Positions 1-64,000 of a stretch of DNA of 64,000 nucleotides are shown here, piece by piece. Position 1 is the first letter of the stretch; every line of letters begins with the position of its first letter. Source of the stretch: Kiritimatiellia bacterium (lineage in GTDB: Bacteria; Verrucomicrobiota; Kiritimatiellia; RFP12; UBA1067). A model generated the notes under the pieces. The model was not told the DNA's origin, did not search any database, and saw nothing but the letters and a program-made list of their open reading frames with translations. The position numbers and the translations under genes were made by a program. The stretch spans positions 1 to 64,000 of the forward strand of contig JAFXTB010000162.1 in the NCBI GenBank assembly GCA_017525225.1, in the 5' to 3' direction.

Positions 1-294
1 CAAACGGAAACGGGTGGTCAAGCATTACCTGTACGCCGCGAACCGTGAGAATCCGCGAACGTATGGCGTCCACGCTTCTGGCAACATTTTCACATTGGCA
101 ACATTAACCCACGCTCTTGCGCACGCATCATGCGAGGAATGATAGACTATCCCGAGACAAATTCCCAGAAAAAAGTTGTAAAAAGTTTGTAAAGTCCGGA
201 AGCTACACGGACATGATGCTTGAGGCCACCATCAGGACCGACGGCGAGTTGGACGCGGCGGCGGATGGAGGTTTACCAGCCATGGGGGATTTGG
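1..294. other. Left-edge stretch without a confident gene
   Basis: No gene is supported here. A frame open from base 2 to a TGA at 140-142 could be the last 46 codons of a gene entering from the left, but it shows no recognisable motif. A second open stretch (about 190-290) has coding-like composition on both strands and no convincing start. The only well-supported signal is the -10 element at its right end. Confidence 0.3.
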
Positions 295-300
295 TAAAAT
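295..300 (+). promoter_or_regulatory. -10 element, TTGGTAAAAT type, 7 nt before the start codon
   Basis: TAAAAT preceded by TTGG lies 7 nt upstream of the ATG at 308. A start site 6-8 nt after the -10 would fall on or next to the ATG, so the mRNA would be leaderless. There is no room for a Shine-Dalgarno sequence. It matches the signature seen before several other genes in this window. Confidence 0.55.
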
Positions 301-307
301 ATCCGCC

Positions 308-1270
308 ATGCACCTGGCAAGAACCATATTGGCGATGATGTCTCCGTGCGCGGCGGCGGCGTTCACGCTCTCGCCCGTATGCGAGCTGACGCGCCCTTCC
401 CAGCCGGAATCCCTCAGTTCGCTCTCGTCCGTGGGCGGAGATGTCTTCTGGACGTCTACCGACTGGCACCCCGAACTCTTCGAGCTCATCCTGGAGCGGA
501 ATTCAGATGGCACGCCTTCCGGTGTGCGAATCACGAGGAAATGCGCCTTGGATGGCGCCGTGGACGTTGAAGGCATCGCGCGCGACCCGCTGCGTGGCAC
601 CGTATGGGTCGCGGACGAGCAGACGATGTGCATCTATGAGCACGACCCTGCTACCGGCAAGCGGCTCGGTACGCTCGATATGCCGCCGGTGTTCAAGAAG
701 TTCCGCGCAACCTATGGCCTGGAATCGCTGAGCATGCGTCCTGACGGGCTGGAGCTCTGGTGCGCGAACGAGGAGGCGCTTTCATGCGACGGCCCCGTAT
801 CCACCCGCGAACATGGAACGACTGTCAGGCTGGCGCGTTTCACGCGCAAGGATGCCGCCGATGGCTGGCATGCGGCGGGGCAATGGGCATATACGACCGA
901 CAGCATCGCCGGCACGGCCCCGTTTAGGGCGTGCCGGTCGGGGCTGGTGGATCTCTGCGCCCTGGAGGATGGCACGCTCCTCGCCCTGGAGCGCGAATAC
1001 AGCTTCAAGCCACTGCCTTCGCTGAGATGCCGCATATATGCGGTCGATCGCACGGGGGCAACGGATGTGTCGACGATGGAATCGCTCGCCTCAGGCGGCT
1101 TCAAGCCCGTGGGCCGCAAGCTGCTGTATGGCGCCGACACCGGCACGACGATGTACGAAGGATTGGCCGCGGGGCCGGTTCAGGCCGATGGTTCGCGGCT
1201 GCTCGTACTTGTCTCCGATGGCGACAAGCTGCTGAACCGGCGCACGCTCGTCCTGCGCATGGCGAAATGA
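308..1270 (+). CDS. Secreted esterase-like-phytase domain protein
   Basis: A 320-residue protein with an N-terminal signal peptide (hydrophobic to about residue 20). The rest resembles the esterase-like activity of phytase family (PF13449), a beta-propeller-like fold. The two family signatures are visible: VEGIARDPLRGTVWVADE near residue 90 and GLESLSMRPDGLELWCANE near residue 140. Related proteins are periplasmic or surface phosphoesterases, but the substrate cannot be read from the sequence. The gene is convergent with the metalloprotease gene, 17 nt from its stop. The start follows the leaderless-type promoter at 295-300. The family assignment rests on motif recognition only. Confidence 0.7.
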   Translation: MHLARTILAMMSPCAAAAFTLSPVCELTRPSQPESLSSLSSVGGDVFWTSTDWHPELFELILERNSDGTPSGVRITRKCALDGAVDVEGIARDPLRGTVWVADEQTMCIYEHDPATGKRLGTLDMPPVFKKFRATYGLESLSMRPDGLELWCANEEALSCDGPVSTREHGTTVRLARFTRKDAADGWHAAGQWAYTTDSIAGTAPFRACRSGLVDLCALEDGTLLALEREYSFKPLPSLRCRIYAVDRTGATDVSTMESLASGGFKPVGRKLLYGADTGTTMYEGLAAGPVQADGSRLLVLVSDGDKLLNRRTLVLRMAK

Positions 1271-1287
1271 CGGATCCACGGCCGCGC

Positions 1288-4200
1288 TCATGGCGCCGCC
1301 GCTCGGGCCACTGCGATATCGCCCGCTCGAACGGAGGGGACGTCGGCGATGGAGACGGTGAATCTCTCGCAGAAGCCGATCTTCGGCAGCACCACCGCCA
1401 CCTCGCCGGTCCAGCCCGTGCCAGGGACATATCCGAGAAGCGTGAGATGGGCGGAACCCGAAGCCTTGGCCTTCGTCTGTCCGGAACGCATCGCCGTCAC
1501 CGTGACCTTGCCCTTCGCGGCGAACGCGAGCTTGAGATCATAGCCCTTCACTCCAACGACCTTGCGGGTGAAGGATGTCGTCTTCTTCGTGAACGCAAAG
1601 GCCGGCAGCCGGGCGCGCTTCATCCCCCAGACATCCTGCCGGAGCGTCGCAGTGAAGAACCCGTTCGTCCCGATCCATACCTTGTCGGCGGCATTCGGCG
1701 TGGAGGTGAGCTTTGTGCTGAACTCCGCGACGCCGCGAGACAGCGTGTCGCCGTCGGTAGAAGGATATTCCTCGGAGCGTATCGAGACATCTGTCGACCA
1801 ACGAGCCTTACCTTCCTTGGCGACACCCTTGACCGCGTTGAAGCGGCCGGAAGCCTCTTCAGCGAAGCAATTGATCGAAAAGGCATGGACCACGCCGTCG
1901 TCCCACGTATATTTCCCCGACACCTTGCCTGCCGTGCCGACAGTCAGGTTGGCAAGGCCGGTTGGATCTCCGCCAGGCACGAGATACGGCTCCAGGGCCG
2001 GACCGTAGAACGTGCCTCTGACCCAGTTCGGCAGGCTCACTACCTCGATCGTGAACACGAGCGACCCGGTCCACTTCCACTTGTTTGTCGCCGACACGCG
2101 TACCGTACGCTTCTCCCCAGGCGATGTGGCGACACCCGTTATCTTTCCGCTTGAGAATGAAAGTCCAGCCGGAAGCTTTGTGCAATTCAAGGTGTTTGCA
2201 AAGCCGTCGAGTCCCCCTTCCGTCGCCAGATCGATCTGCTGGCGTACGCCTGCATGGATCACGATCGCATCGCCCGCCTGTATCTCGCCGGAAACGGGCG
2301 AGGGACCATTCAATGCGGTCGCCTGGGCGCGGACGACTATTCCATCCGCTATGACGCCGGGATTCGCGTCGTCGTACCCTGAACCCTGGTACACGACGAA
2401 GAGCGTTGTAGCCGTGTGCTTGACGGCCTTCTTGCCCGTGCCGTACGTGCGTGTGAACGTGACAAGGTACTTTCCAGGGGCCGTGGGAGTGCCGCGTACC
2501 TGTCCCGTGGACTTGACGAACGAAAGTCCCGTGGGCATGCCGGCGGCGGCGCAGTTGGTCGCTCCTGGGATGATGAAGTCGGATGGCACGCCGGCAATCA
2601 TATCGTCGTAGTGGTCCTCTATCGGGATGTCGTCCGTGCGATAGTTGTCCACCAGAATGCGGAACTGGAACGACTTGCCGCCCGTCACGGCGTAGTTCTT
2701 CACGGTGAACACGGCCTTCTTGGCAAGTTCGCCGGGCTTTGTGGCCTTGCCGGAGATCGCATATCCTGCCGAGGCGGATCCTACCAGCTTGAGTCCGGCG
2801 GGAAGATTCCGGGCTGTCACGGTATACGGCGAATCCGACGCCACCACGACGCCTATGCGTACGCTCTTGCCGGCAGGCACGAGATAGACTTCCGAACCGG
2901 AAATGGGATCGGCGGCGAGGTCGAGCCCTATCGCGGGTCCGCCCGCAAAGGTATACCGCGTGCCGCCCACGGTCACGGAGCCGGTTATTCCGTCCTCCTT
3001 AACGGTGAGGGATGTGCTGGCTGTCTTCTTGCCGCTCTTCGACTTGACGGTGACGCCGAACGAGCCATCATCCACCGAGCCACGGGCATAGCTTTTCGAC
3101 GATACCTTCCAGGTCGTCTTGCCGATCTTGACGGAGCCTGTGATCTTGCCGGCCGCCGTCACCTTGAAACGGACGCTGCCTACCGAATTGGACGCGGCGT
3201 TCAAGAGGTATGCTCCGAAGTTCCCCTTGGCCCATCGTGGAAGCGCCTTTATCGAGTACTTCCAGCTGTACACGCTGGAAAGTCCCGTGACACTGCTCTT
3301 CATGGTGAAGCGGGCCGTACCGGACTGCGCCTTCGAAGGTACGCCGCTCAGCTTTCCGGTGCTCGTGCTGAATTTCAGGCCGGCGGGCAGGCCCTTGACG
3401 GAGAACGAGATGCTGTCGCCCCAGTTCCAGAGCAGATATTCGTACAGGTTGGCCGAAACCTTCACGCCTGCCGAAGCCTGCGTGGGAAGCTTGTCGGCCA
3501 CCGTCGGAATGAACGAGGGCGGCCTGTGTACGGCGAGGCACTTCAACAGGAGCTGGCTGGAGGGATCTTCAAGCAGCCACTTTGCCAAGGACCAGTCCAC
3601 ATATATGTTGTCCGCAGCGAAGGAAAGCTTGAACGTCCCAAGCATGGACGATTTGACGGTCGCCTTGCCCGTGGACACCGTGAGCGTGCCATATTCCACC
3701 TGCCGCCATCCATACCAGTCGGAGATCACCAGTTCAATCGATGCCTTGCCGTCGGACGCCTTGCCCACCGTGATCTTGAGATCCATCTCGACTTCCGCGA
3801 ACGAGCCTACGAAGCTGCGCTTCTTGTTGGCCGTGTAGGCCGGGGTCGCCATCACCTGATTTTTGCACTCAACCACGGCATCAACCGCATCGGACGGAAT
3901 GCCTACGCCGTTGACGGTCTTTCCGGCGAGCTGCCTCGCGGCGTCCTCCCACAGGCGCATCACCGCCGTGTAGCCGGTGTTCGGCGTGCAGTAGGCTGTC
4001 ACGGTAAGGTATGCGAGCTGCAGGGCGGGCGCCAGCCCGATACGTTCCTGGAGAAGGTAGAAGAAGCGGTTCTGCACCCCTGAGTTCATGTGCACGCCGC
4101 CATTGTCGTCTCCATACGGATTGATCTCGTACCAGTTGGAGTCGCGATAGACCGAAGGCTGCACGAATGCCGAAAAACCTGAATCTGGATGGGCGATGTC

Positions 4201-5646
4201 GCGTATAGGCCTCGCGCTGCCAGAATCCTCCCCGAGGAACCAGTCAGCCGTCTGTGGTGTCCAGTCTGGATACTCGGGTCCCTCCGGCTGGAAGAGGTTC
4301 TCGCAGCCCACGCCGAAGATGTCCGCGAACGATTCATCGAGCGCACCGGTCTCGCCTTCGTACGGGAAGCCGACGGATTCGGCGGCTATGCCGTGGGAGA
4401 ATTCGTGGGCGGTAACGTCGAGGATGTTGTAGGTCTGTGATGCGCTGTATCCAAAATACATGCACCCGCTGTAGATGGGTTCCTTGCCGGCCTTGGTGAC
4501 GTCCGAGTAGAAGAAGGCATTGTCGTATCCGCCGGTGATGCGGCCATTGGAATCCTTGCTGGCGCAGCACACGAACGCGCATGTGCGCGATGAGGCTCCC
4601 TTCCTGCCAAGATATGACGGACGTCCGTAGACAGCCTCGAAGTATTCCGTGACCGTGACAAGGTCGGCTGCGGCCGCCATGGCCTCCGGATGGAAGTCGC
4701 CCCAGTCATCGGAGCCATAGCGAGCGAAACCGTTCACATCGGCGGCCGTGGGCTGGGGCGCCTCGCGTCCCTTCACCTTGCGGTAGATGTTCGTCACACC
4801 GTCGGTATTCCAGACGGCAAAGCTTCTCCCGTAGCGGTTGGTGCCGCAAAGATAGAAGTAGCCGTCGTTGCCGCGAATGCCCGGCACCTCCACCACGCAT
4901 GGAGCGTCATTGGTCCAGAGCGGACGAGGAAGCTGGCCGCGAATGGTGCATGGCGTTCCAGAAGGAAAGGCCTTGGTCCGCGCCTTGGGCCCGTAGGTGG
5001 TCGCGTAGTCCAGCAGCCAGTCCTCCCCAGAACTCTCGTCCGCATACCTTGCGCCATCGTTGCGGACGCGCCGCTCGGTGGCGATCCTGTCGCCGGTGTG
5101 CGCATCGGTGTAGATCCAGAACCTGCCTTGGACGGTCTTCCACGCAAGACGGGCCGATGTACCATCGTCCGCGTCCGATGGAAGCCATACCACGAGTTCA
5201 CCGTCCTGCGGCTGCGCGGTGCGTGGCGTTGGGTCGATGGCGATTCCGGGAATGAAGTGCCCGTTGACCTGGTACACGGTGCCATCCGGGGTGAAATGGA
5301 CTATCAGCTGGCGCGACCTCACCGGCAGACCTTGGTACCGCTGGTCGAGGCGCACATGCACGTTCCCCGTCATGTCCGTCCACTCCGAGCGGACGGCAAG
5401 TTCCTCGGCGGCCACTGTCACGCCCAGTTGATCCTTGAGCGCCTCGGCGGCCTTCATGGCCCAGTCCGCCCAGTCTCCGCCCGGCTGCTGCTGTCCGGAC
5501 ACGCCCGTCCCAGCTGAAAGCAAGCGCCGGGCGGCAGCTGGCGCGCGCCACAGCCCATCGCCGACAAGATGTATGTCCGCCGCAGCGACACACGCAGCGG
5601 TAGCGACGACCGCCGCCAAAAGCCTCTTCATGTCAATCATGTTCAT
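1288..5646 (-). CDS. Secreted modular M4 (thermolysin-type) metalloprotease
   Basis: A 1,452-residue protein. I chose the ATG at 5646 because AAAGGAGG lies 4 nt upstream; an ATG six codons earlier would place that site inside the gene. A signal peptide (to about residue 25) and a propeptide region precede a thermolysin-type catalytic domain. The zinc motif HEFSH is at about residues 413-417, and the third ligand is in GALDESFADIFG about 17 residues later. The C-terminal half is modular: several Ig-like putative domains of the PAGLxFxxxTGxxxGxP type, and two copies of a module starting LPxWxxG (LPRWAKG near base 3230, LPNWVRG near base 2020). The same module closes the giant protein at 19978-27915. 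It is probably a surface or secreted endopeptidase, with the repeats as adhesive or spacer domains. Confidence 0.88.
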   Translation of the reverse strand: MNMIDMKRLLAAVVATAACVAAADIHLVGDGLWRAPAAARRLLSAGTGVSGQQQPGGDWADWAMKAAEALKDQLGVTVAAEELAVRSEWTDMTGNVHVRLDQRYQGLPVRSRQLIVHFTPDGTVYQVNGHFIPGIAIDPTPRTAQPQDGELVVWLPSDADDGTSARLAWKTVQGRFWIYTDAHTGDRIATERRVRNDGARYADESSGEDWLLDYATTYGPKARTKAFPSGTPCTIRGQLPRPLWTNDAPCVVEVPGIRGNDGYFYLCGTNRYGRSFAVWNTDGVTNIYRKVKGREAPQPTAADVNGFARYGSDDWGDFHPEAMAAAADLVTVTEYFEAVYGRPSYLGRKGASSRTCAFVCCASKDSNGRITGGYDNAFFYSDVTKAGKEPIYSGCMYFGYSASQTYNILDVTAHEFSHGIAAESVGFPYEGETGALDESFADIFGVGCENLFQPEGPEYPDWTPQTADWFLGEDSGSARPIRDIAHPDSGFSAFVQPSVYRDSNWYEINPYGDDNGGVHMNSGVQNRFFYLLQERIGLAPALQLAYLTVTAYCTPNTGYTAVMRLWEDAARQLAGKTVNGVGIPSDAVDAVVECKNQVMATPAYTANKKRSFVGSFAEVEMDLKITVGKASDGKASIELVISDWYGWRQVEYGTLTVSTGKATVKSSMLGTFKLSFAADNIYVDWSLAKWLLEDPSSQLLLKCLAVHRPPSFIPTVADKLPTQASAGVKVSANLYEYLLWNWGDSISFSVKGLPAGLKFSTSTGKLSGVPSKAQSGTARFTMKSSVTGLSSVYSWKYSIKALPRWAKGNFGAYLLNAASNSVGSVRFKVTAAGKITGSVKIGKTTWKVSSKSYARGSVDDGSFGVTVKSKSGKKTASTSLTVKEDGITGSVTVGGTRYTFAGGPAIGLDLAADPISGSEVYLVPAGKSVRIGVVVASDSPYTVTARNLPAGLKLVGSASAGYAISGKATKPGELAKKAVFTVKNYAVTGGKSFQFRILVDNYRTDDIPIEDHYDDMIAGVPSDFIIPGATNCAAAGMPTGLSFVKSTGQVRGTPTAPGKYLVTFTRTYGTGKKAVKHTATTLFVVYQGSGYDDANPGVIADGIVVRAQATALNGPSPVSGEIQAGDAIVIHAGVRQQIDLATEGGLDGFANTLNCTKLPAGLSFSSGKITGVATSPGEKRTVRVSATNKWKWTGSLVFTIEVVSLPNWVRGTFYGPALEPYLVPGGDPTGLANLTVGTAGKVSGKYTWDDGVVHAFSINCFAEEASGRFNAVKGVAKEGKARWSTDVSIRSEEYPSTDGDTLSRGVAEFSTKLTSTPNAADKVWIGTNGFFTATLRQDVWGMKRARLPAFAFTKKTTSFTRKVVGVKGYDLKLAFAAKGKVTVTAMRSGQTKAKASGSAHLTLLGYVPGTGWTGEVAVVLPKIGFCERFTVSIADVPSVRAGDIAVARAAAP

Positions 5647-5715
5647 ACTGCCTCCTTTTGACATGACTACACTGGAATCACCTTCAGGTTACATGGAATC
5701 CCTGGGTGTCGGCGG

Positions 5716-6543
5716 TCAAGCATCCTGCAGACGGACTGCAAGCTCCGGCATGGCGCATTCAAAAGACACGCCGTACCAGTGGTCGTCGTCGGTAGCGCGG
5801 ATCGAGGAGCATACGATGTCGGCCGCAAGCGCGGCGGCGTCAAGCGCGGTCTTTCCGCGCATTACGGCGCCTGCGAACACCGAGGCGAACACATCGCCCG
5901 TGCCGTGCGACACGCGCCGTTCGCGTGGATTGAAATCATAGCGTACGGTACTACCGTCGGACACGGCCGATCCGAGAAGGCCCTCGTCGAAGGAGACGCC
6001 TGTGAGCACCACGTTCCTTGCTCCGAGGCCGTGGAGGTCCGCGCAGAGATTCTCGATGAACGGCTGGTCGTAGCCTTCAAGCACAGGCTTGCGGCCGAGC
6101 AGCAGCGCAGCTTCGGTGAGATTGGGCAGGATGTAGTCCGCCCCGACGCAAAGGCGCGCCATCTCGCGCGGGAATCCCGCGTCGAACCCGGCATAGAGCC
6201 GGCCGTTGTCCGCCATTGCGGGATCGACGAAGCGAAGCGCGCCAGGATTGGCGCAATGGTCCATGATCGAAAGGATCGGTTCGATCTGCGACTGGCATAC
6301 ATAGCCCGTGTAGAAGGCGTCGAAGCCTATCTTCTGGCGCAGCCACTCGGCCTCGATGCCGGCCATGTCGCCGGTGAGGTCGCGGAAGGTCCATGCGGAG
6401 AAGCCGCCCGTGTGGTTGGAAAGCACCGCGCTCGGCAGCACGGCACACTCGACACCGCAGGCCGACACGAGCGGCAGCGCCACGGTGAGCGAGCACTGCC
6501 CCACGCACGATATGTCCTGTATTGTGAGAAGCCTCTTTGCCAT
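5716..6543 (-). CDS. pdxY: Pyridoxal/pyridoxamine kinase (PfkB/ribokinase superfamily)
   Basis: A 275-residue cytoplasmic kinase that phosphorylates B6 vitamers at the 5-prime hydroxyl to feed pyridoxal 5-phosphate salvage. The N-terminus RLLTIQDISCVGQCSLT and the SNHTGGF segment match PdxK/PdxY proteins. GTGDVFASVFAG near residue 220 carries the catalytic Asp of the family. Length is typical. AAAGGAA lies 7-8 nt before the ATG. A divergent promoter region separates it from the pilus cluster. The PdxK/PdxY split cannot be settled from motifs, and the symbol is a best guess. Confidence 0.85.
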   Translation of the reverse strand: MAKRLLTIQDISCVGQCSLTVALPLVSACGVECAVLPSAVLSNHTGGFSAWTFRDLTGDMAGIEAEWLRQKIGFDAFYTGYVCQSQIEPILSIMDHCANPGALRFVDPAMADNGRLYAGFDAGFPREMARLCVGADYILPNLTEAALLLGRKPVLEGYDQPFIENLCADLHGLGARNVVLTGVSFDEGLLGSAVSDGSTVRYDFNPRERRVSHGTGDVFASVFAGAVMRGKTALDAAALAADIVCSSIRATDDDHWYGVSFECAMPELAVRLQDA

Positions 6544-6602
6544 CTGACCGTTCCTTTCTTCATGCCCCGCAATTCCTGAGGGGCGCGAAAATTGTTACGC
6601 AT

Positions 6603-6608
6603 ATTATA
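6603..6608 (-). promoter_or_regulatory. -10 element for the B6-vitamer kinase gene
   Basis: TATAAT on the minus strand, 59 nt before the ATG at 6543. This leaves a short leader with its own ribosome site (AAAGGAA). It is divergent from the plus-strand -10 at 6631, so the two promoters lie back to back within 35 nt. Confidence 0.5.
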
Positions 6609-6630
6609 CACGAAACAGCCCGCATTGTGC

Positions 6631-6636
6631 TATAAT
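6631..6636 (+). promoter_or_regulatory. -10 element 6 nt before the pilus cluster start
   Basis: TATAAT with only six bases (ACTTGC) before the GTG at 6643. A transcript starting at the usual distance would begin on the GTG itself, giving a leaderless mRNA for the first gene of the pilus cluster. Confidence 0.6.
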
Positions 6637-6642
6637 ACTTGC

Positions 6643-6813
6643 GTGAAAACGATTGCCCAGCGAAAACGCTCCAGATCGGGACAGGCGATGGTCGAATACG
6701 TGCTCGTGTTCGTAGCGCTGGTCGCGGCGTCTCTTGCCTTCGTCGGCTTCTTCGCCGCCGAACGGCGCAGCGCCGCCAGGTCGGTGGGGCTGGTTGCATC
6801 GGAGTATCCATGA
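6643..6813 (+). CDS. Flp/TadE-type pilin-like peptide
   Basis: A 56-residue peptide starting at GTG 6643, the first start after the promoter. It has a basic leader (KRSRSG) followed by QAMVEYVLVFVALVAA. This is the class III (Flp) prepilin pattern: cleavage after Gly, Glu at position 5, then a hydrophobic helix. It lies upstream of a better Flp pilin and at the head of a Tad-type cluster. It is probably a minor pilin or pseudopilin. No prepilin peptidase gene lies in the window. Confidence 0.65.
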   Translation: MKTIAQRKRSRSGQAMVEYVLVFVALVAASLAFVGFFAAERRSAARSVGLVASEYP

Positions 6814-6833
6814 ACGGCGAAGGGAGGAATGGT

Positions 6834-7070
6834 ATGGACAGGAAGAGCAGAAAAGGCCAGACGATGGTGGAGTACATCATCATCATAGCGCTCATCGCGA
6901 TTTCGCTGATCGCGGTGTTCTCGTACTTCGGCGGCGCGGTCGGCAACAAGGTGGCCGGCGCGACGGAGGCGATCGACAGCGGCGAGGCCGCCAGCGGCGC
7001 CCGCCAGAAGGCCGACGACATCATCCAGAACGCCGAAACCGGCGAAACGATCAAGAAGCTCGGCAACTGA
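6834..7070 (+). CDS. Flp-family type IVb pilin
   Basis: A 78-residue prepilin. GGGAGG lies 6 nt before the ATG at 6834. The sequence is MDRKSRKG followed by QTMVEYIIIIALIAIS: a short basic leader, the prepilin peptidase site (G/Q), the invariant Glu5, and an N-terminal membrane and assembly helix. A soluble tail of about 45 charged residues follows. This is the likely major pilin of the cluster, exported through the Tad inner-membrane machine encoded by the cpaF and tadB homologues downstream. Confidence 0.8.
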   Translation: MDRKSRKGQTMVEYIIIIALIAISLIAVFSYFGGAVGNKVAGATEAIDSGEAASGARQKADDIIQNAETGETIKKLGN

Positions 7071-7072
7071 AC

Positions 7073-7636
7073 GTGTGCGTCGGCAGGGAATGCCGGGCAT
7101 CCGGGTCGCGGGGACGCCTGCGTCCCAGGAGAGGGCAGGCGATGCTCGAATCGATCATCGCCATGTTTTTCCTGTGCCTCGTGTTCTTTCTCGTCGTTGA
7201 CTACGCGGAACTCCTCAGGACGCGTACCATCCTCGACTACGCCGCGGCGCGCGGCGCGCGCGCCAGGGCCGTCGGCTTCAACGACTTCATGGTCACCAAG
7301 ACCGTACGCATAGCCTCGATGGCCGCGGCCGGGGAGTGCCGAACGGCGCGCGAGTCGTCGATCTCTCCGACGGTAGGCTTCCTCTCCAGCCGGGCGGGCA
7401 GCTACCTCGAGGCCGAATATGAGAGCGACACCAAGGGCATACTCGACTTCGCCCTGTGGGATCCGAGCGTCTTCGGGTGGCATGCCGACGAATCGCATGG
7501 CGGCAGCCAGGCGGACATCGCCTTTGAGGTCCACCAGCTCCATCCGCTCGTCTCCGGCCTGCCTGGTTCGCCTGAGGCCGCGACGATGCGCGGCAGCGCG
7601 AAGATCGAGAGCCACTACCCGTACTACCTGAAATAG
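7073..7636 (+). CDS. TadE-like pseudopilin/pilus assembly protein
   Basis: A 187-residue protein. The GTG at 7073 is 3 nt after the upstream stop; it is preferred because the processing-type site RRGQAMLESIIAMFF must lie inside the protein, and the first ATG in frame falls within that site. The N-terminal leader and helix match TadE pseudopilins. The rest is periplasmic with no recognised domain. It is translated with the upstream pilin genes and likely acts in pilus assembly or initiation. Confidence 0.65.
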   Translation: MCVGRECRASGSRGRLRPRRGQAMLESIIAMFFLCLVFFLVVDYAELLRTRTILDYAAARGARARAVGFNDFMVTKTVRIASMAAAGECRTARESSISPTVGFLSSRAGSYLEAEYESDTKGILDFALWDPSVFGWHADESHGGSQADIAFEVHQLHPLVSGLPGSPEAATMRGSAKIESHYPYYLK

Positions 7637-7646
7637 CGGCGGCACA

Positions 7647-9149
7647 ATGGCTAGACACCCTCGACATATCCATGAAGGCGGCCAGGTTGCGCTGGTGCTG
7701 GTCTTTCTGCTTGCGTCGCTTCTGGTGCTGGCGCTGATGAACGTGGATGTGTTCCTCGCCGCGCGGAGCAAGAACCGCCTCACCGACGCGGGCGATGCCG
7801 CGGCGCTAGCCGGCGCGCGCTGGCAGGGCCTGACGCTGAACCTGATAGGCCAGCTGAATCTCGCCCATCTCGACATAGCCTGCAGATACGCCGAGGATCC
7901 CCTTCTCGCATCGAACCTCTGCGCGGGCGTCGCCGCGCTCCAGGAGCGCATCGCCTTCGCCGGGCCGCTCATGGGCTGCTTCGATGCCAACCGCGCGGCG
8001 CGGCTCAACGGCGTAGGCGAATTCATCGAGACGCGCCAGCTGCTGCAGGAGGCCGTGGCGCGCGCCGTGAACCTGCCGTCCACCGCCACCTGGCCCGACA
8101 AAGCCTCCGACTACACGCTGATGCTCCAGGCCGCCTTCTCGGAAGGCGCCTCCGCCGGCGTCGACAACGCCAACCTCTACAACCTCGACTTCTCCGGCGA
8201 CCATCCGCTATACAGCAAGGCGTTCTACAACGCCATCGACGGCGAGGACTGGTGCTGGTTCTTCTTCCGCGAGGAATACATGGCGAGGCTGAAGAACTTC
8301 ACCGGCTGGGGCGACCTGCCGCCAGGTACCCAGCGCGGCGGATACTGCAACCCCGAATTCCTCGGCTGCGCCGTGCGTCCACGCCAGGGCCACGCATTTC
8401 TCTCGCTGCCAGACGCCCCGGCGATACTGCTTGACATTGCCACGAGACACGGTCTCGGCTCCGTGAACGCCGAGACGCTCGCCCGTGGGGTGTTCGGCAT
8501 GCCGCAGGATGAACAGGGCCTCCGCCGGCCATGCGCCCTGGATCACGAATGGTGGTTCTACGACACAGGCGCCGATCCGGCAGGGCTTGACGCCACTGGC
8601 GAATGGCGGCCGTGGTTCGAGATGGATCCATCCGGCGGCGACCGTCTGCCGATCCTATCCGGCGTAAAGGATGAGTACGACGAGTTCGGTGCCTCTACTG
8701 CGATGCGCGTGTATGAATGGATTGGTCCCGTGACGCCGGGCGTAGGTTCCAACCTGGTATTCTGGACCGCCGCCGCCAAGCCGTTCGGCAGGCGTGAGAC
8801 CCCATACGGCACATGCACGGTCACGCAGTACGCGCCGACTCGCGGCGAACGACCGTTCCCGCTCGTCACGCCAGACTTCACCGATGTGCGCCTCATACCG
8901 CTCGCAGGCGCGTCGGAGATGCGTCTTGGGACATCCGACCTTCCCTGGGTGCGCCATACCCGCGACCATGTGCCCGATTGCGCGCATGGCCTCGTGTTCG
9001 GCGGCTGCACGTACTGCAGGGCGCTGGAGAAATGGAACGATCCGCAGTTCCGTCGCCGCGGCGTGGACTGGCTGGCGGAGAACAGCGGCACATGCCGCCG
9101 TCCGGGCGGCGGCGGAGTATCGTCTGGAGGGACGCGCCATGCGCACTGA
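7647..9149 (+). CDS. TadG-like pilus-associated protein
   Basis: A 500-residue protein. It begins with a short leader, then GGQVALVLVFLLASLLVLALMNVDVFLAAR, the single N-terminal helix typical of TadG-like (TadE/TadG N-terminal) proteins. The adjoining segment (KNRLTDAGDAAALAGA) is the usual sequence after that helix. The large C-terminal part is cysteine-containing, aromatic-rich and unassigned. It overlaps the next gene by 11 nt. It is likely an envelope-anchored pilus component. Confidence 0.6.
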   Translation: MARHPRHIHEGGQVALVLVFLLASLLVLALMNVDVFLAARSKNRLTDAGDAAALAGARWQGLTLNLIGQLNLAHLDIACRYAEDPLLASNLCAGVAALQERIAFAGPLMGCFDANRAARLNGVGEFIETRQLLQEAVARAVNLPSTATWPDKASDYTLMLQAAFSEGASAGVDNANLYNLDFSGDHPLYSKAFYNAIDGEDWCWFFFREEYMARLKNFTGWGDLPPGTQRGGYCNPEFLGCAVRPRQGHAFLSLPDAPAILLDIATRHGLGSVNAETLARGVFGMPQDEQGLRRPCALDHEWWFYDTGADPAGLDATGEWRPWFEMDPSGGDRLPILSGVKDEYDEFGASTAMRVYEWIGPVTPGVGSNLVFWTAAAKPFGRRETPYGTCTVTQYAPTRGERPFPLVTPDFTDVRLIPLAGASEMRLGTSDLPWVRHTRDHVPDCAHGLVFGGCTYCRALEKWNDPQFRRRGVDWLAENSGTCRRPGGGGVSSGGTRHAH

Positions 9150-9564
9150 CCGCCGTGCACAGGCCTTCATCGAGACGACCATCGGGCTTTTCACCCTGGT
9201 GTTCATCCTCGTGGCGCTCTTCACATTCGGCCGCATCATCCCCGAATCGCAGCGATACCGGTCGCTCGTACGCTGGAAGGCCGGCTACAACGCCCAGCAC
9301 CGGGACGCCCCCTTCGACACCGCCATGAATGGAACCTCATGGAGCCTGGCGCAGTCGTTCGCCGAATCCCAGGGCATCTCACTGCCCCCGGTCCCCTCCG
9401 CCACCTCGCCGCGTCCTGAATCAATCACCTATGAGATCGACATGCGCGGCGACATCGGCAATTTCGCCGCGGACGAGGTGTTCGGCGTGGACGGCATGCG
9501 CCTGTCCGCGGAGGTCTATCTGCCCGGAATGTCGGTGCCGCTTGCAGGAGGTATGCAGCAATGA
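9139..9564 (+). CDS. TadE-like small pilus protein
   Basis: A 141-residue protein. GGAGG lies 8 nt before the ATG at 9139, inside the end of the previous gene. DRRAQAFIETTIGLFTLVFILVALFTFGR gives another TadE-type N-terminal helix with the Glu at the expected position. No other domain is recognised. It overlaps the following gene by an ATGA junction, so translation is probably coupled. Confidence 0.6.
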   Translation: MRTDRRAQAFIETTIGLFTLVFILVALFTFGRIIPESQRYRSLVRWKAGYNAQHRDAPFDTAMNGTSWSLAQSFAESQGISLPPVPSATSPRPESITYEIDMRGDIGNFAADEVFGVDGMRLSAEVYLPGMSVPLAGGMQQ

Positions 9565-9887
9565 AACGTCTGGTTCTCGTTCTCGCCATGATCCCGGTGC
9601 TGGCCGGATGGATATTCCTCCGGAGGCCCGCTGGAACATCCGCCGAATGCACCTGCGAGCTACTGGGTGGCCGATGCACGGTATCGGTGCGCTTCAGCGA
9701 CCTTTCCGCCGTCGAGGCCGCCGACCGGGAGGCATCCTCCCTTTCCGCAGACGGCTGGCAGGCCGCACCCGTCTGTACGCCCACCTTCCGCCTCATGACG
9801 CGTGGCGGCGCTGTGGCCGCGCTGCTGGCGGAGAACGCGGAAGGAAGAACCCGCGTAACGCTTCTTCAAAGCCGCGATGATTTATGA
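9561..9887 (+). CDS. Small exported hypothetical protein in the pilus cluster
   Basis: A 108-residue protein with an N-terminal hydrophobic segment (residues 3-20, MKRLVLVLAMIPVLAGW) that could be a signal peptide or anchor. A short cysteine-containing domain of unknown function follows. It overlaps its upstream neighbour by four bases (ATGA) and ends 15 nt before cpaB, so its role is presumably pilus-related. I do not recognise the family. Confidence 0.55.
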   Translation: MKRLVLVLAMIPVLAGWIFLRRPAGTSAECTCELLGGRCTVSVRFSDLSAVEAADREASSLSADGWQAAPVCTPTFRLMTRGGAVAALLAENAEGRTRVTLLQSRDDL

Positions 9888-9893
9888 TAAAAT
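9888..9893 (+). promoter_or_regulatory. Possible -10 element before cpaB
   Basis: TAAAAT (in GATAAAAT) ends 9 nt before the cpaB ATG and overlaps the stop of the preceding gene. The intervening bases include GAGG, so this could equally be a plain ribosome site. It is a weaker case than the other close -10 elements. Confidence 0.3.
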
Positions 9894-9902
9894 GAGGTTG
9901 CC

Positions 9903-10712
9903 ATGAAACAGAAAGTGATACTGGTCGTTTCCATCCTGGCGGGGCTCGTCGCCGCCTTCCTCACGCGCGCGTACCTCGCCGCAAAGGACGCCGAAACCCG
10001 CCGCGCCATCAACACCTTCAACAGCCGCCACGGCGTGATGGAGGTGCTGACGTTCGCGCGCGACGTGCCCGGTGGCACGGTCCTCACGCGCAACGACCTC
10101 GGCACCAAGATGGTGGCGGCGTCCGGACTGCGCGGGCAGGCGCTTACGCTCGCCAACCTCTCGGATGTTCTGGGCAAGAAGACGGTGATAGGCCACAAGA
10201 CATTCGACGTGCTCTTCTGGAGCGACGTCGAGGGCGGCAACCCCGTCTCCTCCGGCCTCGCAGCCGACGTAAGGCGCCGCAAGCGCGCCATTTCCGTCAA
10301 TGTCGCCGGAGCGGCTTCCGTGTCGGGAATGGTGCGGCCCAACGACCATGTGGACGTCATCGGCACGTTCTCGTTCCCTGTTCCGGGCAGTCCCGACAAG
10401 ACCGAGCTGGTAACGCACACGATGCTGCAGAACGTGCTGGTTCTCGCCACCGGACGCGAGACTGCCAAGACGCCGCCGCGGAACGACATGCGCTCCAGTG
10501 CAGGCTTCTCCACCGTTACGCTCGAAGTGTCGCCGCGCGAGGCGGAGATGCTGGTGTTCGCCGAACAGATCAAGGGCCGCCTGCACCTAACGCTGCGCAA
10601 CCGCTCCGATACGCACGTGGAGGAGAAGCCGCCGCAAGTGGACTTCAAGAACATCCGCTCCGAGATAGAGGAGCTCGACAAGCTGCGCCGCGCGGAGGCA
10701 GTGCTGCGCTAG
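9903..10712 (+). CDS. cpaB: Flp pilus assembly protein CpaB (RcpC-like)
   Basis: A 269-residue protein with an N-terminal membrane segment (residues 4-22). It contains a SAF-like domain beginning VLTFARDVPGGTVLTRNDL, and the RcpC/CpaB core RRKRAISVNVAGAASVSGMVRPNDHVDVIGTF. CpaB proteins sit at the periplasmic side of the Tad secretin and are needed for pilus biogenesis. It is followed directly by the FHA-CpaF gene with a strong AGGAGG. The cognate secretin gene (cpaC/rcpA) is not in the window. Confidence 0.85.
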   Translation: MKQKVILVVSILAGLVAAFLTRAYLAAKDAETRRAINTFNSRHGVMEVLTFARDVPGGTVLTRNDLGTKMVAASGLRGQALTLANLSDVLGKKTVIGHKTFDVLFWSDVEGGNPVSSGLAADVRRRKRAISVNVAGAASVSGMVRPNDHVDVIGTFSFPVPGSPDKTELVTHTMLQNVLVLATGRETAKTPPRNDMRSSAGFSTVTLEVSPREAEMLVFAEQIKGRLHLTLRNRSDTHVEEKPPQVDFKNIRSEIEELDKLRRAEAVLR

Positions 10713-10724
10713 GAGGTGTGCAAC

Positions 10725-12482
10725 ATGGCATTCAACCTCGATCTGGTGCATCCCGGCGAAGAGACCCCGTGCCGATACCGGCTGGAGAACGGCACGTACA
10801 TCATTGGCCGCGGTTCCGCCGCCAAGATAACTCTTCCATATCCCAACATATCCGAGCGACACGCCCTTCTCGTCCTGACGGCCGACAGCGCCCGCCTGGA
10901 GGACATGCGTAGCGCCAACGGCACGTATGTGAACGGAGCGTCCATAGACGGCGTGGTGACGCTTGAGCCTGATGCGGTGGTGCAGATAGGCGATTGCATG
11001 CTGCGCGTCTCCCCGGCATCCGACGCGGCCAGCGAAGACGCTGGAGAAGACGGCAGAGCGCCCAAAGCCGCCGGTGGAGCCAATGTGGCGGATGGTCCCG
11101 AAGGAGCGGATGTCGCAAATGGCCCCAAGAGCGCTAGGAGCGCCGGGGGCCGCAGCGCGCTTGGGCAGATCCGCCGCCAGGCGCGGGAGCAGATCCAGCG
11201 CGAGCTTCTTACCCGCCTCGATCTCAAGCGCCTTACCGTGTCCGGAGTTGACCGCGCAGGGCTTGAGGCGCAGGCTCGAGAGAAGATACACGAGATAGTC
11301 GAACAGGTGCGTAGGAACGGCAAGCTGCCTGCGGGGATAGAGCCCGCCCTCCTTGAACGCGAAGTGTTCGACGAGGCGCTGCGCCTCGGTCCGCTCGAAG
11401 GCCTCATCGACGATGAAACCGTGACCGAGATCATGGTCAACGGTCCACACCAGGTATACGTGGAACGGCATGGACGCCTCGAGCTGACGGATCTGCAGTT
11501 CACCGACGATGAAAGCGTGCTAGCCATCATAGAGCGGATAGTCTCGCCGATAGGCCGGCGCATAGATGAATCTCAGCCGTATGTCGACGCCCGCCTTGCC
11601 GATGGCAGCCGCGTAAACGCCATAATCCCGCCGCTGGCGCTTTCCGGCCCCACGATCACCATCCGCAAGTTCGCCAAGCGCGCTCTCAGTGTGGAGGACT
11701 TCATACGCTTCGGCACATGGACGCGCAACGCCGCCGAATTCATGAAGGCGTGCGTTATGCTGCGCAAGAACATCATAGTCGCCGGCGGCACGGGGTCTGG
11801 AAAGACGACCCTTCTGAACCTGCTTTCCGGATTCATCCCCGTTACGGAGCGGATCGTGACCGTCGAGGACGCAGCGGAACTGAAGCTTGCGCAGCCGCAC
11901 GTGGTGCGATTGGAGGCCCGTCCGCCAAACATCGAGGGCCGCGGCGCGGTTACGATCCGCGACCTGGTGAAGAACTGCCTTCGCATGCGCCCCGACCGCA
12001 TCATCGTAGGCGAATGCCGCGGCGGCGAAGCGCTCGACATGCTGCAGGCCATGAACACGGGCCATGATGGATCGCTAACGACGGTGCACGCCAACTCGCC
12101 GCGCGACGTCATATCGCGTCTCGAGACGATGGTGCTGATGAGCGGCATGGAGCTGCCGTCGCGCGCCATCCGCGAGCAGATAGCATCCGCCGTGGACATC
12201 ATCATACACGAATCGCGCCTCTCCGACGGCAGCCGCAAGGTCGTTGCCATATCGGAGGTCACCGGACTGGAAGGACAGCAGATCGTGATGCAGGACCTCT
12301 TCGCCTTCCGCCAGATAGGTGTGGACGAGCGAGGACGCGTCGTAGGGTCCTTCGGTCCTACAGGCGCCATGCCGACCTTCTTCGAGCATCTGCGTAGCAG
12401 AGGGCTCCGCCTGGATCCCGCGCTCTTCGACCCTTCCTCAACACGCGAAGTCAGGCTTGAGACCGCCGGGGAGATGCCGTGA
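10725..12482 (+). CDS. cpaF: FHA domain-CpaF/TadA pilus ATPase fusion
   Basis: A 585-residue protein starting at ATG 10725, 8 nt after AGGAGG. Residues about 5-95 form a forkhead-associated domain (YIIGRGSAAKITLPYPNISERHALL, then SANGTYVNG), which binds phosphothreonine. A charged Ala/Gly-rich linker follows. The remainder is the Tad secretion ATPase: Walker A GGTGSGKTT near residue 355, and the Asp-box/Walker B region GECRGGEALDMLQAMNTGHDGS with the His box TTVHANSPRD. It powers pilus assembly at the inner membrane. The FHA fusion suggests control by a Ser/Thr kinase, inferred and not shown. It overlaps tadB by one base (TGATG). Confidence 0.9.
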   Translation: MAFNLDLVHPGEETPCRYRLENGTYIIGRGSAAKITLPYPNISERHALLVLTADSARLEDMRSANGTYVNGASIDGVVTLEPDAVVQIGDCMLRVSPASDAASEDAGEDGRAPKAAGGANVADGPEGADVANGPKSARSAGGRSALGQIRRQAREQIQRELLTRLDLKRLTVSGVDRAGLEAQAREKIHEIVEQVRRNGKLPAGIEPALLEREVFDEALRLGPLEGLIDDETVTEIMVNGPHQVYVERHGRLELTDLQFTDDESVLAIIERIVSPIGRRIDESQPYVDARLADGSRVNAIIPPLALSGPTITIRKFAKRALSVEDFIRFGTWTRNAAEFMKACVMLRKNIIVAGGTGSGKTTLLNLLSGFIPVTERIVTVEDAAELKLAQPHVVRLEARPPNIEGRGAVTIRDLVKNCLRMRPDRIIVGECRGGEALDMLQAMNTGHDGSLTTVHANSPRDVISRLETMVLMSGMELPSRAIREQIASAVDIIIHESRLSDGSRKVVAISEVTGLEGQQIVMQDLFAFRQIGVDERGRVVGSFGPTGAMPTFFEHLRSRGLRLDPALFDPSSTREVRLETAGEMP

Positions 12483-13372
12483 TGGACCTGCACATCCTCT
12501 TCGGCGGCGCGGTCATGCTGGCGGGTCTCGCATTCGGCGGGTTCGCATGGCTCTTCGTGTCCGCGCTGAACGAGGGGACCGGCAGCTACGCCGCCCAGAT
12601 GGGCGAAGAGACCAGTCGGCAGTTCGCGGACATCTTCCTGTTCGTATCCCCGGCGAAGATAGCGGAGCTGGGACGCCTTGCCGCCCTGGCGGCGTTCTTC
12701 CTCTTCTTCATACCGCTCTTCAGCTTCACGAACGCCATATCCACGCTCTGCGGGATCGTCCTTGGGCTGGCGGCAGGCGCGTTCACCTTCACCCTGCCTG
12801 GACGCTACGTAGCCATCCTGCGTGAACGCCGGCGCGTCAAATTCAACGAGCAGCTCGTCGATGCGCTAGGCACGATGTCCAACGCGCTAAGGGCAGGCTT
12901 TTCCATCAACCAGGCGTTTGAAAGCGTCGTGGAAAGCGGAGAGAACCCCATCCGCCAGGAATTCTCCGTGTTGCTGCAGCAACTGCGCGTGGGCATGGCC
13001 TTCGACGACGCCCTGGCATCTCTCGACAGGCGCGTAGCCTCCGAGGACCTCACGCTCGTATGCACGGCAATCGACATCGCCCGCAAGACTGGCGGCAACC
13101 TCACCGAGATCTTCGACCGCATCTCCCAGACGATCCGCGGACGCATGCGCATCGAAAGGCGCGTACGCACGCTTACCGCACAGGGGCGTCTACAGGGGAT
13201 TGTAGTTTCGCTGATGCCGCTAGTGCTTGGAATCGCGATGACCGTGATGAAGCCCGGCCTCATGCTCCCCTTCCTCATGTCGCTCAAGGGCGCGGCATGC
13301 GTGGCGGTGGCGCTCACGCTGATCGTCTGCGGCTGGCTGGCGATACGCAGGATAACGCGCATCGAGGTGTGA
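12482..13372 (+). CDS. tadB: TadB-type inner-membrane pilus platform protein
   Basis: A 296-residue membrane protein with hydrophobic segments near residues 10-30, 65-105, 235-260 and 265-285. It has a type II secretion F domain (GTMSNALRAGFSINQAFESV, then GGNLTEIFDRISQTIRGR). This is the usual inner-membrane partner of the CpaF ATPase. Its normal companion TadC is absent, and the next gene is convergent with zero bases between the two stop codons, so the pilus operon ends here. Confidence 0.82.
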   Translation: MDLHILFGGAVMLAGLAFGGFAWLFVSALNEGTGSYAAQMGEETSRQFADIFLFVSPAKIAELGRLAALAAFFLFFIPLFSFTNAISTLCGIVLGLAAGAFTFTLPGRYVAILRERRRVKFNEQLVDALGTMSNALRAGFSINQAFESVVESGENPIRQEFSVLLQQLRVGMAFDDALASLDRRVASEDLTLVCTAIDIARKTGGNLTEIFDRISQTIRGRMRIERRVRTLTAQGRLQGIVVSLMPLVLGIAMTVMKPGLMLPFLMSLKGAACVAVALTLIVCGWLAIRRITRIEV

Positions 13373-14167
13373 CTAGCGCGTGCGGACGCGGCGGCGGCGG
13401 TTGGCGACGAGGCGCGATGCCGCAACCAGCAGGCATGTCATCAGAAGCATCAGCGTCGAGAGCGAATTGATCACCGGCATCTGCCGCGAATGCTTGATCA
13501 TGGAGTAGATCTTGAGCGGCAGTGTGTCGGCGCCGGGCCCTGTGACGAAGAACGTGATGACGAAGTCATCGATGGACAGGGTGAAGGCCAGAAGCCCGCC
13601 AGCCACTATGCCCGGCAGCAGGATCGGCAACACCACGTGGAAGAAGGCGTAGAACGGCCCTGCCCCGAGATCGTACGCAGCCTCGGTGATGCGGTCGTCG
13701 AAGTCCTGAAGGCGCGCCAGCACGGTCATCGCCACGTATGATACGCAGAAGGTCGTGTGGGCGATCCAGATGGTGGTGAGTCCACAGCCTATGCCCGCCG
13801 CCGTGAACATCATCAACAGCGAGATGCCCATCAGTATCTCCGGCATGACGAGCGGCGTGTAGATCAGACCGTAGTGGATGCTCTGCAGGCGCCCCTTCCA
13901 GCGGTGCAGCGCCACCGCCGCCGTAGTGCCGATGACGCACGAGGCGAACGTGGCGAACGTGGCAACGATGATCGAACGCTGGAAGGCCTCCCAGATGGCA
14001 TGGTTCTGGGACGAAAATAGCGCCTTGTACCACTTGAACGTGAATCCCGCCCACTCGCCGCCAAACTTCGCCTCGTTGAACGAATTGGCAACCAGCACCA
14101 CTATCGGCAGATAGAGGAAGACCATCACCAGGCCAAGCACCACGACTGCGAACTTGCTACGCTTCAT
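13373..14167 (-). CDS. potC: Spermidine/putrescine ABC transporter permease PotC
   Basis: A 264-residue permease with six hydrophobic segments. The cytoplasmic EAA loop (EAAYDLGAGPFYAFFHVVLPILLPGI) docks on the ATPase. The sequence matches the PotC/PotI subgroup (FLYLPIVVLVANSFNEAKF at the start, SIDDFVITFFVTGPGADTLPLKIYS near the end). It is the last gene of a minus-strand run with potA and potB. No substrate-binding potD follows; the next gene is convergent. Confidence 0.9.
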   Translation of the reverse strand: MKRSKFAVVVLGLVMVFLYLPIVVLVANSFNEAKFGGEWAGFTFKWYKALFSSQNHAIWEAFQRSIIVATFATFASCVIGTTAAVALHRWKGRLQSIHYGLIYTPLVMPEILMGISLLMMFTAAGIGCGLTTIWIAHTTFCVSYVAMTVLARLQDFDDRITEAAYDLGAGPFYAFFHVVLPILLPGIVAGGLLAFTLSIDDFVITFFVTGPGADTLPLKIYSMIKHSRQMPVINSLSTLMLLMTCLLVAASRLVANRRRRVRTR

Positions 14168-14178
14168 CTTTCACGCCC

Positions 14179-15081
14179 CTATGCCGCGCCCCCGGAAAGC
14201 TTGCGAGCCGTCGCTTCGGCGAGGCGCTTCGCCTCGCGCGCATCCTGGCGCTTAATCATCCAGGCCACCCATGCGAGCGGCAGCAGCACGGAGAAGCCCA
14301 TGACCGCCGCAAGCGCCGAGGCATGCGGCAGGTTGCGGTCCGGGAAGGTTCGCTGGTAGATCTTGTTGCCGATGAGCTCGGAGTCGCGTCCACCCACGAG
14401 ATCGGGGATCACGTACGAGCCGATGGCCGGGATGAACACCATGAGTATCGCGCTCACCACCCCGCGCTTCACGCCGGGCAGGAATATCTTGCGGAACGCG
14501 AAGAAGCTTCTCGCTCCGAGGTCGCGCGCCGCCTCCATCAGCGAGAAGTCGAACTTCTCCGCCGCAGTGTAGATCGGCATGATGGCGAAAGGCAGGAACG
14601 AATACACGCTCACAACGAGGATCGCGCCGGAGTTGTAGTTGAGCGACACGCTCGCGTCAGCCAACCCCAGCGCAATGAGGACGTGCTGCAGGAATCCCTC
14701 GGGGTTCAGGAGCGTGCGCCAGGCGAACACGCGCACGATGAAGCTGGTCCAGAACGGCAGCATTATGAGGCCTGCCACTATAGCCCGCCAGCGCGTGTTC
14801 ATCCGGGCGATCGAATACGCGCAAGGGAGCGACAGGAGTATGCAGACCGCGGTTGTCACCGCGGATATCCATATCGTCCGCCACACGATCTCCTTGTAGG
14901 GGGTGCGCACCACGGCCTTCCATGTCTCCATCGTGAAACCCGATGCGAACCCGCCGTCCGACGAAGGCGCGTGGAAGGCTATGGAAAGGACTATCAGCGT
15001 GGGGACGACGAAGAACACCGTCAGCCACACGAACGAGGGAAGCGACACCCCCCATTCCGCCCAGCGTCCCGAGCGTGTCAT
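14179..15081 (-). CDS. potB: Spermidine/putrescine ABC transporter permease PotB
   Basis: A 300-residue six-helix permease with the EAA loop MEAARDLGARSFFAFRKIFLPGVKRG. I chose the ATG at 15081, which overlaps the potA stop by ATGA and matches the family N-terminus (a short basic stretch, then a hydrophobic helix); a longer frame runs into potA. It pairs with PotC to form the membrane channel. Confidence 0.9.
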   Translation of the reverse strand: MTRSGRWAEWGVSLPSFVWLTVFFVVPTLIVLSIAFHAPSSDGGFASGFTMETWKAVVRTPYKEIVWRTIWISAVTTAVCILLSLPCAYSIARMNTRWRAIVAGLIMLPFWTSFIVRVFAWRTLLNPEGFLQHVLIALGLADASVSLNYNSGAILVVSVYSFLPFAIMPIYTAAEKFDFSLMEAARDLGARSFFAFRKIFLPGVKRGVVSAILMVFIPAIGSYVIPDLVGGRDSELIGNKIYQRTFPDRNLPHASALAAVMGFSVLLPLAWVAWMIKRQDAREAKRLAEATARKLSGGAA

Positions 15082-16241
15082 GGCGTTGAGGACTCCTTGG
15101 GCGCAGGGGGGTCCTGGATGAGCGATACGTCCATCGGTGAGAAGTTCTCGACCATGTACCCGTCGTCGGGATGCCACCAGAGGTAGACCCTGTCCTTCCA
15201 GGTAATGGATTCCTGGTCGAGCAGGAAGCGCGAATGGGGCTTCAGCGCGGACATCGAGCGTCCGCCGCTCTTCAGCCAGTACTTCGTATACACGCCCTGG
15301 TAGATGACGTCCGTGACTTCCGCCGTGAAGATGTTGATGCCTGCCCCCTTCTCGGGCGGCGGCGGGTTGAGGGTGACGCGGATCTTCTCGGGCCGTACCG
15401 ATAGATGCACCTTGCGCCCGACATCCAGCTTGCGGTCGTTGTAGGCGCTTACAGCGCCGAGCCCCTCCACCTTTATCGTGCAGTAGTCGCCTTCGGTGGA
15501 GACTATCTCGCCCACCAGGAAGTTGGTGTCGCCGATGAACGCAGCCACGAACGAGCTCCTGGGGGCCTCGTATATCTTCGCGGCCGTATCCAGCTGCTCC
15601 ACCTTGCCGAGGTTCATCACGGCGATGCGGTCTGAAAGCGACATCGCCTCGCCCTGGTCGTGGGTCACGTACACGAACGTGATGCCTACCTGGTCGTGGA
15701 TCGTATCAAGCTCGAGGAGCATGTGCTGCCTGAGCTTCAGGTCGAGAGCGGCAAGAGGCTCGTCCAGCAGCAGCACCTGCGGCCGGTCCACGAGAGCGCG
15801 CGCGATCGCCACGCGCTGCTTCTGTCCACCGGAGAGCTGGCTCGGGTACTTCCAGGCATGGTCCGACATGCGTATCATCTCGAGGATCGCGTCGACGCTC
15901 TCCTCTATCTCGGCCTTTGGCTTCTTCGCGAGACGGAGCGAGAACGCGATGTTGTCCCAGATCGTCATCGTCGGGAAGAGCGCATAGTTCTGGAACACGG
16001 TGTGTACGCGCCGCATGTTCGGCGGGGCGTCCGTGATGTCCTTGCCGTCCAGATAGATGCGCCCTGAATCAGGACGCTCAAATCCGCCGACCATCCGGAG
16101 CAGGGTTGTCTTCCCGCATCCGGACGGTCCAAGGAGGGAGAAGAACTCTCCCTTCTTTATGGAGAACGAAACGTCGTCGACGGCCGTAAGGGCGCCGAAA
16201 CGTTTCGTCACATGGTCAAAGACCAGAAATTCGTCCGCCAT
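15078..16241 (-). CDS. potA: Spermidine/putrescine ABC transporter ATPase PotA
   Basis: A 387-residue ATPase. It has Walker A GPSGCGKTT (residues 38-46), Q-loop VFQNYALFP, signature LSGGQKQR, Walker B VLLLDEPLAALD and H-loop VTHD. The C-terminal TOBE-type regulatory domain (about 240-360) is typical of PotA/FbpC importers. Its start codon directly abuts the stop of the upstream histidine-rich gene and I see no separate ribosome site, so translation is probably coupled to that gene. Confidence 0.92.
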   Translation of the reverse strand: MADEFLVFDHVTKRFGALTAVDDVSFSIKKGEFFSLLGPSGCGKTTLLRMVGGFERPDSGRIYLDGKDITDAPPNMRRVHTVFQNYALFPTMTIWDNIAFSLRLAKKPKAEIEESVDAILEMIRMSDHAWKYPSQLSGGQKQRVAIARALVDRPQVLLLDEPLAALDLKLRQHMLLELDTIHDQVGITFVYVTHDQGEAMSLSDRIAVMNLGKVEQLDTAAKIYEAPRSSFVAAFIGDTNFLVGEIVSTEGDYCTIKVEGLGAVSAYNDRKLDVGRKVHLSVRPEKIRVTLNPPPPEKGAGINIFTAEVTDVIYQGVYTKYWLKSGGRSMSALKPHSRFLLDQESITWKDRVYLWWHPDDGYMVENFSPMDVSLIQDPPAPKESSTP

Positions 16242-16682
16242 TTACGGAACCCAAACCTGGGAGGTCTGCTGCTCGTAGTGGCCGGGCTGCCACGTGCGGA
16301 TCACCGCTCCGTTGGCCGTCAACTGGTCGACATAGCGGCCCTCGACCCACACGTTCTGCACGCGCGTCTCGTAGTGGCCGGTCGTCACCACCGTGGGCGC
16401 CGCCACGACCGTGGGCTGCTGCACCACGACGGGCGCAGGCGTCACGACGGTGGGCGCCGCCACGACGGGCGGCGGAGGGGCCGGACGCGTAGCCGCATCG
16501 ATTATCGCCGCGCCGAGGATGCCGGCGCCTACGATCCCAGCGCCGATTGCCGCGCCATGGTGGTGATGGTGGTGGTGCGGCCCGCGGAACCCAGGGCCGA
16601 ACCCAGGGCCTGGACGGGCGACGACTGCAAGCGCCGCCGCGCACGCGCACGTCAGAACGACTATCTTTTTCATGTTGTTCAT
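16242..16682 (-). CDS. Histidine-rich secreted glycine-zipper-like protein
   Basis: A 146-residue protein starting at ATG 16682, 9 nt after AAAGGAG. A signal peptide (about residues 4-22) is followed by a Gly/Pro stretch, seven consecutive His residues and an Ala/Gly/Ile-rich segment resembling a glycine zipper. Val/Pro-rich repeats of the APTVVTPAPVVVQQPTVV type lead to a C-terminal domain with WVEGRYV and WQPGHYE. A metal-binding envelope role is plausible from the His cluster but unproven. It lies between secA and potA and abuts potA with no gap. Confidence 0.7.
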   Translation of the reverse strand: MNNMKKIVVLTCACAAALAVVARPGPGFGPGFRGPHHHHHHHGAAIGAGIVGAGILGAAIIDAATRPAPPPPVVAAPTVVTPAPVVVQQPTVVAAPTVVTTGHYETRVQNVWVEGRYVDQLTANGAVIRTWQPGHYEQQTSQVWVP

Positions 16683-16756
16683 GGCTCTTTCTCCTTTTTT
16701 GAGTTCAAGGGCATCAATCATCTGGCGCCCTGTAAAAGGCTAGGCGGGAATCATAC

Positions 16757-19700
16757 CTAAATCTGACCGCGACCGCAACACTTTTTATATTTTTTTCCGC
16801 TCCCGCACGGGCATGGGTCGTTCCTGCCCACCGTGGCCGCGGCGCGCGGCGGCCGAGGTGCGCGCATCGGACGTGGAATCCCGCCACCGCCAACCTGGTT
16901 TATCATCGATGCGAACACGTCGTTCACCGACTTCGGTGCGGACGCCCCCTGCTGCGCCTGCGCCGGCCTTGGCGCAGGCTGGGCGGCGGGGTGCTGCCCG
17001 CCAAGCGTGCTTTCAAGCGCCGACTCGCCGCCTGAAAGGCGCACGTTCGCCTGCGACGCCTCTGCCGCAGCGATCATGCGCCGCATGTTCGACGCCGTGG
17101 TGGCACGGAACTCCAGGTTCGCGACCTCCGTCTTGATGGTGTTCATCAGGTTCTCGAACATGCCGAACGCCTCGCGCTTGTATTCCACGAGCGGATCGCG
17201 CTGGCCGTAGCTGCGCAGGCTCACACCGTGACGAAGATCGTCCATCGCGCGCAGGTAGTCCTGCCACTGGCGGTCTATGCAGCTGATGAACACCCCGCGC
17301 TCCATGTACGGAAGCACGGACTGGTCCTCGCTCGCGCACTTGCCCTCGTAGGCCTCCTGCACGCGAGAGTAGACGAGGTCGGCGGCCTTCGCCGGCTCGC
17401 CAAGGAAGGGTTTCAGCTCGTCCTCCGAGACGGTGACCGGGAACGTTACGCCGAGCCAGTTGGAGAAATCCTCGAGCCCCGGGTTCTTCGGGTCAGAGAG
17501 ATACCGCTCGCACTGCGTGAGGATGAGATCGTTGAACACATCGAGGATCGTACCGTGCACCGTCTCGGGCGTGCCGGAGAGGATCGTGCCGCGCAGCTCG
17601 TAAACGATGGAACGCTGCTTGTTCATCACGTCGTCGTATTCGAGCGTGCGCTTGCGGATGGCGTAGTGCTGCTGCTCAACGCGGCGCTGGGCCGTCTCCA
17701 CCGACTTGTTCAGCCAGCGGTGCTCCATCACCTCGCCCTCCTTCATGCCGAGGCGCTGCATTATGCCCGAGAGCTTCTGCGAGCCGAACAGTCGCATCAG
17801 GTTGTCCTCGAGCGAGATGTAGAACTGCGAGCTTCCCGGGTCGCCCTGGCGCGAGCAGCGGCCGCGCAGCTGGCGGTCGATGCGGCGGGACTCATGCCGC
17901 TCGGACCCTATCACGTGCAGGCCCTGCGGATGCGCCTCAAGTATCTTCTGGATCGTGTCCTTCGTGCCGGGCAGACGGTCCTTCAGCGAAAGCTGGCTCT
18001 TCACCACCTCCTGCGGCAGCGTCACCACGCCGGGGCCGAGCTTGATGTCTGTGCCGCGGCCCGCCATGTTGGTGGCGATCGTCACGGCACCGGGCTGGCC
18101 CGCAAGCGTGACTATCTCGGCCTCGCGGGCGTGGTTCTTCGCATTCAGCACCTCGTGCGGGATCTTCGCCACCTTCAGCAGGCGTGAAAGCACCTCGGAC
18201 GTGTCCACCGTCACCGTGCCGAGCAGCACCGGCTGGCCGGCGGCGTGGCGTTCCTGCACCTCGGCTATGATCGCCTTGTACTTCTCGCGCTGCGTGCGGT
18301 ATATCTGGTCGTTGCCGTCTATGCGGCGGATCGGGCGGTTGGTGGGGATTACGGTCACATCCAGCTTGTAGATGTCCTTGAACTCGCGCGCCTCCGTCTC
18401 GGCCGTGCCCGTCATGCCGGCAAGCTTCTTGTAGAGGCGGAAGTAGTTCTGGATCGTGATCGTGGCGAGAGTCTGCGATTCCTTCTCGATCTCCACGCCC
18501 TCCTTCGCCTCGACGGCCTGGTGGAGACCGTCGGACCAGCGACGGCCGGGAAGTATGCGGCCAGTGAACTCATCGACGATGTACACGTGGCCCACGCCAG
18601 TCTGGGGATCGGGCTGCACCACGTAGTCGACGTCGCGCTCGTACAGGCAGTATGCACGGAGCAACTGGTCCACCACGTGCACACGCGCCGAGCGCTCCAT
18701 GAAATCGGCCTGCAGCACACGCTTCTTCTCGGCCTTGTCCGCCGCCGACATCTCGTGGTCGCCATCCAGCTGGCTCATCTCGCCGGCGAGATCGGGTATC
18801 ACGAACATCTTCGGATCCTGCGGATTCATCTTGTCGCAGCCCTTGTCCGTGAGTGCGACCTCGCGCGTGCGCTCGTCGATCGTGAAGTAGAGCTCCTCCT
18901 TGAGCGCACGCCCCTCCTCCTTGTGCATCTCGGAGAGCATCTGCATCTCCACGTCCTCATGGAGCTTGCGGATGGACGCATCCTCGTACATGTGGAGCAT
19001 CTGCTTGTGCTTGGGCATGGAGTGGTACACCTGGTAGAGCCGGCGCTTGCACTCCCATTCCTCGCCCGCCGCGAGCGCCTTCTTCGCCTGCGCGATGAAG
19101 TCGTTACACTGCTGCGTCTGTATGCGCACGATCGTCTCCACCAGCGGCTTCATGGCCGTGTACTGCGCGCTTGTGGACATCGTCGCGGGGCCAGATATGA
19201 TCAGCGGCGTACGTGCCTCGTCGATGAGGATCGAGTCCACCTCGTCGACGATCGCGAAGTGGTGGCCGTTCTGCACCACCTGCTCCGGGCTTGTGGCCAT
19301 GCCGTTGTCGCGCAGGTAGTCGAAACCGAACTCGGAGTTGGTGCCGTACGTTATGTCGCAGCGGTACTGCGCGTAGCGCTCCGCGGAGTCCATCGTGTTC
19401 TGGATGCAGCCCACGGTGAGCCCCAGGTATTTGAAAAGATGCCCCATCCAGGTGGCATCGCGCAGGGCGAGGTAGTCGTTGACCGTCACGAGCTGCACGT
19501 TCTTCCCCGTGAGGGCGTTGAGGTATAGCGGCAGCGTGGCGACGAGCGTCTTGCCTTCGCCGGTCTGCATCTCGGCGATCTTGCCCTGGTGCAGCACGAT
19601 GCCGCCCACGAGCTGGCAGTCGAACGGGACCATGTCCCACGTGAGGGTATGGCCGCATACCTCCGCAGTGGTGCCAACGAGATGGCGGCAGGCGTTCTTT

Positions 19701-19915
19701 ACGAGCGCGAACGCCTCGGGCAGAAGACCGTCCAGCGTGACTTCACGCGCCTCGAGGCGACGGCGGAACTCCGCCGTCATCTTCGGGAAATCCTCGTCCG
19801 TGAGGTTCCTTGCCTGGTACTCGGCCTCAATGCGGTTGATCTCGTCGACGATCGGCCTCAGCTTCTTGAGGTCGCGCGCATTCTTCGTGCCGAAAATCAT
19901 CTTCAAAATGTTCAT
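16757..19915 (-). CDS. secA: Preprotein translocase ATPase SecA
   Basis: A 1,052-residue motor that drives preproteins through SecYEG. It has the DEAD-type motifs [15 protein letters not shown] and [20 protein letters not shown], and a late helicase motif ([12 protein letters not shown]). The C-terminal zinc tail ([16 protein letters not shown]) binds SecB or ribosomes. It is longer than the roughly 900 residues of E. coli SecA. An insertion near residues 240-420 (with [15 protein letters not shown]), after [12 protein letters not shown], accounts for this and resembles SecA of PVC and Bacteroidetes-type bacteria. A -10 element lies 8 nt before the start. Confidence 0.97.
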   Translation of the reverse strand: [1052 protein letters not shown]

Positions 19916-19923
19916 AGGCGGAT

Positions 19924-19929
19924 ATTATA
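19924..19929 (-). promoter_or_regulatory. -10 element 8 nt before secA
   Basis: TATAAT on the minus strand, separated from the secA ATG (19915) by eight bases. No Shine-Dalgarno fits between them. It is consistent with a leaderless or nearly leaderless secA transcript. Confidence 0.55.
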
Positions 19930-19977
19930 GCAAAAAGCCCTGCCTTGCGGAGCGGGAAAAAGCAAAAACCAAACTGC

Positions 19978-22900
19978 TCACTTCTTCAATACCGCCGTCG
20001 AGCCGCTGAAGGGCGCGGCTGTGGAACCAACCTCGGCGAAACCGACGGACGTCTCGCCGTCCTGCCCCACCGCGATCTCCACCGTCACGGACTTCTTGCC
20101 GTACTTCATCGTCGCCTTGGTGCGCAGCACGCCGTCAGTGAACGAATTGAACGATCCGACCGAGAAGGAATACGACTTCTTCTTCGTATCGACGAACTTG
20201 CCGGACACCTTGCCCGTCTTCCCGACGGTCAGCGTCACGGTACCCTTCGCGGCAGGCGGCGTCTCGCCCGTCGCGGCAGCATAGAGCGTCCCCTTGAACG
20301 TACCCACGGCCCACGCGGGGAGCTCTGCCACATCGAGCTTCACCTTGTAGGTCCAGGTCTTCTTCTTGTTGGACGCGAGCGCGACCGTCACCGTCGCAGT
20401 GTACACCTTCTTAACGGTGGGCACACCGGTCACCTTGCCGCTCTTAAACTTCAATCCCTTCGGCAGTCCCGTCACCTTCGTGATCGACACCACGCTCTCG
20501 CCCACAACCGACAGCTTCGCCGAATAGCTCACGCCGACAGTGAGATTCGTCTCCGCCCACGTCAGCGTCGGCTTCGCGAGCTCGCTCTCCTTCTTGAAAG
20601 TGGCCGTGAGCGACGCGCCGTCCGCCGGCACCTTGTACTTGTAGGTTGTGGCAAGCGACAGCACCGTTGCCTCTTCCCCGTCCCCAGTCACCCAGCCGGT
20701 GAACGCATACCCCTTCTTAGGCGTGGCCTTCAGTGTGGCGGTCTTGCCGGCGAGGTACGAGCCAGCGCCCTTCACCGTGCCGCCCGCCTTGTTGTCCACG
20801 ACCACCGTCACCTTCGGATACGGCTTGAACGTCGCGTAGTACGTGGCGTCGTTCGTGGCCGTCACCTTGATCGTAGCGGATTTCGCAAGGAATTCTCCTA
20901 AACCACCAACCTGTTCACTATTCACTATCCCCTCTTCACACTCTCTATACCATCCCTCGAAGCTCCAATACTTCGTCGGCGTCGCCTTCAGCGTCACCAC
21001 CTTGCCATCGGCGTACCTGCCGCTGCCCGTGGTCTTGCCGCCGTTCGCTGGATCGGCGAGAGCGCGCACATACCGCGCAACGGCGAACTTCGGCGTCACC
21101 TTCTTGGACTTGCGCGTCTTGTCCGCGATCGTGGCCTTGGTGGAGTACGTCTTCCCGTTCGAGTACGTCCAGCCGACGAACACGTACCCGGGCAGAGCCT
21201 TCGCCGTCACGTTGCCCTTCTTGTCCTTCTTCGTGAAGTAGCCCGCCAGGACGTCGCCCTCCTGGTAGGGCCCGCTCGCCGAGCGGGCCGCATACACCGC
21301 CGTCGCCCCCGCCGGCAGGGCGGCCAGCCCTCTGGTCTCCTCCTCCTCTTCGTTCGCCACGTCGGGCCATTGCGCGTCCTTGATCCGTACCGTGCAGACC
21401 CTGGCCTCGCCCAGCGCCATGCCGCTCGCCGCAGCCAGCTGGAGCGTGAGGAGCTCATCGCCCTCCACGAGCGCATCGGCCTTGACCGGGATCGTGACAA
21501 CCTTCTCCCCGACCTCGCCCGCCGCCCACGTGAGCGTGACCGGATACTTCGTCTTGCCCAGGTTCAGATCCACCGCCGAAGCGGTGTTGTACGCGAGATA
21601 CAGCTTCACGCTTGAATTCGTGTCGGCATTGCCGCCCATCACGCGAATGACCACGTTGCTTCCCTCGTCGGATTCGACGTTCGCCTCGGCGAAATTCACA
21701 GTCCATCTTTCCGGCGCGACGGTGTTCCACCACGCGGGATCGGTTTCGATCGGGTCGTTCGTGTCGAACACGATGATGGCTGAATTGTCGATGCGTACGC
21801 CAGGAGGCGCATCTTCGCGCACCTTGACGCGGTAGGTGAGATGTCCCTCGCCGCAATGCGTCGCAGGGTTGTTCGGCGGCAGGAATCCACCTCTCACATC
21901 TTTCGGCCATGTGTCGCCTGAAGCAGGATCGACTACCCGCATGTACCAACGGACCTCGCCCTTGTCGCTGTCGAGATCGACAATGGAGCGGACAATTAGG
22001 TTCGTGCCGGTCATCGTCACCTCGTTCGTGGCGCATTGCTTGCCGGCGAGACCAAGGTCGATCTGGTCGCCAAACGCCACCTCGCCCATCTCGAAGGTGG
22101 ACCAGTCGAGATACTCGCTCAAGGAGTTGGTCACAAATACCTCCTGTGCGGCGGCAGTGGCATTGGTCTGGTTCTCGAAGTAGATCGTATACGGCATCCA
22201 CTGCCCCGGCTTCACGAAACGCTGCGTATCTGGATCGCCCTTCCCCAGCGGTCCCGCCATCTCGTTGGGGTCCCGCCCGGCGACACTGCTACCTCCTCCG
22301 CCGCCTTCTCCTCCGCCGCCGCCACCGGCGCCACACTGGCAGTTCTCGCAATCACCATCGCACGTAGGGCAATTTGGCCCACACTTACACCTTTGAGGAT
22401 TGATTACGAGATTTGCAAACGCTTTTTTATCTCGCGTCAAACCGTCCTTGTACTTTTGGGTGACGACAACGCGTACTTCCAACGGATCCTTGAATCCTTT
22501 CGTTTCATATTTGTGCGTGTAGGAGCTACCGAAGAATTCCGGACTACCATCGCCCCAGTTTATGGATTCCAAATAATCGCAATGTTCTGAATCGTTCCAA
22601 TCTACTCCGGTTGTCACCCTCGCATTTCCTTTGTCATCAATCGTCTTACTCAAGATCTTTGGCACTGCTGAATATGACACGCGGAATGGACACTCACCCC
22701 GTACAAGAGGCCAACTTTGGGGAAGGATGGCGACTTTACCTTCCCAGCATCCTAACCCTACTCCAGCCTCGAATGGAGTGAAGGTGATCGATCCACCCGC
22801 ACCAAGCACAAACTGCCCTTCATCTGGCTCAAATTCCCCTCTCAAGGTTTTCTTGTAGGAGCAATCAAGTCCTACCTTTACCCCAATAGCAAGTGCCTTG

Positions 22901-25900
22901 GCCTTGACCGCCTTGAAATTAAATCCAGCGCCGACATCGACACCGAGCCCGGCCTCAATCGCGAAGCCTGGGCAAAAGGCGCTCTTTGTCTTTTCATTGG
23001 ACTTTCTTTCATTGATCGGTCCAGAGCGAGGTCCATTCGCATCATATCTGAACCATCTTCCACGTCTGTCGGTCCGTGAAACCAACTCAAATCTTCCATC
23101 ATAGCCCCCATGTATACCACCACTCACATATGCCGATCCCTCAACCGTCATCGGTATCGGTCCCGCCATGAATTTTCCAAGTTCAACTGATTTGGAGACA
23201 TTAATCGGCTGGAAATCGATTCCTGCACTAAAGTCGACACCCACATTGATAGACACAGAACGCGCCACCTCAAAATAGACCATCGTTATCTTCCCGTCAG
23301 AGACCTCGAAAGCCATATGCCCATCTATCTCCGGGGCTATCGTTATGTATGGAAATTTAAGCTCACCAATTATGGTATTGGATATCTTGAACGGAGCATA
23401 CGGACAAGAATTACGGATCTGTGGCAGAATCTCGCTTAATTTCGCTGTAAACCAACTCTCAGCCCCTCCTTTTGCAACAACTCCAGAGACAGAACGGAAT
23501 ACATCTGTAACATCTGCTGCCTGTACCCTGAGCGCGATACCACCAGAACCTCTGTCAATCGATTCCACCTTTACCGCAGCCGGACCATCACGGAACGGCA
23601 CGACGAGAACATCTCCCACCTTGCAATCCGAGCCGATCGCTTCATCAACAACGATTTCATTCTCGGATGCCATAGAGACCAAATCTCCTGCGGACAGCGA
23701 TCTTACGCCTTCATTCAATTCCGTACCAACATTCTCTCTTACCTCAACACATGCACTGTACGCATAATTTGTCCATGTTCCTTCATCATCTTGAACTTGA
23801 AGCATGACATCGTAGATTCCACTTTGCGCATATACCGTCGTCGGGGCGACTTCGGTAGAATCAATGGTCCCGTCCGCATCAAAATCCCATTGAAAAGCTT
23901 TTGACGCAAGAACCGCTTCGTCATCTATCTCGAAAGTTATCTCGCATGGGGCAAAACATACCGACATGTTTGGACGGAATGGCAAAAAGGACGGGATTGC
24001 GATGTCAACAAATGCCGTCTCATCCCTGGTCGCAGCGACTTTTATATCCTCAAACGACTTGGCATATCGTTCAATGGAAGAAATCGTATATTCCCCTGGC
24101 TGTACACCAGGAATCGCAAACCTCCCATTCGCATCCGTCGATGCTGAATACATTAAGGCATTGGTAGTGCCGTCTGTCGCTACCAAGATGATCGGCAGGT
24201 CAACGGGCGGCGCGTGGCCGCTCTCGAATGAGACCCTTCCTTCTATCCTCGCGGCAGTCGGCAGAATAATCTGTCCGTCAAATGCACCAGAACCGACTGG
24301 CATCTCCGTTTCTGGAAAGACCTTGTGTGCAAGGACACGGACAATGCAATTGTCATTGGTGACACCCCAGAACACAAAGCCTCCTGACGAGTCGGTAGTA
24401 GCGGAATCGATCCGCCCACCGTCCGCAAGCAGTTCCACCTGCGCTCCCGGCTGCATGACATATCCTGCAGCCGACACAACCGTCCCGGCAATCGGTCGCA
24501 GCGACGAATGAACAACAAGGTCAAGACAGTCTCCTGAAGCGGTACTTATCGGCGTACGTCTCACACCATCCACATCTTCGGTCTCTAGCCAGAGTCCTGC
24601 CGACTTTGGTACATCAAAAAAGGCGAACTCCCCTTCTTGTCCAGTGACGGCCGAATGCGCCACAGTTCCAGAATCGTCTTTCAGCGCAACCGGTCGTCCG
24701 ACCATGGGACGAGAGATCGCATCGTTGAAAAGCCTACCTGTCACCATCGCATTGTCGAACCCAATTGCCGTCTTGTTGGCGAGATCTCTTGCACGCGTGA
24801 AATCTCCCGCCTCGAGCCCGGCAAGACCAAGTCGCGTCACTGCGACAGAAAGCCCTTCTGCAAAATCCTTCCATGTCGTGAACACGCTGTCCCGCTTGAC
24901 ATCCCAGTCAAAGCCAAGTACGGAATACGAAATATTGTATTCTCCTCCACCCGGACTGAAGAAAAAGTATTGGCGTCCGGTCTCGCCCGGCATGATCTTG
25001 CCAGCCTGCGCGGATTTGCCTGCACCTATGAATATGGCCGATTTGGAATACTCGCCATCCTGTGTGAGCGAAAGGGCTGTACCATTCGATGCCTTCAGTG
25101 TAATGATTGGAGCAAGGGCCTCGGCATTGCCAGAATTGTGCCACTCCACGAAACCCGAGGAGATGCGTCCACTACGTACAAAGGCCGGCGTGTCAATGGA
25201 AAACGATAGCTTGGGCTGGGCTGGACTAGCCTGGACCGCAAGCGCGGCCGCCAAACGAGCACTGGTAACACCTGCGACCGCAACCAGATCATGACGCATG
25301 CCAGGCGTCAACATGCCGCAGTCAACCTTTGCAAGAATGCGATCCGAGGACACGTAGGTCACGCTTGATGCCGGAATCGTCCGTGTGCCCGTAAAGGAGA
25401 CCGATGTTGCCGGAGTGAATCCAGTGCCATCGATGGAAAGCGTCGCGATGCCTGACGAAGGCAGTACGGCAGGGACAACGCCAGTGATCGCAATCCCATC
25501 GGGTTCCGTCGATAGCGTGTACCCTGCGGAGACATCGCTTTCCATCACGACATATGTTTCGACAGCACCTTCTGGGACCATGAACGCAACGCCATCACCC
25601 ACTACTGTGGCTTTGCCGGAACATAGGGTATCCTGCGGCATGAACCCAAAACCCCAAGTCACCCTGGTCCCTTCTGGAACGGCTATGCGAACGAGCCGGT
25701 TGACCGTATCCTGGTTGAATGGCAATTTTAGCACGGCTGGAACGCCGGGCGACACGCGTCCTGAAACTGCCGATGAAACATCTGTAGCGGCAACAACGAT
25801 CTCGACAGGAACGGAACCCACAACAGCATTGTTTTCGGTATGATCTCCTTCCAATATGTCGCGATGTGTATTTATCTGCACTTTTGGAAACCATGGCCCC

Positions 25901-27915
25901 TCTTTCAGCGCAGGCACCATGAAAGTACCCGAACAGACGATGCTTCCACCAGGAGGGATGCTCCCCTCGGAATTTCTTTCTCCAAGGGACACCGTGCGGC
26001 CATTGGCGGATACAAGCGATACATTGTCGCGCCACGAGCCTGCCACGATGCAATCTCCTCCATTGGAAACCACCCAGCTCACCCTCAGCATCTCACCCGG
26101 AGAAACCTCCCCATCCGTGCCGACACTCGTCGCAACAAGATCGACCTTGGCCCGGCTCTGCACCTCGAAAATTCCTATGTCAGCCAGATTTGCAGCGCCG
26201 CCGGGTATGTTCTTGACGCTTGTCACGCGCGGTTGTCCGTAGAAATCATTTGTTGGTGCCATGACACCGGCCGCATCTATGCATGGAGAGGCAAGTTCAA
26301 TCCTGAAATCACCGTTTTCAGGATCGGCAAAGAGGGGATCTCCGTATGTCATGCCACTTGCCGCATCATCACCCCCGACGTATGAAACCCAGTTTGTAGG
26401 GATCTCCTGCCCCCCCGAATAGGCCAGGCAATTTACGGTCAACGAGCCAGGGGCGCAAGTTGTACACATCCAGAACACGGAATTGCTGACAACGGTGCCG
26501 AATGCCCCTTGCCTGCACTGGGAGATTATCCCGTTCACGAATGTCGCTCGTTCCCGAGAGGTCTCATCCGCCATACCTGTCCAATGATTGTCTATTCCAA
26601 AATCTGCGTCTTCAAGGATGCAGTTCTCGGCATACACCCTTCCTGCACTTTCCACCACACCGATCATCCTTGTCGCAGAATGCTTCAAGATGCATCCAGA
26701 AAGGTAGTTGGTTCCGCGACGTGCAACCACCATCCCATGCGATATTCCAGATTGCACCATGCCATCAGGTGCGCCACCATAGTAGATGTTGGCATAGTTC
26801 AGATATGCCGTCCCCGTTTGGTTTATTATTCCGGCCCAGTCCCCTATCTCCGGAGCGACATTCCCTTCCTCGGGATTCGTGTTGCCGCCATGGGTGTCAT
26901 CTCTTGCCGAGGTGAACACCACCGGGAATTCACGCGTACCATGCACATCCAGTACGCCCATGACCCTGAGCAGCCCGCCACGCTTGAACTTGATGGTCGT
27001 CCCCGGAGGAACTATCAGCCTGCCGGTGGACGCCACAATCAGATTGGAGACAACGTACACCTTGCCTGGAGACAACCCATAGGTGCTGCCGATCGACATC
27101 GGCAGGTAGCCGATATTGTCAAATTTCCAGGCGTCTCTGCCGACATGCTCCACCGCATCGGGAGGATTGAAGCTATACGTCGAAAGCGGACAGCCGCGGA
27201 AGGCGTAGTCCCCCACCCAGGCAAGGCTCGACGGCTCGGCAAAGGACACTCTAGACAGCGCAGTGCAGGAATCGAATGCACAGTCGTCTATCTTCACAAC
27301 GCTGCGCGGAATGGTGACACCCGTCAGGTTGGTGCAGTTTCTGAAGGCGCCATACCCTATCTCCGTGAGTCCCTCCGGCAAGTCGACGCCCTTCAGCGCC
27401 TGGCAACCGACAAAGGCATTGGTCCCGATGACCGCCACTCCACCGGCAAGGGCTATATGCGTCATGCGCTGGAACGAACTCATGAACACCGTGGCAATGC
27501 GTCCTGTACATGCGCATTGGGGGAGCGTGACGTCAACCAGATTCGAGCAAAGCGAAAAGGCGCTCATCCCGATGTTCGTCACGCTGCCGGGCATCGTCAA
27601 CCGTTCAAGGCCGAAGCATCGCGCAAACGCTCCATTCCCCAGATTCACCACGCCATCAGGGATCGCGACGCTGGTGAGATTGCTGCAGTTCATGAACGCG
27701 CTGTTGCCGATGCCTGCCACATCCTTGCCGCCAAGCGTGGCGGGAATTTCAAGGTGTCCCGGGTACGCTTGCGGCGCCATCTTCTGGATTTCGGCCATGC
27801 CGCCGACAATGCGATAGTTCCAGGTGCAGCCAGTATCGGGATCGTTCCAGACCTCGGCCCGGGCGCAAAAAGCGACCGATGCCGCCATCACGGCAGAGAT
27901 TAATCCTGTTTTCAT
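19978..27915 (-). CDS. Giant modular surface protein (LRR, beta-helix, CARDB, PKD, Calx-beta, InlB repeats)
   Basis: A 2,645-residue secreted protein starting at ATG 27915, after a TTTTGGTATAAT promoter; the signal peptide runs to about residue 20. Modules, with rough residue positions: BspA-type leucine-rich repeats 50-245; parallel beta-helix-like region 285-580; CARDB-like 580-720; IPT/TIG-like 800-875; carboxypeptidase-regulatory-like segments; PKD 1320-1390; a Cys-rich then Gly-rich linker near 1850-1880; DUF11-like 1890-2060; Calx-beta 2075-2170; InlB-type repeats 2220-2445; Ig-like 2450-2528; and an LPAWAVG-type terminal module 2530-2645 shared with the metalloprotease. It probably acts in adhesion or glycan binding at the cell surface. 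I saw no sorting motif. Roughly 22.4-26.8 kb looks less GC-rich than both ends, which suggests a mosaic origin. Confidence 0.85.
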   Translation of the reverse strand: MKTGLISAVMAASVAFCARAEVWNDPDTGCTWNYRIVGGMAEIQKMAPQAYPGHLEIPATLGGKDVAGIGNSAFMNCSNLTSVAIPDGVVNLGNGAFARCFGLERLTMPGSVTNIGMSAFSLCSNLVDVTLPQCACTGRIATVFMSSFQRMTHIALAGGVAVIGTNAFVGCQALKGVDLPEGLTEIGYGAFRNCTNLTGVTIPRSVVKIDDCAFDSCTALSRVSFAEPSSLAWVGDYAFRGCPLSTYSFNPPDAVEHVGRDAWKFDNIGYLPMSIGSTYGLSPGKVYVVSNLIVASTGRLIVPPGTTIKFKRGGLLRVMGVLDVHGTREFPVVFTSARDDTHGGNTNPEEGNVAPEIGDWAGIINQTGTAYLNYANIYYGGAPDGMVQSGISHGMVVARRGTNYLSGCILKHSATRMIGVVESAGRVYAENCILEDADFGIDNHWTGMADETSRERATFVNGIISQCRQGAFGTVVSNSVFWMCTTCAPGSLTVNCLAYSGGQEIPTNWVSYVGGDDAASGMTYGDPLFADPENGDFRIELASPCIDAAGVMAPTNDFYGQPRVTSVKNIPGGAANLADIGIFEVQSRAKVDLVATSVGTDGEVSPGEMLRVSWVVSNGGDCIVAGSWRDNVSLVSANGRTVSLGERNSEGSIPPGGSIVCSGTFMVPALKEGPWFPKVQINTHRDILEGDHTENNAVVGSVPVEIVVAATDVSSAVSGRVSPGVPAVLKLPFNQDTVNRLVRIAVPEGTRVTWGFGFMPQDTLCSGKATVVGDGVAFMVPEGAVETYVVMESDVSAGYTLSTEPDGIAITGVVPAVLPSSGIATLSIDGTGFTPATSVSFTGTRTIPASSVTYVSSDRILAKVDCGMLTPGMRHDLVAVAGVTSARLAAALAVQASPAQPKLSFSIDTPAFVRSGRISSGFVEWHNSGNAEALAPIITLKASNGTALSLTQDGEYSKSAIFIGAGKSAQAGKIMPGETGRQYFFFSPGGGEYNISYSVLGFDWDVKRDSVFTTWKDFAEGLSVAVTRLGLAGLEAGDFTRARDLANKTAIGFDNAMVTGRLFNDAISRPMVGRPVALKDDSGTVAHSAVTGQEGEFAFFDVPKSAGLWLETEDVDGVRRTPISTASGDCLDLVVHSSLRPIAGTVVSAAGYVMQPGAQVELLADGGRIDSATTDSSGGFVFWGVTNDNCIVRVLAHKVFPETEMPVGSGAFDGQIILPTAARIEGRVSFESGHAPPVDLPIILVATDGTTNALMYSASTDANGRFAIPGVQPGEYTISSIERYAKSFEDIKVAATRDETAFVDIAIPSFLPFRPNMSVCFAPCEITFEIDDEAVLASKAFQWDFDADGTIDSTEVAPTTVYAQSGIYDVMLQVQDDEGTWTNYAYSACVEVRENVGTELNEGVRSLSAGDLVSMASENEIVVDEAIGSDCKVGDVLVVPFRDGPAAVKVESIDRGSGGIALRVQAADVTDVFRSVSGVVAKGGAESWFTAKLSEILPQIRNSCPYAPFKISNTIIGELKFPYITIAPEIDGHMAFEVSDGKITMVYFEVARSVSINVGVDFSAGIDFQPINVSKSVELGKFMAGPIPMTVEGSAYVSGGIHGGYDGRFELVSRTDRRGRWFRYDANGPRSGPINERKSNEKTKSAFCPGFAIEAGLGVDVGAGFNFKAVKAKALAIGVKVGLDCSYKKTLRGEFEPDEGQFVLGAGGSITFTPFEAGVGLGCWEGKVAILPQSWPLVRGECPFRVSYSAVPKILSKTIDDKGNARVTTGVDWNDSEHCDYLESINWGDGSPEFFGSSYTHKYETKGFKDPLEVRVVVTQKYKDGLTRDKKAFANLVINPQRCKCGPNCPTCDGDCENCQCGAGGGGGGEGGGGGSSVAGRDPNEMAGPLGKGDPDTQRFVKPGQWMPYTIYFENQTNATAAAQEVFVTNSLSEYLDWSTFEMGEVAFGDQIDLGLAGKQCATNEVTMTGTNLIVRSIVDLDSDKGEVRWYMRVVDPASGDTWPKDVRGGFLPPNNPATHCGEGHLTYRVKVREDAPPGVRIDNSAIIVFDTNDPIETDPAWWNTVAPERWTVNFAEANVESDEGSNVVIRVMGGNADTNSSVKLYLAYNTASAVDLNLGKTKYPVTLTWAAGEVGEKVVTIPVKADALVEGDELLTLQLAAASGMALGEARVCTVRIKDAQWPDVANEEEEETRGLAALPAGATAVYAARSASGPYQEGDVLAGYFTKKDKKGNVTAKALPGYVFVGWTYSNGKTYSTKATIADKTRKSKKVTPKFAVARYVRALADPANGGKTTGSGRYADGKVVTLKATPTKYWSFEGWYRECEEGIVNSEQVGGLGEFLAKSATIKVTATNDATYYATFKPYPKVTVVVDNKAGGTVKGAGSYLAGKTATLKATPKKGYAFTGWVTGDGEEATVLSLATTYKYKVPADGASLTATFKKESELAKPTLTWAETNLTVGVSYSAKLSVVGESVVSITKVTGLPKGLKFKSGKVTGVPTVKKVYTATVTVALASNKKKTWTYKVKLDVAELPAWAVGTFKGTLYAAATGETPPAAKGTVTLTVGKTGKVSGKFVDTKKKSYSFSVGSFNSFTDGVLRTKATMKYGKKSVTVEIAVGQDGETSVGFAEVGSTAAPFSGSTAVLKK
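20898..20947. repeat. AT-rich in-frame insert with tandem TTCACTA repeat
   Basis: An AT-rich stretch of about 50 nt inside an InlB-type repeat of the giant protein. It contains TTCACTA twice in tandem (20914-20920 and 20921-20927) and adds roughly 14-16 residues between GWYRE and EFLAKSA, where the neighbouring repeat unit has no counterpart. The reading frame is kept. Edges are approximate. Confidence 0.4.
21264..21291 (+). repeat. GGTAG hairpin repeat, copy 1 (inside the giant gene)
   Basis: GGTAG, then a perfect 9-bp stem (GGCCCGCTC 21269-21277, GAGCGGGCC 21281-21289) closing a GCC loop, then GC. It lies in frame within the giant surface protein gene, reading antisense as ARSASGPYQ. It is identical over its whole length to the copy at 46791. 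Confidence 0.8.
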
Positions 27916-27922
27916 GGCCGGC

Positions 27923-27928
27923 ATTATA
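27923..27928 (-). promoter_or_regulatory. TTTTGGTATAAT promoter 7 nt before the giant gene
   Basis: A minus-strand TATAAT preceded by TTTTGG, with seven bases (GCCGGCC) before the ATG at 27915. It is one of the clearest copies of the signature in this window. Confidence 0.65.
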
Positions 27929-28059
27929 CCAAAACGCACCGCCTGACGCCAGCAGAACGGAGGATCAAGAGGATGGACGCAGAACCGAACGGCGCCTTCA
28001 TGGCAAAACGCCCTTGCGCAGGGCAAGGGCGTTGGGGTGAACCGTTGATTCTCCGGCGT

Positions 28060-29430
28060 CTACTGGCACTCGATCACAAGATCGCGGCCTTCGTACGACG
28101 GCGGGACGTATCCATGCTGCGATCCCTGGACCCAGGTGATCTTCTTGTTGCCCGGTATGTTGTTCCAGAGCTTCGCAAGCCCCATCGGCGGACAGCAGTA
28201 GTCGCCCAGGCCGGCGCGCGTGATCTCGGTACGGCAGGTGGACGGTATGCGCCGGGCGAAGTTCGCCGCATCGTAGTAGCCCATCGCATCGGTCCACGGG
28301 ATGTACCATCCGTCGCTGGATATCTCGCGCTTGAGGCGCGTCCCGTTCATGAACATGTCGCAGCACCAGGTGATGCCGCTTTCCGCCTTGGTGACCCCTT
28401 CTCCGCAGCCGGCGGCCCATATCGTCTGCAGTCCGCCCTGGCTGCCGCCGGAGGCGATGAGATCCTTTCCGTTCCAACCCTCGACCGTCTTGAGGAACTG
28501 CAGCGCACGCTTGACGCGGAGCACCATGCCGTTGAAGTACGCGACCTCCGGGTCGGCGTTCTGCTTCGGGTCAAAGGCGTAGGAGTAGCCGTGCGAGCGC
28601 GTCTCCCAGCGGAGCGCCTTGGTGTCGGCATCGGTCGCGCCGAACTCCTCAAGCTTCAGACCGTGCGCGTTGATGTTGAACTCGATCTCCCCGCTGCGCA
28701 GGTATGCGGACTTTACGTGCCTGCAGGCGTCGCCGTTGTAGCCATGCGTCGAAAGACGACAGGGATATGTCTTGCCTGCATACACGTCCTTGGGGACGGA
28801 GAGGTAGCCGGTCACAGGACGCAGCCCGGCGCAGTCGACGCGCACCGCGAAGAAGCGGCAGTTCGCGTTGGGCGACTTTATCTCGATGCGGTCCGCCTTG
28901 ATCGGTACGAGGTCGAGGCGTTTGTACTGCTTCGCCCAGAATGCATCGAAGTCGGCGGGCTCCGGATGAGTGGCGAGCTGTTCGGGGCACACGCCGGCGC
29001 CGCCATCGAAGAACACGAACCTTTTGCGACGCTCGAACTCGTTCATCGCCCTGCGTCCCTCAGGCGTAGTCGTATCGCCGGTGTACACCTTCCTGTAGCG
29101 CGTGCCTGCCTTGTCGACGACATACGCCTCGAGGCGCACGAACCCCGGCTTGTCGATCTTGGCCTTGTAGGTGAACGGCATCGCGGAAAGCGGGATGCGC
29201 CCGTTCTCCTTCCCGCCGAAGTCATCGGTGCGCTTCCAGTCTAGGAAATACTCGCCCTCGGGGACGCTCCCCTCGACGCCCATCGCCGTCAGGGTGAAAG
29301 TCATCTCCTCACCTGGACGGTATGAAAGCGGCGACTTGTCGGTAACTCCCTTTATCCAGGCATTGTCGAGGGAACCTGCAAACACTACGCCGCATACGAG
29401 CGCGACCAGCGACACGATACGTTTCATCAT
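28060..29430 (-). CDS. Secreted acetyl-xylan-esterase-like alpha/beta hydrolase
   Basis: A 456-residue protein with a signal peptide to about residue 18. An N-terminal beta-rich domain (about 20-150) precedes an alpha/beta hydrolase domain of the acetyl xylan esterase (AXE1) type: CRLSTHGYNGD, the nucleophile elbow GGSQGG near residue 305, and a late His in GSQHGY. Members deacetylate xylan or oligosaccharides. AAAGGAG lies 5 nt before ATG 29430, or 8 nt before the adjacent ATG 29427, and either could start. It is the last gene of the minus-strand sugar operon. Confidence 0.78.
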   Translation of the reverse strand: MMKRIVSLVALVCGVVFAGSLDNAWIKGVTDKSPLSYRPGEEMTFTLTAMGVEGSVPEGEYFLDWKRTDDFGGKENGRIPLSAMPFTYKAKIDKPGFVRLEAYVVDKAGTRYRKVYTGDTTTPEGRRAMNEFERRKRFVFFDGGAGVCPEQLATHPEPADFDAFWAKQYKRLDLVPIKADRIEIKSPNANCRFFAVRVDCAGLRPVTGYLSVPKDVYAGKTYPCRLSTHGYNGDACRHVKSAYLRSGEIEFNINAHGLKLEEFGATDADTKALRWETRSHGYSYAFDPKQNADPEVAYFNGMVLRVKRALQFLKTVEGWNGKDLIASGGSQGGLQTIWAAGCGEGVTKAESGITWCCDMFMNGTRLKREISSDGWYIPWTDAMGYYDAANFARRIPSTCRTEITRAGLGDYCCPPMGLAKLWNNIPGNKKITWVQGSQHGYVPPSYEGRDLVIECQ

Positions 29431-29476
29431 CTTCACTCCTTTTGGTTTTTCATTACGTGCGGCGTCAGCCGCGCCT

Positions 29477-30970
29477 TTAGACAGTCTCTCCGTTCTGCGG
29501 CAATGCCCGGGCGGCTCCGTTTCCGCCATCTCGGACGAGAAGGCTAGCGACGGGCGCCACCACAAGGCATGCGACCATGCCGAAGAATCCGTAAAGCAGC
29601 AGATGGGGCTTGCCGGCCCACGGCAGCGCGTCCAGCCCGAACGTGACGGCATAGTTCGCCACGAGTCCGCACACTGCTCCGAAGCCGTTGACGCGCTTCA
29701 TGAAAAGCCCCATCAGGAAGAGGCTCCCGAGCCCTGCGGCGAGTATGCCGAGGAAGCGCTGGAACTGCTCGTAGATGGAGAATACGTCCATGTTGGCGAG
29801 AACGAGCGCGAAGCCGCCGCCGAAGATACCGGCGACGACCGTGCACACGCGGCCGCACATCAGCGGGTTGCGTCCCTTGAAGAGCCTCGTGTAGAAATCG
29901 GTCGTGAATGCGGACGCCGCCGAGTTGAGGTTCGCGGCAAGCGTGCTCACGGTCGCCGCGGCCACTGCGGCGAATACCACGCCCGAGACGCCGTTCGGCA
30001 GCATCTGCGCTATGTAGACGGGGAGGATCTGGTCGTTCTTGGCGAGAACGGGCGCGGCGACGTCCGGGCTGGAATGGTAGCATGTCCAGAGTCCCACACC
30101 GATAAGGAAGCAGAAGAGGCTCGTCGAGGCGGCGAGCACCACCTCCGTCCACATCGACTTGCGCGCCGCCGCGACGTCCTTCACCGCCATGTACCGCTGC
30201 ACGCAGCGCTGGTCGGATGTGTACTGCGCAAAGTTGGCGATGAACCCGCCGAGGAACACCACCCAGAAGCATGCGCGCGACCAGTCGCCCGAGAAGTCGA
30301 ACACGCGGAACTTCCCGTCGGCCATGCCGGTCTTCACGAAACCCGCGACACCGCCTTCAGTACCGAAGACGAGAAACGACATTATGAGCACCATCGTGCC
30401 GAGCAGGAGCAGCGCCTGTACGAAGTCGCTCCACACCACGGCCTCCAGCCCGCCGAGCGCGCTGTAGAGGATGGTGACCGTCATCACGAGCACTATCGCG
30501 AGGTTGACGTTCATGCCGGTGACGGCCGCGAGGGCCACGGCCGGCAGATACGTCACCACCGCGATGCTCGCAATCATGAAGAGTATGAACGCGCCCGAGG
30601 CGAAGAACCTGCATGCCGGATTGAAGCGCCGTTCAAGGTATTCGTATGCGCTCGTCAGGTTGAGTTCGCGGAAGAACGGCAGATACCATCGCGATGCGAT
30701 CACCACCGCCGGGAACGCGCCCAGGACGATCGGCAGGTACGTCATGTCGGATGCGTACACGAGCGCGGGGATGGAGAGGAACGTTATCGACGAGAACATG
30801 GCCGCGTAGAGCGAGAGCGACACCGCCCACCATGGCAGGTTGCCGCCACCCTTGAAGTAGTCGTCGGCGGAGCGGCTTCTGTGCATGAACCAGAATCCGA
30901 CGCCCGCGATCGCGGCGAGATACCCCAGGACTATGACCCAGTTGATCCAGTGGAACTGATGCGCGTGCAT
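29477..30970 (-). CDS. Sodium:solute symporter (SSS family)
   Basis: A 497-residue transporter with 12-13 hydrophobic helices. SSS features include SADDYFKGGGNLPWWAVSLSLYAAMFSSITF in the first helices, a YLERRFN segment after helix 3, and GGLEAVVWSDFVQ. The family imports sugars, sialic acid, amino acids or vitamins with sodium. Its start lies 2 nt after the aminotransferase stop, so it is probably co-translated. Here it is the likely importer for the operon substrate. Confidence 0.88.
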   Translation of the reverse strand: MHAHQFHWINWVIVLGYLAAIAGVGFWFMHRSRSADDYFKGGGNLPWWAVSLSLYAAMFSSITFLSIPALVYASDMTYLPIVLGAFPAVVIASRWYLPFFRELNLTSAYEYLERRFNPACRFFASGAFILFMIASIAVVTYLPAVALAAVTGMNVNLAIVLVMTVTILYSALGGLEAVVWSDFVQALLLLGTMVLIMSFLVFGTEGGVAGFVKTGMADGKFRVFDFSGDWSRACFWVVFLGGFIANFAQYTSDQRCVQRYMAVKDVAAARKSMWTEVVLAASTSLFCFLIGVGLWTCYHSSPDVAAPVLAKNDQILPVYIAQMLPNGVSGVVFAAVAAATVSTLAANLNSAASAFTTDFYTRLFKGRNPLMCGRVCTVVAGIFGGGFALVLANMDVFSIYEQFQRFLGILAAGLGSLFLMGLFMKRVNGFGAVCGLVANYAVTFGLDALPWAGKPHLLLYGFFGMVACLVVAPVASLLVRDGGNGAARALPQNGETV

Positions 30971-30972
30971 GG

Positions 30973-32286
30973 CTAGTTGATCCTTCCGAAGCCGCTTGCG
31001 GCGGGTTCTCCTTCCAGGCTTTCGCGCACCTTGCCTGCGGCGGCGAGCCGCGCGAGCGATGCGAACACCTCGTCGACCGCCGCCGCGTAGCGGTCCACAT
31101 GCTCGAAGGAATGCGCGTACATGGCGTAGAAGCCCGCGCTCGCGAGGAATCCACGCTTCAGCATCTCCTGCGTGAAATAGGATATCCTGACGGCATGATC
31201 CTCCGCGAACGAGAAATGGATGAGGGGCTTGAAGCCGCCGATGTGGATCTCGAGGCCATGCTTCGCGGCAGACCTCTCCCATGCCTCCCACACGCGATCC
31301 GAGATGGCAAGCATGTGGGTGGACGCATCGACGCGCACGAACTTGCCGATCATCGCAAGTGCCGCCGCCGGCCCCACGCGCTCCGTCCAGGCAGTCGAGG
31401 TTATGAAGGCGTCCTGCGCATACGACATCACGCTTCTGCGGCCGATCACCGCCGATATCGGGAATCCGTTGCCCAGCGCCTTGGAGAACACGGCGATGTC
31501 GGGCCGGAAGCCGAGCTTCAGGTGCGCGCCGCCGTTGCACATGCGGAACGCGGCCGTGATCTCGTCCAGGATGAGCGGCACCTTCCTCTTCGCAGCCTCG
31601 GCGTGGATCGCATCCATGAACGCCTGGTCGGGTTCGTAGTTGCGGATGGGCTCCATTACGATGGCGGCGAGATCGTCCCCCGCGCGGTCCAGCGCCGCCA
31701 GGAAGTCCGCCACGTCGTTGTAGCGGAACGGGATCGTGGTTCCGGCTAGCCCCTTCGGCACGCCGTTGGGGTTGAGCCCCGAGATCCAGTGGTCGTCCAG
31801 CGCGCCGCTCTTGCCGAGGTTCGCGGCGAGATACCAATCGAACCAGCCATGGTAGCCGCAGAACACTACCGTGTCCCTGCCCGTCGCGGTGCGCGCGATC
31901 CTCACCGCCACCGCCATCGCCTCGCCGCCGCCGCGCGCGAAGCGCACCTGCTCCGCCCACGGATGCAGCTCGATGAGCTTTTCGGCGAGCACCACCTCCT
32001 CCGGCGGATTGAGCGTCGAGGCGGAACCGTCATCCACGACCCGCTTCACGGCGGCGTTCACCTCGTCGTCCGCATAGCCGAGGACGGTCGCCCCGATGCC
32101 GCACATGCTGAAGTCGAGGTAGGTGTTGCCGTCGAGGTCCGTCACCTCCACGCCCTTGGCCTTCGAGAAATACCCTGGCCAGACTCCGCGCGCGTAGCGG
32201 TCTGGGCGCTTCGAGAGAAGCTGCGTCATTCCGGGTATGATGTCCGCCGCCTTGGCCTGCAGCGCGAGAGACTTAGTCCTGTCCAT
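30973..32286 (-). CDS. Class III PLP aminotransferase, HemL-like
   Basis: A 437-residue enzyme related to glutamate-1-semialdehyde aminomutase. The PLP Lys is in VFSKALGNGFPISAVIGRR near residue 270. The cofactor-binding DEITAAFRM and the N-terminal GVEVTDLDGNTYLDFSMCGIGATVLGY match the family. Its setting, between an SDR and a symporter and away from tetrapyrrole genes, argues against haem synthesis. It more likely transaminates a sugar- or keto-acid-derived aldehyde. The substrate is unknown. Confidence 0.8.
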   Translation of the reverse strand: MDRTKSLALQAKAADIIPGMTQLLSKRPDRYARGVWPGYFSKAKGVEVTDLDGNTYLDFSMCGIGATVLGYADDEVNAAVKRVVDDGSASTLNPPEEVVLAEKLIELHPWAEQVRFARGGGEAMAVAVRIARTATGRDTVVFCGYHGWFDWYLAANLGKSGALDDHWISGLNPNGVPKGLAGTTIPFRYNDVADFLAALDRAGDDLAAIVMEPIRNYEPDQAFMDAIHAEAAKRKVPLILDEITAAFRMCNGGAHLKLGFRPDIAVFSKALGNGFPISAVIGRRSVMSYAQDAFITSTAWTERVGPAAALAMIGKFVRVDASTHMLAISDRVWEAWERSAAKHGLEIHIGGFKPLIHFSFAEDHAVRISYFTQEMLKRGFLASAGFYAMYAHSFEHVDRYAAAVDEVFASLARLAAAGKVRESLEGEPAASGFGRIN

Positions 32287-32302
32287 GTCCGTCCGTCCTT
32301 TC

Positions 32303-33043
32303 CTACCAGATGCTCCAGCCGCCGTCCACGACGATGTTCTGTCCAGTGATGTACGCGGACCTGTCCGACACGAGGAAGTCCACAGACCCCACGGTCTCGT
32401 CGTCCGTCATCATCCGTCCCATCGGGCAGAGCTTGGCGTAGCGGGCCTTGAAGCTGTCGTCCACGCGCCCCTCCACGCCGCCGTAAGTCACGCAGTTGAC
32501 GGCGATGTGCCTGTCGGCGAAGCACACGGCAAGGCATTTCGTGAGATGTATGAGCGCCGCCTTCGCGCAGGCGTACTGCAGGGCCGGACGGAACGGCCCC
32601 TCGTAGAGATGCGGATTGAAGGAGTTCATGCCGTACATGGACGACACGTTCACGACGTGCTTCAACGGATGGCTTTTCGCCAGCACAACGGAGAGCCTGT
32701 ACGGCAGCACCACGTCGATGCGGTACTCGGCGAGCCAGTTGGCGTCGGGCACGGTGCCGTCCGCATCAACGCCGAGCGCGCCGAGATCGCGGGCGTTGTT
32801 GACGAGATCCGCCACCTTCACGCCCAGGCTCTCCAGCCCCACCGCCACGCGCATGGGAGCGTCCGTCTCGCTGAAATCCACCTTTATGCCGTGTAGGCGC
32901 TCGCGCCCGGCGATCGTCCTTTCGATGTTCTCGTCGCTGCGGGAGGTGAACACTACGGTCCTTCCCGCGCTGTGGAAATGCTCCACCAGCCGCGAACCTA
33001 TCTTACCCGTGCCGCCGGTTATCAGGATCGCTCCATCGCTCAT
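32303..33043 (-). CDS. Short-chain dehydrogenase/reductase
   Basis: A 246-residue classical SDR. The nucleotide-binding TGGTGKIGSRL is at residues 9-19. NNARD stands in place of the usual NNAG. The catalytic Ser is in VNVSSMYG and the Tyr/Lys pair in YACAK, and it ends DGGWSIW. It probably oxidises or reduces a hydroxyl on the operon substrate. It overlaps the preceding Gfo/Idh gene by ATGA. Confidence 0.85.
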   Translation of the reverse strand: MSDGAILITGGTGKIGSRLVEHFHSAGRTVVFTSRSDENIERTIAGRERLHGIKVDFSETDAPMRVAVGLESLGVKVADLVNNARDLGALGVDADGTVPDANWLAEYRIDVVLPYRLSVVLAKSHPLKHVVNVSSMYGMNSFNPHLYEGPFRPALQYACAKAALIHLTKCLAVCFADRHIAVNCVTYGGVEGRVDDSFKARYAKLCPMGRMMTDDETVGSVDFLVSDRSAYITGQNIVVDGGWSIW

Positions 33044-33921
33044 TGCGCATTCCCCCGCTCAAGGATGTCCATCACCTTCATCGTTATCTCGCGGGAATCG
33101 TTCACGCGCTCCTTGCGGACGATCCCGACGAACTGCGCCAGCGCGTTTCTGAACATGAAGAACGTGCCGCCGAAATCCACCTCGGCCGCGCCAGCCGTGC
33201 CGAACGCCTGTATGCGGAAGCCGCACTGCGCGCCGTAGAGCGTGGTGAAGGTAGTGGTCATGCCGTTGGCCCACTTTAGCGAGACGATCTTGTTCGTGTC
33301 GTTGGAGATGACGTTGTGCGAGAGGATGGGCGTACGCCAGTCGAACAGGTGCATCGCAGGCTCCACCACATGGATCGCGTACTTCTTCCAGTCCTTGATC
33401 ACGAACGCCTGGATGTGGCGGATCTCGCCTATGTCCTTCAGCTTCAGCCCGTCGGAATAGGCCAGGGCCGAGCAGGTGAATATCTGCCCGGGATACCTCT
33501 CCAGCGCGTATATCTCCTCCGCCTCCTGGATGGTGCGCCCGAGGGGCTTGTCGATGTAGATCGGAAGCCCCGCCTCGATGAACGGCCTGGCCATCGCGAA
33601 GTGGTTCTCGGGGTCGTCGCGCGCGAGCAGCACCGCATCGACCTGGCCTATCATGTCCTCCATCTTCTCCACGACGTTCGGGATGAGCGACGCCTTCGCC
33701 ACATGGCGCGATATCGCCGCGTCCTGCGTCCAGATGTGCGTGACGTGCGCGCCGGGGATGCAGTCGTCGGGGAACTTCTGCTTCGAGAGGTACTCGGGGA
33801 TCACCGGGAAGCCGCAGTCCTTCATGTACTCCATGTCGCATCCGTTGAAGATGGCCGACCAGGAGTACGGGTGCCCGTTGCCCTCGCTGAGACCGATGAC
33901 GCCAAGCCGCAGATCGTTCAT
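33040..33921 (-). CDS. Gfo/Idh/MocA-family oxidoreductase
   Basis: A 293-residue protein starting at ATG 33921, after GAGG. The N-terminus LRLGVIGLSEGNGHPYSW replaces the canonical GxGxxG. IYIDKPLGRTIQEAEEI carries the family DKP-type motif near residue 135. The C-terminal half has the mixed-sheet substrate domain. The variant dinucleotide loop resembles a divergent subgroup common in planctomycete-type genomes, and cofactor use is uncertain. The start lies 2 nt after the aldo/keto reductase stop. Confidence 0.72.
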   Translation of the reverse strand: MNDLRLGVIGLSEGNGHPYSWSAIFNGCDMEYMKDCGFPVIPEYLSKQKFPDDCIPGAHVTHIWTQDAAISRHVAKASLIPNVVEKMEDMIGQVDAVLLARDDPENHFAMARPFIEAGLPIYIDKPLGRTIQEAEEIYALERYPGQIFTCSALAYSDGLKLKDIGEIRHIQAFVIKDWKKYAIHVVEPAMHLFDWRTPILSHNVISNDTNKIVSLKWANGMTTTFTTLYGAQCGFRIQAFGTAGAAEVDFGGTFFMFRNALAQFVGIVRKERVNDSREITMKVMDILERGNAQ

Positions 33922-33923
33922 TG

Positions 33924-34817
33924 TCACTTCCTCCACTTGTTCGGCATGAATATGGACTGGTCGATGTCGGTGAAGCGGGCGGCTATCTCCTCGATCATGC
34001 CTGCCGGGACATCCTCGCCGAAGTCGTGAACGATCTCTTTGAGCTGGCCGATGTTGTCGACGCCGAAGACGATGTGCGAGATCTGCGGCTGGGACCGCAC
34101 GTACGCGATCGCGAGCGTGCGGCGCGTGATGCCATGCGCCACGCACGCGGCCTCCAGCTCGGCGACAAAGGGCCGCGTCGCCGCCAGGCGCTCGGGTATC
34201 GCATCCAGCGGCATGAGCATGAGCCCCTGCACGAAGGCCGAGCGCGTATGCACGTCGATGCCGCGCGCGGCGGCAGCGGAGAGGAATCCGCCCGTCTTCA
34301 TGCGCTGGTCGAGTATGCTGAACGGCGCCTGGACGAAATCCACCGTCTCCGGCGGAATGCACGCCATCGCCTCAGACGTCTCGTACACGGAGAAGCCCAC
34401 GTGCCTCGCAAGCCCGGCCGACTTCAACGCCGCCATCGCGCCGATGATGGCGGGGTTGCCCGCCGCAACCGGATCGTGGCAGATGTAGGCGTCGAGGTAG
34501 TCCGTCCTGAGGCGCCTGAGCGAAGTCTCGGCGGCGGACCTTAGATGCGCCGGATACGCCGCCGCATCCGCCCCCTCGAAGATCTTCGTTCCGAACTTGG
34601 ATATGACCTGCAGGCTTTCGCGCGGCAGGGTCCGCCTCGCGAGGAACTCGCCCACTACCTCCTCCGCTGTGCCGTATGCGGCGGCGGTGTCGATCGCGTC
34701 CACGCCGTTCTGCGTGGCGTAGTCGAGCATCGCCAGCGAATCCTCCAGGGGCGGACGCTTCCCGCCCTGGACGCCATAGTCCATTCCGAACTGGACAGTC
34801 CCGATGCAGAGTCCCAT
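33924..34817 (-). CDS. Aldo/keto reductase
   Basis: A 297-residue TIM-barrel oxidoreductase. It has the N-terminal IGTVQFGMDYG, the catalytic Asp/Tyr segment AIDTAAAYGTAEEVVGEFL, Lys in VISKFG, and His in YICHDPV. The C-terminal FGVDNIGQLKE segment likely contacts the NADPH phosphate. The family reduces aldehydes or ketones, or oxidises sugars. It sits 9 nt after the aldolase gene in the operon. Confidence 0.85.
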   Translation of the reverse strand: MGLCIGTVQFGMDYGVQGGKRPPLEDSLAMLDYATQNGVDAIDTAAAYGTAEEVVGEFLARRTLPRESLQVISKFGTKIFEGADAAAYPAHLRSAAETSLRRLRTDYLDAYICHDPVAAGNPAIIGAMAALKSAGLARHVGFSVYETSEAMACIPPETVDFVQAPFSILDQRMKTGGFLSAAAARGIDVHTRSAFVQGLMLMPLDAIPERLAATRPFVAELEAACVAHGITRRTLAIAYVRSQPQISHIVFGVDNIGQLKEIVHDFGEDVPAGMIEEIAARFTDIDQSIFMPNKWRK

Positions 34818-34826
34818 GGTTTCCCC

Positions 34827-35768
34827 CTATCTGAGAGCTGCGTTCTTGGGCACTATCCCCAGATCGGCGAACCGCTTGACCCACTTGCGCTCCTCGGCCT
34901 GGGAAAGAGGCTCGTAGGGGCGGCGCGCGGGACCGCAGTCGATGCCGATGTGCTTTGCGAGAGCCTTCCAGCAGGACCAGTTCTCGTCGGCGATCATGAC
35001 CTCGACGAAGCGGTTCACCTCGTCCTGCCACTTCGCCGCCTGGGCGAAATCGTTGCGCATGCAGCACTCGTAGATGTTCGCGAAGTGGCGTGGCAGGAAG
35101 TTCTCGCTGGTGCCGATCGCGCCGGAGAAGACGTTCCCCAGCGCCATGGCGCATGCGAACTGCTCGTCGCGGCCGGCGAAGAAGATGGCCTCCTTGTTCA
35201 GCCGGCGCTTGAGGCACTGCACGGCGTAGTAGTCGCCGCCGGTGTACTTCATCCCCTTCACGTTCTTGAGGTCGAAGAGCCTCACGTCGCGGTCGGGCAC
35301 CAGCGAGGCGCGGAAGCAGTAGACCATGAACGGAAGGTCGGTCGCCTCGGAGATGTCGCGGTAGTGACGGTACTGCGCCTCGAACGTCTGCCCGAAATAG
35401 ACGGGGGCGACGGACGACACCCAGTCGCATCCGACCTTGGCGGCCTCGCGCGCCAGCTCGATGGAATCGTCGGTGCGAACGGCGCCGACATGGGCGATCA
35501 GCTTGCAGCGCCCCTTCGCCACGCGTGCGGCGCGGCGGAACACCTGCTTGCGCTCGGCCACGCTCAGTAGCATTCCCTCGCCGGATGAGCCGGTGAGGTA
35601 GAAGCCGCGCAGTCCGCCTGCGATGCCGTACTCCATCAGCTGCTCTATCGCACCCTCGTTGATGCGGTAGTCTTTCGTGAAGGGCGTCATCATCGCCGCG
35701 TATGGACCGCCCATGTCCTTGAAGCATCCGCTCTGCGGAAGCGTCAGAGTGCCATTTTTGCCTTTCAT
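34827..35768 (-). CDS. DapA/NanA-family aldolase (dihydrodipicolinate synthase-like)
   Basis: A 313-residue class I aldolase. GSSGEG near residue 61 is the pyruvate-carboxylate loop, the Tyr is in FMVYCFRA, and the Schiff-base Lys is in VKGMKYTGGD. Family members add pyruvate to, or release it from, aldehydes (dihydrodipicolinate, sialic acid, 2-keto-3-deoxy sugar acids). GSSGEG rather than TTGE, and the catabolic neighbours, favour a sugar-acid lyase over lysine synthesis. Confidence 0.82.
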   Translation of the reverse strand: MKGKNGTLTLPQSGCFKDMGGPYAAMMTPFTKDYRINEGAIEQLMEYGIAGGLRGFYLTGSSGEGMLLSVAERKQVFRRAARVAKGRCKLIAHVGAVRTDDSIELAREAAKVGCDWVSSVAPVYFGQTFEAQYRHYRDISEATDLPFMVYCFRASLVPDRDVRLFDLKNVKGMKYTGGDYYAVQCLKRRLNKEAIFFAGRDEQFACAMALGNVFSGAIGTSENFLPRHFANIYECCMRNDFAQAAKWQDEVNRFVEVMIADENWSCWKALAKHIGIDCGPARRPYEPLSQAEERKWVKRFADLGIVPKNAALR

Positions 35769-35793
35769 GATCCTAATTCCTTTCCTTGCATTT

Positions 35794-36930
35794 TCAAAGG
35801 TCTGCCATCGTCACAACGGGGATGTCCTTCTTGAGCGTCATGCGCATCGGCTTGAGCGCCGAGGCGTCGAACGCATATCCCTTCTTCATGTCGAGCGGCC
35901 ACACCACGGGCGCCGTGTTGAGGATCGTCGCCTGGAAGCCCTGCATGGTTGCGCCCATGCTGCCCGTATGCGATGAATTGCAGCCCTCGTTCTCGATCAC
36001 GAACGGATACCTGTACCCCTTGGCCATGAGATTCTGCAGGAAGGCCGTCCAGTCCATCGAGTCGCTGCCGCCGAAGCCTGGCAGGCGCGGCTCGTAGTGG
36101 AGGCGGTCCCATTCATTCGCCGGCTGCGGCACCTTGGCCCTCTTCGCGAGGCGGTCGTCCACCTTCTGCATCGGATAGAGGCGTCCCCAGTGGATCGCGG
36201 CGACGGAATGCGCGAAGTTGCGCGTACCCTTGATGTGGATGCGGCGGATGCGCGAGAAGTCGCTGGCGTTGATGACCTCCACGGGGTCGATGTGCTGCCA
36301 TACGTCGTGCGACGGATCGTAGGTCTCGGCGTGGGCCTTGGACGGGATGAGCGTGTACATCAGCTTGCGCGCGGCTAGGCAGCCGGGCAGGTTGTTGTAG
36401 CAGTCCGGCGCGGTGACGGGCTGCCAGCCCTCCATCGGGCAGTTCTCGTAGCAGAGCGTCACGCCAAGCGACTCGGCGTACTTCACGATCGGCGTGAACA
36501 CACGCTTGTACTCCATGAGGTTCTTCTCGAACCCGCCGTCCTCGCGCCCGAGCGCGTTGTTGTAGCCCACGAACGTGCCGCAGACGACGTCGTTCGCGTC
36601 GCCGCCAAGGAGCGCCGCGATGCGGATGAGCCTGAGGATGTGGTTCTGGCTCTTGACCCGCTGCGACTCATCGCCGCCGATCAGGTTGTCGTATGCGCCC
36701 ACGGATACGCGCAGTCCCTCCTTGTTGCAGCGGTCGACCACCTTCTTCGCCGCCTCGAGATCGAAGGTCTCGTAGTCGAGATGCGTGGCGGTGTGGTCCT
36801 TGCGGGTGCCGTCGCGGCGGAACACGCAAAGCTCCAGCCCCTGCGCACCTACGGATCTTGCGCGCTTAACCACCTGGTCGAAGCTCTGCCCCGGAAAGGC
36901 CGAGGTCATGAGCCATATTGGATTGTTCAT
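35794..36930 (-). CDS. Xylose-isomerase-like TIM-barrel sugar isomerase/epimerase
   Basis: A 378-residue protein starting at ATG 36930, which overlaps the cytochrome gene by ATGA. The sequence pattern (QGLELCVFRRDG, LCYENCPMEGW, RIRRIHIKGT, YPFVIENEG) is that of AP-endonuclease family 2/xylose isomerase-like barrels. Glu and His ligands for a divalent metal are at the expected strand ends. It is longer than the usual 270-300 residues. It probably isomerises or epimerises the sugar handled by this operon. Confidence 0.75.
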   Translation of the reverse strand: MNNPIWLMTSAFPGQSFDQVVKRARSVGAQGLELCVFRRDGTRKDHTATHLDYETFDLEAAKKVVDRCNKEGLRVSVGAYDNLIGGDESQRVKSQNHILRLIRIAALLGGDANDVVCGTFVGYNNALGREDGGFEKNLMEYKRVFTPIVKYAESLGVTLCYENCPMEGWQPVTAPDCYNNLPGCLAARKLMYTLIPSKAHAETYDPSHDVWQHIDPVEVINASDFSRIRRIHIKGTRNFAHSVAAIHWGRLYPMQKVDDRLAKRAKVPQPANEWDRLHYEPRLPGFGGSDSMDWTAFLQNLMAKGYRYPFVIENEGCNSSHTGSMGATMQGFQATILNTAPVVWPLDMKKGYAFDASALKPMRMTLKKDIPVVTMADL

Positions 36931-39659
36931 CGTTGTTCTCCTTTGCCTGGCTTTTTGCCAAAATTCTCGGAACCTTGTCCACGCGGACGGTTGTAGCCGC
37001 CGCGCCTCACCCAGCAGCTGCGGCATTCGCATTCGTCGTCGCGGCCGCAGGTGCCCTGGATGTCATGGTACGGGATAGGCTTGAGGGCTTTGCGGCAGAG
37101 TTCAAGGAATCGCGCATGGTCGGGAGACTTCTCGCCGCCGACAAGGTCCAGCACGCGGCTCAGGCGCTCGTCGCCACGGTTGACGAGCGCGTCGAAGGGC
37201 TGGGCTGCGACCTTGGCACCAAGCCGGGCCTGCACGGCCTGGCGGAGCGCGCGCTCGCCGTCCGGGTCTATCTCGCGCGCATCCGGACCGTTCCATCCGT
37301 ATCCCGAGGCCGTGGCGAAGCGCGGCACGCTGAAGTCCATCCACAGGATGAGCTTCTTCCATTCATCGTCCGTGAGCGCAGGACCATGCCCCGACTTCAG
37401 TTTCTTGGTAAGTCCGCTCGCGGCGGCGAAGTAGTCGTAGCACTTCGAATAGTGCGACTCCTTATAGGCGTGCAGATAGGCCAGCTGGCGGCGCTGGACG
37501 AGGTTCGTCACGACATCCGGCGCGATGAGCGAGAACGTGCCCTTCCCGTCCAGTCCGTGGCACGATATGCACTTGCGGTCGAAGATGGGCTGGACCGAGA
37601 GCGCGAAGGAGAACGGACCGGAATAGCCAAGGTCCACCTCCGGCACGGGATCGTGCACCTTCCCCAGACGCGCCTTGGTATTCGTGTTCGGTTTCGCGGG
37701 CGCGGCCTGCGACTTGTTCTCGTGGCAGCCCGCGCACCCCTGTATCTCGCCTTTCTGGGAGAAGATGAAGGATCGCATCGTGAGGATGGCCATCCCGTTC
37801 TTGTCCAGGGCCTGCAGCTGTATGGCGACGCCGGAGGGTATCCTGAACGCGGCCGAACCGTCATCCTCCACCGGCACGGTGCCGAGGCTCTCCTTGTAGA
37901 GATCCAGGTCCGAGCCGGCATTGAGCGTACGGCGGCGGCATATAGGCAGGTTGATGAGCCTGTTGATACGCAGCGCCTTCACGCTGCCCTTGGGCAGATC
38001 CGTACGCGTATCGTACACGTTCTCCACGTAGCAGACGCCGGACGTGGGCGCGCTGTCCTGCGGCGGCAGCACGCTCGCCAGCACCGGCGGACGCTTCCGC
38101 TTGATGAGCGGGATCGGATTGAAGGTCGATATGGTGGGATCCTTGTAGATGAGTTCTCGCCCGCCAAGCGTATCCACCAGCCATATCCCGTAGGCGGCCT
38201 GTGTAGGCCAGGTCGCCCCGCAGCACTTGGCATGGTACCGGGGATGCCCCGGGGGAAAGGAGGAAGGCTCGTCGGAATACGCGCAGAAGAAGAGTGTGTC
38301 GTTCACCGGCATGGGCGAGCAGTACGTGCCGCCGAGCTGCCAGTTCTCGCCCTCGGGGAACGGCACCTCCGGCGTGATGCGGATGACCGGCGCAAGGCCG
38401 TCCTCGCCCTTGGCGAGATCGAGGAGGAAGAGCGAGCCGGCCGTGATGTTGTGGTGGGCGGATGCCGTCGCCGTCAGCAGCGACGAACCGGGGACCGTCT
38501 TGAGCTCCGTCGCCACGCAGACGTTCTCGGAATAGTTGCCGTAGAGATGCGTCACGCCCGTGCCGTCCGGACGTATCGCCCACAGCGACTGGTGCCACAC
38601 GGCGTTACGGTTCACGTAGTCCCAGCGCGTATAGCCGATGCGGCCGTCGTCCAGCACGGTAGGCTCCCACTCGTTCGCCTCGCCAAAGGAGAGCTGGCGG
38701 ATGTTCCGGGCGCAGGAGTTCTCGCCCACCGGCGGCAGTTCGGCGCGGTAGAGCATGAAGCTGGGCGTCCATCTGCCCCAGTGACAGCGCCCGAAGTTCT
38801 GGCTACGCGTGGATGTGAACACGACGCCTCCATCGGGGAGGTAGCACGGGTCCGCATCCTCGATCATCACGGTCTGCCGGCCCTTCCTCGTCTCCATGGG
38901 ATCGCCGGGGCCGCCGGTCAGCTGCCGCACCCAGCTGCCGTCCACCGCCGCCTCGTAGATGAAGTAGCGGCGGTGCATCACCGAGTATTCGCCGTTCGTG
39001 GTGTCGCAGAGCGGGTTGGTCGGATCGGCGGCGACCCGCCACTTCGTGTAGTTCACGACGTCGCGATGAGCCTTGAGCGCCTTGGCGTCGGCCGGCGGCT
39101 TCGCCTCGTGGTCGCAGAACGCGAAGAGGACGCGGTCCGCGTCCCAGTGCAGGTCGGGGTTGAGCACCGTACCCTTCGGCAGCCTGCCCTTGAGAAGCTC
39201 CGTCTTGCGCGGCAGGGTCTTCCAGTCGTCGAGGGCCACAAGCCCCGGTCCTGGACGCGAATACCGGCCCACGTACTGGTCGACCATGTGGGGGTCGAGA
39301 TGGTACGGTATCCCGCGCTGCACGCACAGGAGCCTTTCGAACTGGAGGTCTGGATGCAGAAAGAGTATGCGGCGGCGGAGCTTCGCGATCTCCCGGCCGA
39401 TGCCGGCGCGGTGGCCCGCGTTAGTCGCGCCGGCGAGCCACTCTGCATCGACCTTCAGCTCCCTTGCATACGGCTTGAGCGTCTTCTCGGGAACCGACTT
39501 CGCCACATAGGCTAGTGTGCGTTCGGCGAGCGCGAGCGCATCGTCTGCGGCGTCGCCGCGCACAGCCGGCGCGTATGCCGCCGCAAGCGCGATAGCGGCC
39601 ACGAGCGCCGCCACGGACAGTCTGCCCGGCAGGGACAGCCCTGAAGACCTCCTCGCCAT
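36927..39659 (-). CDS. HzsA-related di-haem c-type cytochrome domain protein
   Basis: A 910-residue exported protein with a signal peptide to about residue 35. A beta-propeller-like region follows (DPCYLPDGGVVFTSTRSQ, LDDGRIGYTRWDYV). It has two haem c motifs, CAGCH near residue 640 and CISCH near 690, and a Cys-rich C-terminus. The architecture matches the HzsA-related proteins (hydrazine synthase alpha-like) common in planctomycetes and relatives; true hydrazine synthesis is not implied because the other subunits are absent. It may be a periplasmic redox enzyme acting on the operon substrate. It starts 4 nt after glyQS. Confidence 0.72.
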   Translation of the reverse strand: MARRSSGLSLPGRLSVAALVAAIALAAAYAPAVRGDAADDALALAERTLAYVAKSVPEKTLKPYARELKVDAEWLAGATNAGHRAGIGREIAKLRRRILFLHPDLQFERLLCVQRGIPYHLDPHMVDQYVGRYSRPGPGLVALDDWKTLPRKTELLKGRLPKGTVLNPDLHWDADRVLFAFCDHEAKPPADAKALKAHRDVVNYTKWRVAADPTNPLCDTTNGEYSVMHRRYFIYEAAVDGSWVRQLTGGPGDPMETRKGRQTVMIEDADPCYLPDGGVVFTSTRSQNFGRCHWGRWTPSFMLYRAELPPVGENSCARNIRQLSFGEANEWEPTVLDDGRIGYTRWDYVNRNAVWHQSLWAIRPDGTGVTHLYGNYSENVCVATELKTVPGSSLLTATASAHHNITAGSLFLLDLAKGEDGLAPVIRITPEVPFPEGENWQLGGTYCSPMPVNDTLFFCAYSDEPSSFPPGHPRYHAKCCGATWPTQAAYGIWLVDTLGGRELIYKDPTISTFNPIPLIKRKRPPVLASVLPPQDSAPTSGVCYVENVYDTRTDLPKGSVKALRINRLINLPICRRRTLNAGSDLDLYKESLGTVPVEDDGSAAFRIPSGVAIQLQALDKNGMAILTMRSFIFSQKGEIQGCAGCHENKSQAAPAKPNTNTKARLGKVHDPVPEVDLGYSGPFSFALSVQPIFDRKCISCHGLDGKGTFSLIAPDVVTNLVQRRQLAYLHAYKESHYSKCYDYFAAASGLTKKLKSGHGPALTDDEWKKLILWMDFSVPRFATASGYGWNGPDAREIDPDGERALRQAVQARLGAKVAAQPFDALVNRGDERLSRVLDLVGGEKSPDHARFLELCRKALKPIPYHDIQGTCGRDDECECRSCWVRRGGYNRPRGQGSENFGKKPGKGEQR

Positions 39660-39663
39660 CGCC

Positions 39664-41271
39664 CTAGAACTCCAGCGCAGAATACATCTTCACCAGGAAT
39701 TCCTCGTACGAGACGCGCTCCTGCTGCATGGTGTCGCGGTCGCGCACCGTGAACTTTCCATCCTTGGGCGACTCCGGGTCCACCGTGATGCACCACGGCG
39801 TGCCCGCCTCGTCCTGCCTGCGGTATCGGCGGCCGATCTGCCCGCTCTCGTCCCAGAAGGCATTCACCTTCTTGCGGAGCTTGCCGAAGATCTCCTGCGC
39901 CATGGCGTAGCATGCCTCGTCCTTCTTGACGAGCGGAAACACCGCCACCTTCACCGGCGCCACCTTCGGACTGAAATGCAGCACCGTGCGCACGTCCTCC
40001 TTGCCCTTGTCGTCCGTGAGTTTCTGCTCCTCGTACGCCTCGCAGAGGAGCGCGAGCATGAGGCGGTCCACACCGGCCGACGGCTCGATCACGTGCGGCA
40101 CGTACTTGCCCTCGAAGAGATTGCGGCAGAACTTCTCCGCCTCGATGGCGTCCTTGCCGCGCGCGACCCAGTCCTTCTGCACCTTCTCGATGAAGGCGGC
40201 TCGCGCGGAATTGTCGAGCTTCTTCGCGGCCTGCTTGAGCGGGTCGTCGAAGACCATCTGGCTCTCGCCGGAATGCTTCTGGTGCTGCGTGAGGTCAAAG
40301 TCGCTGCGCGCGGCGATGCCCTCCAGCTCCTGGCGCCCGAACGGGAAGTCGTACTCGATGTCCACGCACGCGCGGGCGTAGTGGGCGAGCTCGTCGGGCT
40401 TCTGCCAGTACTCCACGAACCGCGATGGCGGCAACCCTACCGCCGTGAGGAACTTCTTGCGCTGCTCAACCCAGTACTTGTGCCACACCTCCCAGCCCCA
40501 GTCGTCCTGCACGGGACCGTCCAGGTCGGGATTGTCCGCGAGCGTCACAACGTGGCCGTGGAGGATCTCCACCGCCTCGTCGGGACGGATGAAGAACTCC
40601 AGCTCCATCTGCTCGAACTCGCGGCTGCGGAACGTGTAGTTGCGCGGCGTCACCTCGTTGCGGAAGCTCTTGCCCATCTGCGCTATGCCGAAAGGCACCT
40701 GCTGGCGCGAGGTGTCATGCACGTTGATGAACTGCGCGAAGATGGCCTGCGCCGTCTCGGGACGCAGGTACGCGACGTTGGAAGGATCGTCGATAGGCCC
40801 CACGACCGTCTTGAACATGAGGTTGAAAGGCTTGGGTTCGGTCATCTCCCCGCCGCAGTACGGGCACGAGAGCGCGTATTCCGGGTTGATGCGCGCGGCT
40901 TTCTTGCCCAGCTCCTCGCGGATGTCGCCCAGCTGGTCGGCGCGCATGAGCTTCTTGCACTGCTTGCACATCGTCATCGGGTCGGCGAACGTGTCCAGGT
41001 GGCCGCTCGCCTTCCATATCCTGGGATGCATGATGATGGTGGCATCCAGGCCGACCACGTCGCTGCGGCCGCGCACGGTGAACTGCCACCATGCCTGCTT
41101 CACGTTCTGCTTCAGCTCGCAACCCAGCGGACCGTAGTCCCAGAACCCCGGCATGCCGCCGTATATTTCACTTGAATGGTAGATGAACCCGCGGCGCTTG
41201 CACAGCGCCACGAGCGGGTCTAGCGTAGACTTGGACTCTTCTGGCATTTCGTCTCGATCCTTCTCTGGCAT
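39664..41271 (-). CDS. glyQS: Glycyl-tRNA synthetase (single-chain, class II)
   Basis: A 535-residue enzyme of the dimeric, bacterial-archaeal GlyRS type that charges tRNA-Gly. It has the class II motifs: the FRNEVTPRNYTFRSREFEQMELEFF region (motif 2) and VIEPSAGVDRLMLALL (motif 3). A CKQCKKL/CPYCGGE pair probably binds zinc. The start is uncertain: ATG 41271 or the ATG eight codons later at 41247; neither has a good ribosome site. It heads the minus-strand run whose other members are metabolic, with a 4-nt gap. Confidence 0.95.
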   Translation of the reverse strand: MPEKDRDEMPEESKSTLDPLVALCKRRGFIYHSSEIYGGMPGFWDYGPLGCELKQNVKQAWWQFTVRGRSDVVGLDATIIMHPRIWKASGHLDTFADPMTMCKQCKKLMRADQLGDIREELGKKAARINPEYALSCPYCGGEMTEPKPFNLMFKTVVGPIDDPSNVAYLRPETAQAIFAQFINVHDTSRQQVPFGIAQMGKSFRNEVTPRNYTFRSREFEQMELEFFIRPDEAVEILHGHVVTLADNPDLDGPVQDDWGWEVWHKYWVEQRKKFLTAVGLPPSRFVEYWQKPDELAHYARACVDIEYDFPFGRQELEGIAARSDFDLTQHQKHSGESQMVFDDPLKQAAKKLDNSARAAFIEKVQKDWVARGKDAIEAEKFCRNLFEGKYVPHVIEPSAGVDRLMLALLCEAYEEQKLTDDKGKEDVRTVLHFSPKVAPVKVAVFPLVKKDEACYAMAQEIFGKLRKKVNAFWDESGQIGRRYRRQDEAGTPWCITVDPESPKDGKFTVRDRDTMQQERVSYEEFLVKMYSALEF

Positions 41272-41335
41272 TTAGTTTAGATGCTTCCATGGTTACCGGG
41301 CGGCGGCGCGTTCGCCACCTCCCGGAAACACGGAT

Positions 41336-41341
41336 ATTATA
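41336..41341 (-). promoter_or_regulatory. TTGGTATAAT promoter for glyQS
   Basis: A minus-strand TATAAT preceded by TTCTTGG, 64 nt before the glyQS start. Unlike many promoters here it leaves a real leader. The leader carries an imperfect GC-rich inverted repeat (41297-41324). I saw no T-box signature. Confidence 0.5.
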
Positions 41342-41394
41342 CCAAGAAACACCCCGTCATGGGGAATAAAATTGATACGTTCTCGCCTGCGCTC

Positions 41395-43818
41395 TCACCT
41401 GAAAGATATGGCGAACACCGAGCGTACCACCGCATAGCCGTTCTCGTCAAGCTTTACGTGCTGGCCGTTGAGCCGCATCTTGCGCAGCTGCGCAGACGTC
41501 AAGCCGGCCGACGTCGTGCCGAACCGCACGCTTGACCCCGCCGGACATGATATGTCCACACGTCCGCTCCAGTCCTCGGATGACGAATCGGCAAATGACA
41601 CCGCAGACGCGTCCCCTACGTCGATTCCGCCGCCGGCGGAGTCCACGAGCAGCCTGCCTACGGACGCCGTAACATCGTCGGCCGAGGCGAACGAGCCGCC
41701 GGCGAGCAGTATGTTCTGCGCGGAATTCATCGTGTCGTCACTGCCGACCATCCATGTTCCGCCCTGTATTTCAAGCGGTTCTACGCAGAAATCCGTCACG
41801 CCGTTCACTTTCATCGTGCCGGCACCCTTCTTTGTAATGCGAAGCTTCTGGTATACGTCTGAGGGGAAGCTCGGAGAATGGAACATCTTCATGTCGCCGG
41901 TGACGGTGAAGTCGACTGCGGCGGATTCCGTAACGTCATCGACGTCAAAAATGTCGCGTACCAATGTTGCCGCATTGTAGGTTGCAAGAATGGAGATGCC
42001 GGTATCCCACACCGATGGAGACGTCCCCGTGATTTTCCATGTGCTGTCGATATTGCCCATGCGGACGGCCTTGCCGTAGCAACGTGCACCGTTCTTCAAA
42101 GTCAGTGAATCCAGATACGTCGAACCTGCCGTATTGACGGCATCGGCGGAGGAACCTGGCTTTATACATTCGCAGCCGAATTCGGCCTCGCCCCCGTCAA
42201 TGGTGATCTTTTGGAAGTCATAGCCGATATTTCCGACAAAATCAATATTTCCGCCCTGCCTCAACTTCCCTCCAGGACCCACGTAGATCTCGCACTTGCC
42301 GTTTGAAACACCCTTGGCATAGTCGAAGCCGTTTGTTGCAATCAAGGACAGTATCCCGTTCTGGCCGACCCTGACGACGCCGTTCGTGGGGAGCCCGGTC
42401 TTTAAAGCGATGCGCAATTCCGACCGGCATGTTTCAGAGTGGCCGAACACCTCGATGACTCCGCCGGTAGTCGAGCCTCCGTGCTCGATAATGACCCTCC
42501 GCCACCGGAAAACTCTTGCGGACAGGCTTGCGACGCAATACCCTGAGCCGGTCGGAGTAGTGGCGTACGAATTATTTTGGGAACAACCGCCGGCCGCAAA
42601 GCTTTTCGTACCGGGCTCTCCCTGGTAGTACCAGCAGCTGGCCGGACAATACTGTATATTGCCGTTATAATCGCGCAACTTGACCAGGACGCCCTTTGTA
42701 TAAGAGCTACCGGATGTCTTGAGCTGCAGTTCAAACTGCAGGACGGTGTTGTTGTTGACCCACGTCATGTAACACACCTGCGCATCCGTCGGAGTCGTGG
42801 TGAGCATGTTGCCTGCCAATTTTCCAGATATGCTGTCCAAATCAAGCTCAACAAGTTTGCTGTCCTGGATGAAATCGTACCAGCCATTCTCCAGCGGACC
42901 GATCTCATGCGTTTGCGCATCATCAGCCACCGTCTCGTCCGTACCGACGCCCAACGTAGCGTTTCCTAGTTCGAGCGACCTGATGGTGGCGTCCTGGTTC
43001 AGGAACGTCACGGAGATGATGTCATCCACCTTCACCTTGCCGGCGCCGTTGAACGTCCCTGAGATACTTACCGTCGCACGCGCTCCGGCAGGGGCGAACT
43101 TAAGTCCGGTGCAACGGTAGCAGTATTCAGGGGTATTGTTTGAAGAAGGTAACGTTGTAGTTCCAATGGTGTATTCGCTCGAAGGCACGTCGAAGTTCAA
43201 TCCAAGTACATTCGTGTTCATCACATACTTTGCATACAAGGTTTTCGCTTTGACGTCGTCGCCATCCTGTTCCAGGCGGATCTTGATCACCTTTGTCGTC
43301 CAGTTGGGGCTCAGACTCTGCTGAAGCTGCACTTCCATCCAGCCATCCCCGCGAACGACATGGTACGGCTCCGCATTGTAGTAGTCTCCACCACCTGCCG
43401 ATCCGCTCAAGTGGGCATAGGCCACTTCGATGTCGGCCAGATCCACATTCTCCTGCACGAGTGTGTATTCATCTAAGAACAACCCCACGTTGGTGCCGGT
43501 CCACGGTTCGAGCGTTCCCGTCCTTATAAACTCAATATCCCCAGCGGCCGTCACGGCGTTTGAGATGCACAGGTTGCCGTGTGGTATGGTCACCGTCGCC
43601 CCGGCGGAGAAATTCATGGCGTCGCCAGAGAAGCAGACGGTATCGTTCGTGGTCACGTTCACCTGCATGGCGGATATGGACGAACCATCCAGCGTCAGCG
43701 TCACCTTGCCGTCACCGAACGACGTTTGCGGATCCGACGCGTCCCATTGATACTCGTACTTTCCGGCGAAGACGCCGGTTGTGGCGACTACGGCGGCAAC
43801 CATAAATACCTTTTTCAT
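41395..43818 (-). CDS. Secreted beta-strand-repeat surface protein
   Basis: An 807-residue protein with a signal peptide to about residue 19 (MKKVFMVAAVVATTGVFAG). The rest is rich in Gly, Thr, Ser and Val, with repeating segments such as GGTWMVGSDDTMNSAQNILLAGGSF and KITIDGGEAEFG. This resembles autotransporter-associated beta-strand or parallel beta-helix passenger domains. No autotransporter barrel or sorting signal is visible at the C-terminus. It is probably an exported surface or matrix protein. GGATGATGATAAG precedes the ATG. Confidence 0.6.
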   Translation of the reverse strand: MKKVFMVAAVVATTGVFAGKYEYQWDASDPQTSFGDGKVTLTLDGSSISAMQVNVTTNDTVCFSGDAMNFSAGATVTIPHGNLCISNAVTAAGDIEFIRTGTLEPWTGTNVGLFLDEYTLVQENVDLADIEVAYAHLSGSAGGGDYYNAEPYHVVRGDGWMEVQLQQSLSPNWTTKVIKIRLEQDGDDVKAKTLYAKYVMNTNVLGLNFDVPSSEYTIGTTTLPSSNNTPEYCYRCTGLKFAPAGARATVSISGTFNGAGKVKVDDIISVTFLNQDATIRSLELGNATLGVGTDETVADDAQTHEIGPLENGWYDFIQDSKLVELDLDSISGKLAGNMLTTTPTDAQVCYMTWVNNNTVLQFELQLKTSGSSYTKGVLVKLRDYNGNIQYCPASCWYYQGEPGTKSFAAGGCSQNNSYATTPTGSGYCVASLSARVFRWRRVIIEHGGSTTGGVIEVFGHSETCRSELRIALKTGLPTNGVVRVGQNGILSLIATNGFDYAKGVSNGKCEIYVGPGGKLRQGGNIDFVGNIGYDFQKITIDGGEAEFGCECIKPGSSADAVNTAGSTYLDSLTLKNGARCYGKAVRMGNIDSTWKITGTSPSVWDTGISILATYNAATLVRDIFDVDDVTESAAVDFTVTGDMKMFHSPSFPSDVYQKLRITKKGAGTMKVNGVTDFCVEPLEIQGGTWMVGSDDTMNSAQNILLAGGSFASADDVTASVGRLLVDSAGGGIDVGDASAVSFADSSSEDWSGRVDISCPAGSSVRFGTTSAGLTSAQLRKMRLNGQHVKLDENGYAVVRSVFAISFR

Positions 43819-43871
43819 CTTATCATCATCCTTTTTACGGAAACCTTCTGCTGAATTCCTCTGTGGCAGAG

Positions 43872-43877
43872 ATTATG
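43872..43877 (-). promoter_or_regulatory. TTTTGGCATAAT promoter for the surface protein gene
   Basis: A minus-strand CATAAT preceded by TTTTGG, 53 nt before the ATG at 43818. It shares the upstream TTTTGG with the TATAAT copies, which suggests TTTTGG is part of the recognition element. Confidence 0.5.
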
Positions 43878-43924
43878 CCAAAACCAGGCCGTTTATACAA
43901 GGGCAAAATATGCGGCTATGCGGA

Positions 43925-44644
43925 TTACATTGTTTTTACCAGTTGGTCCTGTTGCTTCCAATTCCCAATACAGTTGGAGGGCGAACGGAGATGCCCAATT
44001 GTCTTTCTTCGCAAACCCAACATCGCCGTGCCAAGGAGGAACAGCATACCGCCGGACGGTTCGGGGATGTTACCATTCCAAGCCCCGCCACCCACGACCA
44101 TCGGGCCACCGTCGAGATCAATGGCCGAACCCAAAAGAGTCACCTTGCCGGCTCCATCAACATTTAGCGAAACCCATCCATAGAGATATTCTCCAGAGTA
44201 CATACGAGGATCATCAAAGTTGACATTTTCACCCGTCAACTTCTCAACCTGTACTGCCAGGAAAATGTTCCCCGGAACATCCATCTGACTGGAAGTACCT
44301 GTGGAAACTGTGAGTCTTGTCTCTACAAGAGGTCTGTCGTAGTTCCCAAAACTTACCATATCCAGAACGGTTCCGGCATCTGCTATGATCCATTTGCCAG
44401 AGAAACCTGTGACACCTGCCGTTCCACTTAATGTCCGGGAATTTCCGTTTCCATCCAACACAAGAAAAATGTCCGCATAGAAACTCCCGCCAGCACCATC
44501 ATATCCTATCAGATACGAACTCGTTGATGTGAACTCAGACATGTCCACCAGCCCAAAACTATCCCATAATACGGTCGCACCAATCACGGGACGACATAAG
44601 GCAAATGCCATTACGGTCAATCTAACTACTATGCCTGTGTTCAT
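43925..44644 (-). CDS. PEP-CTERM sorting-domain protein (with C-terminal tail)
   Basis: A 239-residue exported protein. ATG 44644 was chosen over one six codons upstream because GAGGTGG lies just before it. A signal peptide precedes a beta-rich domain. Then comes PEPSGGMLFLLGTAMLGLRRK, the PEP-CTERM exosortase signal (PEP, hydrophobic helix, basic cluster). It is unusual in continuing 24 residues past the basic cluster. A paralogous sorting region is in the next gene. Confidence 0.78.
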   Translation of the reverse strand: MNTGIVVRLTVMAFALCRPVIGATVLWDSFGLVDMSEFTSTSSYLIGYDGAGGSFYADIFLVLDGNGNSRTLSGTAGVTGFSGKWIIADAGTVLDMVSFGNYDRPLVETRLTVSTGTSSQMDVPGNIFLAVQVEKLTGENVNFDDPRMYSGEYLYGWVSLNVDGAGKVTLLGSAIDLDGGPMVVGGGAWNGNIPEPSGGMLFLLGTAMLGLRRKTIGHLRSPSNCIGNWKQQDQLVKTM

Positions 44645-44701
44645 TGTCCACCTCTCTACCAAATGCCGTCAAGTTTCCTGTATGGTGTAAAATCAAAGAA
44701 C

Positions 44702-45364
44702 CTAAGTGAATATCCCGGGAGAAGCGAATCCATGACAGATTGAACTCGTTAGCCTCCTCCTAAGCCCCAGCACCGCCGCGCCGAGAAGGAACAGCATACC
44801 GCCGGACGGTTCGGGGATTGGAAGCTGTCCAACAATAAGAGGACCCTCTTCTTCCAATGCACCAATTGGAGCAGACAAAACCCCATCTACACTATACGAA
44901 AGTTCTAACCATCCAAGATGGAGCGAACCTGGACTGTGCCAGTACTCTCGAAAAAAGGCAAGATATACCGAATCTCCACGTTCCAACGATATGGTATAAT
45001 CAGACCTGGCTTCTTCGGGAGATGAATACCTTGCATAGGCAAAATAAGAATCTCGATCCAACATGTAGGATGACGTGACAACATCCCCTATCTGTGCCAA
45101 TACAAATGTGGTAGCATATGCAAGATTCGCCTCTGGTTCGGCCTGGAGAATCAAAGTCACACCTGAGAAAGTGCCATACATCCTCAATTGCGGTGTATTA
45201 TCAAGGTTTTCATAGAGCCTATCATGTACACCGTCTTCGATGACCGACGTTGCAATGTCTGGATATATCCATTGAACACTCGCCGCAGAAGCAACGGTTT
45301 GACAGAAGAAGGCTACAATCAGCGCAATATAGGCTGTTTTCGCTGTGTCATTGTCTACGAACAT
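44702..45364 (-). CDS. PEP-CTERM sorting-domain protein (with C-terminal tail)
   Basis: A 220-residue exported protein. An N-terminal signal segment (TAYIALIVAFFCQTVASA) precedes a beta-rich domain and IPEPSGGMLFLLGAAVLGLRRR, nearly identical at the DNA level to the sorting region of the neighbouring gene. Fifteen or so residues follow the basic cluster, which is atypical. The mature domains of the two neighbours are not obviously alike. GGAG lies 5 nt before the ATG. No exosortase gene is in the window. Confidence 0.75.
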   Translation of the reverse strand: MFVDNDTAKTAYIALIVAFFCQTVASAASVQWIYPDIATSVIEDGVHDRLYENLDNTPQLRMYGTFSGVTLILQAEPEANLAYATTFVLAQIGDVVTSSYMLDRDSYFAYARYSSPEEARSDYTISLERGDSVYLAFFREYWHSPGSLHLGWLELSYSVDGVLSAPIGALEEEGPLIVGQLPIPEPSGGMLFLLGAAVLGLRRRLTSSICHGFASPGIFT

Positions 45365-45413
45365 CGTTACTCCATTTCTTGAATAGTTTGAAAAGTTGAC
45401 AAGTCAAGTGTCT

Positions 45414-45920
45414 TCAGTTGAAAATCCGATGTGTTGTCAAGTATCCGGCGGCAAGCCCGTGTTCCGCGACCCATCCCCATGCCGCGCCGACGAGCGAGGT
45501 CGTTGCGAACAGGTCCACGATGTCGCCCGCGAACAGGGTGTTAGTCGGCCATGCGAGCGACAGATGCGCCATGCCGTTCGACGAGATGGATATCCCCGTG
45601 AAGCACAGGTTCGTCACCTCGGGCGTACCTGAGCGCGGCGGCTCCTGTGGGAGCGCGGGAACAGGCGGCAGCACTGGCGATGGAACGTTCGCGGGCGGCG
45701 AATTTGTTTTTTCACTTGCGAATACGATGAATACGGCGAGGAAGGCAGCGGCGGCGAAGCGCTGGAAGGCGGACATCCTGCGCAGGGCGGAGCGGATTGT
45801 TTCGAACACGCCCAGCGCCTCGATCTTGAGGCACAGCCACGCGAGGGACACCACCGCGAGCAACGCCACAAGCGCCACCTCAAGCGATTTCGCCATCGCA
45901 TCTGCAAGTTCGTCAATCAA
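45414..45920 (-). CDS. Membrane protein of unknown function, possibly truncated
   Basis: A 168-residue protein with two hydrophobic segments (about residues 12-32 and 50-68). A Pro-rich linker (SPPANVPSPVLPPVPALP) and a short exported domain ending AAGYLTTHRIFN follow. The N-terminal membrane part plus linker looks like the front end of a longer surface protein, and the abrupt end suggests a truncation, though no frameshift is proven. A TTTGGTATAAT promoter lies 53 nt upstream. Confidence 0.5.
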   Translation of the reverse strand: MIDELADAMAKSLEVALVALLAVVSLAWLCLKIEALGVFETIRSALRRMSAFQRFAAAAFLAVFIVFASEKTNSPPANVPSPVLPPVPALPQEPPRSGTPEVTNLCFTGISISSNGMAHLSLAWPTNTLFAGDIVDLFATTSLVGAAWGWVAEHGLAAGYLTTHRIFN

Positions 45921-45973
45921 GCTCCAAGCCTCGATATTCCAGACACCTCTCCTCTTTGCCCACTCCGGCCGTG

Positions 45974-45979
45974 ATTATA
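45974..45979 (-). promoter_or_regulatory. TTTGGTATAAT promoter for the 45414-45920 gene
   Basis: A minus-strand TATAAT preceded by CGTTTGG, 53 nt before the ATG at 45920. It is part of the window-wide promoter family. Confidence 0.5.
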
Positions 45980-46136
45980 CCAAACGCCGCTTTGGCGCAT
46001 CAAGCGGAAACGGCAGGTTGATAAAATAGGTCAGCAACTGTAAATTTTGATGAAAATTTTCGGGCATTGTCTAAGGGCGCGAATTCCCTGCATTTTACTA
46101 TTGCACGTTGTCTCAAAAAGGAGTATCATCTATCCA

Positions 46137-46166
46137 ATGAACAAAGCGGAAATAGCTTTTGAATGA
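46137..46166 (+). CDS. Nine-codon leader ORF coupled to the sigma factor
   Basis: A tiny frame (MNKAEIAFE) that starts 13 nt after AAAAAGGAG and ends in TGA overlapping the sigma factor start as ATGA (46163-46166). The sigma factor has no ribosome site of its own, while this frame does, so re-initiation coupling is plausible. It could also be chance: the ribosome site spacing is longer than ideal. Confidence 0.35.
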   Translation: MNKAEIAFE

Positions 46167-46783
46167 TTGGCATGGGAACGATACCGGAAACTTCCACGAC
46201 ACTGTTGAAGGACATCGCGAATGATTCGCAAAATGTCCGCTGGAGCGAGTTTGTCGCGCGCTACCGCCCTATGATGGAGGCGTTCCTGCGCGAAAGGTTT
46301 CCGTCTGTGGAGGCAGATGACATCATCCAGGAGACGCTAGCCGCGCTTTGCCGGGTTCTTCCTTCCTACAGGTATGCTCCAGACGAAAAGGGTCGCTTCC
46401 GCAATTATCTAACAGGCATTCTACGGAACAAAGCCTTGCGCGCGCTTGACAAGGAACAGCGCCAGACCGAGATTGCCCATGAACTTATGCGGTCGCAGAG
46501 CGACACGCCATGCCACGAGGAACGCGATCCGGAATCTGCCGCAGACAAGCAGTCCTGGCGTGAAGCCGTCTTCGAGCTTGCCCTTGAGCAGTTTCTCGCC
46601 GACGATTCGATTGCGGATCGAACGAAGCGCATATTCGAACGCGTCGCGATCAACGGCGAATCGCCGGAGGTTGTCGCGGCATCGTTCAAGATGACGCGCC
46701 ATGCCGTCGATCAGGCCAAGAGCCGCGCGATGGCGCGGTTACGGGAAATCGCAAAGGGGCTAGAGGATGTCGCCGAAGTCTGA
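46163..46783 (+). CDS. ECF-type RNA polymerase sigma factor
   Basis: A 206-residue protein. The sigma region 2 signature (WSEFVARYRPMMEAFLRERFPSVEADDIIQETLAALCRVLPSYRY, then GRFRNYLTGILRNKAL) is at about residues 20-95. Region 4 (SPEVVAASFKMTRHAVDQAKSRAMARLREI) is near 170-200. It is probably regulated by, or regulating, the Hanks-type kinase whose gene overlaps its end by 17 nt; such pairs are common in planctomycete-type genomes. The start could also be the ATG at 46172. Confidence 0.85.
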   Translation: MIGMGTIPETSTTLLKDIANDSQNVRWSEFVARYRPMMEAFLRERFPSVEADDIIQETLAALCRVLPSYRYAPDEKGRFRNYLTGILRNKALRALDKEQRQTEIAHELMRSQSDTPCHEERDPESAADKQSWREAVFELALEQFLADDSIADRTKRIFERVAINGESPEVVAASFKMTRHAVDQAKSRAMARLREIAKGLEDVAEV

Positions 46784-48188
46784 GAAAACCGGTAGGGCCC
46801 GCTCGCCGAGCGGGCCGCCCCCCACCGATGATCTCGCCGCACTCTGCGCCGCCCACGCGCCCGTATCTGCGAACGGTCGCTTTGACGCTGGAACCGTTTT
46901 CGGAGATTGGCGGCTTACGGCGTTCATCGGACGCGGTGGTAACGGCGAAGTATACTGCGCGGAGCATGCGACGCTTGGCACGCCTGCAGCAGTAAAGGTG
47001 CTGGTGCGCGAAGAAGAGCGTGCAAGGATGCGTTTTGCCCACGAGGCGCGACTTCTTTCATCCCTGAAGTCTAGGTCGTTTCCGCGATTCTTCGCATACG
47101 GCGAGGCGAACGGACACCCATATCTTGCGATGGAATTGCTGGAGCCGGGCGAACTGCCGGCTGGAGAGCGAGCCATCGCCCGTTTTCTGCTGAGAGTATG
47201 CGATGCCGTGGCGGAACTCCATGCGCAAGGACTCGTCCATCGCGACATAAAGCCGGGCAATATCCTGTGGCGCTCGGTAGGGGCATGCGTCCCGCGTGCC
47301 CGCGGACGCGCGTCCCTGCCCGTCCCCGTCCTGGCCGATCTCGGCCTCGTCAAGGACATCGCGACATCCGCCGGCGGACATCCGACTTCGGACACTACCC
47401 TCGGCGGCGTGGGCACGCCGGGCTACGGCGCGCCGGAACAGATGGAGCGCGGCGAGGCGACGGTCGCATCCGACATCCATGCGCTCGGCGTGCTGGCGGA
47501 CAAGTGCTTTGACGGCAAGCCGCCGCGCGCATGGGCGCGGATAATCCAGCGCGCAACATCGTCCATCCCCGCACACCGCTATCAGTCCGTCGCCGCCCTC
47601 GCCCGGGCGATCCGATGGAGGTATCTGTCATGGCATTTGTTTGGCTTTGCGGTGTTATTGCTCGCTCTGGTTGCCATGTTGAAAATTTGGAACGATACGC
47701 CTTTAAGACCGGTAGATACTGGAAACCGCATGCAGGAATCAGGCGGGAAAATTGAGTCTATGCCAAGTGTCAGGCGATTGGATGGTCAAAATGTGGTATT
47801 GTCTGATCCGGTCGTTCTGGAAGGAGGCAAGGAGTATCAGGTTTACGGCCCCGGAACGCTTGACGCCGACATTTTCTGTCCTACTACGGCGGTTTTGCGA
47901 TTGAAAAATTGTACGTTGATAAATCGGACAAAACGCCTCTATCCTGAAAATGGGATACAATACCGTTTGGAGAATGGCGTCTATCTTAATTTCATCAACA
48001 TCCATGGGGATCCGGCGGCTTTGAATGTGCGTGATTTTACTGGCATCTACGATGGAGCTTTCAATGCAGTACGTTTTGGCGGACCGAAAACGGAGAAAGA
48101 ACTTCTGCAATTAAGGGCGGAAGAGAGAAAACGTGAATTGCAGCGGTTTGGGAAAGAAGTGCAAAGACATTGGGGAACGTCGTGGTAA
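46767..48188 (+). CDS. Hanks-type Ser/Thr protein kinase with membrane anchor
   Basis: A 473-residue kinase. It has the Gly loop IGRGGNGEVY, AVKVL with the ATP-binding Lys, the catalytic loop HRDIKPGNIL, DLGLV in place of DFG, and GTPGYGAPEQ in the activation/P+1 segment. The kinase domain (about 40-280) is followed by a transmembrane helix near 290-310 and an outward domain of about 150 residues with beta-helix-like repeats. The gene carries two copies of the GGTAG hairpin repeat: one near codons 9-18, and one between the catalytic loop and DLG that adds about 18 residues (VGACVPRARGRASLPVPV). The sequence after the helix is more AT-rich than the kinase domain. Confidence 0.88.
   Translation: MSPKSEKTGRARSPSGPPPTDDLAALCAAHAPVSANGRFDAGTVFGDWRLTAFIGRGGNGEVYCAEHATLGTPAAVKVLVREEERARMRFAHEARLLSSLKSRSFPRFFAYGEANGHPYLAMELLEPGELPAGERAIARFLLRVCDAVAELHAQGLVHRDIKPGNILWRSVGACVPRARGRASLPVPVLADLGLVKDIATSAGGHPTSDTTLGGVGTPGYGAPEQMERGEATVASDIHALGVLADKCFDGKPPRAWARIIQRATSSIPAHRYQSVAALARAIRWRYLSWHLFGFAVLLLALVAMLKIWNDTPLRPVDTGNRMQESGGKIESMPSVRRLDGQNVVLSDPVVLEGGKEYQVYGPGTLDADIFCPTTAVLRLKNCTLINRTKRLYPENGIQYRLENGVYLNFINIHGDPAALNVRDFTGIYDGAFNAVRFGGPKTEKELLQLRAEERKRELQRFGKEVQRHWGTSW
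46791..46819 (+). repeat. GGTAG hairpin repeat, copy 2 (kinase N-terminus)
   Basis: GGTAG, stem GGCCCGCTC (46796-46804), loop GCC, stem GAGCGGGCC (46808-46816), then GCC. It is in frame at the start of the kinase gene, where it encodes GRARSPSGPP. It is identical to copy 1. Confidence 0.85.
47276..47315 (+). repeat. GGTAG hairpin repeat, copy 3 (inside the kinase core)
   Basis: GGTAG, stem GGGCATGCG (47281-47289), loop TCC, stem CGCGTGCCC (47293-47301; one mismatch or wobble), then GCGG. A 12-nt perfect palindrome GGACGCGCGTCC follows (47304-47315). The stem sequence differs from the other copies but the architecture is the same. It is in frame between HRDIKPGNILWRS and VLADLGLV. Confidence 0.7.
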
Positions 48189-48380
48189 AAGTGCGAACGG
48201 AAGTGTAGATTCAATCGCGAGCCGATTTGCCGTCGAAATATTCTGCGTGACATTTCGCCGCGAGGCGGCAGTATGATATAGAGGAACGGTTTGCCCTGTG
48301 CCTCGCGGGAGAGATGGCACGATCTTGGACTCCCGCGCAGAAATATTCAAATTCGTGTGCACATGCGCACGGAGTTTTGG

Positions 48381-48386
48381 TATAAT
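48381..48386 (+). promoter_or_regulatory. Orphan TTTTGGTATAAT promoter
   Basis: An exact copy of the TTTTGGTATAAT signature with no start codon opening a credible gene after it. Transcription would start near 48393 and run through the self-complementary segment. Confidence 0.6.
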
Positions 48387-48392
48387 CTGCGC

Positions 48393-48600
48393 CAGACAAT
48401 TCAAGAATCGTTGCGTTCAATGCATCGGTTGGCACTGTTGAAACCTGAGAAATTTCACGTGTGTGCCAGACGAAGCGAGGAATGCGTCCAGCTGGGCGTA
48501 TGTCTCTTTCGTGGGTCACACAGGGCTTTCTCAGGGCCTCAACAGGAACACGGGAGAAGAGTGCGCCCTCTTTCTTTGCCCGTGATCGGAAAGAGGGCAC
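48393..48600 (+). ncRNA. Candidate structured non-coding RNA
   Basis: Downstream of the orphan promoter, pairings nest into a long rod. GTTGA (48437-48441) pairs with TCAAC (48539-48543). CCTGAGAAA (48444-48452) pairs with TTTCTCAGG (48527-48535). GTGTG (48459-48463) pairs with CACAC (48517-48521). CGAA (48471-48474) pairs with TTCG (48508-48511), and an apical TGCGTCC/GGGCGTA hairpin lies at 48483-48500. A second strong hairpin pairs GTGCGCCCTCTTTC (48561-48574) with GGAAAGAGGGCAC (48588-48600). A rod with internal loops recalls 6S RNA, but I cannot confirm the family. The 3-prime end is not evident, since there is no U-run. No RNase P, tmRNA or SRP consensus was seen. Confidence 0.45.
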
Positions 48601-48692
48601 CTGGGAAACCGAGTGGAAAGAAACGGCACAGCCGCGAAAAAAAACGCGCAACGGACGCACCGTCCGCTGCCGGTTCCTGTCCGTTCACCCTC

Positions 48693-48721
48693 GGTAGGGC
48701 CGTCTCGCCGAGACGGCCGCC
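48693..48721 (+). repeat. GGTAG hairpin repeat, copy 4 (intergenic)
   Basis: GGTAG, stem GGCCGTCTC (48698-48706), loop GCC, stem GAGACGGCC (48710-48718), then GCC. The stem is perfect. Its inner pairs differ from copies 1 and 2 in a compensated way, so the structure, not only the sequence, is conserved. Confidence 0.85.
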
Positions 48722-48921
48722 ATGATTTGTCATTGGCCAGCCAATCACCTGTCCACGTCAGGCGAATCGATGAACAAACCCCTTCCATTTACCACTCCCC
48801 CGCCTACTTGAATGAACAAGGCTGTGCGGAAACGGTATACTTTTGTATTTCAAACCAACGGAACCGCTTGCGCCCTCAAGCGCGTTCCGTCAACCAACCA
48901 AGGGCAAACAAGGAGTAAAAC

Positions 48922-49737
48922 ATGTCAAGTCGTATGGGATTAATATCGCTGGCGGTTGTCGGCGTTGTATGCATGTGTGGATGTTCGCAGGATGATCGGG
49001 ATGAAATTGCAACGCGTGGAGGAAATGCGTGGGGGGCTTTGAAGGGCGAAACAACTCCGGGAGAACGAACGCCTCGTGTCGTGAAAGAACAACAACGCAA
49101 AGAACGCATCCGTCAGAACAACACCTGGACGCCCGAGAACCGTGCACATCATCCAGTGGAATACTGCCAGGCTCAGTTGGAAGTCTTGCAACGGCATTCG
49201 CGCGAACTGGAGGCGCGAGCGCATGAGAAGTCGTGTGCCATCGCAACTGTCAAGCGTACGATTGGCGACAACGAGGCAATGGAGAAATCCCTCAAGAAGT
49301 TTATCGACGACGCCAAGAAAATCTACAAAGAATGCGAGGCGGCGAATAGTTGGCCCGCTAAGCTTGGCGGCTATACCCTCTCCCGTGAGAAGACACAGGA
49401 GAAGATTATCGATGCCGCGCAAAAGCTTGCAGAAATCCAGTTGAATGCAAACAGCAAGAAGAATCAGCTGGTAGCTCTCGAAAAAACCTTGAAGATCACG
49501 CAAGACCAGCAAAAACACATCGTCAAGATTCGGGAACAGGTCCAGAATACGATCAACGATCTTCGTATTAAGAAGGTCATTGAGGGTGACAACAGCATAG
49601 TGGCTACGCTCAATGCGATCGAGGATAATATGGGGACACTTGGCGCGAACTATGACGACCCGAAGATCGAGAATATCATACAGCCTGACGAAAAGACGAC
49701 TCGCGAGGAACTGTTCAAGAAGATCATGGCGGAGTGA
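48922..49737 (+). CDS. Putative coiled-coil lipoprotein, function unknown
   Basis: A 271-residue protein. AAGGAG lies 6 nt before the ATG. A hydrophobic signal (residues 6-18) ends in CMCGC, a loose lipobox. The rest (about 70-260) is mostly charged alpha-helix with heptad-like patterns (KSLKKFIDDAKKIYKECEAA, NSKKNQLVALEKTLKITQDQQKH), probably a periplasmic coiled coil. I recognise no family. It opens the AT-richer accessory block, and a strong hairpin follows its stop. Confidence 0.6.
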   Translation: MSSRMGLISLAVVGVVCMCGCSQDDRDEIATRGGNAWGALKGETTPGERTPRVVKEQQRKERIRQNNTWTPENRAHHPVEYCQAQLEVLQRHSRELEARAHEKSCAIATVKRTIGDNEAMEKSLKKFIDDAKKIYKECEAANSWPAKLGGYTLSREKTQEKIIDAAQKLAEIQLNANSKKNQLVALEKTLKITQDQQKHIVKIREQVQNTINDLRIKKVIEGDNSIVATLNAIEDNMGTLGANYDDPKIENIIQPDEKTTREELFKKIMAE

Positions 49738-49745
49738 GCTAACTT

Positions 49746-49778
49746 GTCAGCCCGTCCATTGTATGTGGACGGGCTGAC
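49746..49778 (+). terminator. Intergenic hairpin (13-bp perfect stem)
   Basis: GTCAGCCCGTCCA (49746-49758) pairs perfectly with TGGACGGGCTGAC (49766-49778) around a 7-nt loop. No T-run follows and the next ribosome site is just downstream. It is either a processing or attenuation hairpin or a weak terminator between the two lipoprotein-type genes. Confidence 0.5.
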
Positions 49779-49794
49779 GTAACAGGAGATTGGC

Positions 49795-50415
49795 ATGAAG
49801 GGCTGTTTGGGCATCATACTTGCAATCGTGGCTTTGCACCTCATAGTGAAGGTAGGCGGATGTGTCCTTGATTCCACGAAAGAAAAGGCAAAGGAACTTT
49901 CCGAATGGCGCAACGCTCGCCTGGCCGAGAAGGCGAAACAGGCCGAACTCGAAAATGCTCAAAAGGTGGCAGCGGCACGGATTGCCGAGGAGAAGCGGCA
50001 GGCGGCAGCGGCGGCAGCCGAAGCCAGGCGGCGTCAATTGGCAAAGGATGACAAGATTCAGACATTCGCACTCAAGGAGGCTCCAAAGGTATGGGCTGTC
50101 TACCAGAATCTGCAAAGCGAGATTGATGTGCAGAACGGCAAGATAGACGAATTGCGTAAAACCCTGGAGACATTCGGCAAGGATCCGGCACAGGATGCAG
50201 ACTTCATCCGCATCTGCGCTTTGCGCGATGACATGATCTGTTCCCGAACGGCGTTGCGTGCCAAGCTGGAGGATGCCTACATCGCAGCGAAGAAATACGA
50301 GGCGTCGCCCAGCCGCAAGGACTATCAAGAGCTGCACAAGAAGGCTCTTGAGGACGGTATCCTTGAAGCGGATGCTGCATCGGCAAAGTTCAAGGAAATG
50401 AGGTTGAACAAATGA
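49795..50415 (+). CDS. Membrane-anchored coiled-coil protein, paralogue of the next gene
   Basis: A 206-residue protein with an N-terminal hydrophobic segment (GCLGIILAIVALHLIVKVGGCVL). A long Ala/Glu/Lys/Arg helix (about 25-90) follows. The C-terminal domain contains LEDAYIAAKKYEASPSRKDY, closely matched in the next protein (LQEAYIAAKKYEAYPSRKDY). AGGAG lies 7 nt before the ATG. It overlaps the next gene by ATGA. The family is unknown; the pair is a tandem duplication that kept the C-terminal domain and changed the anchor. Confidence 0.6.
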   Translation: MKGCLGIILAIVALHLIVKVGGCVLDSTKEKAKELSEWRNARLAEKAKQAELENAQKVAAARIAEEKRQAAAAAAEARRRQLAKDDKIQTFALKEAPKVWAVYQNLQSEIDVQNGKIDELRKTLETFGKDPAQDADFIRICALRDDMICSRTALRAKLEDAYIAAKKYEASPSRKDYQELHKKALEDGILEADAASAKFKEMRLNK

Positions 50416-50960
50416 GACGGAATCTGATATCGACGGGCGTGGTCGTTGTTGGGTTGTGTCTGGCTGGATGTCAGACGCAACAACCCCAACCTCAGCCGCC
50501 GCCAGCCCCACAGAAAGTTCTGGTGGTTGTGGAGCAGAAACCGCCACCTGCACCGCAGCCGCAAAGACCGCAAAAGCTTACTCAAGCGCAAATACAGATT
50601 CTTCAGGATTTTGCCATCAAGGAATCACCGAAGATATGGCAGACGATCCAGGCTATGCGCGGGGAGATCGCGGAGAGCGGCAGTAGAATCAGGAAGCTTC
50701 GTGCAGAACTTCAGTTGTTCGGCAGAGATCCCGATGCCGACGCGGATTATAAGGCGCTTGTCGCCGGATTGCGGGAATTGGAGCGTGCGCATGACGCCAT
50801 TTTCGACAAGTTGCAGGAAGCATATATTGCGGCGAAGAAGTACGAAGCCTATCCCAGCCGTAAGGACTACCAGGACACGATGAAACGTGCCTTTGAAGAC
50901 GGCATCCAAGACGCCAACAATGCCACGGAACGCTACAGGGCGATGATCAGGCAGAAGTGA
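50412..50960 (+). CDS. Lipoprotein, paralogue of the preceding gene
   Basis: A 182-residue protein with a clear lipobox, LAGC near residue 20. A Gln/Pro-rich spacer (about 21-60) precedes the same C-terminal helical domain as its neighbour (YIAAKKYEAYPSRKDYQDTMKRAFEDGI). It is probably inserted in an envelope membrane. Four-base overlap with the upstream gene implies translational coupling and equal dosage of the two paralogues. Function unknown. Confidence 0.65.
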   Translation: MRRNLISTGVVVVGLCLAGCQTQQPQPQPPPAPQKVLVVVEQKPPPAPQPQRPQKLTQAQIQILQDFAIKESPKIWQTIQAMRGEIAESGSRIRKLRAELQLFGRDPDADADYKALVAGLRELERAHDAIFDKLQEAYIAAKKYEAYPSRKDYQDTMKRAFEDGIQDANNATERYRAMIRQK

Positions 50961-50990
50961 ATGATTTAAAAACAAACGGAAAACAAGGTC

Positions 50991-51914
50991 ATGATAGAAG
51001 AAGAAACTGAACTTAATCAAATTCTCGCCTCTAATCCTTTCTTGGGTGAACTTGATAATTGGAGAAATGATCTTTTGCTCTTTAAGAGAGGAAATAGGAA
51101 ATTGGAAGACCTCTATTTTGTATTAAGTTCCGACAAGGCCAACTTTTCTAATTACCAAAGGCATGTCGCTAAACACTCAGCGGGATGGGATTCATATTTG
51201 CACCCAGAAGTGTTACCGCAACCATTCATAGGCGATCCTCGTGCTCCTGTTTGGTACTTATTGTTGAATCCTGGATATAGTTTTCCAGATCGTTATGATC
51301 ATCTGGGCATTTGTTCTTGCGATACGAACAAGTTGTTTATTGGGAGCGAGCCAGAGGAAAATATATTTGATAGAGGTCGAGATCGTGACGAGGTATTGGC
51401 GAAAAGACAATCACTTCTTCTAAATCAATTTCAGCTAAAACAGAATGCTCCGTTTTACATTCTGGATGATTCATTCAATACATTGCCGGACCGCAAGAGT
51501 TATAAAAAGAAAGGCGGCTACAGGTGGTGGCGTACTGTTTTGTTCGGGGCCAATCAGCCCAATGGTTTTTTATTGCCCGAATGTGGTGTAAATCCCGATG
51601 CCACATCTGTAGGAAAGAAACTTTTTGTCCTTGAATGTTGCCCGTATCATTCAACAAATTTTGACGCCAATGTATTATGGAACGAAAACGAGTACATGAA
51701 ATTCTGGATGAATTTGATTTCATGGGCTGTAAAAGTTGGCAAGAAATTTATAGTGCGAAGCGAACGGGTGTTTCAGTTAATTAAGAATAGAGGGTTAGCG
51801 ATTGACGACATCAACCATGTCCGATTCTCCAGTGAGAGGAATGTCGCGTTGACGCTAAAGAATCTCAAGAATAGTTGCGCACTTGCTGCGATTTGTCAAG
51901 CGCTTAAGGACTAA
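50991..51914 (+). CDS. Soluble protein of unknown function, distantly UDG-fold-like
   Basis: A 307-residue protein without signal or membrane segments. FIGDPRAPVWYLLLNPGYS (near residue 79) and LECCPYHSTNF (near 218) faintly recall the two active-site loops of uracil-DNA-glycosylase superfamily folds. The usual catalytic pattern is not met, so I do not assign a function. It is AT-richer than the backbone, with AAGG before the ATG. It lies between the lipoprotein pair and the Cys-rich membrane protein. Confidence 0.5.
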   Translation: MIEEETELNQILASNPFLGELDNWRNDLLLFKRGNRKLEDLYFVLSSDKANFSNYQRHVAKHSAGWDSYLHPEVLPQPFIGDPRAPVWYLLLNPGYSFPDRYDHLGICSCDTNKLFIGSEPEENIFDRGRDRDEVLAKRQSLLLNQFQLKQNAPFYILDDSFNTLPDRKSYKKKGGYRWWRTVLFGANQPNGFLLPECGVNPDATSVGKKLFVLECCPYHSTNFDANVLWNENEYMKFWMNLISWAVKVGKKFIVRSERVFQLIKNRGLAIDDINHVRFSSERNVALTLKNLKNSCALAAICQALKD

Positions 51915-51958
51915 AGGCTTGAAACTTTAACGAAACCACAAAAGAAAGGAAAACGGCA

Positions 51959-53248
51959 ATGAGTGGATGTGAGAAGTGTCATGGCAAAGGGACTGTTCCA
52001 TGTTCCATCTGTAAAGGTAAAAAGACAGAACGTTGTGAACGGTGCAATGGTTCTGGCAAGGTGTTGTGCAGGAAGTGTTCTGGGAATGGAGAAATTGCTT
52101 GTAAAGCGTGTGGTGGTAGTGGAACTCAAACGGAGTGGAGCACCTGTTCGGTCTGCCATAATGGAAAAGTAACCAAGACGCGATGGATAAATTGTGCACA
52201 TTGCCATGGAACAGGTCAAATCGTGAGGCGAGATAGATTGGGATCCTGTTGGGAGTGCGACGGCCGTGGACAAGTGAAAGAAAGTTATGAAGAAATTTGC
52301 CCCAATTGTCATGGCGATTATCGAAAATCTATAGCACAAACCTGTTCTCGTTGCCATGGTCGCGGATATTTCAGTTGCGAAGTCAAATGTGGTGAGCATC
52401 ATAAGGAAATTAAATGTGATAACTGCGATGGAACAGGATATGTAACATGTTCGCATTGTAGGGGTTCTGGTAGTGAGAAGTGCCCAGATTGCGAGGCTCG
52501 TGAGCGGGAGGCAAAGAAGCAACGCGAACGCGAGGAACGAGAAGCAAAAGAGAGGCTCGAACGCGAGAAGGAGCGGCGCGAAAAGAGGGAACGCGAGGAA
52601 CGCAATAGGCGAATTGAAGCTCAGGAAAAGAAAGAGGCGGCTGAAAAGGTTGCAAAAGAACGTAGAGATGCAATTCAAGGTTGTGGATGTGTTATCGCGG
52701 TAACTGCAACCATTGGATTCTTCATATGGTGGTGGCTTGAAGGTTTTACCACGGCTGCATTGCCAGGAATGTGGGAACAGGCAAGGACCTTTGTCGGTGG
52801 TACTGAAGGAGTGGCTAAGATCTTCTGTGGTCTTGTAGTATTATTCTTAGGCTGGAAGTTGATAACGATGTTCAAGCGCAAGAAGGATGGTTCTGACGAA
52901 CCGAGATCACAAAAGAAACGTTGGAAATTCGTTGTACTAGGTTTGCTATTCGGATTCCTTGGTCTGCACCTTGCTTACGCAAAGCGGTGGTTCCTGTTCC
53001 TGCTGCTGTGGGCGGCCTTTATCACCGGCGGGGTTATGTCAGGCGGGAAAGGCGAACCTGACAAGCCAACCGCCGATGCGGGAGGAACGGTCCAGGCGCC
53101 GCCGCCGACAGACAGCTCGAAGAAGGACGAAACTGTGAAGAAGGAGGCAGACAATCCCATCAGCGGCATAGGATTTGCCGTGTGGGGCTTGCTCTGGATC
53201 GGCGGTACCTTGTTCATCAAGAAGGATGGAAAAGGCAATAGGATGTAA
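51959..53248 (+). CDS. DnaJ-type CxxCxGxG repeat protein fused to TM2-like membrane domain
   Basis: A 429-residue protein. Residues 1-180 hold about eleven CxxC zinc-ribbon-type units like the DnaJ central domain (CEKCHGKGTVPCSICKGKK, CERCNGSGKVLCRKCSGNG) but no J domain. A highly charged Arg/Glu helix (about 180-240) follows. Four or five membrane helices come next, including a TM2-like segment (WKFVVLGLLFGFLGLHLAYAKRW), and a Pro/Thr/Lys linker. It may be a membrane-tethered zinc-finger chaperone-like adaptor, which is inference. AAAGGA lies 8 nt before the ATG. Confidence 0.65.
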   Translation: MSGCEKCHGKGTVPCSICKGKKTERCERCNGSGKVLCRKCSGNGEIACKACGGSGTQTEWSTCSVCHNGKVTKTRWINCAHCHGTGQIVRRDRLGSCWECDGRGQVKESYEEICPNCHGDYRKSIAQTCSRCHGRGYFSCEVKCGEHHKEIKCDNCDGTGYVTCSHCRGSGSEKCPDCEAREREAKKQREREEREAKERLEREKERREKREREERNRRIEAQEKKEAAEKVAKERRDAIQGCGCVIAVTATIGFFIWWWLEGFTTAALPGMWEQARTFVGGTEGVAKIFCGLVVLFLGWKLITMFKRKKDGSDEPRSQKKRWKFVVLGLLFGFLGLHLAYAKRWFLFLLLWAAFITGGVMSGGKGEPDKPTADAGGTVQAPPPTDSSKKDETVKKEADNPISGIGFAVWGLLWIGGTLFIKKDGKGNRM

Positions 53249-53327
53249 TCAACTTATCTCCGCTTGCCGTTACCAAGATCTGTAGCGGCAAGCTGGGAAA
53301 CGATAAGCAACGAAAAGGAGAACGGAA

Positions 53328-53810
53328 ATGCAGGCACGAGAAGTAATCGGTCGTTTGAATGCTCGAGAGATAGGGAAAGAAATCACCTATCATGACGGAG
53401 GATGTGTACATCTAGGATGTTTCTGGGGGGAATTCGGACCCAGAAAGTCGCTTCACTACGAGATAGAAGCCTATTATAATTGTATCCGCGTGGAAATCCA
53501 TTCTGAGATGGTGGAATCGCTTCAAGCAGTACATGCGTTTCTATACGAGCAATTCAAAGAGAAGAATCTGGGACTTAAAGGCAGAGTACGGGAAGGGAAT
53601 CTAGTTGTGAATCGTGCATATAGGTTCGCTACAACCCAAATTGCTTGTGACAGAAGTTTCGATGCCATCCTCAAGGAAATCAAGAATGCAGTTAATGCCC
53701 TTTACAAAGACTATGATGCGTATCTTGCTTATGTTGAAAAATATTATACCACGAAACAGACCTTAAAAAGCTGTCAAGGGTATAGCGATTTCATGGCGAA
53801 CTGTCGCTAG
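53328..53810 (+). CDS. Hypothetical cytoplasmic protein
   Basis: A 160-residue protein with no signal or membrane segment and no recognised domain. It has an aromatic-rich first half (HYEIEAYYNCIRVEIHSEM) and a helical second half (FDAILKEIKNAVNALYKDYDAYLAYVEKYY). AAAAGGAG lies 8 nt before the ATG. It is AT-rich like its neighbours. Its role is presumably linked to the accessory block. Confidence 0.55.
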   Translation: MQAREVIGRLNAREIGKEITYHDGGCVHLGCFWGEFGPRKSLHYEIEAYYNCIRVEIHSEMVESLQAVHAFLYEQFKEKNLGLKGRVREGNLVVNRAYRFATTQIACDRSFDAILKEIKNAVNALYKDYDAYLAYVEKYYTTKQTLKSCQGYSDFMANCR

Positions 53811-53835
53811 AGTTGAGAAAATACAATGAGGTGAA

Positions 53836-54531
53836 ATGATGAAAAGAATTTCCGAAGAGAGTAAACGGCTGGATACTACAACCAAGACGAATCGGGTACA
53901 ACACGTAATAGCGAGATTCAGGGCATTGTGCGCATCTTTCTTGGCAAGTCCCGAAGGTAAGGGGCATTTGACTAATCGCGGCTCTTATCTGGTTGATGTC
54001 GAGAAATTGCGTAGCGAGGTCTTTGCCGAACTTGTCAGAAAGAAAATTCCCGAAAAAGATAGTGACCGGTGGAAGAATGTCCGCATTGTCGTTGATTATG
54101 GAAGCGATGTGAATAATGAAAGCGAGTTGAAACCAGTACTCTTCGCCAAAGTCGTAACGACAGCAAAACCACTTCTGCCGCGCCTTTATAGGCGTCAGAC
54201 GTGGTGTTTGTTCAAAAAACACGAACGCGTTCTGCTTTTGTTTGTCCACAAGGGCATTTCATCTTTGGATGAGGCGATTACCTTATCTGATCTAAACAGT
54301 GCCTATAAAGAGTGTGGGAAGGAAATGTTCTCTAAATCGGTACCTTGGATAGGGGTTGGTGCTGCCAAAGAGCCAAATGTTAACCTTGGTTCTGATGAGG
54401 AGTTAGAGTTTTCTGATGAAGACTTCTGTCCGGTGTTGGGGAACAAGGTCTACTCTGTACACTTTGACGATACGATTTCATCTTTCGTCATAAAAGCGAA
54501 GGACTGGTCAATGTCTCTTTGTTTGGGCTGA
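53836..54531 (+). CDS. Hypothetical protein, first of a WIGV-motif paralogue pair
   Basis: A 231-residue soluble protein. In its second half, LLPRLYRRQTWCLFKKHERVLLLFVHKG and FSKSVPWIGVGAAKE align with corresponding parts of the next protein (FVWHSEV and FGAAVNWIGVAASE), so the two are diverged tandem paralogues. No known family is recognised. GAGGTG precedes ATGATG (53836 or 53839). Confidence 0.55.
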   Translation: MMKRISEESKRLDTTTKTNRVQHVIARFRALCASFLASPEGKGHLTNRGSYLVDVEKLRSEVFAELVRKKIPEKDSDRWKNVRIVVDYGSDVNNESELKPVLFAKVVTTAKPLLPRLYRRQTWCLFKKHERVLLLFVHKGISSLDEAITLSDLNSAYKECGKEMFSKSVPWIGVGAAKEPNVNLGSDEELEFSDEDFCPVLGNKVYSVHFDDTISSFVIKAKDWSMSLCLG

Positions 54532-54567
54532 TAATTCTTGTAACTGAAAAGGAAAGGATAACCAACA

Positions 54568-55164
54568 ATGGGTACCAAGAAAAAAACGTCTCAAGTTGAA
54601 GCGGAAGTCCTGCATGACATCAGGACAGGCTGCGACAGTTGTTTCTACGACCATCTTCTAGGACGTGGCTTTACGGCAGACACCTTTTTGGAAGACGGTG
54701 GACTCACCGGAGAGTTTCTGGCAAAGAAATTGAAGAGTGTCGAGGCACAATGTACCGATGTAGACATCGACGATGTCAAGATTGTGATTTCCTGCGACAA
54801 TGTAACATATCCTGTTCTTCTGCCTGTTGTCACTACATGGAAGAAAGGGTTGATCTTCAAGAAGACGATCAGGTGCGTGTTCTTCGTCTGGCATTCCGAG
54901 GTCACCGATGATTCCGCCGCCATTACGCTTGCCGAATTCAACGGCTTTCTCAATTCAAAAGGGCTTGAGGACTTTGGCGCTGCTGTCAACTGGATTGGAG
55001 TTGCGGCGTCGGAGGCAGACATTGCCGAGATTCGTGAGGCTATTTCCAGGGAGGCCCCGTGGCTTGGCCTAAATGTCAGATACGAACTTGGCTACAATCT
55101 CAAGTCCATAACTTTCGACAAGGCCAATATGGCACTTGTATTCAAGATTGAGAGCAGAGAATAG
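54568..55164 (+). CDS. Hypothetical protein, second of the WIGV-motif paralogue pair
   Basis: A 198-residue soluble protein. A charged N-terminus precedes a mixed alpha/beta region with KKTIRCVFFVWHSEVTDDSA, ITLAEFNGFL and VNWIGVAASE, shared in order with the upstream paralogue. It ends shortly before the first copy of the 83-nt direct repeat. AAAGGAAAGGA lies upstream of the ATG. Function unknown. Confidence 0.55.
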   Translation: MGTKKKTSQVEAEVLHDIRTGCDSCFYDHLLGRGFTADTFLEDGGLTGEFLAKKLKSVEAQCTDVDIDDVKIVISCDNVTYPVLLPVVTTWKKGLIFKKTIRCVFFVWHSEVTDDSAAITLAEFNGFLNSKGLEDFGAAVNWIGVAASEADIAEIREAISREAPWLGLNVRYELGYNLKSITFDKANMALVFKIESRE

Positions 55165-55175
55165 TCCGTAAACGA

Positions 55176-55258
55176 AAGGATGCGAAGCCCGTCGGCTGGA
55201 TGAGCAACCCGGACGAGATCGGCCCTGTGTTCGTGGATATGGCGACGCTTAAGCGGTT
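55176..55258 (+). repeat. 83-nt direct repeat, copy A
   Basis: It matches 56748-56830 at 82 of 83 positions (difference G55191 versus A56763). It lies just upstream of the LRR gene. In frame it encodes WMSNPDEIGPVFVDMATLKR-type sequence, and that frame ends in a TGA overlapping the LRR start codon as ATGA. The two copies bracket the LRR gene. Confidence 0.9.
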
Positions 55259-55285
55259 AGCACAAACGGAAAAGGAGACAAAGAA

Positions 55286-56644
55286 ATGAAAGAATGCGTA
55301 AACGGAATCAAATGGGAATTCGAAGTCGAAGGCGGGAACGCGATGATCACATCGGTTCCTCGTAGCATCGCCGGCGACGTGGATATTCCCGAAACGCTCG
55401 GAGGCGTGAAGGTTGCGTGTGTCACATACGGCGCGTTCGATAACTGCTCAAAGCTAAGGAGCGTGACAATTCCCGACGGATTGTTGTCAACAGTTAATGG
55501 CTTTGAGGAATTGGCCACATCTGGCATAAGTTCAGAGGCGTTCAGGGGGTGCAGTTCACTTTGCGCGATTCATGTTTCAAAGCGCAATCCGGCATACAAG
55601 TCCGTTAACGGCCTTCTGCTGACCAAAGGGGGCGAGAAGGTCGTGGCCGTGCCTCCGGGATTGATGGTTGCGACGCTGCCGCCCGGCGTGACGAAGATCG
55701 GTCAGTCTGCGTTCGCTGGTTGTCGTAAACTCAAGAAAGTGACGATGCCAAACGGCGTGCTGGAGATCGAGTGGAACGCATTTGATGGTTGCTGCGAGCT
55801 AGAGGGCGTGACAATCCCGGATACCGTGATGGTCATCAGGCAGGATGCGTTCCGGGGATGTCGCAAGTTCAAGAGCGTAACGCTCCCTGTCAGCCTGAAG
55901 GAAATCGAACCAGGCGTTTTTTCGTGCTGTGATGGCCTTCGTGAGATTTTGGTCGCAAGCCGCAATCCGAGGTTTAAATCCATTGATGGTATGCTGTTGG
56001 AGAAGAATGCAAAGATCAGAGATTGCATGGGGGAACGTCGTAAAGGAGATACCCTGCGGGCTGTGCCGGGCGGCTTGACGAGCGTGACGGTTCCAGACGG
56101 CGTGACGCATATTGACATGTGCGCGTTCGGTGGATGTAGCAGAGTCAAAAACGTTGTGATCCCGCAGAGCGTGACATGTATTGACTGGGAGGCGTTTAGG
56201 GGATGTAGTGCCCTTGAGAGCATGATAATCCCAGACAGCGTGACGGAAATAGGAGACGGGGCTTTCACAGAGTGCACTAAGATGAAGAACCTGACAATTC
56301 CGGCTAGTGTCACGAAAGTAGGGAGGTGCGCATTCAGAAAATGCAAGATTGAAAGTGTTACATTCTTGCCAGGCGTGAAGAGCATATATGCATCCATGTT
56401 CGCGAGGTGTCAGCTTAAGAGCGTGACGATACCTGACAGCGTGACGAGTATCGGGACATGTGCCTTCAAAGGTTGTACTGGGCTTGAAAGCGTGACGATT
56501 CCGCGCAAAGTGAAGAAAATTGGTGATCGGGCGTTCAATCAATGTTCTGACCTCAAGAAAGTGACGATGCCGGTCAGTCTGAAGGGCAAGGGTATCGGGC
56601 GCGATGTGTTCCCGACAGGTGTCAAGATTGACTATGTAAACTGA
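55286..56644 (+). CDS. BspA-type leucine-rich-repeat protein (LRR_5)
   Basis: A 452-residue protein made almost entirely of BspA-like repeats of 22-23 residues (for example LESVTIPRKVKKIGDRAFNQCSDL and FRGCSALESMIIPDSVTEIGDGAF). It forms a right-handed LRR solenoid used for protein or host binding. It has no signal peptide and starts MKECVNGIKWEFEVEGGNA, so it may be cytoplasmic or need another export route. GGAG lies 8 nt before the ATG. An 83-nt direct repeat lies on each side. Confidence 0.85.
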   Translation: MKECVNGIKWEFEVEGGNAMITSVPRSIAGDVDIPETLGGVKVACVTYGAFDNCSKLRSVTIPDGLLSTVNGFEELATSGISSEAFRGCSSLCAIHVSKRNPAYKSVNGLLLTKGGEKVVAVPPGLMVATLPPGVTKIGQSAFAGCRKLKKVTMPNGVLEIEWNAFDGCCELEGVTIPDTVMVIRQDAFRGCRKFKSVTLPVSLKEIEPGVFSCCDGLREILVASRNPRFKSIDGMLLEKNAKIRDCMGERRKGDTLRAVPGGLTSVTVPDGVTHIDMCAFGGCSRVKNVVIPQSVTCIDWEAFRGCSALESMIIPDSVTEIGDGAFTECTKMKNLTIPASVTKVGRCAFRKCKIESVTFLPGVKSIYASMFARCQLKSVTIPDSVTSIGTCAFKGCTGLESVTIPRKVKKIGDRAFNQCSDLKKVTMPVSLKGKGIGRDVFPTGVKIDYVN

Positions 56645-56702
56645 CCACCTTTCACGCCTCTGACTCAAGAAGATGTGCGCGGAGACGGCGATGGGCGCGT
56701 AG

Positions 56703-56849
56703 AAAGTTAAAGCGTCATATTCGCCGGAGGACTTCTTCGCCAGGAAGAAGGATGCGAAGCCCATCGGCTGGATGAGCAACCCGGACGAGATCGGCCCTGT
56801 GTTCGTGGATATGGCGACGCTTAAGCGGTTGGAAGAGCATAACGAGTAG
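56703..56849 (+). pseudogene. C-terminal gene fragment (SPEDFF...LKRLEEHNE)
   Basis: An in-frame remnant of 48 codons opening directly after a TAG (56700-56702), with no start and no ribosome site. It ends LKRLEEHNE then TAG. Its last part is the 83-nt repeat, shared with the segment before the LRR gene. It looks like the tail of a gene otherwise lost. The parent family is not recognised. Confidence 0.6.
56748..56830 (+). repeat. 83-nt direct repeat, copy B
   Basis: It matches copy A (55176-55258) at 82 of 83 positions, 1,572 bp downstream in the same orientation. It is part of the gene fragment at 56703-56849. Confidence 0.9.
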
Positions 56850-56883
56850 AGATGATTTAGGATTTTCTGTGTCCCGTCCAGAA

Positions 56884-56910
56884 GTAAACGCAAGTTTCCC
56901 TTGCGTTTAC
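56884..56910. repeat. 11-bp hairpin at the left end of the element
   Basis: GTAAACGCAAG (56884-56894) pairs perfectly with CTTGCGTTTAC (56900-56910) around TTTCC. It combines the inner part of the left terminal repeat with an inverted copy of itself. Confidence 0.75.
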
Positions 56911-56993
56911 CCCCCGTAAAGATTAGTCGTCATTGACGAGGAGGAAGAATCTTATCCTTCCCTCCCGGGAGGGAGGCTTACGGACAGATCGTT

Positions 56994-57346
56994 CAACTCC
57001 GACGGCTCTCAAAGAGGGCTCCGCTACCGCTGCGCCCGATGCTCCGCGAAATCAGCCGCAGGAGATTGGCAGATCGTGAAGATTGATTTTGAGATGGGGT
57101 TCGCGGATGCTTGCGCACCCTTCGGGTTCGACTTCGTCGAATCTGCCCTTCGAAGCAAAGCTTCTTCGGCGCATTCCCCCATACCCCGAACGCCAGCCAA
57201 TTGCCCGTGATTGGCCCACGCTCGGGGTCTGGGGCAGCGCCCCAGCTTCAAATCAATCTCCACAATCCAGCTGTTCCCTGTGGTTCGGCGGCGCAAGGCA
57301 TAAGGCGCAGCGGTAGCGGAGCCCCATTTGTGAACCGTCGGAGTTG
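56994..57346. repeat. 353-nt imperfect palindrome
   Basis: The two arms are mirror images over at least 100 nt. Outer CAACTCCGACGG (56994-57005) pairs with CCGTCGGAGTTG (57335-57346). A perfect 21-nt match follows (57016-57036 with 57304-57324), and 57072-57099 pairs with 57240-57267 with a few mismatches. The centre (57100-57239) adds small hairpins such as TTCGACTTCGTCGAA. An open frame on the minus strand across it is not coding-like. Confidence 0.75.
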
Positions 57347-57705
57347 CATGACAGGCGCAATTGGCGCATGCACGAGCGGGACAAACGCAAGCTCTCGTTG
57401 ACACATGTGATATAATGGCCGCGCCAGTTCAAAGCAGCGAAACGAAAATCCGCACTTCTGCACGGGTAGCGTAAGCTGTAGACATCCGTCTCGACGTTCC
57501 CCTGGCAAAAGCAGCTTTTTGTTGCCCGTCCGCGACCAATTCGGCCGCGAGAGCTCCATGTTTGCGCCGAACGACATGCAATTTTGATGTCTCAAGGCAA
57601 AACTTATGCGAGAGCCTTGCGTTTACTTTTGGAACTTGCGTTTACTTCCGGACGGGACGAATTTGTTATTGGGGTTTGTATCTTGTTGCCTCACCTTGGT
57701 TTTGG

Positions 57706-57711
57706 TATAAT
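57706..57711 (+). promoter_or_regulatory. TTTTGGTATAAT promoter 6 nt before a start codon
   Basis: TATAAT preceded by GGTTTTGG, with GGGGCC before the ATG at 57718. A TTGTTG lies 17 nt upstream of it as a weak -35. It implies a leaderless mRNA for the following small gene pair. Confidence 0.65.
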
Positions 57712-57717
57712 GGGGCC

Positions 57718-57930
57718 ATGAGCGATAAAAGAATAGACAATTCAATTTTCATTATGTTCCTGTTGTCGGGGGCATATTGTGCCGCTCACCATATCTCTAC
57801 GCAGGAATTTCTTGCCCTTGACGAAAAATATGCCATCCTAAATTACATAGCCGAATGCCCTGACATATTCGATTCGATGACGGAAGATGAGATGGTCAAG
57901 GAGATAGATGCTTATGTCAAAGGCGTTTGA
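57718..57930 (+). CDS. Small DUF3791-like protein
   Basis: A 70-residue protein starting at ATG 57718, fixed by the promoter; a longer frame upstream runs into the mobile element. The pattern (FIMFLLSGAYCAAHHISTQEFLALDEKYAILNYIAECPDIFDSM then EIDAYVKG) resembles the DUF3791 family, which in gut bacteria sits next to DUF3990 ADP-ribosyltransferase-like genes as a presumed antitoxin-type partner. The family call is from memory of the pattern. It overlaps the next gene by 17-23 nt. Confidence 0.5.
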   Translation: MSDKRIDNSIFIMFLLSGAYCAAHHISTQEFLALDEKYAILNYIAECPDIFDSMTEDEMVKEIDAYVKGV

Positions 57931-58126
57931 GCAACCACTTTTTCATGGTACGATCGCGTCAATTGATCGAATAGACGTTTCTCGCGGCATGAAACTATTT
58001 GAGTTGCTTTCAGATCCAGAGACGCGGTTATACCTTGAGAGCGACGATTATCTTAAATCTGCGTGCGCGGCAGAGCTTGACCGAGGCGTCGATGCCATGT
58101 ACGATTTCATAAAGCCAGAATATTAA
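57908..58126 (+). CDS. Probable truncated DUF3990-like protein
   Basis: 72 residues from ATG 57908, or 70 from ATG 57914. The start, QPLFHGTIASIDRIDVSRG, resembles the N-terminus of DUF3990 proteins (YHGT...ID...) that carry an ADP-ribosyltransferase-like fold. The rest (LFELLSDPETRLYLESDDYLKSAC) looks like a C-terminal end. About 100 middle residues usual for the family are missing, so the protein is probably inactive. It overlaps the DUF3791-like gene. Confidence 0.45.
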   Translation: MLMSKAFEQPLFHGTIASIDRIDVSRGMKLFELLSDPETRLYLESDDYLKSACAAELDRGVDAMYDFIKPEY

Positions 58127-58239
58127 AGCCCGATTCGTTCTGCATGTACGCTAAAGGCATGTATGGTGGCCGTTACCTTCCTAGCGTAACTGCTGAAATG
58201 GCCTTTAGCTTTTCATGTTCCTGCGACAGCGCAATGTGG

Positions 58240-58245
58240 TATAAT
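58240..58245 (+). promoter_or_regulatory. TGTGGTATAAT promoter 6 nt before alr
   Basis: TATAAT preceded by TGTGG and followed by ATCGGC and the alr ATG at 58252. There is no room for a ribosome site. It points to a leaderless alr transcript. Confidence 0.65.
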
Positions 58246-58251
58246 ATCGGC

Positions 58252-59370
58252 ATGGAACTTAAAAGAAGAGTGTGGGTTGAGATCGACCTGGGCAAGCTAA
58301 GGGAGAACTACGCCAGGATATCCGCCGCAGTGAAGCCGGCACGCGTGCTGTGCGTGCTGAAGGCCAACGCCTACGGTCTCGGCGTGATGCCGTATGCGCG
58401 CGCGCTGGGCGAGACCGATTGCGCCGGATTCGGCATTGCCGAGCCGTTCGAGGCGCTCCAGCTGGCGGAATGCGGCAGACCGGTGCAGATACTGAGCAGC
58501 ATCCTGCCCGACGAGATCGAGCCGATGGTCGCCGCAGGCGTGGCTCTGCCGGTCATCGACCTCGCCACCGCCAGACGCATCGATGCGGCGGCCAGGCGCC
58601 TCAAGACCATCGCAAAGGTCCATTTCAAGATCGACACCGGCATGGGAAGACTCGGCATCCTCGCCTCCGACGCGCCCCGCGTCATCCGCGAGGTGAAGCG
58701 GCTTCGCAATCTCGACTGCGAAGGGATATTCTCGCACTGTCCGATGGCATACGATCCATCCAGCCCCTTCACCCAGGACCAGATCGACCTCTTCATCGCG
58801 ATCCTCAAGGACGTCGCCAAGGCCGGCATACGCTTCAAGAAGGTGCATATCGCCGCATCCGATGCGATAAACAACTTCCCACGGGCAGCAAGACGTCCGT
58901 TCACCCAGGTACGCACGGGGATCAACCTACACGGCAGTTTCGATCCGAACGGCAAGCGCGCCCTGCAGGTGGAATCGGTACTCACGCTGAAGACGCGCGT
59001 GGCGCAGGTACGCGACCTGCCGCCCGGCACGACGCTCGGCTACGGTCGCACCTGGTGCCTGGCGAAGCGGACGCGCGTGGCGACCATATCCGCCGGCTAC
59101 GCAGACGGCCTGCCGCTGGCGCTCACGAACCGGGGACATGTGCTCATCAAGGGCAGACCGTGCCCCGTGATAGGACGCATCTCGATGGACTACACGACGG
59201 TGGACGCATCGCACGTGCCCGACATCGCCCCCGGCGACGAGGTGATATGCCTCGGCGGACGCGGACCACACGCCGTAACGCCCGACGACTGGGGCGCGCT
59301 CAAGGGCACCCACGCCTACGAGATAATCTGTTCGCTGGGCAACCGCGTGGAGCGCACCTACCGGGACTGA
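58252..59370 (+). CDS. alr: Alanine racemase
   Basis: A 372-residue PLP enzyme that makes D-alanine for peptidoglycan. The N-terminus WVEIDLGKLRENYARI, the PLP Lys motif VLKANAYGLG (near residue 40) and the catalytic-Tyr region TLGYGRTW with ISAGYADGLP match Alr. ATG 58252 is chosen because it follows a -10 by 6 nt and matches the family start; the frame is open further upstream. Its 3-prime end overlaps the convergent dehydrogenase gene by 13 nt. Confidence 0.95.
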   Translation: MELKRRVWVEIDLGKLRENYARISAAVKPARVLCVLKANAYGLGVMPYARALGETDCAGFGIAEPFEALQLAECGRPVQILSSILPDEIEPMVAAGVALPVIDLATARRIDAAARRLKTIAKVHFKIDTGMGRLGILASDAPRVIREVKRLRNLDCEGIFSHCPMAYDPSSPFTQDQIDLFIAILKDVAKAGIRFKKVHIAASDAINNFPRAARRPFTQVRTGINLHGSFDPNGKRALQVESVLTLKTRVAQVRDLPPGTTLGYGRTWCLAKRTRVATISAGYADGLPLALTNRGHVLIKGRPCPVIGRISMDYTTVDASHVPDIAPGDEVICLGGRGPHAVTPDDWGALKGTHAYEIICSLGNRVERTYRD

Positions 59371-60734
59371 GACGAACCGTCGCTGGCGACATCCCACGGA
59401 CCGCCCGCGCCGAACAGCCGGTCCATGAGCGTCGGCATGAGGCCGAGGCGCTGCACGAGATCCAGGCCGAAGTACCTGGCGCGCATGTACGGAACGCCGG
59501 CGAACGTCTCGCGGAAACGCGCGCGCGTGACGCCTATCTCCTCCGGCTCCACCGGCGCGCCAACCTTCCTGAGATTCCCCTTCACCTCCGCGAACGGCAT
59601 TATCTGGGTGCGGATCCTCGCCGAAAGGTCGCCCCAGCCGTCGCGTATGACGGTCAGCTCGCAGCGGAGCGCATCCCGATCTGGGAACTTCTTCGCGTAC
59701 TCCATCTCCGCGCGCTTGAGGTGTGCAGGACGGCCCGGGAACACGGCCGGCAGCGTGGCCTTGACTGCATCGAACGACGGCCACCAGGCAGCCACCTTCG
59801 ACTCTACATCCAGCTTCGATAGATCCTGCTCGAGCAGGAATTCCAGGGTGGCCGTGGAGGCGAGCGTGCCGATGCCCACCTTGAAGCCGTGCGACACCGG
59901 CCGCCCGCCGAACGCAAGGTCCTCCATGTCCCAGTAGTGCGACACCTGGTGTTCCGTGCCGCTTGCCGGACGCGACGAGCCCATCGCCTGCATGGCGAAG
60001 GCGCTCATCACGAGCCCTTCGCAGAGCTTGCGGACCTCGCGCTCGTCACCCGAGGCGCAGCCGGACGGATTGGAGAGCGTATCGCGCAAAGGCCCCTGCA
60101 CAAGCCTCCAGGCGAGCGGATGGATCGCCTCCGAACCGATGAGATCGGCGATCATCCAATCCGCGCCGGCCGGGATCTTCGCGATTAGGTCGGCATAGCC
60201 GCTTGCCGTCATCTCACGGGGCGCGGCGGCCGCCACGGCGCTGTCGACGATGCAACCGAGCGGCGCCCTGCATTCAAGGGTCTGCTTCATGCCGTCCTTC
60301 GTGATGGCCGCGCCATACGCGGTGTAGCCATCCATCGAAGCCGCCGTGCCCACAACCATGTAGCGGAGGCCAAGCTCCTCGCAGGAACGCTTCACGAGGT
60401 CGTTGATGACGCCCGAACCAACCGCCACGGGAATCGCGCCCGGGACGGCGGCGATGGCTCCACGCACCTCCTCCACCTTCGCGTATGTGGCATGGAAGTC
60501 GGAACCATCGGGATTGATCACATATTCCGAGACGGCATACCCGGCCGCGCCCAGGATCTCCACCACGCGGGCCCCTGCCACGGCCCGCGTACGCGGATCG
60601 TCCACGACGATGGCGCGGCGCGCCTCCGGAAACAGTTCCTTGAACATGCCTGCCGCCGACTCCACGGCACCCGGACCGATCACGCACGCCTTGGTGTCGG
60701 TGGCCTGCGCCAGCGCCTCCTCTATCATCGTCAT
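59358..60734 (-). CDS. Glycerol-1-phosphate dehydrogenase-like (AraM/EgsA family)
   Basis: A 458-residue iron-type alcohol dehydrogenase fold. It has the NAD-binding GSGVINDLVKR (near residue 107), GTAASMDGYTAYGAAI, and metal-ligand His in GTEHQVSHYWDM and PVSHGFKVG. AraM/EgsA proteins reduce dihydroxyacetone phosphate to sn-glycerol-1-phosphate. The C-terminus is long compared with archaeal enzymes. GGAGACAGGAG lies before the ATG. Its start overlaps the stop of the upstream DUF2400 gene by ATGA, and its end overlaps alr. Confidence 0.78.
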   Translation of the reverse strand: MTMIEEALAQATDTKACVIGPGAVESAAGMFKELFPEARRAIVVDDPRTRAVAGARVVEILGAAGYAVSEYVINPDGSDFHATYAKVEEVRGAIAAVPGAIPVAVGSGVINDLVKRSCEELGLRYMVVGTAASMDGYTAYGAAITKDGMKQTLECRAPLGCIVDSAVAAAAPREMTASGYADLIAKIPAGADWMIADLIGSEAIHPLAWRLVQGPLRDTLSNPSGCASGDEREVRKLCEGLVMSAFAMQAMGSSRPASGTEHQVSHYWDMEDLAFGGRPVSHGFKVGIGTLASTATLEFLLEQDLSKLDVESKVAAWWPSFDAVKATLPAVFPGRPAHLKRAEMEYAKKFPDRDALRCELTVIRDGWGDLSARIRTQIMPFAEVKGNLRKVGAPVEPEEIGVTRARFRETFAGVPYMRARYFGLDLVQRLGLMPTLMDRLFGAGGPWDVASDGSSQSR

Positions 60735-61522
60735 AATCTCCTGTCTCCTTTCATTCCATGCCGCGATGCGGTCTTCGCATGGTTTACTCCATAGCCGAAA
60801 AGCGCGAAATCGCCACGAAGCGGATCATCGGGGAACACCTCCGCCAGCGCCGCGGTGAGCCGGCGGGCGGACGCCATCGACGCCGACGAGCCCTTGAGAA
60901 GCCCGAGTCGAACCGACTGGCGCACGACATGGGTATCGAGCGGCATTACCAGCGTACGACGGTCGATGAAGTCCGCCCACAGCCCCAGATCCACGGGCGA
61001 ACCCGACCGCACCATCCATCGCAGGAACATGCACACCCGCTTGCACGCCGAACGGGCGTCTTTCGGGACAACGCCGGCACCGCACGGCGCGAAGCGGCGG
61101 CAGATCGCCTCCACCGCCCTGAAACCGTCGCCTGCGGCCTCGCGCCGGACGTATGCGCCGAGCGTGCCATGCTCCACGAGAAGGTCGCGGTAGGCCGCAA
61201 GGAAGTCGTGCATGCATCCGCACGTGAAGAACCTGTAGAAGCAGCGCGTGCATCCGCGCGGCAGGTCGGCGGCGAACCTGCCTTCGCGCACCCAGGAATC
61301 CATGTCGCTGCCGGCCCGGTCAAGGAGCCCCTGAACCCGGGGCATGAAAAGGCTACGGCTGCCGAAGCTGAGGCAGGAGGCCACGAAGGCTACGGCCTCG
61401 CGGTTGGCATCCCCTTCCACCTGGTGCATGAACCACGATGGATCGCCGTCCAGGAACGAGGCGGTCTCGTACTGCGCGGCATACCGCCGCAGCATACGCC
61501 TTACATCCGCACCTACCTTCAT
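60731..61522 (-). CDS. DUF2400/TIGR02757 family protein
   Basis: A 263-residue protein starting at ATG 61522, which overlaps the polyferredoxin stop by ATGA. The pattern (YETASFLDGDPSWFMHQ, REAVAFVASCLSFGSRS, MVRSGSPVDLGLW, VMPLDTHVVRQS, FALFGYGVN) is that of TIGR02757. This is a helix-hairpin-helix-like family of unknown function, distantly like DNA glycosylases and common in Bacteroidetes and PVC anaerobes. Its operon partners are redox proteins. Confidence 0.82.
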   Translation of the reverse strand: MKVGADVRRMLRRYAAQYETASFLDGDPSWFMHQVEGDANREAVAFVASCLSFGSRSLFMPRVQGLLDRAGSDMDSWVREGRFAADLPRGCTRCFYRFFTCGCMHDFLAAYRDLLVEHGTLGAYVRREAAGDGFRAVEAICRRFAPCGAGVVPKDARSACKRVCMFLRWMVRSGSPVDLGLWADFIDRRTLVMPLDTHVVRQSVRLGLLKGSSASMASARRLTAALAEVFPDDPLRGDFALFGYGVNHAKTASRHGMKGDRRL

Positions 61523-63006
61523 ACCGCATCCTTCGCACGCATCTCGCGATGCGTCTCGTACGCCTTCACCACCATGGCGGGTAGCGGACGCGACGGACAC
61601 ACGTGCTCGCAGGCGCCGCAGCCGATGCACTTCAACCCATCAACCACCGGTACCCACGCATTCGCGTCGGTCTTGACGCGCACTATGGCCTTGACGGGAC
61701 AATGCCGCTCGCACGCCGTGCAGACGACACCTTCCGTAGCCGCGATGCAGCGATCGCGATGCCACTCGGCCTGGCCGATGTGCACATTCTCCTTCCTTAC
61801 GCCGTCGAGCGGAGCGATAGCGCCGGCAGGGCAGACATCGGCGCAGCGCGTGCAGTCCAGCGGACAGAACCCCTTGTCGAACGCCATCTCGGGTTGCATG
61901 AAATCCTTCGCCCGCAAGGATGGCCGCAGCACCTTGCACGGGCATGCCTTGACGCACAGCTGGCATCCGACGCATCGATGCGAGAAGTTAGCGAGCGAAC
62001 GCGATCCGGCAGGCTTGAGTGAGGCGTTGCGGACGTCTATGCCGGGCGGCGAAATCTCGGCGAACCCGCCATCGAACAGCTTGTCATCGGCGGCGTGTGC
62101 CGCCAGCGCGACACTTGTGGCGGCCGTACCAGCTATGAACCCCTTGCGCGTGACACCGTCTGGATGATCCTGCACAGAAGCGCCGTCCTCTGACTTCTCC
62201 TTCGCTGCGATACTCCTGCCGAACGACACCGCGCCGACAGGACATGCCGCCACGCAATCGAAGCAGTCCACGCACAGCGACGGGTCGACCTTGCCACCAC
62301 GGCCCTCTATCACCAGCGCACCGGTCTTGCAGCCCCGCTCACACTTGCGGCAGCCGATGCAGGAACGAGCATCTATCCGCGGTCGGAGGGGCGCCTTTCT
62401 GGAGACAAGCCCCAGGAACGTGCCGACCGGGCATATCCAGCCGCACCATGCGCGGCCACGTCCGCATGCCGCCAGCAGGAGCACGAAGGCAACGAGCGCA
62501 GGCCCGGCCCACATCGCGGGTTCGCGGACGAATCCACGCCAATTTCCGATACCTTCCCAGACCGCGAACATACGGCCGAACATGCCGTACGGATCAAGCC
62601 AGACGAATCCAAGGCCGCACACCCCCGCCACGATGAACGCGGCCAGTACCGCATAGCGGACGATCTGGCGGATTTCTGACGGCGCCGGGGCCTTGCGCGG
62701 CGGACGGCGGAAAAGCCATCTGGCCGCCCTTCCCAGCCGCCCACTGACATCCTGCAGAAGGCCGAGCGGACACATCACGCTGCAGTAGATGCGGCCGCAG
62801 AGGGCCGTGACGACCAGGATCGCGCCCGCCGCCACGACGTTCACGGAAAGGATGGCGGCCAGCAGCTGAGTCCTGGGAAGCGGCGCAAGATACGACGCGA
62901 AGCGCCATTCCATCCCAATGAACAGAGCGATGAAAGCCGACAGCACGAAGAAAGCCGCGATGCGCCGCAGCCATGCCATGCAACCTCTGAACGATCTACC
63001 GGACAT
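61519..63006 (-). CDS. Membrane-bound polyferredoxin (NapH/NosR-type 4Fe-4S protein)
   Basis: A 495-residue protein starting at ATG 63006, with GGAGG 8 nt upstream inside the end of the preceding gene. Four or five N-terminal helices carry the NapH/NosR-type CxxxCP motifs (YCSVMCPLGLLQD, WCGWICPVG). At least six cysteine clusters for 4Fe-4S centres follow (CIGCRKCERGC, CVDCFDCVAACP, CVGCQLCVKACP, CTRCADVCP, CTACERHCP, CIGCGACEHVCP). It probably passes electrons between the membrane and soluble partners such as the ferredoxin-type reductase upstream. Confidence 0.85.
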   Translation of the reverse strand: MSGRSFRGCMAWLRRIAAFFVLSAFIALFIGMEWRFASYLAPLPRTQLLAAILSVNVVAAGAILVVTALCGRIYCSVMCPLGLLQDVSGRLGRAARWLFRRPPRKAPAPSEIRQIVRYAVLAAFIVAGVCGLGFVWLDPYGMFGRMFAVWEGIGNWRGFVREPAMWAGPALVAFVLLLAACGRGRAWCGWICPVGTFLGLVSRKAPLRPRIDARSCIGCRKCERGCKTGALVIEGRGGKVDPSLCVDCFDCVAACPVGAVSFGRSIAAKEKSEDGASVQDHPDGVTRKGFIAGTAATSVALAAHAADDKLFDGGFAEISPPGIDVRNASLKPAGSRSLANFSHRCVGCQLCVKACPCKVLRPSLRAKDFMQPEMAFDKGFCPLDCTRCADVCPAGAIAPLDGVRKENVHIGQAEWHRDRCIAATEGVVCTACERHCPVKAIVRVKTDANAWVPVVDGLKCIGCGACEHVCPSRPLPAMVVKAYETHREMRAKDAV

Positions 63007-64000
63007 GGCGCTCCTCCTTCCTCCATTCCGCAACCTGGATGTCGATGTCGGCCATGCGCAAGGGGATGTCGATGCGCTGCGGACAGTGCGCCACGCATCT
63101 TCCGCAGCCGATGCAGTGCTCGGCCTGGCGGAGATGCGGGATGGCGCTGTCGTAGTCCATGAGGAAACGCCGACGGTTGGCCGCATGGCCGGGGGCTGCG
63201 GGATCATCGGGCAGGCGGTTGTCGGTGCAGGCGGAGTTCCAGCAGTCGAATACGCCGGGGATGTCAATGCCGTACGGGCATGGCATGCAGTACTGGCAGA
63301 GGTTGCACGGGACGGTCTTGCCCTGGAGCATCAACCTTGCGACATCCTCAAGAACATCCATCTCCTTCGCGGTGAGCGGTTTAAGCGGAGAGAGCGTGGC
63401 GATGTTCTCAACGATGTGCGACTTGTATGTCATGCCGCTGAGGATTGTGAGCACCTTCGGATGCGAACCGCAGAAGCGGAACGCCCACGAGGCCAGCGAG
63501 GCGTCGGGGTCGAGCCCCTTTAGCTTTGCGGAGATGGCATAGTTGAATCGCGCGAGCCTGCCGCCGAGCAGCGGCTCCATCACTACGACGGGTATATCCT
63601 TCGCGGCAAGGGTCTTGTAGAGGTAGCTGGCGTCGAGGTTGCGGGCGTTGACCTCCTTGGCGTGGCGCCAGTCCACGTAGTTCATCTGGATCTGGCAGAA
63701 GTCCCACTGGCAGCGGTCGTGGTTCTCCATGCACCATTCGAAGGCCCGCGAATCGCCGTGGAACGAGAAGCCGAGGTTTCTGATGCGGCCGGCCTTGCGC
63801 TCCGCCAGCAGCCATTCGAGCGCGCCGTTGTCGATGTAGCGGCGCCTGAAGGTCTCGAGGCCGCCGTTGCCGATGGAATGGAGGAGGTAGAAGTCGAAGT
63901 AGTCGGTGCGGAGGCTCTTCATCGAGTTCTCGAACATCTCCTTGGCCTTAGGGAGCTTCCAGTACGTCTCGTTGAAGTTGCTTAGCTTGGTGGCCAGGAA
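62996..64000 (-). CDS. Aldo/keto reductase with C-terminal 4Fe-4S domain (partial)
   Basis: The N-terminus lies beyond the right edge; 334 codons are present, in frame to base 64000. A barrel segment (SLRTDYFDFYLLHSIG) is followed by the C-terminal cysteine region: CNLCQYCMPCPYGIDIP and HCIGCGRCVAHCPQRIDIP. This is the COG1453-type fusion of an aldo/keto reductase with a ferredoxin domain, common in gut anaerobes. It overlaps the polyferredoxin gene by 11 nt, which suggests the two proteins exchange electrons. Confidence 0.88.
   Translation of the reverse strand, partial: FLATKLSNFNETYWKLPKAKEMFENSMKSLRTDYFDFYLLHSIGNGGLETFRRRYIDNGALEWLLAERKAGRIRNLGFSFHGDSRAFEWCMENHDRCQWDFCQIQMNYVDWRHAKEVNARNLDASYLYKTLAAKDIPVVVMEPLLGGRLARFNYAISAKLKGLDPDASLASWAFRFCGSHPKVLTILSGMTYKSHIVENIATLSPLKPLTAKEMDVLEDVARLMLQGKTVPCNLCQYCMPCPYGIDIPGVFDCWNSACTDNRLPDDPAAPGHAANRRRFLMDYDSAIPHLRQAEHCIGCGRCVAHCPQRIDIPLRMADIDIQVAEWRKEERHVR

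Follow-up and report, generated by a model that had tools for sequence, protein, structure and literature searches.

The window, a 64,000-nt stretch of a draft Kiritimatiellia assembly (genome G000; 4.2 Mb in 180 contigs), carries four copies of a short palindromic repeat, and we find that the repeats of this kind are high-copy, dispersed, GTAG-tagged REPs. By far the best explanation, and one we hold to be very probable, is that they are REP/REPIN mobile elements of the GTAG kind, linked to RAYT transposases.

Four repeats in the window

The copies at 21264, 46791, 47276 and 48693 all lie on the + strand, each made of GGTAG followed by a 9-bp stem that closes a 3-nt loop; the stem of the 47276 copy includes one G-T pair. 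The 47276 copy belongs to a TCC-loop family and the other three to a GCC-loop family. The elements and the genes that host them are as follows.

19978..28026, - strand: repeat-rich ORF of 2682 aa, hosting the 21264 copy antisense and in frame
21264..21291, + strand: single GTAG REP, GCC-loop family; GGTAG, GGCCCGCTC gcc GAGCGGGCC, then GC; encodes AARSASGPYQ in the 2682-aa ORF
46767..48188, + strand: 473-aa Ser/Thr protein kinase, extended at its C terminus (Pfam PF00069, E=1.7e-24), with two in-frame REPs
46791..46818, + strand: single GTAG REP, GCC-loop family, identical in sequence to the 21264 copy; read in sense and in frame within the kinase's N-terminal tail, where it encodes GRARSPSGPP
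47276..47320, + strand: TCC-loop REPIN, in frame in the kinase's catalytic domain between HRDIKPGNILWR and PVLADLGL
47276-47301: first REP of this REPIN, GGTAG GGGCATGCG tcc CGCGTGCCC, then GC
47304-47320: shortened inverted REP of this REPIN, GGACGCGCGTCCCTGCC
48693..48720, + strand: GCC-loop variant of the single GTAG REP, GGCCGTCTC gcc GAGACGGCC; in the gap from the kinase ORF (end 48188) to an ORF starting at 48922

The product of the 2682-aa ORF is probably secreted or surface-exposed. A preliminary description of the window had reported the four copies with these stems; all were located, and both simulation and a genome-wide control place them far above chance. Three perfect 9-bp stems with 3-4-nt loops occur in the window, each of them one of these elements, and ten sequences simulated from the dinucleotide frequencies of the window hold 0 or 1 such stem apiece. 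The same description had three of the four copies in frame within genes, and so we find them: the 21264, 46791 and 47276 copies lie in ORFs and the 48693 copy is intergenic. Its common GC-rich tail stands only in part, as the tail is present but at 47276 consists of the shortened second REP half. This half lacks part of the hairpin, and an intact dimer occupies the same site in an orthologue (L292). An Rfam search of the window at gathering thresholds gave no match.

Copy number and covariation

Beyond the window, the strict pattern GGTAGGGCNNNNTCGCCGANNNNGCC matched 66 times in G000 and 0 times as a reversed control, and a covariance model (R1) built from 13 variants gave at least 137 matches at E<=1 among 150 scored candidates. 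Such searches had been proposed as a check in the preliminary description, and they show enrichment over the control rather than a background frequency. A census on fetched stretches of G000 yielded at least 130 distinct copies: the loop is GCC in 74, TCC in 41, and CCC, CCCC or a rarer form in the remainder. GGTAG is invariant among the aligned variants, the stem is 9 bp long and the loop has 3 nt, sometimes 4. The CGTC tag, which marks CGTC REPs and Rickettsia RPE-4 and RPE-6, was not found in these copies, which have GTAG.

The stems had been described as varying while they keep pairing, and this is borne out. The G000 variants are 100% paired, though this partly reflects how they were selected, namely for forming hairpins. 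Seven of nine stem pairs are altered on both sides, with a covariation score of 0.87 vs 0.22 when shuffled; none of 500 shuffles reached the score, and the signal is lost when partners are slid. Among the G000 REPs, structure is conserved and sequence varies.

The two main families, GCC-loop and TCC-loop, are held together in G000. Copies are often paired, and the pairs are arranged head-to-head, with GTAG outermost, in 22 cases vs 3 tail-to-tail pairs. Sixteen of these dimers measure 91-93 bp, with a related spacer of ~40 nt; five measure 54-57 bp, with almost no spacer, and one measures 118 bp. The head-to-head dimers, made of two inverted REPs, are REPINs.

The sequence core of the repeats is spread across Verrucomicrobia, Kiritimatiellae, Lentisphaerae and a few other groups. 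REP abundance in relatives was taken from exact patterns, and by this measure the window type is present 58 times in G000, 41 times in G041, 24 times in G035 and 0 times in the congener G021. These counts suggest a horizontal entry of the family into the G000 lineage, or else its loss from G021.

In-frame insertion into genes

Orthologues of the window's kinase occur in many genera at 65-81% identity and allow occupied and empty sites to be compared. Alignment to solved kinases places the insertion loop past the catalytic loop and before the motif equivalent to DFG. Seven orthologues (L287, L291, L294-L297 and L299) have an empty, short site between HRDIKPxNILWR and PVLADLGL. The window's kinase (L277) and L282, L292, L293 and L298 have mutually different REP-like elements there, and other orthologues have further GC-rich inserts at this loop. 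In a G000 paralogue (L051), the same loop is occupied by a GCC-loop REP. The N-terminal 46791 copy is common to L298 (G029) and absent from L278, L280 and L282. Similarly, in large proteins that form a paralogous family, one site spans 90 nt without a REPIN and 183 nt with one, a difference of +93 nt. These empty-site comparisons show that REPs insert in frame into genes, with exact insertion ends blurred by divergence between species.

In-frame copies also lie in purL, just before the glutamine amidotransferase domain, in aconitase/leuC and in a divergent rpoB-like gene. The TAG within GGTAG closes one sense frame and the other frames are open. We also observed that the single kinase loop (L277-L299 and L051) is a hotspot for different palindromic elements across many species. 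The rpoB-like gene (L016; G000:C53, ~67364-70389) encodes a divergent RNA polymerase beta-like protein with Rpb2 domains 3, 6 and 7. Another GC-rich repeat, GGTGGGGCGAGGC, is found in the relatives L279, L283, L142 and L390, where it encodes GGARRPAEP/ARPPAEPL-like peptides; it sits at the kinase N-terminal site in L279 and not in L280, and is perhaps a GTGG-tagged REP family.

Copies inside and between genes were counted, as had been proposed earlier, with a simple codon model. Noncoding DNA holds 42-47% of copies vs 14-21% of random positions, and coding sequence 31-37% vs 48-57%; the model is weak, scoring only 48-57% of random positions as coding, and only the contrast is used. The noncoding enrichment and the fractions of copies that read through coding sequence suggest a preference for noncoding DNA, with insertions into genes tolerated often.

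The noncoding excess would also suit immobile signals that work at the RNA or DNA level (terminators, hairpins for mRNA stability, or sites bound by proteins) and are held in place by host selection, and REPs elsewhere have been proposed as such signals (PMC3733652). However, many copies lie inside coding sequence, their positions differ between orthologues with empty sites among them, the congener G021 lacks the exact type, and different REP types have struck the same kinase loop. We consider immobile host signals very unlikely, and favour mobile REPs.

RAYTs in related genomes

RAYTs of ~170-200 aa, with a HUH motif and with NPV..GL and WP motifs, occur in relatives that belong to the same family. 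The closest solved structure to the G041 RAYT is E. coli TnpA-REP (4er8, E=1.3e-6), aligned across the HUH and tyrosine regions, and its score against NF047646 is ~71 bits, below the 80-bit cut-off. The RAYTs of G041 and G111, genomes from different genera, are 92% identical. In both genomes, GGCCCGCTCgccGAGCGGGCC and GGCCGCCTCgccGAGGCGGCC, which in G000 outnumber all other REPs, bracket the gene. RAYTs in G037 and G050 contain the window's TCC REP type, REPs in inverted orientation flank the RAYT gene on both sides in L129 and L130, and five further RAYTs (L131-L134 and L156) have their own REP types at the gene. The same REP types lie on either side of, or inside, at least 17 RAYT loci, and REP sequence tracks RAYT sequence. 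Across the RAYT-associated REPs (n=16), 99.3% of cells pair and seven of nine pairs are altered on both sides, scoring 0.82 vs 0.15 when shuffled. The resemblance to REP-type palindromes moved by RAYTs, put forward in the preliminary description, is supported by these relatives, whose RAYTs are bracketed by or contain the window's REP types.

Could the RAYT neighbourhood be coincidental, the repeats being RPE-like or other palindromic MITEs unrelated to RAYTs? Their in-frame insertion into genes is like that of Rickettsia RPEs (PMC3733652), but neither the GTAG tag nor the head-to-head dimers, nor REP types that track RAYT sequence over so many loci, fit such an origin, and the loci seen indicate that REPs are far commoner near RAYTs than near random genes. 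Unrelated MITEs therefore strike us as extremely improbable, and a RAYT-linked origin is preferred.

A RAYT clade with internal REPs

One RAYT clade, of 12 sequences with the motif RKRLNHRGPLSIDVSSAWYFITICA, has REPs in frame within its coding sequence on both sides of the HUH motif.

Internal-REP RAYTs: L126/L136, L137, L138, L139, L140, L143, L144, L146, L147, L155, L157 and L378
Site a: after ICAxxHxPW, REP in sense
Site b: after the HUH strand (PDHLHFIV..) and before the next helix, REP antisense

Site b is filled in all 11 members with a REP passing the scan, antisense in each and in the same frame in 10; the twelfth, L157, has a REP-derived peptide at site b with a decayed hairpin, and L378 has three tandem REP copies there. 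Further copies are often found near both ends of these genes. The clade has support of 95/93 in a tree made after removal of the REP-encoded residues. Internal REPs differ between members (TCC, CCC, GAC and ACC loops, among others) but keep pairing. By exact pattern, the RAYT-internal REP type of G021 occurs only inside its RAYT and nowhere else in the assembly.

Published descriptions put REPs to the sides of RAYT genes or across the gene ends (PMC2817692, PMC3733652, PMC6006769), and a literature search mostly outside subscription journals found no description of REPs internal to a RAYT gene. To our knowledge, the clade is new. We see about an even chance that REPs are a built-in part of the RAYT gene in this clade, with fixed HUH-flanking sites and a REP sequence that changes with the RAYT. 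If this is true, embedded REPs would couple the enzyme physically to its substrate, perhaps with a role in regulating the gene as well, and the G021 RAYT would be a transposase gene carrying its only substrate. Internal REPs would in this way tie the transposase to its substrate, which may be the reason they are kept.

No cognate RAYT found in the window's assembly

The preliminary description saw no RAYT transposase in the window, and in agreement the window's contig has no Y1 match. In the G000 assembly, the L123-type and L137-type RAYTs have 0 matches, and REP-rich genomes such as G035, G038 and G029 hold no close match to the GCC-type RAYT. The G000 REPs look orphaned, or else the RAYT gene lies in an assembly gap. 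At least nine G000 contig ends fall within ~100 bp of a REP vs ~1.5 expected, and therefore a REP-bracketed RAYT could have been lost in such a gap. The REP-proximal ends belong to C28, C47, C96, C98, C131, C150, C161, C177 and C180, which suggests that the repeats break the assembly. As some E. coli strains are known to have REPINs but no RAYT (PMC8049555) and the assembly is a draft, the missing RAYT weakens the claim of an active system, not that of a REPIN origin.

G000 does encode nine Y1-like proteins (L031-L039). Eight of them (L031-L033 and L035-L039) are Y1-domain proteins of ~330-400 aa that share a conserved C-terminal part (STFMSP..EK...G...I.L.PEGF). The ninth is a 224-aa Y1-like gene (L034:1430-2180) bracketed by inverted repeats, CCCATTGGTGGAGTAAGAGTGGTGGAGTAG, and it resembles the TIR-flanked transposases (TIRYT) of PMC3733652. 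The nine were considered as mobilisers and set aside for their weak NF047646 scores and for mostly having no flanking REPs; relatives of L035 were set aside since their presence across the family does not follow REP abundance.

Movement of the repeats in trans by these distant proteins, instead of by a lost cognate RAYT, would find some encouragement in a GGTAG hairpin with a CCCC loop just downstream of L035 and in a GCC-type REP ~570 bp upstream of L034. Against this, most of the G000 Y1 proteins have no nearby REP, the terminal inverted repeats that bracket L034 are unrelated, the scores are far below those of REP-flanked RAYTs, and several REP-rich genomes are without L035-type genes. We judge movement in trans improbable, and return to cognate RAYTs in outlining how the elements may have spread.

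Discussion

Our model for this spread draws on published RAYT biochemistry. TnpA-REP binds single-stranded REP, the GTAG helps it to recognise the element and to select the site, and the tyrosine is required for cutting at CT (PMC8266576). By analogy, a RAYT would bind the GTAG tag and hairpin in single-stranded DNA and would nick beside the hairpin by means of its HUH histidines and tyrosine. It would then copy or join the REPIN elsewhere. Insertions would persist in intergenic DNA, or in those loops of genes where translation can pass the hairpin with no stop codon. G000 would be the host of two main REPIN families, those with GCC and TCC loops, whose cognate RAYTs were presumably present in its lineage in the past and may since have been lost, or been missed by the assembly.

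The usual picture is of extragenic REPs and of RAYT genes with REPs on their flanks; here, REPs read through genes in frame. The matched RAYT-REP pairs form a natural series for learning how a RAYT recognises its REP, and the embedded substrates make a case for asking whether they help an enzyme-substrate pair to persist.

Comparison with known systems

Like the Rickettsia RPEs, the repeats are palindromes inserted in frame into many unrelated proteins. Unlike RPE-4 and RPE-6, which are CGTC-type elements without a dedicated transposase (PMC3733652), the G000 repeats carry GTAG and have RAYTs.

The RAYTs of relatives share with RAYT/TnpA-REP and REPtrons (PMC2817692, PMC6006769, PMC8266576; 4er8) the HUH and tyrosine core and the NPV..GL and WP motifs, and, as in REPtrons, one REP type brackets the gene in L129-L134 and L156. 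They depart from REPtrons in the one clade that has in-frame REPs inside the coding sequence, on both sides of the HUH motif.

As in the REPINs of P. fluorescens (PMC3116915), two inverted REPs surround a conserved spacer and a genome holds separate families. Singlets in P. fluorescens are probably decayed halves of REPINs (PMC3116915), and likewise here. In contrast to P. fluorescens, many copies are intragenic, the 54-bp family is without a spacer, and no cognate RAYT was found in the assembly.

In form, the repeats are like the GTAG superfamily (PMC3733652), with an unpaired GTAG at one end, a 6-13-bp stem, a short loop, sub-families with complementary stem changes, and head-to-head dimers mostly 20-100 bp apart. 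Set beside the description of that superfamily and its 24 listed families, the repeats differ in being found in a Kiritimatiellae-type bacterial family. The preliminary description did not recognise the family; the window elements belong to this known GTAG superfamily, which covers PVC bacteria and includes, in Opitutus terrae, a PVC bacterium with many intragenic copies like those described here (PMC3733652).
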